Shown here: piece by piece, positions 1 through 34,889 of the stretch | Layout: every line of letters starts with the position of its first letter | How positions within the stretch are numbered: position 1 is the stretch's first letter | DNA from: Candidatus Gottesmanbacteria bacterium RIFCSPLOWO2_01_FULL_42_22 | Lineage (GTDB): Bacteria > Patescibacteriota > Microgenomatia > 2-02-FULL-39-11 | NCBI GenBank assembly: GCA_001779315.1 | Contig: MFJU01000002.1 | Span: 1-34,889 of the forward strand | Length of the DNA stretch: 34,889 nucleotides | Direction: 5' to 3' | Notes under the pieces: model-generated | Databases searched by the model: none | What the model was told of the DNA's origin: nothing | Seen by the model: the letters and a program-made list of their open reading frames with translations, nothing else | Translations under genes and position numbers: made by a program

Positions 1-34
1 AAAAAAGAGCGAGTTATTCTGCCGCTCCTTTTTT
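1..34 (-). terminator. Intrinsic terminator downstream of tRNA-Ile
   Basis: The arms AGCG and CGCT, extended by an A-tract on one side and a T-tract on the other, form a hairpin with one bulge. Read on the minus strand it ends in a run of T and lies about 40 nt after the 3' end of tRNA-Ile, as expected for its terminator. It is near-symmetric, so it could also work for a plus-strand transcript entering from outside the window. Confidence 0.5.
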
Positions 35-76
35 AAGAAAAACCAACCGTTTTTGATACGCTTCTGCGAAGGAGGG

Positions 77-148
77 TGGGTCGGGATGGAATCGAACCAT
101 CTGCCTCTTTCTTATCAGGAAAGCGTTCTACCAGTGAACTACCGACCC
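77..148 (-). tRNA. tRNA-Ile(GAT)
   Basis: On the minus strand the 72 nt fold into a complete cloverleaf. The acceptor GGGTCGG pairs with CCGACCC, the D-stem is GTTC/GAAC, the anticodon stem CTTTC/GAAAG encloses loop CTGATAA, and the T-stem GATGG/CCATC encloses TTCGATT. The anticodon is GAT, so it decodes ATC and ATT isoleucine codons. The discriminator is A and no CCA is encoded, so the 3' end must be added after transcription. Confidence 0.95.
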
Positions 149-197
149 ATTTACGTTCTGTTCTACCGCTTCAACCAGCAACCCCAAATTAATTAAG

Positions 198-226
198 ATT
201 ATACTATTTTAGAAGATTTTATGAAA
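198..226 (-). promoter_or_regulatory. Putative promoter of tRNA-Ile
   Basis: A perfect minus-strand -10 TATAAT lies at 198-203, about 50 nt upstream of the mature 5' end of tRNA-Ile. The -35 position 17 nt further (TTTCAT, 221-226) is weak. The rest of 149-366 is AT-rich with no gene I can support. Confidence 0.4.
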
Positions 227-366
227 GCCAACGATGAAGCGGATTAACGATATTTTGCATTACCTCTTCGCCTTTTTCAGTCAAAGGGGGGATGACCAGA
301 AGTACTAAAAATATTGAGACAATAACCTCAGTAATAGTTAAAAAGCAGTAGTAGTAATGTTAAAGG

Positions 367-633
367 TTATCCACCCGAAACTGCACCAGGAGTTACTTTT
401 ACAGGGGGAGCTCCACCACCGCCGATTGGAGTTTCAGCTTGCGGTTGTCCACCTGTAGACGGACCAAAATCAACTTTAGTGCTTCTTCCACCGCCACCAC
501 CGATTGGAGAATGAGCTAAAGGCCGTGCGTGAGAATTATCATGAAGAGAACTTCCTCCTTCGTCTATTCCTGGCGTTTGTGAATCTTCCAATGGAGTACC
601 TACGGCCGGATTATAAATTACCCTTTCCCTCAT
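367..633 (-). CDS. Small Gly/Pro-rich, probably disordered protein
   Basis: An 88-aa protein with no family I recognise. It has no Cys, no hydrophobic segment and no signal peptide. The C-terminal half is low complexity and carries two copies of a PIGGGG block separated by Ser/Thr/Gln/Pro-rich sequence, which suggests an unstructured chain. The reason to call it a gene is its start. The ATG is preceded by AGGAGGTGAT at 641-650 with a 7-nt spacer, one of the best ribosome-binding sites in the window, and a promoter (TTGCAA-18-TATAAT) lies 55-84 nt upstream. It stands alone between the tRNA genes. Function unknown. A linker or surface-exposed role is only a guess. Confidence 0.65.
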   Translation of the reverse strand: MRERVIYNPAVGTPLEDSQTPGIDEGGSSLHDNSHARPLAHSPIGGGGGRSTKVDFGPSTGGQPQAETPIGGGGAPPVKVTPGAVSGG

Positions 634-640
634 TTTTTAT

Positions 641-650
641 ATCACCTCCT
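641..650 (-). promoter_or_regulatory. Perfect Shine-Dalgarno for the Gly-rich small ORF
   Basis: AGGAGGTGAT on the minus strand, 7 nt before the ATG at 633, is fully complementary to the usual anti-SD of 16S rRNA. It stands out because many genes in this window have no SD at all, and it is the main evidence that the 88-aa frame is translated. Confidence 0.75.
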
Positions 651-687
651 CTCAGATCTTATTTGTCATTATATATTAACTAAGTAT

Positions 688-717
688 ATTATAAAAGAGA
701 GAGTTTTTGAATTGCAA
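688..717 (-). promoter_or_regulatory. Promoter of the Gly-rich small ORF
   Basis: TTGCAA (712-717), an 18-nt spacer and TATAAT (688-693) on the minus strand. A second TATAAT follows at 668-673. The predicted leader is about 35-50 nt and includes the strong SD. The promoter begins immediately after the 3' end of the split tRNA-like RNA. Confidence 0.5.
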
Positions 718-778
718 GGAGGCGCGTGGGGGAATCGGACCCCCGCATAGCTGTATTTGTCCCGCACTTTGCTTTATG

Positions 779-850
779 AGGCGCAAGGGGGAATCGAACC
801 CCCGCATAACTGTTTTGCAGACAGCCGCGTTTCCACTTCGCCATTGCGCC
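779..850 (-). tRNA. tRNA-Cys(GCA)
   Basis: A complete 72-nt cloverleaf on the minus strand. The acceptor GGCGCAA pairs with TTGCGCC, the D-arm is GCG/CGC with GG in the loop, the anticodon stem GCTGT/ACAGT encloses CTGCAAA (anticodon GCA), and the T-stem GGGGG/CCCCC encloses TTCGATT. The discriminator is U73, a known identity element for cysteinyl-tRNA synthetase. CCA is not encoded. It sits inside the split tRNA-like structure and shares its upstream promoter. Confidence 0.95.
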
Positions 851-883
851 GAATTTAGCAAATGCGGGATCCCGTGCATCTAA

Positions 884-960
884 GCCCCGATTTCATCGGG
901 GCAAGATGTTTCGGGACACACAGCCACGTTTCCACGGAGTTTATCCCGATCATCATCGGG
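884..960. repeat. Two related CCCCGAT...ATCGGGG palindromes
   Basis: GCCCCGAT-TTC-ATCGGGGC (884-902) is a perfect 8-bp hairpin. CCCGAT-CATC-ATCGGG (945-960) is a second, related hairpin 42 nt away. They lie in the two insertions of the split tRNA-like RNA. A third relative with a 2-nt loop occurs inside a coding region at 5955-5970. They may be small mobile palindromes, but three copies are too few to prove it. Confidence 0.45.
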
Positions 961-985
961 GCCCAACGCGCCGTGAACGTCTCTG

Positions 986-1014
986 ATTTTACCAAAGTTA
1001 GCGGTGATTGTTAA
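986..1014 (-). promoter_or_regulatory. Promoter of the tRNA-Cys unit
   Basis: Minus-strand TTAACA (1009-1014), a 17-nt spacer and TAAAAT (986-991). The expected start, about 7 nt after the -10, is roughly 7 nt before the acceptor strand of the split tRNA-like RNA at 972. The -35 box overlaps the stop codon of the ClpC-like gene. Confidence 0.55.
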
Positions 1015-3449
1015 CTGGCAGTAAATTTGCCGGGGTCGATGGTGATTTCATTGCCTTCCTTAAATGATCCGTCCAGAAGTTTTTTGGCCAGGTAATCCTC
1101 GAGAGAGGTTTCTATCGTCCTTCGCATGGCGCGGGCTCCGAATTCCCGGCTGGCTCCGGAGGAAGCCAGGAAATTGATTAGTTCATCGGTCGGTCTGACC
1201 CTGATTTCCTTATGAGCCAGCCTGCGGTTGAGGGAATTCAGCTGCAGTTTGGCGATTTCCCGTAAATTCCCCTGTGATAAAGGCGTAAAAACAATGGCGG
1301 CATCAAAGCGGTTAATAAATTCCGGAGAAAAAATCTTCTCACGCAGAATAAATTCGACTACCTTATCCTGCAGATTGTTTTGGGTATATTGCCCGCTTTG
1401 CAGGGTTTCGCGGATAAATTCCGAGCCGGCATTGGAAGTGGCGATAATGATAGTTTGGCGGCAGTCAATTTTTTTACCGGAAGCGTCATGAATATAGCCT
1501 TCGTCCAAAAGGGTCAGAAAGAGGTGCTGGATCTCTTTGGGTGCTTTTTCGATTTCATCAAAAAGAATTAAGGTAAACGGATTTTCCGTCAGTTTCTCCG
1601 TCAGTTCCCCGGCTTGCTGGGAAGCATTATGCCCTAATAGCCTTGAGAGACCTTCTTCGCCCTGGTATTGGCTCATATCAAATCTTTGCATCCTGTCCTG
1701 GCCCCCGAAATAACTTTCAGCTAAGGCTTTGGCTGTTTCCGTCTTGCCTACACCGGTCGGTCCCAAAAAAAGGAAACTGCCGATGGGTTTGCTTTCGGAG
1801 GAAACATTCAAACGCGCTCTTCGCAAAGCTCCGCTTAATTGCCGTATGGCCGAATGCTGGTTGATGATGCGCAAATGGAGAATATCCTCCAAATTAGTCA
1901 GTTTCTCTTTTTCACCGCTTTTAAAATTGCCCAAAGGTATTTTCAGTTTTTGGGACAGGTAACTGTCAATATCTTCGGCTGTTATAAAATTCTTTTTTTC
2001 AGAGGCGATAATGGAATTTTCCATAAGTTCAATGGCTTTGGCCGGAAAAGGGCTTGAAGTCAGGTAGCGTTCGGCATTTTCGACGGTTTTTTTTATGGCG
2101 GAATATGATACCAGGGTATGGTGTTTTTCCTCCAGCATGGGAACGATAGAAATTTCCAGTTCCCTGATGACGGTTTTTATGTCAGGCGGGTAAATAAATA
2201 TCTCCTCAAACATGCCCGTTAAGGTGGCGTTTTTTTCCAGGAAGCGGTGGTAGTCTTCCGTTGTGGTCAAGCCGATAAAACCCATCCTCCCGCGTGCAAA
2301 TTTTTCAAAGACGTCAGTTAAATTCAGTCTGCCGCTGCCTTCGGAGATATATTTGTCGATTTCGTCAATAAAGAGGATGATATTGCCGGCGGATTGCGCC
2401 TCAAGGTAAATATCGGAAAAAATGGCTTTAATATCCGCCAGATTTTTTTCTCCGGAACAAAGGGTATGCATGTCGATTTTGATAATCCGCTTTAAAAACA
2501 GCCGGCGGTCGCACTTTCCGGAGGAAAGGTTGCGGGCTAAAGTCTCGATAAGCATATGCCTGGCTATGCCGGGTTCGCCGATAATAAGTACATTATTATT
2601 GCTGCTTTTTAAAAGGGCCCTCTCCAATTTTTTTATTTCTGCCTCCCTGCCTAAAAGAAAAGGAAAAGGGGAAGGTTCGGCTGTCAGGTCACGCGAATAT
2701 TTATCCAGTTCGACGGTATAGCCGTATGACCAGTCCATGCCGACTCCGGAAAGAGTTCTGATCCTGTCAAGGTCCTCCATGAGCGGTTTTTCGGCAAGTT
2801 TTTCGAGTTGTTTGTACCAGTTGAGGCATTCGAAAAAATCTTCACGGCTCACTTTTTTCAGCGAAAAAGCCTGGATTAGGGATAATTCACTGTAAATTAA
2901 ATTATAAAGATCTTCATCAGGCAGATTTCCGGCGACTTCATCTTCATTTTGAGGAATCTGTCCGCTAATGGAAAGAGGATTCAGTCCCGATCTGCCCAGA
3001 GTAAAGCGGCCGATTTTTGACAGACAGAATGTCTTAAGTAAGGCAAATGCGGTAGCGGTTTTTTTGAATCCCGCGGTTTCTTCGGCAAATTTTTTATGAC
3101 GGATCAGATACAGGGGATAGGTCAGAAAGGGTACAAGTGCCCAGATTAAAACAGGCGGTATATAGATTAAGGGTAAAACCAGCATCATTGTAAGCCCGAA
3201 AATTATTACTGACAGGCGCAAAAATAACCCGATTATTCTTGATGTCAGATTAAAAGAGGCGACGGAAAAAACTTCAGCCAGTTGAAATCCCCGGCCGCGC
3301 CTGGTTTGGATCCGCTTCCAGGGAGACAGTAAATGGGAAAGATGGTGGGGAATGGCGCAGAAATAAAAAGCAAAATAGACGGAATTGACAACATAGGTTA
3401 ACAGCCGGGATAGTATTATACCGTAATGCCAATACAGGTAATCATCCAT
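1011..3449 (-). CDS. Membrane-anchored ClpC/ClpB-like double AAA+ ATPase
   Basis: An 812-aa Clp/Hsp100-type protein. The open frame extends 44 codons further upstream, but that part overlaps the preceding gene, whereas ATG 3449 lies 4 nt after its stop. In place of the usual N-terminal ClpN repeats there are about three hydrophobic helices (near residues 10-32, 72-94 and 96-116), so the ATPase should be membrane-tethered. D1 has a degenerate Walker A (GEPGIARH, 291-298, with the Lys-Thr pair lost) but an intact Walker B (LFIDEID). The Arg-finger site, normally E-R-R-F, reads TGMF. D2 is canonical: GPTGVGKT (563-570), LILFDEIE, an Arg finger in FINRFD and sensor 2 GARAMRR. The D2 loop lacks the [LIV]-G-[FL] tripeptide that docks ClpP. 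Probably an unfoldase or remodeller working without ClpP. It ends the surface-protein operon. Confidence 0.9.
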   Translation of the reverse strand: MDDYLYWHYGIILSRLLTYVVNSVYFAFYFCAIPHHLSHLLSPWKRIQTRRGRGFQLAEVFSVASFNLTSRIIGLFLRLSVIIFGLTMMLVLPLIYIPPVLIWALVPFLTYPLYLIRHKKFAEETAGFKKTATAFALLKTFCLSKIGRFTLGRSGLNPLSISGQIPQNEDEVAGNLPDEDLYNLIYSELSLIQAFSLKKVSREDFFECLNWYKQLEKLAEKPLMEDLDRIRTLSGVGMDWSYGYTVELDKYSRDLTAEPSPFPFLLGREAEIKKLERALLKSSNNNVLIIGEPGIARHMLIETLARNLSSGKCDRRLFLKRIIKIDMHTLCSGEKNLADIKAIFSDIYLEAQSAGNIILFIDEIDKYISEGSGRLNLTDVFEKFARGRMGFIGLTTTEDYHRFLEKNATLTGMFEEIFIYPPDIKTVIRELEISIVPMLEEKHHTLVSYSAIKKTVENAERYLTSSPFPAKAIELMENSIIASEKKNFITAEDIDSYLSQKLKIPLGNFKSGEKEKLTNLEDILHLRIINQHSAIRQLSGALRRARLNVSSESKPIGSFLFLGPTGVGKTETAKALAESYFGGQDRMQRFDMSQYQGEEGLSRLLGHNASQQAGELTEKLTENPFTLILFDEIEKAPKEIQHLFLTLLDEGYIHDASGKKIDCRQTIIIATSNAGSEFIRETLQSGQYTQNNLQDKVVEFILREKIFSPEFINRFDAAIVFTPLSQGNLREIAKLQLNSLNRRLAHKEIRVRPTDELINFLASSGASREFGARAMRRTIETSLEDYLAKKLLDGSFKEGNEITIDPGKFTAS

Positions 3450-3453
3450 AAAA

Positions 3454-4389
3454 TCATTCAAAATTGCAGTTTTCAATTTTCGGATTGCAGATGACTTTTT
3501 GGGCCCCCGGCACCCTGACGAGATTGGAAACGTAATTAATGATATCACCGATGCCGATAAACTTTTTAAAGAAATTTTCACTGATTTTAAGAAATGAATT
3601 GTTAGCGGAGGAGCCGTGGGCTAACACACAGGCTAAATTGAAAGCAGGCTTTCCGAAAACCGTTTTATTCGGGTACTCACAGCCGATTGTTTGGATAAAG
3701 CCGGGATTGGCCGCTAAGCACTTGTTTTGGCAGAAACGGTAAGTACCGTCGTCATTTGAGCGGCATTCCTCGCCATTGGTCATTATAAAGCAGTGGGTAT
3801 AGCCTGCCGGTCCGGTAAAAATACCCCGTTCGCACAGATCCCGGCAGCCGCCCGGTCCGTCCAGAGACAAATTACCGCATAGTCCCTGGCCGCCGCCTGA
3901 ATTGCACCAGCAGGAAGGGACTCCGGCTGTATAAAGGATGCCGCAGCCCCTGGGATTGAAGCTGCTGGTTTCGGTGGCCGGAGGCGTCGGCGTCCTGGTC
4001 GCCGGGCCGATCGGCTGGGTGGGAAAGGTGCACAAATAGTCGGGTGGTACATTGCAGATACTATTTTTCAAAGCATTGCAGTCGGCTTTAGCCTGCGGTC
4101 CCAAGCCGCCGTTACAGAAATGATTGATGATTTCTGTCTCGGTACAGCGGTTATGTTTATTGAGTTGGTATAGCCTCTTTAATTCAATCCGGTAACTCAT
4201 TATGCAGGCTGCGCATTTTGCCGGAAAATTTGGCTGCTGGAAAGCCAGGACGCATTTATTGCCATAACCGGTCGGCAGCGGCGGATAGACGGGATGAGTC
4301 TGGGCAAAAGTCAGCGACGATGACCAACGGAAAAAAAGGATCGCCGTAACAGAATAAATAAAGAATTTCCTGACTGATAATGCCGTCAT
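3454..4389 (-). CDS. Secreted Cys-rich protein with C-terminal VPGxQK-Cys motif
   Basis: 311 aa, no recognised family. The N-terminus has a basic residue pair, a hydrophobic core and a T-F-A|Q cleavage site near residue 29, a plausible Sec signal peptide. The mature chain is rich in Cys, Gly and Pro, with a Thr/Pro stretch near residues 125-145, and probably has several disulfides. The last 25 residues contain VPGAQK-x2-CNP-x5-C-x-F, matching the ends of the two larger upstream proteins, so all three share a C-terminal module. The gene starts 5 nt after the upstream stop and is followed 4 nt later by the ClpC-like start, so it is co-transcribed. No clear SD precedes the ATG, and translational coupling is likely. 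Role inferred: an extracytoplasmic or surface component. Confidence 0.8.
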   Translation of the reverse strand: MTALSVRKFFIYSVTAILFFRWSSSLTFAQTHPVYPPLPTGYGNKCVLAFQQPNFPAKCAACIMSYRIELKRLYQLNKHNRCTETEIINHFCNGGLGPQAKADCNALKNSICNVPPDYLCTFPTQPIGPATRTPTPPATETSSFNPRGCGILYTAGVPSCWCNSGGGQGLCGNLSLDGPGGCRDLCERGIFTGPAGYTHCFIMTNGEECRSNDDGTYRFCQNKCLAANPGFIQTIGCEYPNKTVFGKPAFNLACVLAHGSSANNSFLKISENFFKKFIGIGDIINYVSNLVRVPGAQKVICNPKIENCNFE

Positions 4390-4394
4390 CTTGA

Positions 4395-6173
4395 TTATGG
4401 AATAAACCGGCAGCCGTCGGGGACCAGAGGATCACAAATCGCTTTTTGCAGACCGGGCACCCGCGGCAGCTGGTCGATAAACTGGCTCATTTCAATAGGC
4501 CCTATTTGTCCGGCCCGCCATTTATTGATGAAATCCTGGAAGGCCACGTTGGATGATAAATAGGTCGATGAACCGGCCGGCGGAGGCAGGAACTTCACGG
4601 TAAAATCAACAATCCCGGGAGGAGTCAACCGGCAGGCAGGGGATTGGCAGGATCCCATGTATTCCACATTTTCCAGCACTATGCCCCCGACACCGTAAGC
4701 CAAAACATAGACGTCATATTTGCGGTCAGGGAAGAGGTTATTAAACTGGTAATTGAAAGGCTGGCCGGATTGAATTGTATTTTTAGGGATTTCGATATTA
4801 CGCAGAAACTTTTCCCTGACGTCATTTAACCAGATAAAGACTTTGTTAAACTGGTTTTTACTGATAAAATCCAAAGTCACCTGACCGCTGATTGTAGCTA
4901 CCGGAGGAATAGCGAATAAACAGTCGTACAAAGTATCATAAGTATTTGCCGGTGAATAAGGTACGGTCACCGCTGTACAAGCCTGGTTGTCAAACTGCCA
5001 GTAAGAGGATATTAAGCGGTTGACCGGATTGCCGGCTACCCGGAAACATTTACCGGTACCGTTATCAGAACATTGGCCTTGGGGTGTGAAATCCTTGACT
5101 GAATAGGATTTGTCAGCAGGATTGGTATTAGTACAGTCAGTACCGGTGTAATAAACAATATAATTATTATCGTTACAGATCTGCCCGTCGGGAGAATGCC
5201 AGGCTGGCGGAGGAATGGTAGGAGTTGGACCTGCGGCTGGAGTGGTTGGTGTGGGGACATTCCCTGCCTGTAGGGTAAAAGTTGTGCCACATTGAGCTTC
5301 CGGGCGGGAGAAACCAGAATCGCTCAAAGTAAAGTAACCGCCGGTACTAATGTTGATTGGATATTGATAATTCCAATTTTCGTCAGGCCGGTTGAGGTCA
5401 TTGTAATTGACCGTAAAGGTGTAGCTATTATTAGTGGAGGGATTAGGATTAGGAACAGTGATTATGTAATGCTGGCCGTTATAATAAATCGGTTTGGCAT
5501 TGCTTACTGGTGGAGGGGGGTAGAGATTATCCTCGTTATAAAAACCTAAAGTAAAAGAAGTTATTGTCGTACCGGCTGGAGGAGTGCCGTTTATTGTTAT
5601 CAGTAATGGTTGGGTGGGGGTGAGGATATTTCCTGAAATAGAAGCACTGCTACAGACAGCCGGCCGGTATAATTCGCTTTGGACAGTACAATTGGGGTTG
5701 ATTGGAGATAGCGGACCACTGCCGTTTTGGACATAAGCTACTATTTGTATCAATTGCAGACTTGACCCATTGATGGGATAAATACCATAGTCTCTCAGAG
5801 AAAATAGTTCTGATCCGGCGAGTAATGTCCTGCTGCCTGTTGTCCGCGGAGTGGTATTATTATCTTTAAACATCAGAGGATAGGTGCCCACGGGACAATC
5901 GGCAGAGGGAGTATTGATATCTCCGCCCGATTTCACGCAGACTTTTTTATAGCCCCCCGATCCATCGGGGTTACCCATATTCCTGATTTCAAAATAGAAA
6001 CCATCGGCTGTTGAGCTGGATGTGGCATCAAATCTGATTGTTTCATTAGCTTTAACCAAAGTTTTATCGACTGTTGCCACTGTGCAGGTTTGGGCAAGAG
6101 CAAGAGAAGGAGATAGCAGTTTTATCGCAGATAACAATCCCAGGGAAAATAAAAGAACGCTAAATTTTATCAT
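4395..6173 (-). CDS. Secreted surface protein, shorter paralogue of the upstream giant protein
   Basis: 592 aa. The signal peptide has hydrophobic core 4-26 and A-L-A|Q cleavage after residue 27. The chain aligns by eye with residues from about 390 to the end of the 979-aa neighbour. Shared blocks include FEIRNMGN, GGYK, CPxGTYPL, RPAVC, PPAGTT, GGYF or NGYF, SRPEA, APDGQ or SPDGQ, and the C-terminal VPGLQK-x2-CDP. The N-terminal half looks like beta-rich Ig-type domains, and a Pro/Thr linker near residue 310 leads to a Cys-containing region and a further beta domain. ATG overlaps the upstream stop by 4 nt (ATGA), so translation is coupled. A CCCCGAT-CC-ATCGGGG palindrome lies in the coding sequence at 5955-5970 and is absent at the matching place in the paralogue. 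Function unknown. Likely cell-surface. Confidence 0.8.
   Translation of the reverse strand: MIKFSVLLFSLGLLSAIKLLSPSLALAQTCTVATVDKTLVKANETIRFDATSSSTADGFYFEIRNMGNPDGSGGYKKVCVKSGGDINTPSADCPVGTYPLMFKDNNTTPRTTGSRTLLAGSELFSLRDYGIYPINGSSLQLIQIVAYVQNGSGPLSPINPNCTVQSELYRPAVCSSASISGNILTPTQPLLITINGTPPAGTTITSFTLGFYNEDNLYPPPPVSNAKPIYYNGQHYIITVPNPNPSTNNSYTFTVNYNDLNRPDENWNYQYPINISTGGYFTLSDSGFSRPEAQCGTTFTLQAGNVPTPTTPAAGPTPTIPPPAWHSPDGQICNDNNYIVYYTGTDCTNTNPADKSYSVKDFTPQGQCSDNGTGKCFRVAGNPVNRLISSYWQFDNQACTAVTVPYSPANTYDTLYDCLFAIPPVATISGQVTLDFISKNQFNKVFIWLNDVREKFLRNIEIPKNTIQSGQPFNYQFNNLFPDRKYDVYVLAYGVGGIVLENVEYMGSCQSPACRLTPPGIVDFTVKFLPPPAGSSTYLSSNVAFQDFINKWRAGQIGPIEMSQFIDQLPRVPGLQKAICDPLVPDGCRFIP
5955..5970. repeat. 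CCCCGAT-N2-ATCGGGG palindrome inside a CDS
   Basis: A 7-bp perfect inverted repeat with a 2-nt centre, related to the hairpins at 884-902 and 945-960. It encodes part of the NPDGSGG stretch of the 592-aa surface protein. The paralogue encodes nearly the same residues without the palindrome. Confidence 0.35.
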
Positions 6174-9109
6174 GGATTAAACTGGCAGCCGCCCGGAACT
6201 TTCGGATCGCAGGTATTTTTCTGCAGTCCCGGTACTTGTGTCAGGCGCCTGATAAAACGGGAAATATCCAGAGGGCTCACCTGGTTGTTAATCCATTTAT
6301 TGACCATCGTTTCAAAGAGAAAGTTCAATTCCTGGGCTGAGGCTCCCTTCAAAGAATCTAGAAATCTTAATTCAAATGTCAGTAGTTCATCATCGGGTCT
6401 CTTTTCGCAGGCGACACTTTCGCATGAACCCTGGTTGTATATACCCTGGTTGTCAATCGGTTGGTTTTCCTCATCATAAGCAGTGACGTAAACTTTATAA
6501 GTTATATCGTTAAACAGCGGAGTGAAGGTATGTTCGAAAGTTCCTCCGTTTTGGAAACCCTCGGTTTTATCGAAGAAAGTCAGGAAATTATCAGGTTCAG
6601 GGGAGGTATCCTGCACGTAAATCCTCAGGAATTTAAAAGGTCTATCCTCTTCCCAACTGACTTTGACCTTTACCCGGATATTGCCTTTCGGTGCTTCTCT
6701 ATAAGAACAATTCAGCAGCTGGTCATAGACAGTTCCCGGCGGCAGATTTCCCGGTTCAATCATATCGCAATTGTCGGGAACATCAGACCTGGATTGGAAT
6801 TTAGCCTCCTCGCCCGGATCAATGATCACTCCTCCGGCTTTATAGCAGGGTTTTCCGCTAACACATTTATTTTCTTCTCCTCCGTTTATCTCCTCACTGT
6901 TAGTGATATAGCCGACCGGAACATTGCACAGGGAATCGCTGTGAAGGGTGATGAAATTAATCCCGTCGCATTTTTGTCCGTCAGGTGCATACCAGTCTTG
7001 GGATGGTGTCGGTGTCAGGTCGGATGGTGTCGGTGTCAAGTCGGATGGAGTGGGGGAAAGCGACCCACTGGGGGAGGCTGTCGGGGACAGGTCTCCTAGT
7101 TCGATTTTAAAGCCTTTAACACAGGCCGCTTCCGGACGGGAAAAACCGCCATCGCTAAGGAAAAAATAGCCATTAGTGGAGACGTTTAGCGGTAACTGAT
7201 TATTCCATAATCTATCTTCATATTGGAAATCAGCCAATTTTAAATTAAAGGTAGCGGAGTTACTGGCTAAGGGGTTATCAGTGATTTTGACATAGTGGTT
7301 AGAGCCGGCAGGGCACACTGGAACTGACCAGGTAGCATCTCCGATACCCTGATCAACGCAAATGGGTTTGGAATTACCGGGACCATACGGATTATCGACA
7401 TTATAAAAAGCCAGCATAAATTTAGAAATGGTAGTTCCTGCTGGTGGATTTCCCTGAATTGCGATGTCTATAGATTTTGATGATGAAATTACATTGCCTG
7501 ATTTGGAAGATCCGGCGCAGACAGCCGGACGGAAATATTCGGTTATGGCTGTGCAGCCGTCGAGGGGAGTCGGTGCGTCAGTCCCGTTGGAAGCTGCACC
7601 GACTATTTGAGCAAGACCGAGATGACCGCCATTGGGTTGCCAAATATTATGATCAAAGGTGAAAAGTTCTTGGGCGGTAGCAATAGTTTTGCTGCCGGTT
7701 TTCCTTTTGCCGGTAGCGGGATCTTTGAAGACTAAGGGATAAGTGCCGGCTGGACAGGCAGCCGAGGGGGTATTGACGTCGCCTCCGGTGGTGACACAGA
7801 CCGGTTTATATCCGCCGGCTCCGTCAGAATTGCCCATATTCCTGATCTCAAAAAAGAAATTCTCATATTCACTATTTGATTCAATTGACAAAGTTACTGA
7901 TTCTGTGCCTTTAACGACCGGTTTATCAACAGTACAGCTTGCTCCACCGCCACCGCCACCGGTATCGCATTTGCAAATCACGTCTGTGCCTTTCGAGCCG
8001 TCTGCTGTACAAGTTGTTGAGCCGTCGCAGATATCACCGACTTTAAGACCCGTACATTTTGTGTTGGAAAAAACTCCGCAGACCTGTCCGTCACCCGGAG
8101 GAGGACTATCGCAAGGTGTTTCGCGGGTACAGTAATCCAGGACCTTGCAATCATCATAACTTCTGCCGCCACAGTTGATTATAGGCCCTAGACACCCTAC
8201 ATAGCAGTTGTCAGGAGGGTTACCGGTGCATGTTCCACTATTGGCAGTTCCTACCCATATGCAGGCTTGACGTTGGGAAGGGGTAGGCGTTGTACCGCTT
8301 TTACAGCAATTAAATTGGTTTCCACGATTTGTTTGGCAATAGTCATTTCCTTCCGGGATGGTTCCCAGATCACATTCAACTCGTGGAGCACAAAAACCTC
8401 CTATATTCCTACAGAAATCAGAAGAATAATCCTTTTTACATTCTTCTCCAGTGGAACATAAATCATTTACACTTATTTTATATCCAGGACAACAGTCTTT
8501 ATTCGGAGGTTTGCATATATCTTTGATGCAAGAAAGCGGGGTCGGGGAGGGAGTGCGGGATGGAACAGGAGTGCGGGATGGAGTAGTTGATATGGGAGGT
8601 GTTATGGTTGGTGTAAGTGTTCTTGTTGGAGTGGGAGTATTAGTAGGGGTTATCCACTCACATTCCTCGGCATCCTGGTATAGGTATCTTGTTTGGGGCG
8701 ACCATAAGATTTTACAGTCAAGTTTATCCGGAAAATAATACTTGTATTCCATAAATTTTGTATCACCTTTTGGGTTGTATACTCTAAAACACTTGTTAGT
8801 AGTAGTACACTTTGTACCATCGGCTGGTACATAATATCCCTTTAAAGTAGTATCATTGCATGGATTGGTAGGTCCTCCCCAATAAGTTGCTACGACTTTG
8901 GTCGCAGTTGTTGATAGGTTTTCATTGCATACTACGCTGCTTTTTTTTCCACGCCAGAATCCTCCTGTGGCGGCTTGTTTTTGCAGGTTTTGGGGTTGTT
9001 GGGCTAATTTTGCGGCGGCGAAGATGCCGACAGCCATCGTGACCAGCAGTATTAATTCAATACCGGCAAAACCCGCCCTCAGGAGGGTAAATTTCAAATA
9101 TTTTTTCAT
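6170..9109 (-). CDS. Giant prepilin-like, Cys-rich surface protein
   Basis: 979 aa. The N-terminus reads as a class III (type IV pilin) signal: a short basic leader, then G13|F14-A-G-I-E18 and a hydrophobic helix to about residue 35, i.e. Gly at -1 and Glu at +5 of the predicted prepilin peptidase site. Pilins are usually 100-200 aa, so this would be a very large pilin-like or minor-pilin adhesin. After the helix come a Cys-containing domain, a long Thr/Pro/Ser linker (about 155-195), a Cys-dense segment with many C-C and C-x-C pairs (about 195-390), a poly-Gly hinge, then the Ig-like and Cys region shared with the 592-aa paralogue, a second SDLTPTP linker (about 685-705) and the VPGLQK-x2-CDP terminus. 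It starts 32 nt after the cohesin-like gene and overlaps the next gene by 4 nt. Function inferred: surface structure or adhesion. Confidence 0.8.
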   Translation of the reverse strand: MKKYLKFTLLRAGFAGIELILLVTMAVGIFAAAKLAQQPQNLQKQAATGGFWRGKKSSVVCNENLSTTATKVVATYWGGPTNPCNDTTLKGYYVPADGTKCTTTNKCFRVYNPKGDTKFMEYKYYFPDKLDCKILWSPQTRYLYQDAEECEWITPTNTPTPTRTLTPTITPPISTTPSRTPVPSRTPSPTPLSCIKDICKPPNKDCCPGYKISVNDLCSTGEECKKDYSSDFCRNIGGFCAPRVECDLGTIPEGNDYCQTNRGNQFNCCKSGTTPTPSQRQACIWVGTANSGTCTGNPPDNCYVGCLGPIINCGGRSYDDCKVLDYCTRETPCDSPPPGDGQVCGVFSNTKCTGLKVGDICDGSTTCTADGSKGTDVICKCDTGGGGGGASCTVDKPVVKGTESVTLSIESNSEYENFFFEIRNMGNSDGAGGYKPVCVTTGGDVNTPSAACPAGTYPLVFKDPATGKRKTGSKTIATAQELFTFDHNIWQPNGGHLGLAQIVGAASNGTDAPTPLDGCTAITEYFRPAVCAGSSKSGNVISSSKSIDIAIQGNPPAGTTISKFMLAFYNVDNPYGPGNSKPICVDQGIGDATWSVPVCPAGSNHYVKITDNPLASNSATFNLKLADFQYEDRLWNNQLPLNVSTNGYFFLSDGGFSRPEAACVKGFKIELGDLSPTASPSGSLSPTPSDLTPTPSDLTPTPSQDWYAPDGQKCDGINFITLHSDSLCNVPVGYITNSEEINGGEENKCVSGKPCYKAGGVIIDPGEEAKFQSRSDVPDNCDMIEPGNLPPGTVYDQLLNCSYREAPKGNIRVKVKVSWEEDRPFKFLRIYVQDTSPEPDNFLTFFDKTEGFQNGGTFEHTFTPLFNDITYKVYVTAYDEENQPIDNQGIYNQGSCESVACEKRPDDELLTFELRFLDSLKGASAQELNFLFETMVNKWINNQVSPLDISRFIRRLTQVPGLQKNTCDPKVPGGCQFNP
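7002..7043. repeat. 21-bp tandem repeat coding SDLTPTP
   Basis: Two adjacent 21-bp units (7002-7022 and 7023-7043) differ at one base and encode two copies of S-D-L-T-P-T-P in the linker of the giant surface protein. A degenerate third unit follows. This is slippage-prone linker DNA and keeps the reading frame. Confidence 0.8.
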
Positions 9110-9141
9110 CTGCCTAAAACCTGCAAACGATAAACTACAAA

Positions 9142-9690
9142 CTAAAGTATATTGATATCCAGCCGACTCGGCCTTTTAGGATCAAGAATATTGATGCCGT
9201 TGGTGGCCACAATCGTTTTTTCCCGGTTAAAGTTGATTTCTGTTTTGCCTTTATTGTTCTGTGCCAGGAAGACGATTTCCGCCACCGTTTCCTTGCCCTT
9301 TGGTAAAACGACTGACTTGCCGTCGAATGTGGCCACGCCTGAGACTTTGACAAAATCAGATCCCGTAATATTGATAGGGTAATTGGCGAAAAACTTGCCG
9401 GTTGAGACCGAAGTGACTTTCAAATATTCCGGATTATAGGTAACGAAGAAATCAGCCGCGGCTACCTCTGTCCTGCCGGAATCCAAAACCAGAGTCACTT
9501 TCATTTCCTCCCCGCTTTTTACTTTGGTATTTTCCGATAAAAGATCCAATTTAGCTTCCTTTTTTATTTCACTATTCTTATTGGCAAATTTCAGGCGGTA
9601 GATAGAGGCTGCCAAGATGCCTATGATGAAACAGAGGACAAGGATAAAAATTTTATTTGATGATTTAGTATGGCTGCGTTTTTGCTCCAT
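9142..9690 (-). CDS. Membrane-anchored cohesin-like domain protein
   Basis: 182 aa. Residues 1-13 are basic, 14-30 form one membrane helix, and residues of about 45-180 look like a cohesin-type beta sandwich. The pattern is a K-SGEEMKVTLVLDSG start, an AADFFVTYNPEYLKV strand pair, a VATF strand and a VAEIVFLAQ strand. Cohesins bind dockerins in cellulosomes, but similar domains occur widely in non-cellulosomal surface proteins. I see no dockerin calcium-loop repeats in the neighbours. It is the first gene of the surface operon. A promoter (TTGACT-17-TACCTT) ends 6 nt before the ATG and there is no SD, so the mRNA may be leaderless. It is divergent from dcd. Confidence 0.75.
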   Translation of the reverse strand: MEQKRSHTKSSNKIFILVLCFIIGILAASIYRLKFANKNSEIKKEAKLDLLSENTKVKSGEEMKVTLVLDSGRTEVAAADFFVTYNPEYLKVTSVSTGKFFANYPINITGSDFVKVSGVATFDGKSVVLPKGKETVAEIVFLAQNNKGKTEINFNREKTIVATNGINILDPKRPSRLDINIL

Positions 9691-9696
9691 AATATA

Positions 9697-9743
9697 AAGG
9701 TAAAAGAATCCGCATTCTAAGTCAAGTAAAACTTTGATATAAT
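9697..9743. promoter_or_regulatory. Divergent promoters for the surface operon and dcd
   Basis: Minus strand: TTGACT (9720-9725), 17 nt, TACCTT (9697-9702), then 6 nt to the ATG at 9690. Plus strand: TATAAT at 9738-9743, then 7 nt to the dcd ATG at 9751, with a weak -35. Both starts would give messages with almost no leader. The two promoters are interleaved, so they may compete for polymerase. Confidence 0.5.
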
Positions 9744-9750
9744 TAAAAAT

Positions 9751-10323
9751 ATGATTCTTTCGGATAGGGACGTTAAAAAGAAATTAGTTGGAGGGGATAT
9801 TAAGATCAGTCCGCCTATAGATTTGTCATTGCAGCTCGGCTCCTGTTCCATAGATCTGAGGCTAGGCAAGACTTTCCGCATTTTTGAGCACAGCAAACAC
9901 CCCTATATCGATCCGTTCTCAACTAAATATTCAGCCGATGTCACCAAACTTATCGAAGTTGCCGATAACGAACCCTTTATTCTTCATCCCAATGATTTTG
10001 TGCTGGCGACAACAATTGAGCATTTTGAACTGTCAGATGATTTGGTTGCCCGGCTAGAAGGCAGGTCTTCACTGGGGCGTTTGGGCATTGTTGTCCATTC
10101 CACAGCTTCCATTTTCGAACCGGGATGGAAAGGTAAAGTGGTTATGGAACTGGGAAACTTGGGCAGGATGCCGGTCGCTTTGTATCCGGGTATGCGTATT
10201 TGCGCTTTAACTTTTGAGGAGTTGTCCAGTCCGGCGGATGTGCCTTACCATCAAAAAAAAGGGGCTAAATACGTCAATCAGAAATATCCCGACGCCTCTA
10301 AAATCTTCGCTGACAAAAAATAG
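9751..10323 (+). CDS. dcd: dCTP deaminase (Dcd family)
   Basis: 190 aa, the usual size of the family. Dcd deaminates dCTP to dUTP on the way to dTMP. Visible signatures are GSCSIDLRLG, EGRSSLGRLGIVVHSTA (the conserved R-S-S-L-x-R block), and EPGWKGKVVMELGN with the glutamate expected at the catalytic site, followed by YPGMRICALTF. The C-terminus keeps KYVNQ, which closes over the nucleotide in known enzymes. Whether it is mono- or bifunctional (deaminase plus dUTPase, as in some archaeal homologues) cannot be decided here. It is followed after 4 nt by rarA, and tmk lies downstream, so thymidine nucleotide supply is grouped here. Confidence 0.9.
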   Translation: MILSDRDVKKKLVGGDIKISPPIDLSLQLGSCSIDLRLGKTFRIFEHSKHPYIDPFSTKYSADVTKLIEVADNEPFILHPNDFVLATTIEHFELSDDLVARLEGRSSLGRLGIVVHSTASIFEPGWKGKVVMELGNLGRMPVALYPGMRICALTFEELSSPADVPYHQKKGAKYVNQKYPDASKIFADKK

Positions 10324-10327
10324 TTTT

Positions 10328-11527
10328 ATGAATTTAGCTTATAGAATGCGTCCCAGGAAATTCGCGGAGTTTGTCGGTCAGTCGCATTTGGTAGGAAATG
10401 ACGGAGTTCTGCGGAAAACGGTTGTTGCCGGAAATCTTTTTTCTATGATTTTCTGGGGTCCGCCGGGCAGCGGTAAGACTACTCTGGCTAATATAATCGC
10501 CTCAGAATCCGCTGCTGATTTTTTTCATTTATCAGCGGTCGAAAGCGGCAAGGATGATTTACGGAAAGTTCTGGAAAAAGCCAAAGTCAATCAAACTTAC
10601 GGCAAGCGGACAATTCTGTTTATCGATGAAATCCACCGTTGGAACAAGGCCCAGCAGGACGCGCTTTTACCTTATGTTGAATCGGGTTTGCTTATTCTGA
10701 TCGGTGCGACCACCGAAAATCCTTCATTTGAAGTCATCAGTCCTCTTTTATCCCGCTGCAGAATTTTTGTACTCAACCATCTAGAAATATCTGATTTAGA
10801 TAGAATAATAGAATTTGCCTTATCTGACCGGGAAAGAGGTCTGGGAAAATTTAAAATAGATTTCGGAAAAAAGGAAAAAGATTACCTAGTCCGGCTGTCG
10901 GGAGGGGATGCCCGGGTGATGCTGAATGCTTTGGAAATTGCCGTCCAGACTGCCAAAAAAAAGGAGATAACCCAAAAAACGATCGAAGAGGTTTTCCAAA
11001 AAAAATCTGCCGGCCTTTACGATAAGAAAGGAGATGAGCATTATAATGTCATTTCCGCTTTTATCAAATCCGTCCGCGGTTCCGATTGCGATGCTGCTCT
11101 CTATTATTTGGCCAAAATGCTGGAAAGCGGGGAGGATCCTAAATTTATAGCCAGACGCATGATTATCTTAGCTTCTGAAGATATCGGTCTGGCTGACAGG
11201 GGAGCACTTATCCAGGCCAATGCCGCATTTGAGGCTGTTGCCAAAATCGGCATGCCGGAAGCACAACTTATATTGGCCCACATCGCGATTTACCTGGCTA
11301 GAGCTCCTAAATCGCGGCTGGTGGTAAATTCTCTTGACAAGGCAAAAAAGGCAGTTTATGAATTTCCGGATGAAACAGTGCCTTTGTACCTTCGGAATGC
11401 GCCGACAAAGCTGATGAAGGAATTGGGTTTTGCCAAAGACTATACTTGGAGTGAAAAATATGTCGGGCCGAAAAAAGATAAATCATTTCTGCCGGAAAAG
11501 CTGAAAGGAAGGAAATTTGTCGAGTGA
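10328..11527 (+). CDS. rarA: Replication-associated recombination protein RarA/MgsA (AAA+)
   Basis: 400 aa. RarA is a clamp-loader-like AAA+ ATPase that acts at stalled replication forks. ATG 10328 is 4 nt after the dcd stop. An open extension to 10214 overlaps dcd and is not used. Near the start is the family hallmark LAYRMRPRKFAEFVGQSHL. Walker A is GPPGSGKTT, Walker B is LFIDEIHRWNKAQQDALLP, sensor 1 is GATTENPSFEV, and the Arg-finger region is LLSRCRIF. The C-terminal part contains YDKKGDEHYNVISAFIKSVRGSDCDAAL in interrupted form, typical of the MgsA tetramerisation domain, and a conserved RRMIILASEDIGLAD block. The length matches bacterial homologues. Confidence 0.93.
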   Translation: MNLAYRMRPRKFAEFVGQSHLVGNDGVLRKTVVAGNLFSMIFWGPPGSGKTTLANIIASESAADFFHLSAVESGKDDLRKVLEKAKVNQTYGKRTILFIDEIHRWNKAQQDALLPYVESGLLILIGATTENPSFEVISPLLSRCRIFVLNHLEISDLDRIIEFALSDRERGLGKFKIDFGKKEKDYLVRLSGGDARVMLNALEIAVQTAKKKEITQKTIEEVFQKKSAGLYDKKGDEHYNVISAFIKSVRGSDCDAALYYLAKMLESGEDPKFIARRMIILASEDIGLADRGALIQANAAFEAVAKIGMPEAQLILAHIAIYLARAPKSRLVVNSLDKAKKAVYEFPDETVPLYLRNAPTKLMKELGFAKDYTWSEKYVGPKKDKSFLPEKLKGRKFVE

Positions 11528-11551
11528 AAGTCAGCACATTTTTTATAGATT

Positions 11552-12175
11552 ATGAAAAAGAAAAATCTGTTTATCGTTTTTGAAGGCTTGGAAGGCAGCG
11601 GTAAATCAACCCAGGCAGGACTTTTAGCCAGCCGTTTACTGGAGGAGGGATTTGACATAAAAGCTACCAGGGAACCGGGAGGCACCAGGATTGGAGAATT
11701 GATAAGACAGATTACCCATTCAAAAGATAATGTGGATTTGACCGCGGTTGCCGAAAGCTGTTTGATGGCCGCTTCCCGGGCCCAGCATGTCAGGGAAATT
11801 ATCCGGCCGGCACTTGACTCCGGTAAAATAGTTATTTCCGACAGGTTTGTCGATTCCAGTCTGGCTTACCAGGGATACGGACGCGAATTAGGGGAGGGGA
11901 AAATTACTGCTTTGAATAAAATGGCCGTGGAAGAAGTTATTCCGGATATAGTAATATTTCTTGATGTTTTACCGGAAATAGGCTTTAAGCGCCGCAACGG
12001 TACTTCGAAAATTGACAGATTGGACCTGCAGCAAAATGATTTTTACTTGAGGGTTTATGAAGGATATATAAAACTGGCCGGGAAAAACAAAGATAAATAT
12101 TTTGTAGTTGACAGCAGTAAATCAATTGAAGAAGTTTCACGTGTTATTTGGCAAAAAGTTAAATCATTATTGTAA
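11552..12175 (+). CDS. tmk: Thymidylate kinase
   Basis: 207 aa, the normal length. Tmk phosphorylates dTMP to dTDP. The P-loop GLEGSGKST is at about residues 11-19, followed by the TREPGGT motif that binds dTMP, and by ISDRFVDSSLAYQGYGR, the DRx/SxxAYQ signature. The Lid region is around KRRNGTSKIDRLD. It starts 24 nt after rarA. Together with dcd upstream it covers two steps of dTTP synthesis. Its stop is immediately followed by the strong SD of lemA, so the genes are probably co-transcribed. Confidence 0.95.
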   Translation: MKKKNLFIVFEGLEGSGKSTQAGLLASRLLEEGFDIKATREPGGTRIGELIRQITHSKDNVDLTAVAESCLMAASRAQHVREIIRPALDSGKIVISDRFVDSSLAYQGYGRELGEGKITALNKMAVEEVIPDIVIFLDVLPEIGFKRRNGTSKIDRLDLQQNDFYLRVYEGYIKLAGKNKDKYFVVDSSKSIEEVSRVIWQKVKSLL

Positions 12176-12184
12176 AGGAGGTGA
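12175..12184 (+). promoter_or_regulatory. Perfect Shine-Dalgarno of lemA
   Basis: AAGGAGGTGA overlaps the tmk stop codon and lies 3 nt before the lemA ATG. It is one of the two fully canonical SDs in the window, so lemA is probably translated strongly and independently of tmk. Confidence 0.8.
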
Positions 12185-12187
12185 GTT

Positions 12188-12742
12188 ATGAGCAAGTTAT
12201 TAATGGGCATTATCGGGGTCGCCGTTATTTTAGGCGCCATGTTTTTCGGCACATATAATAAACTGGTAACACTCTCTACCGGGATTGACGGCCAGTGGGC
12301 GCAGGTTGAAATCCAATATCAGAGAAGATTTGATCTGATTCCCAATCTGGTTGCTTCCACCAAAGGATACCTCGAGCAGGAGCAGGAGGTGTTCGGGGCT
12401 ATTGCCGAAGCCCGTACCAGATATTCTGGAGCAAAAAGTGTTGATGAAAAAGTCGAGTCGGCTACTCAGCTTGATTCGGCATTATCGCGTCTTCTGGTGA
12501 TTGTGGAGAATTATCCTATTCTTAAATCCAATGAAACCGTGGCCAAACTGATGGATGAATTATCAGGGACGGAAAACAGGATTTCTGTCGAAAGACGCCG
12601 CTTCAACGAATTAGTGCAGGGTTATAATCTGACCATAAAAAGGATTCCGACCAATATCCTGGCCGGCATTTTCGGATTCAGGGAACGTCCGTATTTCGAA
12701 GCCGTGGGTGGAGCGGAAACAGCGCCGAAGGTGGAATTATAA
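12188..12742 (+). CDS. lemA: LemA family protein
   Basis: 184 aa, the family size. One N-terminal membrane helix (about residues 5-22) is followed by a long helical bundle outside the membrane. Conserved LemA blocks are YNKLVTLSTGIDGQWAQVE, QYQRRFDLIPNLVASTKGY, and IVENYPILKSNE with the following LSGTENRISVERRRFNE. The biochemical role of LemA proteins is not settled. In many bacteria they sit next to TPM-domain or HtpX genes and are linked to envelope maintenance. Here the next gene is a TPM-domain protein, as expected. Confidence 0.93.
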   Translation: MSKLLMGIIGVAVILGAMFFGTYNKLVTLSTGIDGQWAQVEIQYQRRFDLIPNLVASTKGYLEQEQEVFGAIAEARTRYSGAKSVDEKVESATQLDSALSRLLVIVENYPILKSNETVAKLMDELSGTENRISVERRRFNELVQGYNLTIKRIPTNILAGIFGFRERPYFEAVGGAETAPKVEL

Positions 12743-12750
12743 ATTAAGAA

Positions 12751-12786
12751 AAGGGCACTCCTGGCAATTCTGCAAGGGGTGCCCTT
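12751..12786 (+). terminator. Hairpin between lemA and the TPM gene
   Basis: AAGGGCAC (12751-12758) pairs perfectly with GTGCCCTT (12779-12786) around a 20-nt loop. On the plus strand A rather than T follows the stem, so it is a poor intrinsic terminator. On the minus strand a short T-rich tail follows. It ends 6 nt before the TPM start codon, so it could instead act on mRNA processing or on initiation. Confidence 0.4.
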
Positions 12787-12792
12787 AAAACG

Positions 12793-13674
12793 ATGAGAAA
12801 AATCTTTTGCTTATTTATTATTATATGTTTATTCTCCATATTTCATAATTCAGTTTTTGCCGTCAATTATCCTGAAGCCAAAGGCTATGTCAATGACTTT
12901 GCCGATATTTACAGCAGTGAATTTGAGACCAAACTGGAAAAGAAATTAGCTGATTTTGAGAAAGCGACAGAATCAGAATTTACGGTAGTCACCGTTGAAA
13001 GCCTGGAAGGTGAAACAGTGGAAGAATATACCGTACGGCTTTTTGAAAAATGGCAGATCGGCAAGAAAAAGGAAGACAACGGGTTGCTTTTGCTCATTTC
13101 TGAAAAAGACCATGAAGTGCGTTTTGAAGTCGGTTACGGATTGGAGCCGTATCTAACCGACGGCCGGGCAGGCGAAATCATTCGGAAGGATATAGTGCCG
13201 AATTTCAAAGAAGCCAAATATGAGGAAGGTACGGAAAAAGCCGTCGATGATTCGATAAAATATATTTCCGATAAGGATATCGCACCCGTGCAAGAGCCGG
13301 AGAAAAATGACGGCGGTTTTCCGGTTATTGTCCTTTTTCTCGGCCTATATTTTCTCGGTACATATCTGGCCAGTTTCCTGGGCCGGACTAAAGTAATCTG
13401 GCCGGGAGGGGCAATCGGCGGTTTGCTGGGGGTCATTATCGGTTTAATTATTTCCTCACTTATCGCTGCTGTTTTCTTTGGCCTTTTCGCCGGGCTCTTT
13501 GGTCTTTTTATGGATTTCATTCTTTCCAGAAATTATAAGATCCGCAAAGATAAAGGCCTGCCTACAGGATTCTGGCCTTCAGGCGGGGGTTTCAGAACCG
13601 GCGGCGGCGGGTCATCCTTCGGCGGTTTCGGCGGCGGTTCCTCCGGCGGCGGCGGCGCCTCTGGAAGATGGTAA
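12793..13674 (+). CDS. TPM-domain membrane protein (YgcG family)
   Basis: 293 aa. The signal peptide has hydrophobic core 4-20 and cleavage after S-V-F-A at about residue 23. A TPM domain spans roughly 27-150, with GYVNDFADIYS, TVVTVESLEG, DNGLLLLISEKDHEVRFEVGYGLEPYLTD and RKDIVPNF matching the family pattern. A first membrane segment lies at about 175-195 and a hydrophobic stretch at about 203-243 could cross twice. The C-terminal tail is Gly/Ser-rich, typical of YgcG proteins. TPM domains were first described as phosphatases, but the cellular role of most members is unknown. The pairing with lemA supports an envelope role. There is no SD, and the start is 6 nt after a hairpin. Confidence 0.9.
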   Translation: MRKIFCLFIIICLFSIFHNSVFAVNYPEAKGYVNDFADIYSSEFETKLEKKLADFEKATESEFTVVTVESLEGETVEEYTVRLFEKWQIGKKKEDNGLLLLISEKDHEVRFEVGYGLEPYLTDGRAGEIIRKDIVPNFKEAKYEEGTEKAVDDSIKYISDKDIAPVQEPEKNDGGFPVIVLFLGLYFLGTYLASFLGRTKVIWPGGAIGGLLGVIIGLIISSLIAAVFFGLFAGLFGLFMDFILSRNYKIRKDKGLPTGFWPSGGGFRTGGGGSSFGGFGGGSSGGGGASGRW

Positions 13675-13681
13675 ATGGATG

Positions 13682-14461
13682 TTACAAAATTTTGAATTTA
13701 TCCGGTATAAGAACAGGAGCAATTACCTCTGTATGATGATTGCTTTTTTGCTTTGGACACCATGTAATCTGATTTGTCTCAGGATTCAGGATTACATCTT
13801 CGACAGATAAATCAAATTCCTCCATTAAGGCAAATATATCGAACTCATAATCTTTCTGAAGTCCTAAGACTCTGTTTATTTCTTGACGCATTCCGTTTGT
13901 AGTTGCTCCGGTACTGATCACATCATCAATCAGTCCGATTTTCGGTATTATTCTTTCGTCTGATTCTCTCATCCATCTTTGTAGTGTTTCCGCCTGTTTT
14001 CTACTAATAGCCAGATATTTGCTTCCGGTGATCACATCTATAGGGATAGGTTTCCCGGGATAAACGCTTTTGTTTGAAAAATCATCCAGCGGACCGCGAT
14101 GAATAATCAAACTCTTAACCTCTCTTCCTAAGATGAAAGAAGCCTTAGCGATTGCTTTTCTGAATAATCCTTCTGATTTTGATGAGGAAACACCAACAGC
14201 TATTTCAATGCCTTCTGAAACGATCATTTTTGCCAGTGCATCTGATCCTTTTTCCTCTAAACCCGGATTTTTTTCCGGACTGCAGTCAAGATATGCAATA
14301 CCGATACCGCCGATATCGACAATTGGTAATTTGAAATCCATCCCTCCGATATTAGCTGTCAATGCATGAAAAGAATCTTTATTAAATCTTTCTACAAATG
14401 ATGGAGTTGTGGCTTCTACAGGGAGAGATTGATAACGATTGAGGTATTCAGCTCCGGGCAT
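13682..14461 (-). CDS. Phosphoribosyltransferase-like protein
   Basis: 259 aa. At about residues 175-190 the sequence KIGLIDDVISTGATT is the PRPP-binding motif of type I phosphoribosyltransferases (hydrophobic strand, D-D, then T/S-G-x-T). The preceding part has a Rossmann-like alternation, with IAVGVSSSKSEGLF as a possible pyrophosphate loop. The N-terminal 60 residues and the acidic tail do not match an enzyme I know. The substrate (adenine, other purine, or a non-catalytic regulator) cannot be told. The ATG is preceded by AAGAGG with a spacer of about 7 nt. The gene converges on the TPM gene with a 7-nt gap and no visible terminator. The upstream 14462-14654 is AT-rich and I see no gene in it. 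Confidence 0.8.
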   Translation of the reverse strand: MPGAEYLNRYQSLPVEATTPSFVERFNKDSFHALTANIGGMDFKLPIVDIGGIGIAYLDCSPEKNPGLEEKGSDALAKMIVSEGIEIAVGVSSSKSEGLFRKAIAKASFILGREVKSLIIHRGPLDDFSNKSVYPGKPIPIDVITGSKYLAISRKQAETLQRWMRESDERIIPKIGLIDDVISTGATTNGMRQEINRVLGLQKDYEFDIFALMEEFDLSVEDVILNPETNQITWCPKQKSNHHTEVIAPVLIPDKFKIL

Positions 14462-14654
14462 AGAAGACCTCTTTTAAATTAATGCGGAATAATCCGGGTG
14501 CGCTAAAACTTAAAGAAAAGAATCCGAAAAACATTATTAGGGGGCGGGATTATTTGTAATATACAGTCAATAGCTGAATATATCAATATATAATATAAAA
14601 TTGGGGGATAGCGATAGATTCAGCAGACCAATATGCTAAATTGTCTAGGAAACT

Positions 14655-14903
14655 CTAAGTTCCTGAACCACATGGAAGTCTGACGGAAGCAGGGGGTGGG
14701 GATGGAGTATGTTCGGCTGTACCGGGCATCGATTGCGAGGCATCGTTAGGACTCGAAACATGACCTTTCGGTAATCCAACTTCATTGTAAACATCACCCG
14801 GCAATCGATGCCATCCCCCAACAGGTGCCGTTGTAGCAGCTGGACGTGCAGTAGGCGCTGGATCAAGATCTGGTAAGCCATTATCAATTTCATGCATAAT
14901 CAT
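14655..14903 (-). CDS. Small Pro/Thr/Ala-rich hypothetical protein
   Basis: 82 aa from ATG 14903 (80 aa if the second ATG at 14897 is used). No recognised family. It begins MIMHEIDNGLPDLD, continues with Pro/Ala/Thr-rich sequence and ends with a Pro/Ser-rich tail, so it is probably disordered. A longer frame from a TTG at 14936 is open, but that TTG is the first part of a TTGACA -35 box. An extended -10 (TGCTACAAT, ending at 14909) follows after the proper spacing, so the real start is after it, 5 nt downstream, giving a nearly leaderless message. It resembles the 88-aa protein at 367-633 in style only. Confidence 0.5.
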   Translation of the reverse strand: MIMHEIDNGLPDLDPAPTARPAATTAPVGGWHRLPGDVYNEVGLPKGHVSSPNDASQSMPGTAEHTPSPPPASVRLPCGSGT

Positions 14904-14908
14904 TTTTA

Positions 14909-14936
14909 ATTGTAGCAATACTGGTGATGCTGTCAA
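14909..14936 (-). promoter_or_regulatory. Strong promoter of the small Pro-rich gene
   Basis: Minus-strand TTGACA (14931-14936), a 16-nt spacer ending in TGC, and TACAAT (14909-14914). Full -35 consensus plus an extended -10 make it one of the best promoters in the window. It points away from rpsB. Confidence 0.65.
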
Positions 14937-14949
14937 TACCAGATTCCGC

Positions 14950-14978
14950 TTGCCTAGTTCATAATACTCTGTTAAGAT
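14950..14978 (+). promoter_or_regulatory. Putative rpsB promoter
   Basis: TTGCCT (14950-14955), 17 nt, TAAGAT (14973-14978). The start would be near 14985, leaving a structured leader of about 140 nt before rpsB, unusual in a window where most leaders are very short. Confidence 0.45.
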
Positions 14979-14993
14979 AAGCTTTACTTTCAG

Positions 14994-15081
14994 AAACCGG
15001 GAGACTCCTCCCCCGAAAGAATCAGGGGTCCGGTTTTCAGATTAAGGAGATAAACTTGATTTTCGCGGCAGAGTTTATCTC
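14994..15081 (+). promoter_or_regulatory. Structured rpsB leader with two hairpins
   Basis: Hairpin 1: AAACCGG (14994-15000) pairs with CCGGTTT (15030-15036), with an inner C-rich/G-rich pairing possible. Hairpin 2: GAGATAAACT (15047-15056) pairs perfectly with AGTTTATCTC (15072-15081) and is followed by TGTCGTTTTTC. S2 leaders that allow autoregulation are known in several bacterial groups. I do not recognise a described consensus here, so the assignment is by position. Hairpin 2 plus its T-rich tail could act as an attenuator. Confidence 0.5.
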
Positions 15082-15124
15082 TGTCGTTTTTCATTATTAT
15101 TGCCGCTTTTGGAAGGATTTACTT

Positions 15125-15949
15125 ATGCAGGATATATCTTTGACGGAACTTTTGGAAGCAGGCTGCCATTTCGGACATAAAGTCACGCGTTGGCACCCGA
15201 AAGCAGAAGCCTTCATTTTTCAGGCCAGGGAAGGGGTTCACATCATTGACCTGGTCAAAACTAAGCAGGGTCTGCAAAAAGCAGCTGAATTTGTCTTTGA
15301 ACTTGGAAAATCAGGCAAAATACTTCTTTTGGTCGGTTCCAAAAGGCAGGCCAAAGGGGTGGTGGCCGAGGCAGCTAAAAAAGCCGGACTACCCTATATG
15401 ACCAACCGTTGGATCGGCGGTTTCATTACTAATTGGGAGGAAGTCAAAAAAAATATCGACAAGATGAACAAGTGGAGGCAGGAGCGCGATACCAAAGTTT
15501 GGGATCAGTATCCCAAACATGAAATAGTCAAAATGGGCAAACAGTTAAGGAAAGTAGAATCCGTATATAACGGTGTGGAAAATTTGACCCGTATTCCGGA
15601 GGCAATTTTTATTGTTGATATAAATAAGGAAGTGGCAGCCCTAAGGGAAGCTATCAGGCGCAAAGTGACGACTATTGCCATTGTCGATACCAATTCTAAT
15701 CCCGTCCTGGTGGATTATGTTATTCCGGCCAATGACGATGCGGTGGGCAGCATTCAGTATTTGGTCAATATTTTGGTGGCAGCCTATGAGGAAGGCAGGA
15801 AAGTAGGCCAAAAAGCTGAAAGCAAGCCAAAGGAAGAAGAAAAAGTTAAGGAAGTTAAAAAAGAAGCCAAAAAAGAGCCGGAAGCGAAACCTAAAAAGGC
15901 CGCCAAAGCAGTAAAAAAATCAGCCAAAAAGAAGGAGACAAAATCATGA
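15125..15949 (+). CDS. rpsB: Small ribosomal subunit protein uS2
   Basis: 274 aa from ATG 15125, chosen because GGAAGGA lies 7 nt upstream. The frame stays open to 15056 without an SD, and that part is the hairpin leader. The S2 signatures are plain: LLEAGCHFGHKVTRWHPK, HIIDLVKT, LLVGSKRQAKGVV, TNRWIGGFITN, PEAIFIVD, and AIVDTNSNPVLVDYVIPANDDA. The last 50 residues or so are a Lys/Ala/Glu-rich extension beyond the core fold. The stop overlaps the tsf ATG by 4 nt, the widely conserved rpsB-tsf pair. Confidence 0.97.
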   Translation: MQDISLTELLEAGCHFGHKVTRWHPKAEAFIFQAREGVHIIDLVKTKQGLQKAAEFVFELGKSGKILLLVGSKRQAKGVVAEAAKKAGLPYMTNRWIGGFITNWEEVKKNIDKMNKWRQERDTKVWDQYPKHEIVKMGKQLRKVESVYNGVENLTRIPEAIFIVDINKEVAALREAIRRKVTTIAIVDTNSNPVLVDYVIPANDDAVGSIQYLVNILVAAYEEGRKVGQKAESKPKEEEKVKEVKKEAKKEPEAKPKKAAKAVKKSAKKKETKS

Positions 15950-16407
15950 CGGTAACGGTCACGGATATAAAAAAACTGCGGGAAAAAACAGGCGGTGGTG
16001 TTATGGAATGCCGCAAAGCACTTGAGGAAACCAAGGGGGATTTCAAAAAAGCCGAAACACTTCTGACCAAATGGGGGATTGAACGCTCGGAAAAAAAGGC
16101 GGATAGGGAAACGGGAGCCGGCATTGTTGATGCCTATATTCATGCCGGAGGTAAAGTCGGCGTTTTATTAGAACTTAAGTGTGAGACTGATTTTGTGGCC
16201 AGAACTGATGATTTCAAAAAGCTGTCTCACGAACTCTGTTTGCAGATTTCCTCCATGGAACCTAAAGATATAAAAAACCTTTTCAAACAGGAATATATCC
16301 GGGATCCGAAAATTAAAATTGAAGATCTTATCAAAGGAGTTATCGGCAAACTGGGGGAAAACATCACCGTCGCCCGCTTCCAACGCTTCAAACTGGGAGA
16401 AAAGTAA
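15946..16407 (+). CDS. tsf: Short elongation factor Ts
   Basis: 153 aa. EF-Ts exchanges GDP for GTP on EF-Tu. The N-terminal module has KKLREKTGGGVMECRKALEE, the EF-Tu contact region, and the core has GKVGVLLELKCETDFVARTDDFKKL with the T-D-F-V motif that opens the EF-Tu nucleotide site. It ends after one core subdomain (E-N-I-x-V-x-R-F), far shorter than the E. coli protein of about 280 aa and below the single-core form of Thermus. ATGA overlap with rpsB indicates coupled translation. The short length is probably lineage-typical, not a truncation, as the end is clean. Confidence 0.95.
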   Translation: MTVTVTDIKKLREKTGGGVMECRKALEETKGDFKKAETLLTKWGIERSEKKADRETGAGIVDAYIHAGGKVGVLLELKCETDFVARTDDFKKLSHELCLQISSMEPKDIKNLFKQEYIRDPKIKIEDLIKGVIGKLGENITVARFQRFKLGEK

Positions 16408-16439
16408 ATCTTGGGTTCTTTAAAACTGCAATAACCGCA

Positions 16440-16448
16440 TGCTATAGT
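16440..16448 (+). promoter_or_regulatory. Extended -10 promoter upstream of the membrane-protein gene
   Basis: TGCTATAGT is an extended -10 element 28 nt before ATG 16477. The -35 position (TTAAAA) is weak, as usual for extended -10 promoters. Confidence 0.4.
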
Positions 16449-16476
16449 TTAATTAGTTAAAGCAGTTTAACTTCAA

Positions 16477-17562
16477 ATGGTTACTCAGGAACTTAAGGAT
16501 TTTGTTATCCGAGAGCTGAATAATGGCCGGGATGAAGAAGCCATTAAAAATCAGCTGTCAGAAGCCAATTGGTCTTTTGAAGATATTGATACAGTCTTCA
16601 GACAAATCCATTTCCCGACACAAAATTCAGCCGGTATTCAGATAAATCATCTTCTTCCACCGTCTGCCCTTTTAAACAGTTCCTGGAATATCTATAAGAA
16701 GACCTGGAAATCACTGGTCAAAATATTGTTTTTTTCTACCCTGCTTTATTTGCCTCTAATTATCTTATTCCCTCTGGCCGGGTTGAGTCTAGGCATAAAT
16801 ATGTTTGCAATGACCATCACGGGTATTGTTTCAGTTGTTTTACTGTCAGTATATGCGGCGGCAGTTCAGGCTATTCAGTATATTTCTCTAATTTCGTTTA
16901 TTGCCTCAGGAGAAGAAAAAGTTTATGTCAAAACTCTGTTTATTGAATCATTAGCCAAAGCCAAGGCTTACTGGTGGCTTTCATTTCTACAAATGGTTAT
17001 TCTCTTTAGCGGTGTTATGTTTTTTTTCATACCGGGAATAATCTATTTTGTTTGGTTTTCGTTTTCGCAATATATCCTGATATTGGAAAAAATCGGAGGA
17101 CTTAAAGCAATGTTGATAAGCCGGGAAATCGTCAGAGGCAGATTTTGGGGGATTTTGCTCAGAATGGGAGTCATGCTGGCAATATTTTTTGTGGCCTCTT
17201 TCGTGCTAAGTTATGTCCCAAAAATTATGATGTTCATTGCCGATCCGTCTTCACTTAGCCTTACTCAACCGGTCAATCCTGATCCGTCTAATATTCTGGG
17301 GATAGCAGGCATAAAGATCATCTTAAATTTTATTTTTGGTTTTTTAAATATGATCGTCGTCTTTCCGCTATTTCTTATTTATAATCTGATCCTCTATAAA
17401 AATGTGAAACAGCTTTACGGCAAACCTTTAAACCAAATTTCTGAAAAATCTAAAATTATGCTATTTTTGCCTGCCATCCTGCTGTTTATTTTTTTAATAG
17501 GTTTTTTGGGGATTATGGTTTATCGGGTTATTGTTGTCGATCCGAAGGGCTTCTCAAGATAA
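16477..17562 (+). CDS. Polytopic membrane protein with N-terminal helical domain
   Basis: 361 aa. Residues 1-45 form a small helical, UBA-like segment (VIRELNNGRDEEAIKNQL then WSFEDIDTVFRQI). About six or seven membrane segments follow, with long hydrophobic blocks near 80-105, 110-145, 165-200, 220-245, 265-300 and 325-350. The layout and the short motif SREIVRGRFWGIL recall the membrane domain found in DUF975/GPDPase-membrane-type proteins, but that is a resemblance only. Function unknown. It lies after rpsB-tsf but has its own extended -10, and it converges on the VirD4-like gene with a 1-nt gap. Confidence 0.7.
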   Translation: MVTQELKDFVIRELNNGRDEEAIKNQLSEANWSFEDIDTVFRQIHFPTQNSAGIQINHLLPPSALLNSSWNIYKKTWKSLVKILFFSTLLYLPLIILFPLAGLSLGINMFAMTITGIVSVVLLSVYAAAVQAIQYISLISFIASGEEKVYVKTLFIESLAKAKAYWWLSFLQMVILFSGVMFFFIPGIIYFVWFSFSQYILILEKIGGLKAMLISREIVRGRFWGILLRMGVMLAIFFVASFVLSYVPKIMMFIADPSSLSLTQPVNPDPSNILGIAGIKIILNFIFGFLNMIVVFPLFLIYNLILYKNVKQLYGKPLNQISEKSKIMLFLPAILLFIFLIGFLGIMVYRVIVVDPKGFSR

Positions 17563-17563
17563 A

Positions 17564-19753
17564 TTAGGAAGTGCTCTTAGTTTTTTTGGTGTAGCGTTCT
17601 TTGGAGAGCTTTATGACTTTTTGGCGGTTTTGATTGATGGATTTGGGTAAAGGCAGGGTGACGGCATGGAAGGGGAGAGAGGTCAGATTGTCGATAGCCA
17701 ATTTAATGATAATTTGATAAGAGCCTAGGTTAACCAGATCTTCTTCTTTGTACCATTGCCCGAATTCGCGGGCCAGGAGGTGGGCATCCTGGGCTCCGAT
17801 GATAAAGGAAATCAAAGTGCCGGCATTACCGAAGATGGCCTTCTGCACGTCTTCTTCAACCTGCCCGACGTACTGGTTGGCCAGTATCAGATTCAACCGG
17901 TATTTTCGCGCTTCGGACAGGATTTTAATAAAGGAAGTAGTGGCAAAATTCTGGAACTCGTCGACGTACATATAGAAATCTTTGCGTTCAGTTTCGGAAA
18001 TATTGACCCTGTTCATGGCCGCCAGCTGGATTTTAGTGATGAACATGGCTCCCATCAAAGCCGCGTTGTCTTCTCCCAGTTTTCCCTGGGAAAGGTTCAA
18101 GATCAATATTTTACGGTTATCCATGATTTCCTCAAGATCGATTGTTGACGTCGGGTGTTCCAGAATCTGGCGGATGGTTGGGGACATGACGAACTGGCCG
18201 ACTTTGTTTTGGATCGGAGCGATAGCTTCGCTTTTCAATCTGGGATGCATTTTGTCATATTCATTCCGCCAGAAATTCTGGAGGATTTTATCCTCTACTT
18301 TGAGAAGGACTCTTTGGCGGAAATTCGAATCAGCCAGAAGGTCCGGGACCATAACCAGTGTCGAATTGGGATATTCCAAAAGAGTCAGTATGACGTTTCT
18401 TAAGATGTATTCCAGTCTGGGGCCCCAGGAATAAGCGTAAAGTTTGGAAAAGATGGAGACGATGCCTGAGGCTATCAGTTCCTTGTGGACGGGATTTTTA
18501 ACCTCCAGAGGATTCATCCAAAAAGGCTGTTCCTGGTCAAAGGGTTCCAGATATACCACATCATTAAGCCGGTATGACGGTACATAATCCAAGATAGTTT
18601 CTGAGAGATCGCCGTGAGGATCGATGACACAGACGCCTTCGCGGTTTCTCATATCATTGATGGCCATATTGGCAATCAGAGTTGATTTACCGGTGCCGGT
18701 TTTTCCGATGATATAGATGTGTTTGCGCCTGTCTTCCTTTTTGATACCGAATGTCGTAAGTGTATTTTTATATTCCGCTTTGGCAAAAAAGTTAATTTCC
18801 GATTTTTGTTCCTCAGTAATATCGGTAGCCACAGGCAGATTGGGAGGGGGTTCGCCGGCCAGGGAACGTCCCCAGGAAATATTTTTAATACCTGCCAAAA
18901 GTATGGTCGGAGGGTGCCACAGCGTTGCCAGTTCCATGGTATTTAAAATCTGATGACGGGGAAAATGATTCTTCTCCCTTTTAATAATTTTAGCCAAGGT
19001 CATCTTTTTAAAAAATAACCGGGGGCGCTTCAGAATAAAACGGTTGCCTTCTCCCAGGGCAAACGCGCCGAAGGCCCCTGCCAGATTGGACATCTGGGAC
19101 AGAGCCTGAGCTTGAGTGGGAGCGCCGATGGCGATACGAATATATGTCCGGTAACCGCTATGGTTAACTTTTTCTTCGATCAGCCGGGAGAGGGGGAACG
19201 GCCTGGTTTTATCAGGCGCACGGGGTGTGGGATCAGGCATGCCTTTGGCGAGCATGGAAGCGACCATATGCTGCCAATTAAAATGCGGCGGTTCGATGAC
19301 AATTTGGATCAGTCCTGATTCATCTTTGGCAAATTTGGAAAAGACGCCGATTACCGATGATAGGGGATCCAGGTCTTTGAAATCCTTAAAGGTCCTGATG
19401 GGATAATAGAAGTAACTGGCTAACATCAAATTGCCGATGGCCAGGTATTTGCTTCTGGTTATGTGAGGTAAATAATCGGGCACTTCGGTAATCAGTATTT
19501 TCGGATACTGGCTGGTAATTTGGCTCTCCAAAAAAGTCCGGAAAGACTGGGGGATGACAGAATAGAAATGAACGCTTTGGTTAAAGGAAGCAATTTCAAA
19601 AGATAATGTGCGGACTTTGATCCATAATCTCTTCCAATGGGGGATATGGCCGCCGGGAAAAAGCGAGGAAAAAACCTGGGTCATCATTTCCGGGGATTCC
19701 TCGCCCGTCTTTGATGACTTTACTTCCAGAACTGCTTTAGTTTCGGCAGACAT
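17564..19753 (-). CDS. VirD4/HerA-like ATPase with type IV secretion DNA-binding-type domain
   Basis: 729 aa from ATG 19753. A frame open to 19891 covers the promoter and overlaps frr. The N-terminal 330 residues have no match I recognise. Then comes a RecA-type motor: Walker A IIGKTGTGKSTL (about 347-358), VIDPHGDLSETIL, a long insertion, Walker B as FYMYVDEFQNFA (about 590-601), and ARKYRLNLILANQY with a conserved Gln. This is the pattern of VirD4/TraD-type coupling proteins and HerA-like DNA pumps. Such solitary genes are frequent in CPR genomes, where their role is unclear. DNA translocation or pilus/secretion energising are both possible. No relaxase, VirB or conjugation genes are in the window. 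Confidence 0.85.
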   Translation of the reverse strand: MSAETKAVLEVKSSKTGEESPEMMTQVFSSLFPGGHIPHWKRLWIKVRTLSFEIASFNQSVHFYSVIPQSFRTFLESQITSQYPKILITEVPDYLPHITRSKYLAIGNLMLASYFYYPIRTFKDFKDLDPLSSVIGVFSKFAKDESGLIQIVIEPPHFNWQHMVASMLAKGMPDPTPRAPDKTRPFPLSRLIEEKVNHSGYRTYIRIAIGAPTQAQALSQMSNLAGAFGAFALGEGNRFILKRPRLFFKKMTLAKIIKREKNHFPRHQILNTMELATLWHPPTILLAGIKNISWGRSLAGEPPPNLPVATDITEEQKSEINFFAKAEYKNTLTTFGIKKEDRRKHIYIIGKTGTGKSTLIANMAINDMRNREGVCVIDPHGDLSETILDYVPSYRLNDVVYLEPFDQEQPFWMNPLEVKNPVHKELIASGIVSIFSKLYAYSWGPRLEYILRNVILTLLEYPNSTLVMVPDLLADSNFRQRVLLKVEDKILQNFWRNEYDKMHPRLKSEAIAPIQNKVGQFVMSPTIRQILEHPTSTIDLEEIMDNRKILILNLSQGKLGEDNAALMGAMFITKIQLAAMNRVNISETERKDFYMYVDEFQNFATTSFIKILSEARKYRLNLILANQYVGQVEEDVQKAIFGNAGTLISFIIGAQDAHLLAREFGQWYKEEDLVNLGSYQIIIKLAIDNLTSLPFHAVTLPLPKSINQNRQKVIKLSKERYTKKTKSTS

Positions 19754-19763
19754 AATAGATAAA

Positions 19764-19805
19764 GTATAGCAGACCCTTGTCAAAATTTTTTCTTCCTGAT
19801 ATTCT
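19764..19805. promoter_or_regulatory. Overlapping divergent promoters of the VirD4-like gene and frr
   Basis: Plus: TTGTCA (19777-19782), 17 nt, TATTCT (19800-19805), 9 nt to the frr ATG. Minus: extended -10 TGCTATACT (19764-19772), 9 nt to the ATG at 19753. A TTGACA on the minus strand (19779-19784) is only 9 nt from that -10 and is probably not its -35. Both messages would have 2-3 nt leaders. Confidence 0.6.
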
Positions 19806-19814
19806 TTTATCTTA

Positions 19815-20378
19815 ATGGATGAATCAATAGTTGCCGAGGCCAAAACCAGGATGCGCAAAGCCCTTGAGGTTTTGGGGGAAGATCTTTCCACTATCAGAAC
19901 AGGCAGGGCATCACCGGCCTTGGTGGAAAATATGCAAATTACCGCTTATGACGGCACTCAGCATTTGAAGCTGCGGGAAATGGCTACCATTACCACCGAA
20001 GGTCCCCGCACCATTCTCATTGCTCCTTTTGATCCGTCCGTTCTTAAAGATATCGAAAAGGGAATCAACAGCGCAAATTTAGGCTTTAGCGCGGCTCCCG
20101 ATAACAATATCTTAAGAATCAGCATTCCTCCCTTGACAGCGGAAAGGCGTCAGGAATTTATGAAACTGGCCGGTAGCAAAATTGAGGGCGGACGTGTTAT
20201 GGTCAGGCAGGTCAGGCATGATCTTATGGCTAATATCAAAAGAAGTTTCGAAGCCAAGGAAATTTCCGAAGATGACAGAAAGCGGCTGGAAAAAGAAATC
20301 CAGGATGTGACTGACAAAATGATGGAGGAAATTGAGATTCTTCGCCATAAAAAAGAAGAGGAACTGCAGCAAGTTTAA
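19815..20378 (+). CDS. frr: Ribosome recycling factor
   Basis: 187 aa, the normal RRF length. It splits post-termination ribosomes together with EF-G. Signatures are RMRKALEVLGEDLSTIRTGRASPALV, PFDPSVLKDIEKGINSANLG, LTAERRQEFMKL, VRQVRHDLM, and a C-terminal helix with EISEDDRKRLEKEIQ. The usual neighbour pyrH is not here. The next gene follows after 3 nt. Confidence 0.97.
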   Translation: MDESIVAEAKTRMRKALEVLGEDLSTIRTGRASPALVENMQITAYDGTQHLKLREMATITTEGPRTILIAPFDPSVLKDIEKGINSANLGFSAAPDNNILRISIPPLTAERRQEFMKLAGSKIEGGRVMVRQVRHDLMANIKRSFEAKEISEDDRKRLEKEIQDVTDKMMEEIEILRHKKEEELQQV

Positions 20379-20381
20379 ATT

Positions 20382-20819
20382 ATGACTGATATTTCACCAC
20401 CTGCCGATGAATCATCCCCCCAGGATGCTTCCATCATGCTCAATCTGGAGCAGATGATCAAAAATCACCTGACGCAAATTGACAAGACAAAAGAAAATCT
20501 TAAGAAACATCAGGAAATGCTGGCTGACATTTTTCTCAATGATCCTACCTTTCAGGAGCATGACAAGCAAGCAAAGGAATCAGCCAAGATTAAAAATGCG
20601 ACCAAAAGCGAACTTTTAAAAAGGACGGCTGTGGCTGATTTAAGCGCGAAAGTAAGGGAGATGAAAATTACGGTAAAAGAGTCCCAAGGTGCCTTAAACG
20701 AATATGTCAGGGAATACCAGAGGCTTTCAGGCGTCAATGAGATAACCGATGAAAAAGGAAATGTCCTGGAAATAGTCTATACCGTCAAACTCGTTAGAAA
20801 GTCTTCCAGAAAAAGTTAA
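20382..20819 (+). CDS. Conserved-looking coiled-coil hypothetical protein
   Basis: 145 aa, no recognised family. After an acidic Ser/Pro-rich N-terminus (1-18) the chain is almost entirely helical and charged, with long Lys/Glu heptads (about 20-115), followed by a short beta-like end NVLEIVYTVKLVRKS. No membrane segment and no Cys. It starts 3 nt after the frr stop without its own promoter, so it is co-transcribed with frr. The downstream 96 nt show no gene or terminator. Function unknown. Confidence 0.7.
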   Translation: MTDISPPADESSPQDASIMLNLEQMIKNHLTQIDKTKENLKKHQEMLADIFLNDPTFQEHDKQAKESAKIKNATKSELLKRTAVADLSAKVREMKITVKESQGALNEYVREYQRLSGVNEITDEKGNVLEIVYTVKLVRKSSRKS

Positions 20820-20915
20820 ATTATGATTTCAAAAGTTGAACCCAAATTTTTTGCGCGCAACGATCTCGGATGAGGATGTGAGCACGATAAAATTTCGGGT
20901 GAAAGTTTTGAAAGA

Positions 20916-22565
20916 TTATTTTAAGAGTCTCATTTCCCTCTCGGCGATTTTCTTGAGGATTGTCTGGGAGATGGCGTAAGTTGATTCAACACCCTCATAT
21001 GACAGGTTTCTCACTCCCAAATTTTTCGCTTTGGAATAGGGAGTATCCGATGCGTAATGGGCGATACCCAGTTCAAATGGGGTGGGAGATAAATTAATAA
21101 ATTCATTTTCCTCATAACGGTTGTAATAGATGAATTCATAAGCGGCATTGAGATACGGCCCGGCTTCCATTTCGATATCGGTAAAACCCTCCCGGAACCA
21201 GTTTTCTATCATTTTGGCGGATTCAAGATAGGTGCCTTTGGTGGTGACGGTTTTCTGGTTTTCCAGTATTAAACCGGAACTGTATATTTTATTAAAATCA
21301 GAAGCCTTGAAACAGTTGGTGATGGCATATGTATTTTTGGTATGGACGTCAAATACAGTTGTCGGTAAAAGAATGTCTCCTACCTGGGCGTTCAGGGTAG
21401 CAGCTTTTCCCATGACATAAATGCCGAGAATTTTACCGACATTCTGTCCGATTTCCGTCAGCACCTGGTAAGCGGCCCAACCTAAAGGATAATCAATATT
21501 GACAATCAGCGATTTGCTGTCTGTCAGGGGTTTAAGGTCAAGATTGAGAAGATCCGCTAATCCGGATTGAGCCAGTTTGGCAAGGGGAATGATCTGGACA
21601 TCAATATCCAGGTAATGCCTGGCCGGTATCGTCATTATCCCCAATTTACTTTCCAGGGAACTTTTAATTTGGTTAAGATGGTTTGATTGGCGCAGTGATT
21701 TTTTGGACAGGTAACAAAGAAAATATTCTCGGGCAACCCCACTGGCTTCTTTTTCAATTTTTTCCCAGAGATTAATGAGAGTTTCATTTTTGCTTTTATA
21801 CAAATCTTCAATAATTTCTTTTTCATGGTTCAAAGCGAATCTGGTGATTAGATTTACCAGTGAATGGGAATTGGAAGAGACGAAATAAACCGGCCGGTCA
21901 ATAAATTTTATTTCCGGAAGCGTCGTGTCGACATGGTCCCACCAGTGTTGGGTAGCCCTGGCGTATTCCATATAGGAGCCGGAGAGGAGATGGACGGTAA
22001 AATCGATTTTTCGGTATTTTACCGCTGTTAAAAATTTATGATAATCATCCCCCCAGATTTTCTGGATTTTAAAAATATCTTCAGGATCCAGCAGGTTTTC
22101 GACGGCCTTTTTGACATCGCGCTCTTTACTGATTTTACCGTGCAGTTTGTTCCATTCAATCTGAAAAGAGGTCAGTAAAGTTATGAGGTCGTCGACATCG
22201 GTGACCGAAGCGATATAGACAGCCAGAGTGTCACGGCCGTTAAAATACATTTTCCGCCTTCTGCCCGGAGCCGTTACCTCAGTCCATTCATCGATATGGC
22301 CGAAGCGGTTATTTTTGAAGACTCTGATGGATTGTCCGAGGATAATTTTTTTTACATTGGACATAACCGGGGGCAAGCGCAGTAGAGAATAAATAAAAGC
22401 CGCCGTATCGATTTTGTCTGATTTTCCTTTTTCATGAAGGATTGAGCCGGCGTCTTTGTGTGCATCTGTCAGTTTATCGATATTTACAAAACCGGCAGAT
22501 TTAAGCAGAGAGCGGTAGGTGCGGATATAAATTTCTATTTGTTCAATTGCCCCGTCATTATTCAT
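20916..22565 (-). CDS. Large protein with C-terminal nucleoside-phosphorylase-like domain
   Basis: 549 aa from ATG 22565. A start 18 nt further upstream is open, but those codons contain the perfect TATAAT -10. Residues 1-330 are helical and unrecognised. From about 340 there is a phosphorylase/nucleosidase-type fold: SLIVNIDYPLGWAAYQVL, ILGIYVMGKAATLNAQVGDILLPTTVFD (a G-D-I-L-x-P-T strand-turn like purine nucleoside phosphorylases), a TKGTYLES segment, and FTDIEMEAGPYLNAA, matching the M-E-A/T signature that contacts the ribose in this superfamily. It may act on a nucleoside or nucleotide, possibly SAH- or AMP-related given the adenosine module 9 kb away, but the substrate is not readable. 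Divergent from rseP. Confidence 0.7.
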   Translation of the reverse strand: MNNDGAIEQIEIYIRTYRSLLKSAGFVNIDKLTDAHKDAGSILHEKGKSDKIDTAAFIYSLLRLPPVMSNVKKIILGQSIRVFKNNRFGHIDEWTEVTAPGRRRKMYFNGRDTLAVYIASVTDVDDLITLLTSFQIEWNKLHGKISKERDVKKAVENLLDPEDIFKIQKIWGDDYHKFLTAVKYRKIDFTVHLLSGSYMEYARATQHWWDHVDTTLPEIKFIDRPVYFVSSNSHSLVNLITRFALNHEKEIIEDLYKSKNETLINLWEKIEKEASGVAREYFLCYLSKKSLRQSNHLNQIKSSLESKLGIMTIPARHYLDIDVQIIPLAKLAQSGLADLLNLDLKPLTDSKSLIVNIDYPLGWAAYQVLTEIGQNVGKILGIYVMGKAATLNAQVGDILLPTTVFDVHTKNTYAITNCFKASDFNKIYSSGLILENQKTVTTKGTYLESAKMIENWFREGFTDIEMEAGPYLNAAYEFIYYNRYEENEFINLSPTPFELGIAHYASDTPYSKAKNLGVRNLSYEGVESTYAISQTILKKIAEREMRLLK

Positions 22566-22574
22566 AAGTATACT

Positions 22575-22611
22575 ATTATACATTGATTTATGAATTGATG
22601 TTTAATACAAT
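22575..22611. promoter_or_regulatory. Divergent promoters of the phosphorylase-like gene and rseP
   Basis: Minus: TATAAT (22575-22580), then 9 nt to ATG 22565. Plus: TTGATT (22583-22588), 17 nt, TACAAT (22606-22611), then 15 nt to the rseP ATG. The minus -10 decides the start of the 549-aa gene. Confidence 0.6.
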
Positions 22612-22626
22612 TGATAAATTCCGATT

Positions 22627-23706
22627 ATGTTATTGACGCTGATTGTTTTTCTTCTGATTCTTTCAGTTTTGGTCACAGTTCATGAGCTGGGCCATTTTTT
22701 GATAGCCAAGAAATTCGGCATTTTTGTCGAAGAATTCGGCTTTGGCCTGCCTCCCAGAATGTTCGGCATAAAAAGAGGGGAAACCCTTTATTCCGTCAAT
22801 TGGCTGCCGATTGGCGGATTTGTAAAACTCTACGGAGAAGAAGGGGATATAAAGGAAGCCAAAAATAGGAATATTCCCAAAAACCGTGCCTTTTATGCAC
22901 GGCCTGTTTCCCAAAGGGTCATGGTCATTGCGGCCGGCGTAGTCATGAATTTTGTCCTGGCGTTGACAGTTGTCTCCTATATTTTTACCCAAGGGGTGAT
23001 GGTACCAACCGATCGGGTGCATATTGAGAAAATAGTGGAAAATTCTCCGGCCGAAACAGCGGGTTTAAAGTCCGGCGATATCATCAAAACCATCATAGCC
23101 GAGGGTGTTGAGAAAGACATAAAATCCGCTGATGATCTGATTAAAACAACTTCAGGAAATTTGGGAAAAGAAATCAACCTGATCATTGACCGGAAAGGGC
23201 GGGAGGAGCAGCTAGTTATTACTCCCCGCCAGGATTATCCTGCCGATCAGGGGCCGATGGGGGTGGTCATTTCCGTTTTTGAAGAAAAGAAATATCCTAT
23301 TGAGGAGGCGCCAATAGCCGGCTTGAAGCAATCGCTTGTCCTGTCATGGGAACTGGTCAAAGGCATCGGTCTGACTGTTTGGAAATTGGCTACTTTTCAG
23401 TCGGTGGCCAAGGATGTGGCCGGCCCGATTGGGATTGCCCAGATGACAGGGGAGGCTATCCGATTCGGCCGCAATGCGGTTTTGGAAATGCTGGGACTTT
23501 TGTCTCTCAATTTAGCCATCGTCAATATCCTGCCGTTTCCCGCCCTTGACGGTGGACGCTTGCTGTTTGTTGTCATTGAGGGTATTACGGGTAAGCGCAT
23601 CAAAACCAATTGGGAAAGGCATATCCACCAGGCCGGTATGGCCGTCCTGCTTTTGTTAATCCTCCTGGTCACCCTCAACGACCTCATCCGCATCTTCTCG
23701 AAATAA
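22627..23706 (+). CDS. rseP: Site-2 protease RseP
   Basis: 359 aa. A membrane zinc protease that cuts inside membrane helices, in other bacteria of anti-sigma factors and signal-peptide remnants. The active site VHELGHFLIAKK (HExxH) lies in the first helix at about residue 18, and the third ligand is in FPALDGGRLLF (L-D-G) near 305. A PDZ domain lies between (about 120-200, with ENSPAETAGLKSGD). The GFGLPPRMFG block and the G-F-V-K-L loop are typical. About four membrane segments. The 3' end is followed by a REP palindrome that could act as its terminator. Confidence 0.95.
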   Translation: MLLTLIVFLLILSVLVTVHELGHFLIAKKFGIFVEEFGFGLPPRMFGIKRGETLYSVNWLPIGGFVKLYGEEGDIKEAKNRNIPKNRAFYARPVSQRVMVIAAGVVMNFVLALTVVSYIFTQGVMVPTDRVHIEKIVENSPAETAGLKSGDIIKTIIAEGVEKDIKSADDLIKTTSGNLGKEINLIIDRKGREEQLVITPRQDYPADQGPMGVVISVFEEKKYPIEEAPIAGLKQSLVLSWELVKGIGLTVWKLATFQSVAKDVAGPIGIAQMTGEAIRFGRNAVLEMLGLLSLNLAIVNILPFPALDGGRLLFVVIEGITGKRIKTNWERHIHQAGMAVLLLLILLVTLNDLIRIFSK

Positions 23707-23718
23707 CCATCTCAAAAT

Positions 23719-23737
23719 AACCACCTCGGGGGTGGTT
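23719..23737. repeat. REP-like palindrome upstream of the transposase gene
   Basis: AACCACC-TCGGG-GGTGGTT is a perfect 7-bp stem with a 5-nt loop. The core CCACCTCGGGGGTGG (23721-23735) is the exact reverse complement of the core at 24471-24485 on the other side of the transposase. The stem is followed by T-rich sequence and may also terminate rseP transcripts. Confidence 0.75.
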
Positions 23738-23742
23738 TATAT

Positions 23743-23770
23743 TTGACACTTAGGGATTTTTAATTAATAT
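23743..23770 (+). promoter_or_regulatory. Promoter of the transposase gene
   Basis: TTGACA (23743-23748), 16 nt, TAATAT (23765-23770), then 7 nt to ATG 23778. No SD, so the message is predicted to be leaderless. Confidence 0.55.
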
Positions 23771-23777
23771 TAATAGT

Positions 23778-24446
23778 ATGCCTCGCCGTCTGACTCCTTT
23801 GATTTCTGGCCAGTTTTATCATGTTTTTAATCGCGCTATAGATTATCGAATTACTTTCTCTGAAAAAAGAGAATATGATCATGCTTATAAAACTATAGAT
23901 TACTACAGATTCCATTCTTTACCTGTTAAGTATTCAATATTCCGTCGTTGGCCTCTAAAACGAAAAGAAGAGGTCAGGAAATCTTTAGAAAGAGAGCAAA
24001 ATAATGGTGATATTATTTCATATTGTTTAATGCCGAATCATTTCCATTTATTAATTAAGCAAAATTTTGACAATGGAATATCTAAATTCGTCAGTAATTT
24101 TCAAAATAGTTATACACGATATTTTAACTGTAAACATAACCGCATCGGTTCATTATTTTTAGATCAATTTAAAGCAGTCAGAATAGAGACAGAGGAACAA
24201 TTACTGCATATATCCAGATATATTCATTTAAATCCATATACTTCATATATAGTTAAATCAATTGATGAATTAATTGTTTATTCGTGGTCTTCACTGAAGC
24301 AATATTTAGGATTAGAGGTTGGGATATGTGAAACAAAGGACATTTTATCTTATTTTAAAAAGCCGGATTATTATAAGAAATTCATAATCGACCAGGCAGA
24401 TTATCAACGGAAATTAGATCAGATTAAACATTTAAAATTAGACTGA
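23778..24446 (+). CDS. REP-associated tyrosine transposase (Y1, HUH family)
   Basis: 222 aa. The family nicks and joins single-stranded DNA at REP palindromes. It starts with the hallmark GQFYHVFNRA, has the HUH metal motif in CLMPNHFHLLIK (about residue 85), a catalytic-tyrosine region FQNSYTRYFN (about 110-119), GSLFLDQFKAV and RYIHLNP. All expected motifs are present, so it looks intact. The coding DNA is clearly richer in A and T than its neighbours, a sign of separate origin. Palindromes matching its expected substrate lie on both sides. RAYTs are usually single-copy and vertically kept rather than classical insertion sequences. No target-site duplication is seen. Confidence 0.92.
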   Translation: MPRRLTPLISGQFYHVFNRAIDYRITFSEKREYDHAYKTIDYYRFHSLPVKYSIFRRWPLKRKEEVRKSLEREQNNGDIISYCLMPNHFHLLIKQNFDNGISKFVSNFQNSYTRYFNCKHNRIGSLFLDQFKAVRIETEEQLLHISRYIHLNPYTSYIVKSIDELIVYSWSSLKQYLGLEVGICETKDILSYFKKPDYYKKFIIDQADYQRKLDQIKHLKLD

Positions 24447-24455
24447 ATATCCCTA

Positions 24456-24507
24456 GGTGGTCTAGCTAATCCACCCCCGAGGTGGAGAACACCCCCGAGG
24501 TGGAGAA
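24456..24507. repeat. REP-like palindromes and 18-bp tandem repeat downstream of the transposase
   Basis: GGTGG (from about 24456) can pair with CCACC (24471-24475). CCACCCCCGAGGTGG (24471-24485) is the inverted copy of the upstream REP core. The 18-bp unit CACCCCCGAGGTGGAGAA occurs twice without a gap (24472-24489 and 24490-24507). The block lies 25 nt after the transposase stop and 50 nt before proS. Confidence 0.8.
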
Positions 24508-24558
24508 CATTTTAAAGTTTAGGCGGAAATTAGCGGAAAATTATATTAAACTATAAAT

Positions 24559-26238
24559 ATGAAATATTCAAAATTAATCGGAAAAACCCAACGGCAAAAA
24601 CTGGCCGGTAGCGAAGCAATCAGTCATAAGCTCCTCTTAAAAGCCGGCTTTATAACCCCTGTAGCCGCCGGAATCTATACTTTTTTGCCTTTAGGCTTTA
24701 GGGTCTTGGAAAAGGTGGACCATATTATTAAAGAAGAACTGGAAAAAAGAGGAATTCAGAATATGATTATGCCTTTCGTTCATCCAGCCTCACTTTGGAA
24801 AGAAACAGGCAGATTTTCGAAAATGAGGCAGATACTGGCAGTCTTTAAAGCTCGGCACGGCGGCGAATATCTTTTGGCCCCTACCCATGAAGAAACAGTG
24901 ACTGATTTAGCCCGGAAATTTATTCTCAGTTACAAGGATTTGCCTTTTATCGTCAATCAGAATCAGTGGAAATACAGGGATGAAATCAGAGTGACCGGAG
25001 GGTTATTAAGGACCAGAGAATTTTTGATGCAGGATGCCTACAGTTTCGATATGGATGAAAAGGGACTTGATTATAGTTTTAAGCTGGTTAGTGAAATTTA
25101 TCATGCCATTTTCAGGAGAATGGGTTTTGAGATTACGGTTGTTAAAGCGGACAGCGGAGCAATCGGCGGCACGGGCAGTGAAGAATTTATGGTTCCTTCG
25201 AAAGATGGTGAAGACATGATCATTGTCTGCGATGATTGCGATTACAAAGCCAATCTGGAAAAAGCAGAATCCATTTTTCCGGGATATCCTCAGGATAAAG
25301 AAATAAAGCCGATGAAGGCAGTATTAGGCAAAGGGATTATCGGTGTTGAGGAACTGGCAAAGTTTTTAAAAATTCCGGTTGAAGCGACAACAAAAACTCT
25401 TTTGTATCAATCGGATGATAAAGTCGTGGCTGTTTGCATCCGGGGGGAATATCAAATAAATGAAACAAAATTAGCCAATTATTTGAAATGCAGTAATTTG
25501 ACTTTAGCTTCAGAAGAGGCTGTAAAAAAAGTGACGGGAGCCAAAGTCGGTTATGCCGGACCGGTCGGATTACCTGATAATGTTGAAGTTGTTTGGGATT
25601 TGACGACCAAAGGAAGAACAAATTTTGAAGCCGGCGCCAACAAAACAGATTACCATAACTTAAATGTCAATTTCGACAGGGATGTTAAAAAACCGGAAAA
25701 GTATATTGATATCAGACAGGTTAAAGACGGTGAAGTATGTTCTAAATGCCAAAAAGGCAAACTTAAAGAATTAAAAACAATAGAACTGGGTCATGTTTTT
25801 AAACTGGGGACAATATATTCCCAAGCTATGGGAGCTAATTTTGTTGATGATAACGGAAAGAGTAAACCGATCGTCATGGGTTGTTACGGAATCGGCATGA
25901 CCAGAATATTATCGGCAGCCGTAGAGGAGCATCATGATGATAAAGGAATTATTTGGCCGGCATCAATAGCCCCGTTTAAGGTGCACCTGATTTCCCTTAA
26001 AGACGGAGAAGCGAAGGCAGCAGAGATTTATAGAAAATTGATGGATTCAAAAATTGAAGTGTTGTGGGACGAAAGGGAGGAGAGTGCGGGAGTAAAATTT
26101 GCAGATGCCGATTTAATCGGCATTCCTCTAAGACTAGTTATTTCTAGAAAGACGGGTGAGAAAATTGAAATGAAAAAAAGAGGAGAAAACAAAATTAACT
26201 TATTATCCGAATCAGAACTTTTTAAATACTTCGCTTGA
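24559..26238 (+). CDS. proS: Prolyl-tRNA synthetase
   Basis: 559 aa, class II synthetase that charges tRNA-Pro. Class II motif 1 is around MIMPFVHPASLW, motif 2 is KYRDEIRVTGGLLRTREFLMQDAYSF, and motif 3 is in GCYGIGMTRILSAAVEEHHD. Between motifs 2 and 3 there is an editing (INS-like) domain of about 180 residues with KTLLYQSDDKVVAVCIRGEYQINETKL, so this is the bacterial architecture. The C-terminal anticodon-binding domain begins near APFKVHLISL. Promoter elements are weak: TATATT at 24542-24547, 11 nt before the ATG. Confidence 0.97.
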   Translation: MKYSKLIGKTQRQKLAGSEAISHKLLLKAGFITPVAAGIYTFLPLGFRVLEKVDHIIKEELEKRGIQNMIMPFVHPASLWKETGRFSKMRQILAVFKARHGGEYLLAPTHEETVTDLARKFILSYKDLPFIVNQNQWKYRDEIRVTGGLLRTREFLMQDAYSFDMDEKGLDYSFKLVSEIYHAIFRRMGFEITVVKADSGAIGGTGSEEFMVPSKDGEDMIIVCDDCDYKANLEKAESIFPGYPQDKEIKPMKAVLGKGIIGVEELAKFLKIPVEATTKTLLYQSDDKVVAVCIRGEYQINETKLANYLKCSNLTLASEEAVKKVTGAKVGYAGPVGLPDNVEVVWDLTTKGRTNFEAGANKTDYHNLNVNFDRDVKKPEKYIDIRQVKDGEVCSKCQKGKLKELKTIELGHVFKLGTIYSQAMGANFVDDNGKSKPIVMGCYGIGMTRILSAAVEEHHDDKGIIWPASIAPFKVHLISLKDGEAKAAEIYRKLMDSKIEVLWDEREESAGVKFADADLIGIPLRLVISRKTGEKIEMKKRGENKINLLSESELFKYFA

Positions 26239-26279
26239 ATCTGCTGATTTTTCGATGCGGTTTGATCCTGATTTTTTTC

Positions 26280-26308
26280 TTGTACCAAACGGGTTATTAA
26301 GATAAAAT
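26280..26308 (+). promoter_or_regulatory. Promoter of the DHH/MYG1-like gene
   Basis: TTGTAC (26280-26285), 17 nt, TAAAAT (26303-26308), then 6 nt to a GTG start at 26315. No SD is present. The spacing supports the GTG as a leaderless start. Confidence 0.45.
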
Positions 26309-26314
26309 AATCCA

Positions 26315-27178
26315 GTGAAAACGATTGTTACCCATTTTGCTCCTGATGTAGATGCCGTTTCCTCGGTCTGGCTCCTGAAAAGATTTTTACCGGGCTGGCA
26401 TGAGGCTGAAGTAAAGTTTGTACCGGCAGGCAAGACTCTGGATAATGAGATTGTCGACAGCGATCCGGAAATTTTTCATGTAGATACCGGCATGGGTTTT
26501 TTGGACCATCACCAGACTGATGAGGATACCTGTGCAGCCAAAAGAGTTTTGGAATATATCCGCAAAGAAGAGTCAAAAAACAAAAGAGCCAAAAATGTAG
26601 CAACCGGTGATGAAGCCCTGGACAGGCTGGTCGAGGTCGTTAACGATATTGACCATTTCCGCGAGGTTTATCTTCCGAATCCGATGTCCGATTTATACGA
26701 TTTCGGCCTGGTTGCCATTTTTGACGGCTGGAAGCTGATATTCGGGGATGATTATCAAAGAATTGTGGAATTGGGGCTTTTGCAGCTTGACGGAATTTAC
26801 CGTAATTTTCAGAACAAAGTCTGGGCAGAAAGTGAAATTAAAAAAAGCGGTCTGGAATTCAAAACTGTCTGGGGAAAAGGTTTGGCTGCCGAGACTATCA
26901 ATGATGAGGTTGTCAGAATAGGGCAAAGAATGGCTTATACCCTGGTTGTCCGCAAGGATCCGAAGAAAGATTATGTCAGGATCAAAGCCTTGCCCGCTTC
27001 CCGCGTCGATTTGACGTCGTGTTACAATATACTTAAGAAAAAAGATCCGCAGGCGACATGGTTTTTGCATGCTTCAAAGAAAATGCTTTTAAACGGTTCG
27101 ATCAAGAATCCGGAAAGCAAGCCGACCAGGCTGACCTTGCGGGAGATAGTCGATGTCTTAAAAAACAGCAAAAAATAA
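26315..27178 (+). CDS. DHH/MYG1-like predicted metal-dependent hydrolase
   Basis: 287 aa with a GTG start. The N-terminus THFAPDVDAVSSVWLL and, 50 residues on, FHVDTGMGFLDHHQTDED look like the D-x-D and D-H-H metal motifs of DHH/MYG1 (UPF0160)-type phosphoesterases. A further acidic pair is in VVNDIDHF. MYG1 relatives are nucleases or of unknown activity, so the substrate is open. The C-terminal 60 residues (ATWFLHASKKMLLNGS) may bind substrate. It heads a tight run: 1 nt separates its stop from the HIT gene and the run continues to the adenosine kinase. Confidence 0.65.
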   Translation: MKTIVTHFAPDVDAVSSVWLLKRFLPGWHEAEVKFVPAGKTLDNEIVDSDPEIFHVDTGMGFLDHHQTDEDTCAAKRVLEYIRKEESKNKRAKNVATGDEALDRLVEVVNDIDHFREVYLPNPMSDLYDFGLVAIFDGWKLIFGDDYQRIVELGLLQLDGIYRNFQNKVWAESEIKKSGLEFKTVWGKGLAAETINDEVVRIGQRMAYTLVVRKDPKKDYVRIKALPASRVDLTSCYNILKKKDPQATWFLHASKKMLLNGSIKNPESKPTRLTLREIVDVLKNSKK

Positions 27179-27179
27179 A

Positions 27180-27527
27180 ATGACGGATTGTATCTTTTGT
27201 AAAATCGTTAAAAAAGAGATTCCGGCCAGGGAGGTTTACCGGGACAGCGAATTTGTGGCCTTTCATGATATCAGCCCCAAAGCTCCCGTCCATATTATGG
27301 TGATTCCGCTTAAACATCTGGAAAGTCTTTCTGGGGCTGAAAATTCAGATAAGGAAATGCTGGGTAAATTACTGTTGACAGTAAAAAAAATAGCTGATGA
27401 CCTAGGCTTGTCCAAAACAGGTTATAAATTGGCAGCCAATAACGGGGCAGGGGCAGGACAATTGGTTTTTCATTTGCACTTTCATATACTGGGGGGTTGG
27501 AAGGCTAAACCTCATTGGGAGGTTTGA
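27180..27527 (+). CDS. HIT-family (HINT-like) nucleotide hydrolase
   Basis: 115 aa. It begins TDCIFCKIVKKEIPA, has FHDISPKAPVHIMVIPLKH, and ends with the histidine triad HLHFHILGGW. HINT proteins hydrolyse AMP-linked phosphoramidates and similar nucleotides. Two Cys at the C-x2-C position near the N-terminus are usual for bacterial members. It ends with TGA, evidence that TGA is a stop here. Confidence 0.95.
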   Translation: MTDCIFCKIVKKEIPAREVYRDSEFVAFHDISPKAPVHIMVIPLKHLESLSGAENSDKEMLGKLLLTVKKIADDLGLSKTGYKLAANNGAGAGQLVFHLHFHILGGWKAKPHWEV

Positions 27528-27548
27528 AGGGAGGTGTTTTTAAATTTC

Positions 27549-27749
27549 ATGGTCTACGTTAAAGCATCACCGGGTGATACATCGGATTCCTTAATCCGCA
27601 AATTTACCAGAAAAGTCATTGCGGAAGGTTTGCTATTGGAGTTTAAGCGTAAGGAGTTTTACCAGAAACCGGCCGAAGTCCGCAAAGAAGCTAAAAATGA
27701 AATTCAGCGCCGGCTGAAAGCAAGACGCCGTAATAAAATCAGGAAATAA
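27549..27749 (+). CDS. rpsU: Small ribosomal subunit protein bS21
   Basis: 66 aa from ATG 27549. An upstream GTG at 27534 lies within the GGGAGGTG Shine-Dalgarno and is unlikely. The core KASPGDTSDSLIRKFTRKVIAEGLLLEFKRKEFYQKP matches bS21, followed by a basic tail KARRRNKIRK that binds rRNA. The SD-ATG gap is about 12 nt, rather long. The stop overlaps the ybeY start by one base (TAATG). Confidence 0.93.
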   Translation: MVYVKASPGDTSDSLIRKFTRKVIAEGLLLEFKRKEFYQKPAEVRKEAKNEIQRRLKARRRNKIRK

Positions 27750-28141
27750 TGGCAGATATCCTTATCAAGACCGATTCCCATTATAAAGTTAACCGTTCAA
27801 GGATCAGGAAACTGATTGAATTATATTTGGAAGAGAGAAAAGTCCGCGCCAGGGTGGAGGTCAGTCTTTCCGTTATCGGAGACAGGCAGATGAAAAACCT
27901 TAATAGAAAATTCCGCAATCTGGACCAAACCACGGACGTGCTTTCGTTTCCTTTGATTGCCACAGAGAAGAAATCTGTTTTTATCGATCCGCCTGATAAT
28001 ATTTTACGTTTAGGCGATATTGTCGTTTCATATCCGCAGGTTTTGGACGAGGCCTCGGACGAAAATGTCCTGGTCGATGATAAAATAGATGAACTTATTA
28101 TTCACGGATTGAAACATCTTTTAGGTCAGCACCACGACTGA
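27749..28141 (+). CDS. ybeY: Endoribonuclease YbeY
   Basis: 130 aa, slightly short for the family. YbeY is a zinc RNase for rRNA maturation and quality control. The family blocks NRKFRNLDQTTDVLSFPL and LGDIVVSYPQV are present, and the zinc site is HGLKHLLGQHH, i.e. H-x3-H-x5-H near the C-terminus. Overlap with rpsU indicates coupled translation. Its place beside bS21 and HIT fits a ribosome-maintenance cluster. Confidence 0.95.
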   Translation: MADILIKTDSHYKVNRSRIRKLIELYLEERKVRARVEVSLSVIGDRQMKNLNRKFRNLDQTTDVLSFPLIATEKKSVFIDPPDNILRLGDIVVSYPQVLDEASDENVLVDDKIDELIIHGLKHLLGQHHD

Positions 28142-28147
28142 TTAATT

Positions 28148-29200
28148 ATGGTTTTATACCGTAAATACCGGCCGCAGAAATTAGCTGATTTGGATATTGA
28201 GGAAGTCAGGCAAAAACTGGAAAAAACATTATCTTCCCCATATCTTCCCCATGCTTATCTTTTTGCCGGTCCCAAAGGTACCGGTAAGACTTCAGCTGCC
28301 AGAATTGTGGCTAAAATTCTAAATTGTGAAAAGATCAAAGGCAAGACCACCCAGGTTGAACCGTGCAACCGCTGCGATTCCTGTCTGTCCATTACCGGGG
28401 GCAGGCATTTTGATGTTTTGGAAATTGATGCTGCCTCAAATAGGGGGATAGAAGAAATTCGCGATTTAAGGGAAAAGATAAAACTGGTTCCTGTTTCAGG
28501 CAAATTCAAAGTCTATATCATTGATGAAGTGCATATGCTGACGACAGAGGCCTTTAACGCCCTTTTAAAAACATTGGAGGAGCCGCCCAAGCACGCTGTC
28601 TTTGTACTGGCCACAACCGAAGCAGAGCGGATGCCTGAAACTATTAAATCGAGGTGTGTTACCTTTTCTTTCCGCAAAGCCGCCGTAAATGAAATTACCA
28701 ACTCACTAAAAAGGGTCACTGCCGGTGAAGGAGTGAAAATTGATGCGGATATCATTAATGAAATTGCCGTTATGGCAGAAGGTTCATTCCGTGATGCCAC
28801 CAAAATGCTGGAACAGGTTTTGAGTGAAAAGATAGACAGCCGGGAAAAATTAAGGGCAGCTTTGGGCAGGGACTCCGTTTCTGCCGGCAGCTTTTTAAAA
28901 CTTTTAAAAGATAAACAGATCAAAGTCATTCTTCAGACTATTGTCACAATGGCCGGACAGGGAATTGATTTACGTTTTTTTGTCACCGATATCTTAAACC
29001 TTCTGCATTCAATGCTTCTTGACAGGTACGGTTTGGAGCAGGCGGGACTTTCAGCAAATCTGAAAGGGCTTTATACTTCCAGGGAAATCAGTGAACTGAT
29101 AGGCGTATTTTCCCAAGTTTTCCAGGAATTAAAATTTGCCAGCCGGCCGGAACTGCCTTTGGAAACAGCTCTGGTTGCCTGGTGTGAGAAAGGAGGTTGA
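28148..29200 (+). CDS. dnaX: DNA polymerase III gamma-type subunit (DnaX), short form
   Basis: 350 aa. The clamp-loader motor. It begins VLYRKYRPQKLADL, Walker A is GPKGTGKTS, a four-Cys zinc module runs from LNCEKIKG to CNRCDSC, Walker B is VYIIDEVHML, sensor 1 is LATTE, and the Arg finger is in KSRCVTF. The collar domain follows to the end. It stops there: the tau-specific domains that bind DnaB and the polymerase alpha subunit are missing, so only a gamma-like product is made. Also unusual is the loss of the F-x-D-x-V-G-Q block after YRPQ. ybaB follows, the standard dnaX-ybaB pairing. Confidence 0.93.
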   Translation: MVLYRKYRPQKLADLDIEEVRQKLEKTLSSPYLPHAYLFAGPKGTGKTSAARIVAKILNCEKIKGKTTQVEPCNRCDSCLSITGGRHFDVLEIDAASNRGIEEIRDLREKIKLVPVSGKFKVYIIDEVHMLTTEAFNALLKTLEEPPKHAVFVLATTEAERMPETIKSRCVTFSFRKAAVNEITNSLKRVTAGEGVKIDADIINEIAVMAEGSFRDATKMLEQVLSEKIDSREKLRAALGRDSVSAGSFLKLLKDKQIKVILQTIVTMAGQGIDLRFFVTDILNLLHSMLLDRYGLEQAGLSANLKGLYTSREISELIGVFSQVFQELKFASRPELPLETALVAWCEKGG

Positions 29201-29206
29201 TCAAGG

Positions 29207-29494
29207 ATGTTTAATCCATTTAAAGCATTCGGTGACTTGAAATCGATGCGGGAGCAGGCGATGAAAATGCAGCAGGCTCTTGCCCAGGAGGAAGTGGTGG
29301 TGGAAAAAAACGGGGTAAAGGTAGTGATGAGCGGAGACCAGAAAATCAAGTCATTGGAGATAGACGGCCAGGAGCATCACCGGGCCAAAGACGCCATAGC
29401 CGAAGCCATCAAAAAATCACAGGAAATAGCCGCCAAGAAACTGACGGAAATTTCCGGCGGTCTTCAGGGATTGATGGGCCAGGGACAACAATAA
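29207..29494 (+). CDS. ybaB: YbaB/EbfC nucleoid-associated protein
   Basis: 95 aa. A small dimeric DNA-binding protein. The N-terminal helix KSMREQAMKMQQALAQEEV, the strand pair VVEKNGVKVVMSGDQKIKSLEID and a C-terminal helix match the family. Gly/Gln-rich end. A GGAGG within the last codons of dnaX, with the ATG 6 nt after the stop, serves as its SD. Confidence 0.93.
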   Translation: MFNPFKAFGDLKSMREQAMKMQQALAQEEVVVEKNGVKVVMSGDQKIKSLEIDGQEHHRAKDAIAEAIKKSQEIAAKKLTEISGGLQGLMGQGQQ

Positions 29495-29498
29495 AATT

Positions 29499-30440
29499 AT
29501 GGTTATAGTTTCCGGATCTCTGGCATATGATCAGATTATGGATTTTCCGGGCAAGTTTTCCGAGCATATCATGCCGGAGAAACTCCATATTCTGAATCTG
29601 TCCTTTTTGGTTGATACTTTGAGAAAAGGTTTTGGCGGCACCGCCGGCAATATTGCCTATACTTTATCTCTTCTGGGAATCAAGGTTTCCCTTTTAGGAA
29701 CGGTTGGGCGGGATTTTGAACCATACCGCCAATTCCTGGAAAAAAATAAAGTCTCAACACGCTTTGTCAAAGAATTGGACCGTCTCCAAACATCTTCCGC
29801 TTTCGGTATTACCGATTCCTCGGATAATCAAATTTGGGGTTTTTATACCGGTGCCGATTCTGAAAGTGATAAATTGTCAGTTGATGGAATAAAAGAAAAA
29901 ATTGATTTTGCCGTCATTGCTCCGCATAACCCCAAAGCCATGATTAAATTTGCAAAGGAATACACAAATTTGAAAATTCCTTATTTATTTGATCCGGGGA
30001 TGCAGTTGAGATGGTTGGGTAAAGATGATATATTAGCCGGTTTCCGGGGCGCCCGGGTAATTATCGGCAATGATTATGAAATTGAAGTCATGCAGAAAAA
30101 AACCGGCATTGCCAATTTGCATCAGCATTATTCAGACATGGTAATCATTACGACGTTGGGGGAAAGAGGCTCAAAATTATCCTGGGAAAGGGAAGAGATT
30201 GTGGTGAAGAGCGCCAAGGTCAAAAAAGCCGTCGATCCGGCCGGAGCAGGGGATGCCTACAGAGCCGGTTTTTTAGCCGGATACTTACGCAATTTACCCC
30301 TCAAAACCTGCGGCCGTATTGGTTCTGTCTCCGCTGCTTACACCGTCGAAAAATACGGCACCACCACCCACAATTTCAGCCTCACTGAATTCAATACCCG
30401 ATATCGGAAAAATTATCCAGACTCGTTACCTATTGAGTAG
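29499..30440 (+). CDS. adoK: Adenosine kinase-like PfkB-family kinase
   Basis: 313 aa. The N-terminus GSLAYDQIMDFPGKFSEHI, LHILNLSFLVD and FGGTAGNIAYTLSLLG closely follow the pattern I know from bacterial adenosine kinases such as the mycobacterial enzyme. The C-terminal PfkB signature DPAGAGDAYRAGFLAGY carries the catalytic Asp and anion hole. The predicted reaction is adenosine + ATP to AMP + ADP. Ribokinase-type activity is the alternative. The neighbours ahcY and the DUF62 gene both make adenosine, which supports the adenosine assignment. Its last 11 nt overlap the 3' end of the convergent CapA-like gene. Confidence 0.85.
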   Translation: MVIVSGSLAYDQIMDFPGKFSEHIMPEKLHILNLSFLVDTLRKGFGGTAGNIAYTLSLLGIKVSLLGTVGRDFEPYRQFLEKNKVSTRFVKELDRLQTSSAFGITDSSDNQIWGFYTGADSESDKLSVDGIKEKIDFAVIAPHNPKAMIKFAKEYTNLKIPYLFDPGMQLRWLGKDDILAGFRGARVIIGNDYEIEVMQKKTGIANLHQHYSDMVIITTLGERGSKLSWEREEIVVKSAKVKKAVDPAGAGDAYRAGFLAGYLRNLPLKTCGRIGSVSAAYTVEKYGTTTHNFSLTEFNTRYRKNYPDSLPIE

Positions 30441-31446
30441 AAATTTCCCTGACAAGATTCAAGACTGCTTCTTTCTTTTTTCCTGTCAGAATTTCCGGCT
30501 GGTTAAAGTTGCTGATGTAGATGGGAATGACTTCGGCGTCAGCGATTTTGCCGCCGGACATATAAGTTTTGACGATGATACCGGTTTTGGTTTCCTCACT
30601 CCATTCCTGGTCAAAGATAAAATTACCGTGGGCGTAAATAATTAATTTATCTTTAAAAACTTCGATAGGTTGTATCCAATGGGGATGGTTGCCGGCTATC
30701 AAATCCGCTCCGCTGTCGATGGCGTCATAGGCTAATTGTCTGGTTTCGGCAGCCGGGTACTTGACATATTCCGCACCCCAATGAAAAGCCACGATTAAAA
30801 AATCAACTTCTTTTTTAGCATTTTTTATTTCAGCTAATATAATTTGCCGGTCGGGATTATCGAGAATATTATATGCCAGAATCCCGACGTCTAGTTCTTT
30901 AACTGTTTTGACGCTTAAGTTGCTGATAGCGGTCCGGTTAAATCCGGCGGTCAGAATACCCGTGTCAGCGAGCAATTTTTCGGTTTGATCCAACCCATCC
31001 CAGCCGTAATTTAATGAGTGGTTATTGCCCATTGTGGCAACATCAATGCCGGCATAAAGCATTCCTTCGGTAAAGCGCGGATTACCGCAAAAAACCATAC
31101 CTTCTGTTGTCACCGGGCAATTAACAGTCAAAGGCGCTTCCAGATTAATGATTGTCAAATCGCTATTTTTCAGAAAAGCGGCCGTATTATGGAAAGGAAG
31201 AGTAAAATCATGGCTTTGGGTCATTTTAAAATTGACGGTTCTACCCGGAATGACGTCACCGGTAGTGAGGATGGTGGTGGTATTATTTAAAATTTCATCA
31301 TCAATCATCTGATCAAAAATTTTCTCATAAGTGACAGGAGCAACGGAAGGTGAGGGACTGACGACAGGAACAGGTCTGGCTTGGGGACTGACAGCAATAT
31401 TAAGCAAGGAGAGGATGAAAGTAGTAAAAAGACGTAACAGTTGCAT
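30430..31446 (-). CDS. CapA/PgsA-like metallophosphatase-fold surface protein
   Basis: 338 aa. An N-terminal signal or anchor helix (residues 3-20) is followed by a Pro/Ser/Val-rich linker, so the domain is outside the membrane. The CapA-type motifs are TGDVIPGR, NLEAPLT, MGNNHSLNYGWDG, AFHWGAEYV and GNHPHWIQPIEVF followed by HGNFIFDQ. Family members take part in capsule (poly-gamma-glutamate) synthesis in Bacillus, but many have unknown roles. No capB or capC genes are nearby. The ATG is preceded by AGAGGA (spacing 4) and TATAAT (31462-31467). Confidence 0.88.
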   Translation of the reverse strand: MQLLRLFTTFILSLLNIAVSPQARPVPVVSPSPSVAPVTYEKIFDQMIDDEILNNTTTILTTGDVIPGRTVNFKMTQSHDFTLPFHNTAAFLKNSDLTIINLEAPLTVNCPVTTEGMVFCGNPRFTEGMLYAGIDVATMGNNHSLNYGWDGLDQTEKLLADTGILTAGFNRTAISNLSVKTVKELDVGILAYNILDNPDRQIILAEIKNAKKEVDFLIVAFHWGAEYVKYPAAETRQLAYDAIDSGADLIAGNHPHWIQPIEVFKDKLIIYAHGNFIFDQEWSEETKTGIIVKTYMSGGKIADAEVIPIYISNFNQPEILTGKKKEAVLNLVREISTQ

Positions 31447-31469
31447 AGAATCCTCTAAAAGATTATATA
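31441..31469. promoter_or_regulatory. Divergent promoters of ahcY and the CapA-like gene
   Basis: Plus: TTGCAT (31441-31446), 17 nt, TATATA (31464-31469), 6 nt to the ahcY ATG, i.e. leaderless. Minus: TATAAT at 31462-31467, then 15 nt with an AGAGGA SD before ATG 31446. The two -10 boxes occupy the same bases, so the genes cannot be started at once. Confidence 0.5.
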
Positions 31470-31475
31470 TTAAAT

Positions 31476-32735
31476 ATGAAATTATACGATGTAGCTGATC
31501 TGAAAAAGGCCGGGGAAGGAAAACTGAAGATTGAATGGGCAGGGAAACATATGCCTGTTTTAAATCTGATTAAAGAAAGGTTTATAAAGGAAAAACCGCT
31601 GAAAGGCATAACTATCGGAACCTGCCAGCATGTCACCAGTGAAACTGCAAATCTTGTTTTGACCTGGGTTGCCGGCGGTGCCAAAGTGATACTTTGTGCC
31701 AGCAATATGCTTTCAACCCAGGATCCGGTCGCCGCCTCATTGGTAAAAGATTACGGCATTTCAGTTTTCGCCATACACGGAGAAGATAAAAAAACATATT
31801 ATAAACACCTGTTGCAGGTTTTGGATTTTCATCCCCAGATTACGGTTGATGACGGTGCTGACCTGGTTTCCGAGCTTCATAAAACAAGACAGGGGCAGAT
31901 TAAGGAAGTGATCGCCTCATCAGAAGAAACAACAACCGGAGTGATAAGGCTGAAAGCAATGGCAAAGGATAAAGCTCTTAAAGTTCCGGTCCTGGCCATA
32001 AATGAGAGCCAGACGAAGCACCTCTTTGATAACCGCTATGGAACCGGGCAATCAACTGTTGACGGCATATTACGGGCTACCAATATGCTATTGGCCGGTA
32101 AAAGAGTGATTGTCTGCGGTTATGGTTGGTGCGGCAGGGGAATTGCGACAAAGATGCGCGGGATGGGAGCATGGGTGACTGTTTGTGAAGTAAATCCCAT
32201 AAAAGCCCTGGAGGCCGCCATGGATGGTTTTGAAGTTGACAGTATAGCCAGAGCTGCCCGCTATGGCGAGTTGTTTATTTCCGCTACCGGTGACCGTCAT
32301 GTCATCAGAACTGACCATATGAAAAAGATGAAGGATGGGGCTGTTTTAGCCAATTCCGGACATTTCAATGTTGAGTTTGATTATGACGGTTTAGCTGGAT
32401 TAGCCGTGTCCCGCAGGACGCTACGGCGTAACCTGGAAGAATTCAGCCTCCCCGGCGGAAAAAAGCTTTATGCCTTGGGTGAAGGGAGACTGATCAATTT
32501 GGCTGCGGCAGAAGGCCATCCTTCTGAAGTCATGGATATGAGTTTTACCAATCAGGCTTTAGGAGTAGCCTGGCTTGTTAAAAATAAAGGGAAATTGAAG
32601 CCTAAAGTTTATATCTTGCCGGAAGCTATTGATATGCAGGTAGCCAGACTTAAATTACGGGCCATGAATTTGCATTTTGACACTCTTACCTCAGAACAGA
32701 AAAAGTATTTAAACAGCTGGCAGGAAGGGACTTGA
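31476..32735 (+). CDS. ahcY: S-adenosylhomocysteine hydrolase
   Basis: 419 aa. It splits SAH into homocysteine and adenosine with tightly bound NAD. The family blocks are CQHVTSETANL, SNMLSTQDPVAASL, TVDDGADLV, SSEETTTGVIRL, NRYGTGQSTVDGI, the NAD-binding CGYGWCGRGIA, ISATGDRHVI, and NSGHFNVEFD. It ends soon after LTSEQKKYL, without the C-terminal K-x3-Y-R-Y segment through which longer enzymes contact NAD of the next subunit. Adenosine kinase and the SAM-cleaving DUF62 protein are immediate neighbours. Confidence 0.96.
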   Translation: MKLYDVADLKKAGEGKLKIEWAGKHMPVLNLIKERFIKEKPLKGITIGTCQHVTSETANLVLTWVAGGAKVILCASNMLSTQDPVAASLVKDYGISVFAIHGEDKKTYYKHLLQVLDFHPQITVDDGADLVSELHKTRQGQIKEVIASSEETTTGVIRLKAMAKDKALKVPVLAINESQTKHLFDNRYGTGQSTVDGILRATNMLLAGKRVIVCGYGWCGRGIATKMRGMGAWVTVCEVNPIKALEAAMDGFEVDSIARAARYGELFISATGDRHVIRTDHMKKMKDGAVLANSGHFNVEFDYDGLAGLAVSRRTLRRNLEEFSLPGGKKLYALGEGRLINLAAAEGHPSEVMDMSFTNQALGVAWLVKNKGKLKPKVYILPEAIDMQVARLKLRAMNLHFDTLTSEQKKYLNSWQEGT

Positions 32736-32760
32736 ATAAATCAGGGGATTGTAATATTCT
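32732..32760 (+). promoter_or_regulatory. Promoter of the DUF62 gene
   Basis: TTGAAT (32732-32737, overlapping the ahcY stop), 17 nt, TATTCT (32755-32760). The -10 hexamer is the same as that of frr. The start near 32767 would make the hairpin at 32768 the first thing transcribed. Confidence 0.45.
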
Positions 32761-32767
32761 GACAATT

Positions 32768-32786
32768 GGAGATTAGTCTCCTTTTT
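32768..32786 (+). terminator. Hairpin plus T-tract before the DUF62 gene
   Basis: GGAGA-TTAG-TCTCC followed by TTTTT. As a terminator of ahcY the 5-bp stem is short. It ends 5 nt before the next ATG, so it may instead be a minimal attenuator or hide the start of the DUF62 message. Its left arm GGAG could double as a Shine-Dalgarno-like sequence. Confidence 0.45.
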
Positions 32787-32791
32787 AATTT

Positions 32792-33667
32792 ATGACGGAT
32801 GACAAATTAAATAAATGGAATTACCGGTCGCCGGATATAATTCAAAAGGGCAGTCTGCATATTGAAGTCATTGCCGATTATGCCGGTATCCACGCCACCG
32901 ACCACGCTTTTTCCGAAGTCCGCAACCATTTTTTCCGTTTTGATAAAAAAGAAATCGTCAGAATTATTACCGATCATCCCGTATATGCCTTTTCTACGAT
33001 AGAAACCGGTTTTTGGATTGCCCAGGAAGTTTTACATAGCGAACACCGTAATCTTGTTATTTTTTCCAATACTGCCCCCCGGGGGGATATCAAATGGGAA
33101 GGTGAACAGCGCCAATCTTTTGCTGCCGGTATCCTAAATAACGGAATGCCGATTTTTGCCGTCAATGCAGGCTATAATTTATCTTTTATTAAACATGAAT
33201 TGAAAGGATTATGGCAGGTCAAGGTCCCCAATGAAGGTACACAGTTCAGGTCGCGTGACTATTATCCTGAAGCAACTATGGCCATCTTAAACGGTGATCT
33301 TAGCCGGCTTGGAAAAGAAGTTGATATTGCCGCCATTCCAGATATACCAAAATTTGCCTTAGCTTCAGTTGACGGTTATGGAAACCTCAAGACAACAATT
33401 AGGAAAAGCGATCTTCCGCCATCAATTTTAAATGCTCCGCTGGTCAGAATAGCTTTTAACAAGCATTATCATTTTGCCTTAAACACGGTCGGTCAGGGGA
33501 TCAAAGGCAATATAGGCGATTTATGCATGGTTTCCGGCTCCTCAGGAGGCAAAAGCAGGAATTTTTTGGAAGTTATCAAACTTCAAATGAGAGCTTCTGA
33601 TGAATTTGCTGTTGACGGTCCGCGTGATGATCTGGGAAAAATCGCGATTACTCCTGCTAAAATATAA
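32792..33667 (+). CDS. Divergent SAM hydroxide adenosyltransferase (DUF62 family)
   Basis: 291 aa. The layout follows the SAM-dependent chlorinase/fluorinase/hydroxide adenosyltransferase family. An N-terminal strand IEVIADYAGIHATDHAFSEV stands in the place of the usual T-D-F-G-x-x-D-x-Y-V, then come IVRIITDHPVYAFSTIETGFWIAQEVL and VIFSNTAP, IFAVNAGYNLSFI in place of the P-D-N-G block, and a C-terminal barrel with SVDGYGNLKTTI, close to the common D-x-x-G-N-x-x-T-N-I. Characterised members cleave SAM with water to methionine and adenosine. Here several core residues are changed, so activity is not certain. The position between ahcY and a CBS gene, with adenosine kinase nearby, fits the reaction. 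Confidence 0.65.
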   Translation: MTDDKLNKWNYRSPDIIQKGSLHIEVIADYAGIHATDHAFSEVRNHFFRFDKKEIVRIITDHPVYAFSTIETGFWIAQEVLHSEHRNLVIFSNTAPRGDIKWEGEQRQSFAAGILNNGMPIFAVNAGYNLSFIKHELKGLWQVKVPNEGTQFRSRDYYPEATMAILNGDLSRLGKEVDIAAIPDIPKFALASVDGYGNLKTTIRKSDLPPSILNAPLVRIAFNKHYHFALNTVGQGIKGNIGDLCMVSGSSGGKSRNFLEVIKLQMRASDEFAVDGPRDDLGKIAITPAKI

Positions 33668-33680
33668 ATTTTAAGCCCAC

Positions 33681-33722
33681 TTGACAGCTGATTTTAATTG
33701 TTATATCTTTCTTTACTATAAT
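33681..33722 (+). promoter_or_regulatory. Promoter region of the cysteine-gene attenuator
   Basis: Two candidates. A: consensus TTGACA (33681-33686), 17 nt, TATCTT (33704-33709), giving a start near 33716 and including the leader ATG at 33724. B: TTAATT, 17 nt, consensus TATAAT (33717-33722), giving a start near 33729 that would leave the leader ATG out. Model A suits leader-peptide attenuation, model B a riboswitch-like leader. Confidence 0.55.
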
Positions 33723-33723
33723 T

Positions 33724-33765
33724 ATGGAAATCTTCTCTATTAGTTGTCTTTGTACTTCCCTGTAG
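33724..33765 (+). CDS. Candidate 13-residue leader peptide with Cys and Ser codons
   Basis: ATG at 33724 opens a frame for MEIFSISCLCTSL, ending in TAG at 33763-33765. Two Cys codons (33745-33747 and 33751-33753) and three Ser codons are packed in the second half. The stop codon touches the first base of the antiterminator arm (33764-33772), the geometry used by amino-acid operon attenuators. There is no SD, but leaderless or short-leader starts are common in this window. Too short for statistical support on its own. Confidence 0.5.
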   Translation: MEIFSISCLCTSL

Positions 33766-33831
33766 GGAGGCTAAAGGAACGTTAGAGAAGATTTACAGAA
33801 AGCCTCCCTTAAAGACGAGGGAGGTTTTTTT
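33728..33831 (+). promoter_or_regulatory. Transcription attenuator with antiterminator and terminator
   Basis: Seen: four mutually exclusive helices. (1) AAATCTTCTCTA (33728-33739) pairs perfectly with TAGAGAAGATTT (33783-33794). (2) CTTCCC (33755-33760) pairs with GGGAGG (33765-33770) around TGTA. (3) Antiterminator AGGGAGGCT (33764-33772) pairs perfectly with AGCCTCCCT (33801-33809). (4) Terminator CCTCCCT (33803-33809) pairs with AGGGAGG (33818-33824), followed by seven T (33825-33831). Inference: stalling at the Cys codons would cover 33755-33760, free 33764-33772 and favour the antiterminator. Reaching the stop would cover it and favour termination. It controls the PLP enzyme gene 12 nt downstream. 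Confidence 0.7.
33803..33831 (+). terminator. Intrinsic terminator of the attenuator
   Basis: CCTCCCT, an 8-nt loop, AGGGAGG, then seven T. A textbook intrinsic terminator placed 11 nt before a start codon on the same strand, which only makes sense as conditional termination or as the end of the DUF62 transcript. Confidence 0.85.
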
Positions 33832-33842
33832 ATATTCAATTT

Positions 33843-34889
33843 ATGTACTATAAAAATATTTTGGAAGTCATCGGCAATACCCCTTTGGTTAAGATAAATA
33901 AGCTTAACCCCAACCCTAAAGTAGTAATGCTGGCCAAGCTGGAGTTTATGAATCCGGGTGGTTCAATTAAAGACCGGATCGGTCTGCCGCTGATTGAGAG
34001 AGCGGAAAAGATGGGCAGACTGAAGAAGGGAGGAACGATTGTGGAGCCTACCAGCGGCAATACCGGAGTAGGATTAGCCATGGTTGCTGCTGTAAGAGGT
34101 TATAAAACGGTTTTTGTCATGCCGGACAAAATGAGTGAAGAAAAAAGGAATTTATTGAGAGCATACGGTTCAAAAGTGGTTGTTACCCCTACCGCAGTTT
34201 CACCGGAGGATGAGAGAAGCTATTACCGCGTTTCTGATAAGATAGCTTCAGAAAACTCAAATTCATATAAACCTGATCAGTATAGTAATCCCGCCAATCC
34301 TGAAACACATTACCGCACAACCGGTCTGGAGATATGGGAACAGACGGAAGGGAAGATCACCCATGTGGTCATCGGTATGGGTACGGGCGGCACTATTTCC
34401 GGTGTAGGTAAGTATCTCAAAAAGAAAAATCCAAAAATTAAAATTATCGGAGTCGATCCGGTGGGCAGCGGTTACGATCATTATTACAGGACCGGCAAAA
34501 TGCCAAAGCTTTTCAAAACTTACAAAGTAGAAGGAATCGGTGAGGATTTTCTTCCGGAAACGATGGATTTTTCAGTGGTAGATGATGTTGTTGTGATTTC
34601 CGATAAAGAAAGTTTTTTAATTGCCAGACAGCTCGCCGGTAAAGAGGGTATACTGGCCGGAGGATCATCAGGATTGGCATTGGCAGCCGCCAGAAAGGTG
34701 ATCCGGAAACTGAAAACAGGGTTGATGGTTGTGATCCTACCTGATTCCGGTAAAAATTATCTTTCAAAATTCTATAACGATGACTGGATGAGGGATTTCG
34801 GTTTTCTGGATGAGAAAAATGAAACCATTAAAAAACTTCTGAATAAAAAACTTCATTTTATAACCGTCCAATCGGCAGCCACCCCGGCA
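33843..34889 (+). CDS. Cystathionine beta-synthase / cysteine synthase, PLP-dependent (partial, runs off the window)
   Basis: 349 codons from ATG 33843 with no stop before the window ends. The PLP fold type II pattern is clear: NTPLVKINKL, MNPGGSIKDRIGLPLIE with the PLP lysine, EPTSGNTGVGLAMVAA, YSNPANPETHYRTTGLEIWEQ, GMGTGGTISGVGKYLK for the phosphate loop, GIGEDFLPE, EGILAGGSSGLALAAA and VVILPDSGKNYLSKFYNDDWMRDFGFL. The last part (SKFYNDDWMRDFGFL) and the continuing reading frame are typical of cystathionine beta-synthases with a C-terminal CBS-domain region, so CBS is favoured over CysK. Substrates would be serine and homocysteine, the latter from AhcY. Control by the upstream attenuator is predicted. 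Confidence 0.9.
   Translation, partial: MYYKNILEVIGNTPLVKINKLNPNPKVVMLAKLEFMNPGGSIKDRIGLPLIERAEKMGRLKKGGTIVEPTSGNTGVGLAMVAAVRGYKTVFVMPDKMSEEKRNLLRAYGSKVVVTPTAVSPEDERSYYRVSDKIASENSNSYKPDQYSNPANPETHYRTTGLEIWEQTEGKITHVVIGMGTGGTISGVGKYLKKKNPKIKIIGVDPVGSGYDHYYRTGKMPKLFKTYKVEGIGEDFLPETMDFSVVDDVVVISDKESFLIARQLAGKEGILAGGSSGLALAAARKVIRKLKTGLMVVILPDSGKNYLSKFYNDDWMRDFGFLDEKNETIKKLLNKKLHFITVQSAATPA

What the first reader, a model, noticed from the sequence alone, without database searches (positions are those of the whole stretch)
720..972. A complete tRNA-Cys nested inside a second, split tRNA-Cys-like RNA
The two halves of a tRNA-Cys-like molecule lie on either side of an intact tRNA-Cys. They keep complementary acceptor strands (972-966 with 727-721) that differ from the inner tRNA at two base pairs in a compensatory way, a shared T-arm, a 5-bp anticodon-type stem and a further 7-bp helix leading into the insert. 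A promoter is placed about 7 nt before the outer 5' end. This could be a tRNA with an intron that carries another tRNA, or a duplicate broken by palindromic insertions but still folding. The anticodon after splicing is ambiguous.
Basis: partly seen in the sequence, partly recalled or inferred. Interest (0 to 1): 0.75.

Follow-up and report, generated by a model that had tools for sequence, protein, structure and literature searches.

The report
tRNA gene nested inside broken tRNA
A small palindromic DNA element has split a bacterium's cysteine tRNA gene at the anticodon while carrying an intact cysteine tRNA in one of its hairpins, and the same tRNA-inside-matching-tRNA arrangement recurs across Microgenomatia bacteria, as if tiny mobile elements serially break and replace essential tRNA genes.

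Summary
On the minus strand an intact tRNA-Cys (850-778) sits inside a second tRNA-Cys whose halves (972-917, 759-721) still pair. The outer is not an intron-containing gene kept in register by compensation: it matches the intact single tRNA-Cys of a same-genus relative, including the supposedly compensatory acceptor pairs, but is now broken (D-arm insertion, 8-nt anticodon loop, T-loop change). The inner gene is this genome's only intact tRNA-Cys. What separates them is one copy of an element I found no description of: two inverted hairpins with dyad-symmetric ends (TCCCAGnAnnATCT), a CGGGATCCCG centre, and the tRNA in the loop of the second hairpin. About 55 such nests occur in Microgenomatia and relatives (Thr, Cys, Trp, Ala, Glu, Pro, Val, Arg), outer and inner being the same isoacceptor wherever readable (31/31 Thr nests at bases 34-35). 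A congener has the exact empty site; identical inner tRNAs sit in different outers; the inner of one species is the outer of another. Best reading: a mobile, REPIN-like element that breaks a tRNA gene and supplies its replacement. The mobilising enzyme, and whether the inner tRNA is imported or copied, are unknown.

The parts
986..1014 (-). Promoter-like site (TTAACA, 17 nt, TAAAAT with TG) upstream of the outer 5' half
   Evidence: Consensus scan, 10 of 12 matches; matches to a consensus are not proof of function
917..972 (-). Outer tRNA-Cys, 5' half (acceptor, damaged D-arm, anticodon stem, loop up to G34)
   Evidence: Aligns with the single tRNA-Cys of same-genus G001
936..960 (-). 25-nt palindromic insertion in the D-arm of the outer 5' half (CCCGATGATGATCGGGATAAACTCC)
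   Evidence: Absent from G001 and from the inner tRNA; a similar repeat lies off any tRNA in G014
760..916 (-). Whole inserted element, TCCC...GGGA, 157 nt, between G34 and C35 of the outer anticodon
   Evidence: Boundaries from the recurrent ends in 41 nests and from empty sites
870..916 (-). Hairpin 1 of the element
   Evidence: Covariance model R1, 46.4 bits; family covariation
865..874 (-). Central palindrome CGGGATCCCG shared by the two hairpins
   Evidence: Invariant in the 25 aligned copies
857..869 (-). Hairpin 2, left arm (TCCCGCATTTGCT)
   Evidence: Pairs with 773-760 around the inner tRNA in the predicted fold
778..850 (-). Inner intact tRNA-Cys(GCA), the only full-length tRNA-Cys of the genome, in the loop of hairpin 2
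   Evidence: ARAGORN, Rfam 66.4 bits; all 42 Rfam tRNA matches of the genome typed
760..773 (-). Hairpin 2, right arm (AGCAAAGTGCGGGA), right end of the element
721..759 (-). Outer tRNA-Cys, 3' half (C35 onward, T-arm with T55->C, acceptor 3' strand)
   Evidence: Aligns with G001 single tRNA-Cys

Best explanation
The locus is a resident tRNA-Cys gene interrupted in its anticodon loop by a small palindromic element that holds an intact tRNA-Cys; the inner gene has taken over and the outer is a decaying shell. The element (two inverted hairpins with terminal TCCCAG/CTGGGA repeats and a CGGGATCCCG centre) is a non-autonomous mobile DNA of REPIN/MITE type that inserts without target duplication into loops of tRNA genes (mostly the anticodon loop; D- and T-loops too). 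Because the tRNA it hits is usually single-copy, an insertion survives only if it brings a working tRNA of the same isoacceptor; the host then depends on the element. Repeated rounds give Russian-doll loci, and recombination between shells removes pieces. Shown: architecture, recurrence, same isoacceptor, empty site, same inner in different outers, serial layering, outer decay. Inferred: transposition by an enzyme acting in trans, import (rather than local copying) of the inner tRNA, expression of the inner gene, survival filtering.
For: Hairpin 1 covaries (93.7% of cells paired, 56 double-change cells against 18 in shuffles); hairpin 2 is the same model on the opposite strand with the tRNA in its loop; ends are dyad-symmetric in 41 nests. 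About 55 nests, outer bases 34-35 matching the inner isoacceptor in 31/31 Thr nests. Removing the element restores an uninterrupted tRNA with the inner's anticodon in 12 nests. Exact empty site: G701 tRNA-Thr-CGU is identical to the joined outer of congener G707. Identical inner in different outers (G710/G271 100% with outer 5' halves 62%; WWE3 L076/G277 99% with 62%) and the same outer with different inners (G707/G074). Inner type of G701/G707 is the broken outer of G724. The window's inner gene is the genome's only tRNA-Cys. 14 of 25 hairpin-1 loops carry an extended -10-like motif against 0.17 expected.
Against: No mobilising enzyme identified; Y1_Tnp is nearly as common in non-carriers (21/26) as in carriers (25/26). 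Copy number is low (1-6 model matches per carrier genome). Isoacceptor matching down to the wobble base is stricter than a survival filter needs. In a few nests (Pro L055, inner identical to outer; L118; the window itself) the inner resembles the host's own gene, which fits local copying or gene conversion. About a quarter of outers are still perfect, so splicing cannot be excluded for those.
Confidence: 0.62

Rival explanations
1. In-situ duplication: the palindromic element enters a tRNA gene and, in the same replication or repair event, a copy of that tRNA is placed in the hairpin loop. The inner tRNA later diverges, or is homogenised with the outer. No imported cargo is involved.
For: Same isoacceptor always. 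Pro nest L055 has inner and outer 100% identical; L118 and the window differ mainly in acceptor and T-stem.
Against: Outer of G707 is unchanged from the congener's gene (74/74) while its inner differs at 16 or so positions; inner and outer 5' halves of one nest are typically only about 70% identical; the same inner occurs in different outers across families.
Confidence: 0.24
2. The outer tRNA is functional: the element is an intron removed by an unknown bacterial splicing or trans-joining mechanism, and the inner tRNA is carried in the intron.
For: Removal of the element restores a perfect cloverleaf and anticodon in 12 nests; outer and insert are co-folded.
Against: Most outers are broken, several lack a half altogether; the window outer has an 8-nt anticodon loop, a D-arm insertion and lost T55; RtcB not detected in G000 and absent from 20 of 26 carriers; no intron family in Rfam matches; the site is 34/35 or 35/36, not 37/38.
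Confidence: 0.07
3. Ordinary tandem tRNA duplication followed by unrelated palindrome insertions, with no specific element.
For: tRNA fragments with varied palindromes in D- and T-loops are common in these genomes, and the partial nests of G006 and G010 look like recombination products.
Against: The same covarying two-hairpin insert with symmetric ends sits at the same loop position in about 55 loci and eight amino-acid families; an exact empty site exists.
Confidence: 0.04

Closest known systems
REPINs / REP elements mobilised by RAYT (Y1) transposases (PMC3116915)
   Same: Short non-autonomous DNA of two inverted hairpin-forming repeats with covarying arms; precise junctions; Y1_Tnp genes are present in almost all carriers. 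The REPIN paper itself suggests that REPINs incorporating DNA useful to the host would have an advantage.
   Different: Very low copy number, confined to tRNA genes and tRNA fragments, carries a whole tRNA in one hairpin loop; no RAYT found beside a copy.
Group I introns in the anticodon loop of bacterial tRNA genes (PMC4033280)
   Same: Insertion in the tRNA anticodon loop without target duplication.
   Different: Insert of about 160 nt that is mostly a tRNA, no ribozyme core, at 34/35 or 35/36 instead of 37/38, also in D- and T-loops; most host tRNAs end up broken.
Integrative elements (tyrosine recombinases) that target tRNA genes and restore the gene (reviewed for archaea in PMC8371274; restoration from general knowledge)
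   Same: Use of a tRNA gene as integration site while preserving a functional tRNA.
   Different: Those elements are kilobases long, encode an integrase and supply only the displaced part of the tRNA; here a whole tRNA lies inside the insert, which encodes no protein.
tRNA gene fragments mistaken for tRNAs in prokaryotes (PMC9897764)
   Same: Non-canonical partial tRNA genes beside real ones.
   Different: [quoted passage not shown] no whole tRNA nested in the loop of another.

Membership tests
REPIN / REP | Two inverted imperfect palindromes with conserved ends acting as a unit | tested here: met
REPIN / REP | High copy number, dispersed in intergenic DNA | tested here: not met
   1-6 model matches per carrier genome, and every match of 38 bits or more lies at a tRNA or tRNA fragment
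REPIN / REP | GTAG or CGTC tag at one end of the repeat (PMC3733652) | tested here: not met
   Ends are TCCCAG
REPIN / REP | Identified mobilising enzyme with cognate repeats beside its gene | tested here: inconclusive
   Y1_Tnp in 25/26 carriers and 21/26 non-carriers; the window's Y1_Tnp gene lies beside different palindromes
Group I/II intron in tRNA | Ribozyme core detectable by covariance model | tested here: not met
   No Rfam intron match in the window or at relaxed threshold in 600-1100
Group I/II intron in tRNA | Insertion at 37/38 | tested here: not met
   34/35 or 35/36 in the anticodon loop; also D- and T-loop
Group I/II intron in tRNA | Joined exons give the mature tRNA in vivo | not testable with these tools
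   No RNA data
Archaeal/eukaryal-type protein-spliced tRNA intron | Ligase (RtcB type) present | tested here: not met
   PF01139 not detected in G000 (93% complete) or in 20 of 26 carriers
Mobile element (any) | Empty sites in close relatives | tested here: met
   G701 against G707, identical tRNA without the element; G001 against the window
Mobile element (any) | Observed excision or transposition | not testable with these tools
   Needs read-level or laboratory data

The most novel reading that the evidence does not exclude
A new kind of minimal selfish element: a palindrome of about 160 nt whose cargo is a whole tRNA gene and whose target is the loop of the host's tRNA gene for the same isoacceptor, matched down to the wobble base. 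It breaks the resident gene, supplies the replacement and so cannot be lost; serial takeovers leave nested tRNA shells and turn over essential tRNA genes across lineages.
Probability: 0.45. Interest if true: 0.92.

Novelty: categorically new. Interest (0 to 1): 0.8.

Why it matters
Bacterial tRNA genes are described as structurally uniform, with self-splicing introns as the only notable exception (PMC4033280). Here essential, mostly single-copy tRNA genes appear to be repeatedly broken and replaced by a tiny palindromic element that brings its own tRNA. If right, it is an extremely small addiction element, a route for turnover of tRNA genes between lineages, and a source of mis-annotated split or duplicate tRNAs in Patescibacteria. 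It makes cargo capture by REPIN-like DNA, an idea raised in 2011 (PMC3116915), directly testable.

Tried and rejected
Rfam scan for group I/II introns or any other RNA in the insert: nothing but tRNA. Splicing with an RtcB ligase: not detected in G000. Link to Y1/RAYT transposase: presence does not discriminate and different palindromes surround the window's gene. Phage carriage: no exact match to the gapped hairpin-1 pattern in IMG/VR. High-copy dispersed repeat: not so; weak model hits away from tRNAs (L097, L137, L138, L139; below 36 bits) look like chance hairpins. Chance folding: rejected. A 12-nt similarity test of left flanks against cognate and non-cognate tRNAs was too short to discriminate, so I relied on bases 34-35. 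Assembly artefact: rejected, because nests occur in dozens of independent assemblies. Literature searches found no report of tRNA genes nested in tRNA genes; the library is open-access only.

Full report
What is there. On the minus strand of the window an intact tRNA-Cys(GCA) at 850-778 (ARAGORN, Rfam 66.4 bits) lies between two halves of another tRNA-Cys, 972-917 and 759-721. The outer acceptor strands pair 7/7, the anticodon stem is GCTGT/ACAGC, and a further TGTCCCG/CGGGACA helix leads into the insert. The region folds far better than shuffles (z = -5.4).

The outer copy is a resident gene that has been broken. The same-genus relative G001 has one uninterrupted tRNA-Cys (followed, as here, by tRNA-Ile) whose acceptor GGCGCGT/ACGCGCC is exactly that of the window's outer copy. 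The two 'compensatory' acceptor pairs are therefore ancestral, not changes made while split. Against G001 the outer copy has a 25-nt palindrome in the D-arm, C32->G, an extra T in the anticodon loop (8 nt after joining) and T55->C; ARAGORN finds no tRNA when the insert is left out. The genome (1.42 Mb, 93% complete) has 42 Rfam tRNA matches, one of them partial, and only one is a tRNA-Cys, the inner one.

The insert is a defined element. Searching relatives with the spacer led to the same structure in many genomes. Hairpin 1 is TCCC-A-GnAnn-A-TCT...AGA-nnTnC-GGGA with two conserved unpaired A's. Across 25 copies 93.7% of pair cells are standard, 56 cells change on both sides (18 in shuffles), and the covariation score is 0.331 against 0.109 shuffled and at most 0.115 slid. 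A covariance model of hairpin 1 also matches the opposite strand across hairpin 2, with the tRNA inside the loop: the element is two inverted hairpins sharing a CGGGATCCCG centre. The outermost 14 bases are alike at both ends read inward (TCCCAGnAnnATCT; 41 nests; the right end was chosen partly by similarity to the left, so this is slightly optimistic). Dyad symmetry, with the unpaired A's on opposite strands, points to recognition at the DNA level rather than to an RNA function (inference).

Where it sits. About 55 distinct nests were read (a few may be duplicates between collections). Inner tRNAs are Thr-UGU 17, Cys 13, Thr-GGU 7, Thr-CGU 7, Trp 5, Ala 2, and one each of Pro, Glu, Arg and Val. 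The usual site is the middle of the anticodon loop: CTG|CAAA in Cys, TTTG|TAA in Thr, CTC|CAAA in Trp. The Pro and Val nests are in the D-loop at CAG|TTGG. tRNA-less copies lie in T-loop-like sequence of 3' fragments next to intact Leu, His, Gly and Val genes, or in a split tRNA-Glu beside an intact one. In the Thr nests bases 34-35 of the outer match the inner isoacceptor in 31 of 31. Removing the element restores an uninterrupted tRNA with the inner's anticodon in 12 nests (Thr, Cys, Trp, Pro); in most others the outer is damaged or has lost a half.

Distribution. A gapped pattern for hairpin 1 over 84,980 GTDB genomes found 24 stretches, all Patescibacteria: Levy-, Roizman-, Gottesman-, Davies- and other Microgenomatia, plus one WWE3. 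The model found 36 of 374 genomes of the class at E <= 0.01 (28 at E <= 1e-6) and, outside the class, one convincing genome in a phylum-wide sample (G433; the weak G392 hit is not at a tRNA). The pattern has no exact match in IMG/VR.

Evidence of movement and takeover. (1) Empty site: G701 has a single tRNA-Thr-CGU identical to the joined outer of its congener G707. (2) Same resident, different inner: G707 and G074 share the outer 5' half 34/34, with inners 89% identical. (3) Same inner, different resident: G710/G271 (inner 100%, outer 5' halves 62%), WWE3 L076/G277 (99%, 62%). (4) Serial layering: the Thr-GGU type that is inner in G701 and G707 is the broken outer in G724, whose inner is a third type; L076 and L082 carry an additional 3' half outside the first outer, and G010 has two successive broken Cys 5' halves before the intact gene. 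(5) Partial nests (G006 and G013 with right parts only, G010 with left parts only) are what recombination between inner and outer halves would leave (inference).

Expression. 14 of 25 hairpin-1 loops hold TGnTAnAAT-type extended -10 motifs against 0.17 expected on shuffling (the motif was chosen after seeing the data). It resembles the site upstream of the outer gene here (1014-986) and of single tRNA genes in this group. Many copies may thus bring a promoter for the inner tRNA; the window copy does not, but has TTTGCTAAATTC directly before the inner gene.

How it most likely works. A REPIN/MITE-like element inserts, without target duplication, in tRNA loops. Most tRNAs here are single-copy, so insertions persist only when they bring the same isoacceptor or hit an already dead fragment (the tRNA-less copies fit this). 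The host then relies on the element's tRNA; the shell decays and collects other palindromes. Two steps remain open. First, the enzyme: Y1_Tnp is common in carriers and non-carriers alike, and the window's own Y1_Tnp gene lies beside unrelated palindromes. Second, the origin of the inner tRNA: most nests favour import, but Pro L055 (inner identical to outer), L118 and the window itself (inner close to the congener's gene) would also fit local copying or gene conversion.

Against splicing. RtcB was not detected in G000 or in 20 of 26 carriers, nearly complete genomes among them; no intron family matches; the site is not the 37/38 position of known bacterial tRNA introns (PMC4033280); and most outers are broken. 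For the minority with perfect outers it cannot be excluded without RNA data.

Novelty. Searches of the open literature held here found no description. REPINs (PMC3116915), tRNA-targeting integrative elements and tRNA group I introns each share some features but not the combination. I rate the kind of system as new, and the mechanism as provisional.

Noticed in passing
window 23778-24446 (+): Y1_Tnp (RAYT-like) ORF, 222 aa, flanked by its own palindrome (CCACCTCGGGGGTGG-like, once before and twice after the gene), unrelated in sequence to the TCCCAG element.
   Followed up: partly
window 936-960 (-); L033 (G014:C37): The palindrome CCCGATGnTnATCGGGATAAACTCC in the outer D-arm recurs in another genus away from any tRNA, so it is a separate mobile repeat.
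   Followed up: partly
L005, L014, L129, L162 and others: REP-like palindromes (CCTGCC...GGCAGG, CCTTCG...CTCAGG) sit repeatedly in D- or T-loops of broken tRNA copies in this group, as if hairpin loops attract hairpin insertions.
   Followed up: no
L009, L006, L016, L026 upstream of tRNA-Cys: A conserved structured leader before single tRNA-Cys genes (GGCG..ACGT...ACGT..CAGCC ACGT...ACGTGGCGC) whose loops hold different palindromes in each genome.
   Followed up: no
window 3454-9109 (-): Three ORFs in a row (311, 592 and 979 aa) without any Pfam match, between a ClpB/ClpC-like AAA ATPase (1011-3581) and a cohesin-domain protein (9142-9690).
   Followed up: no
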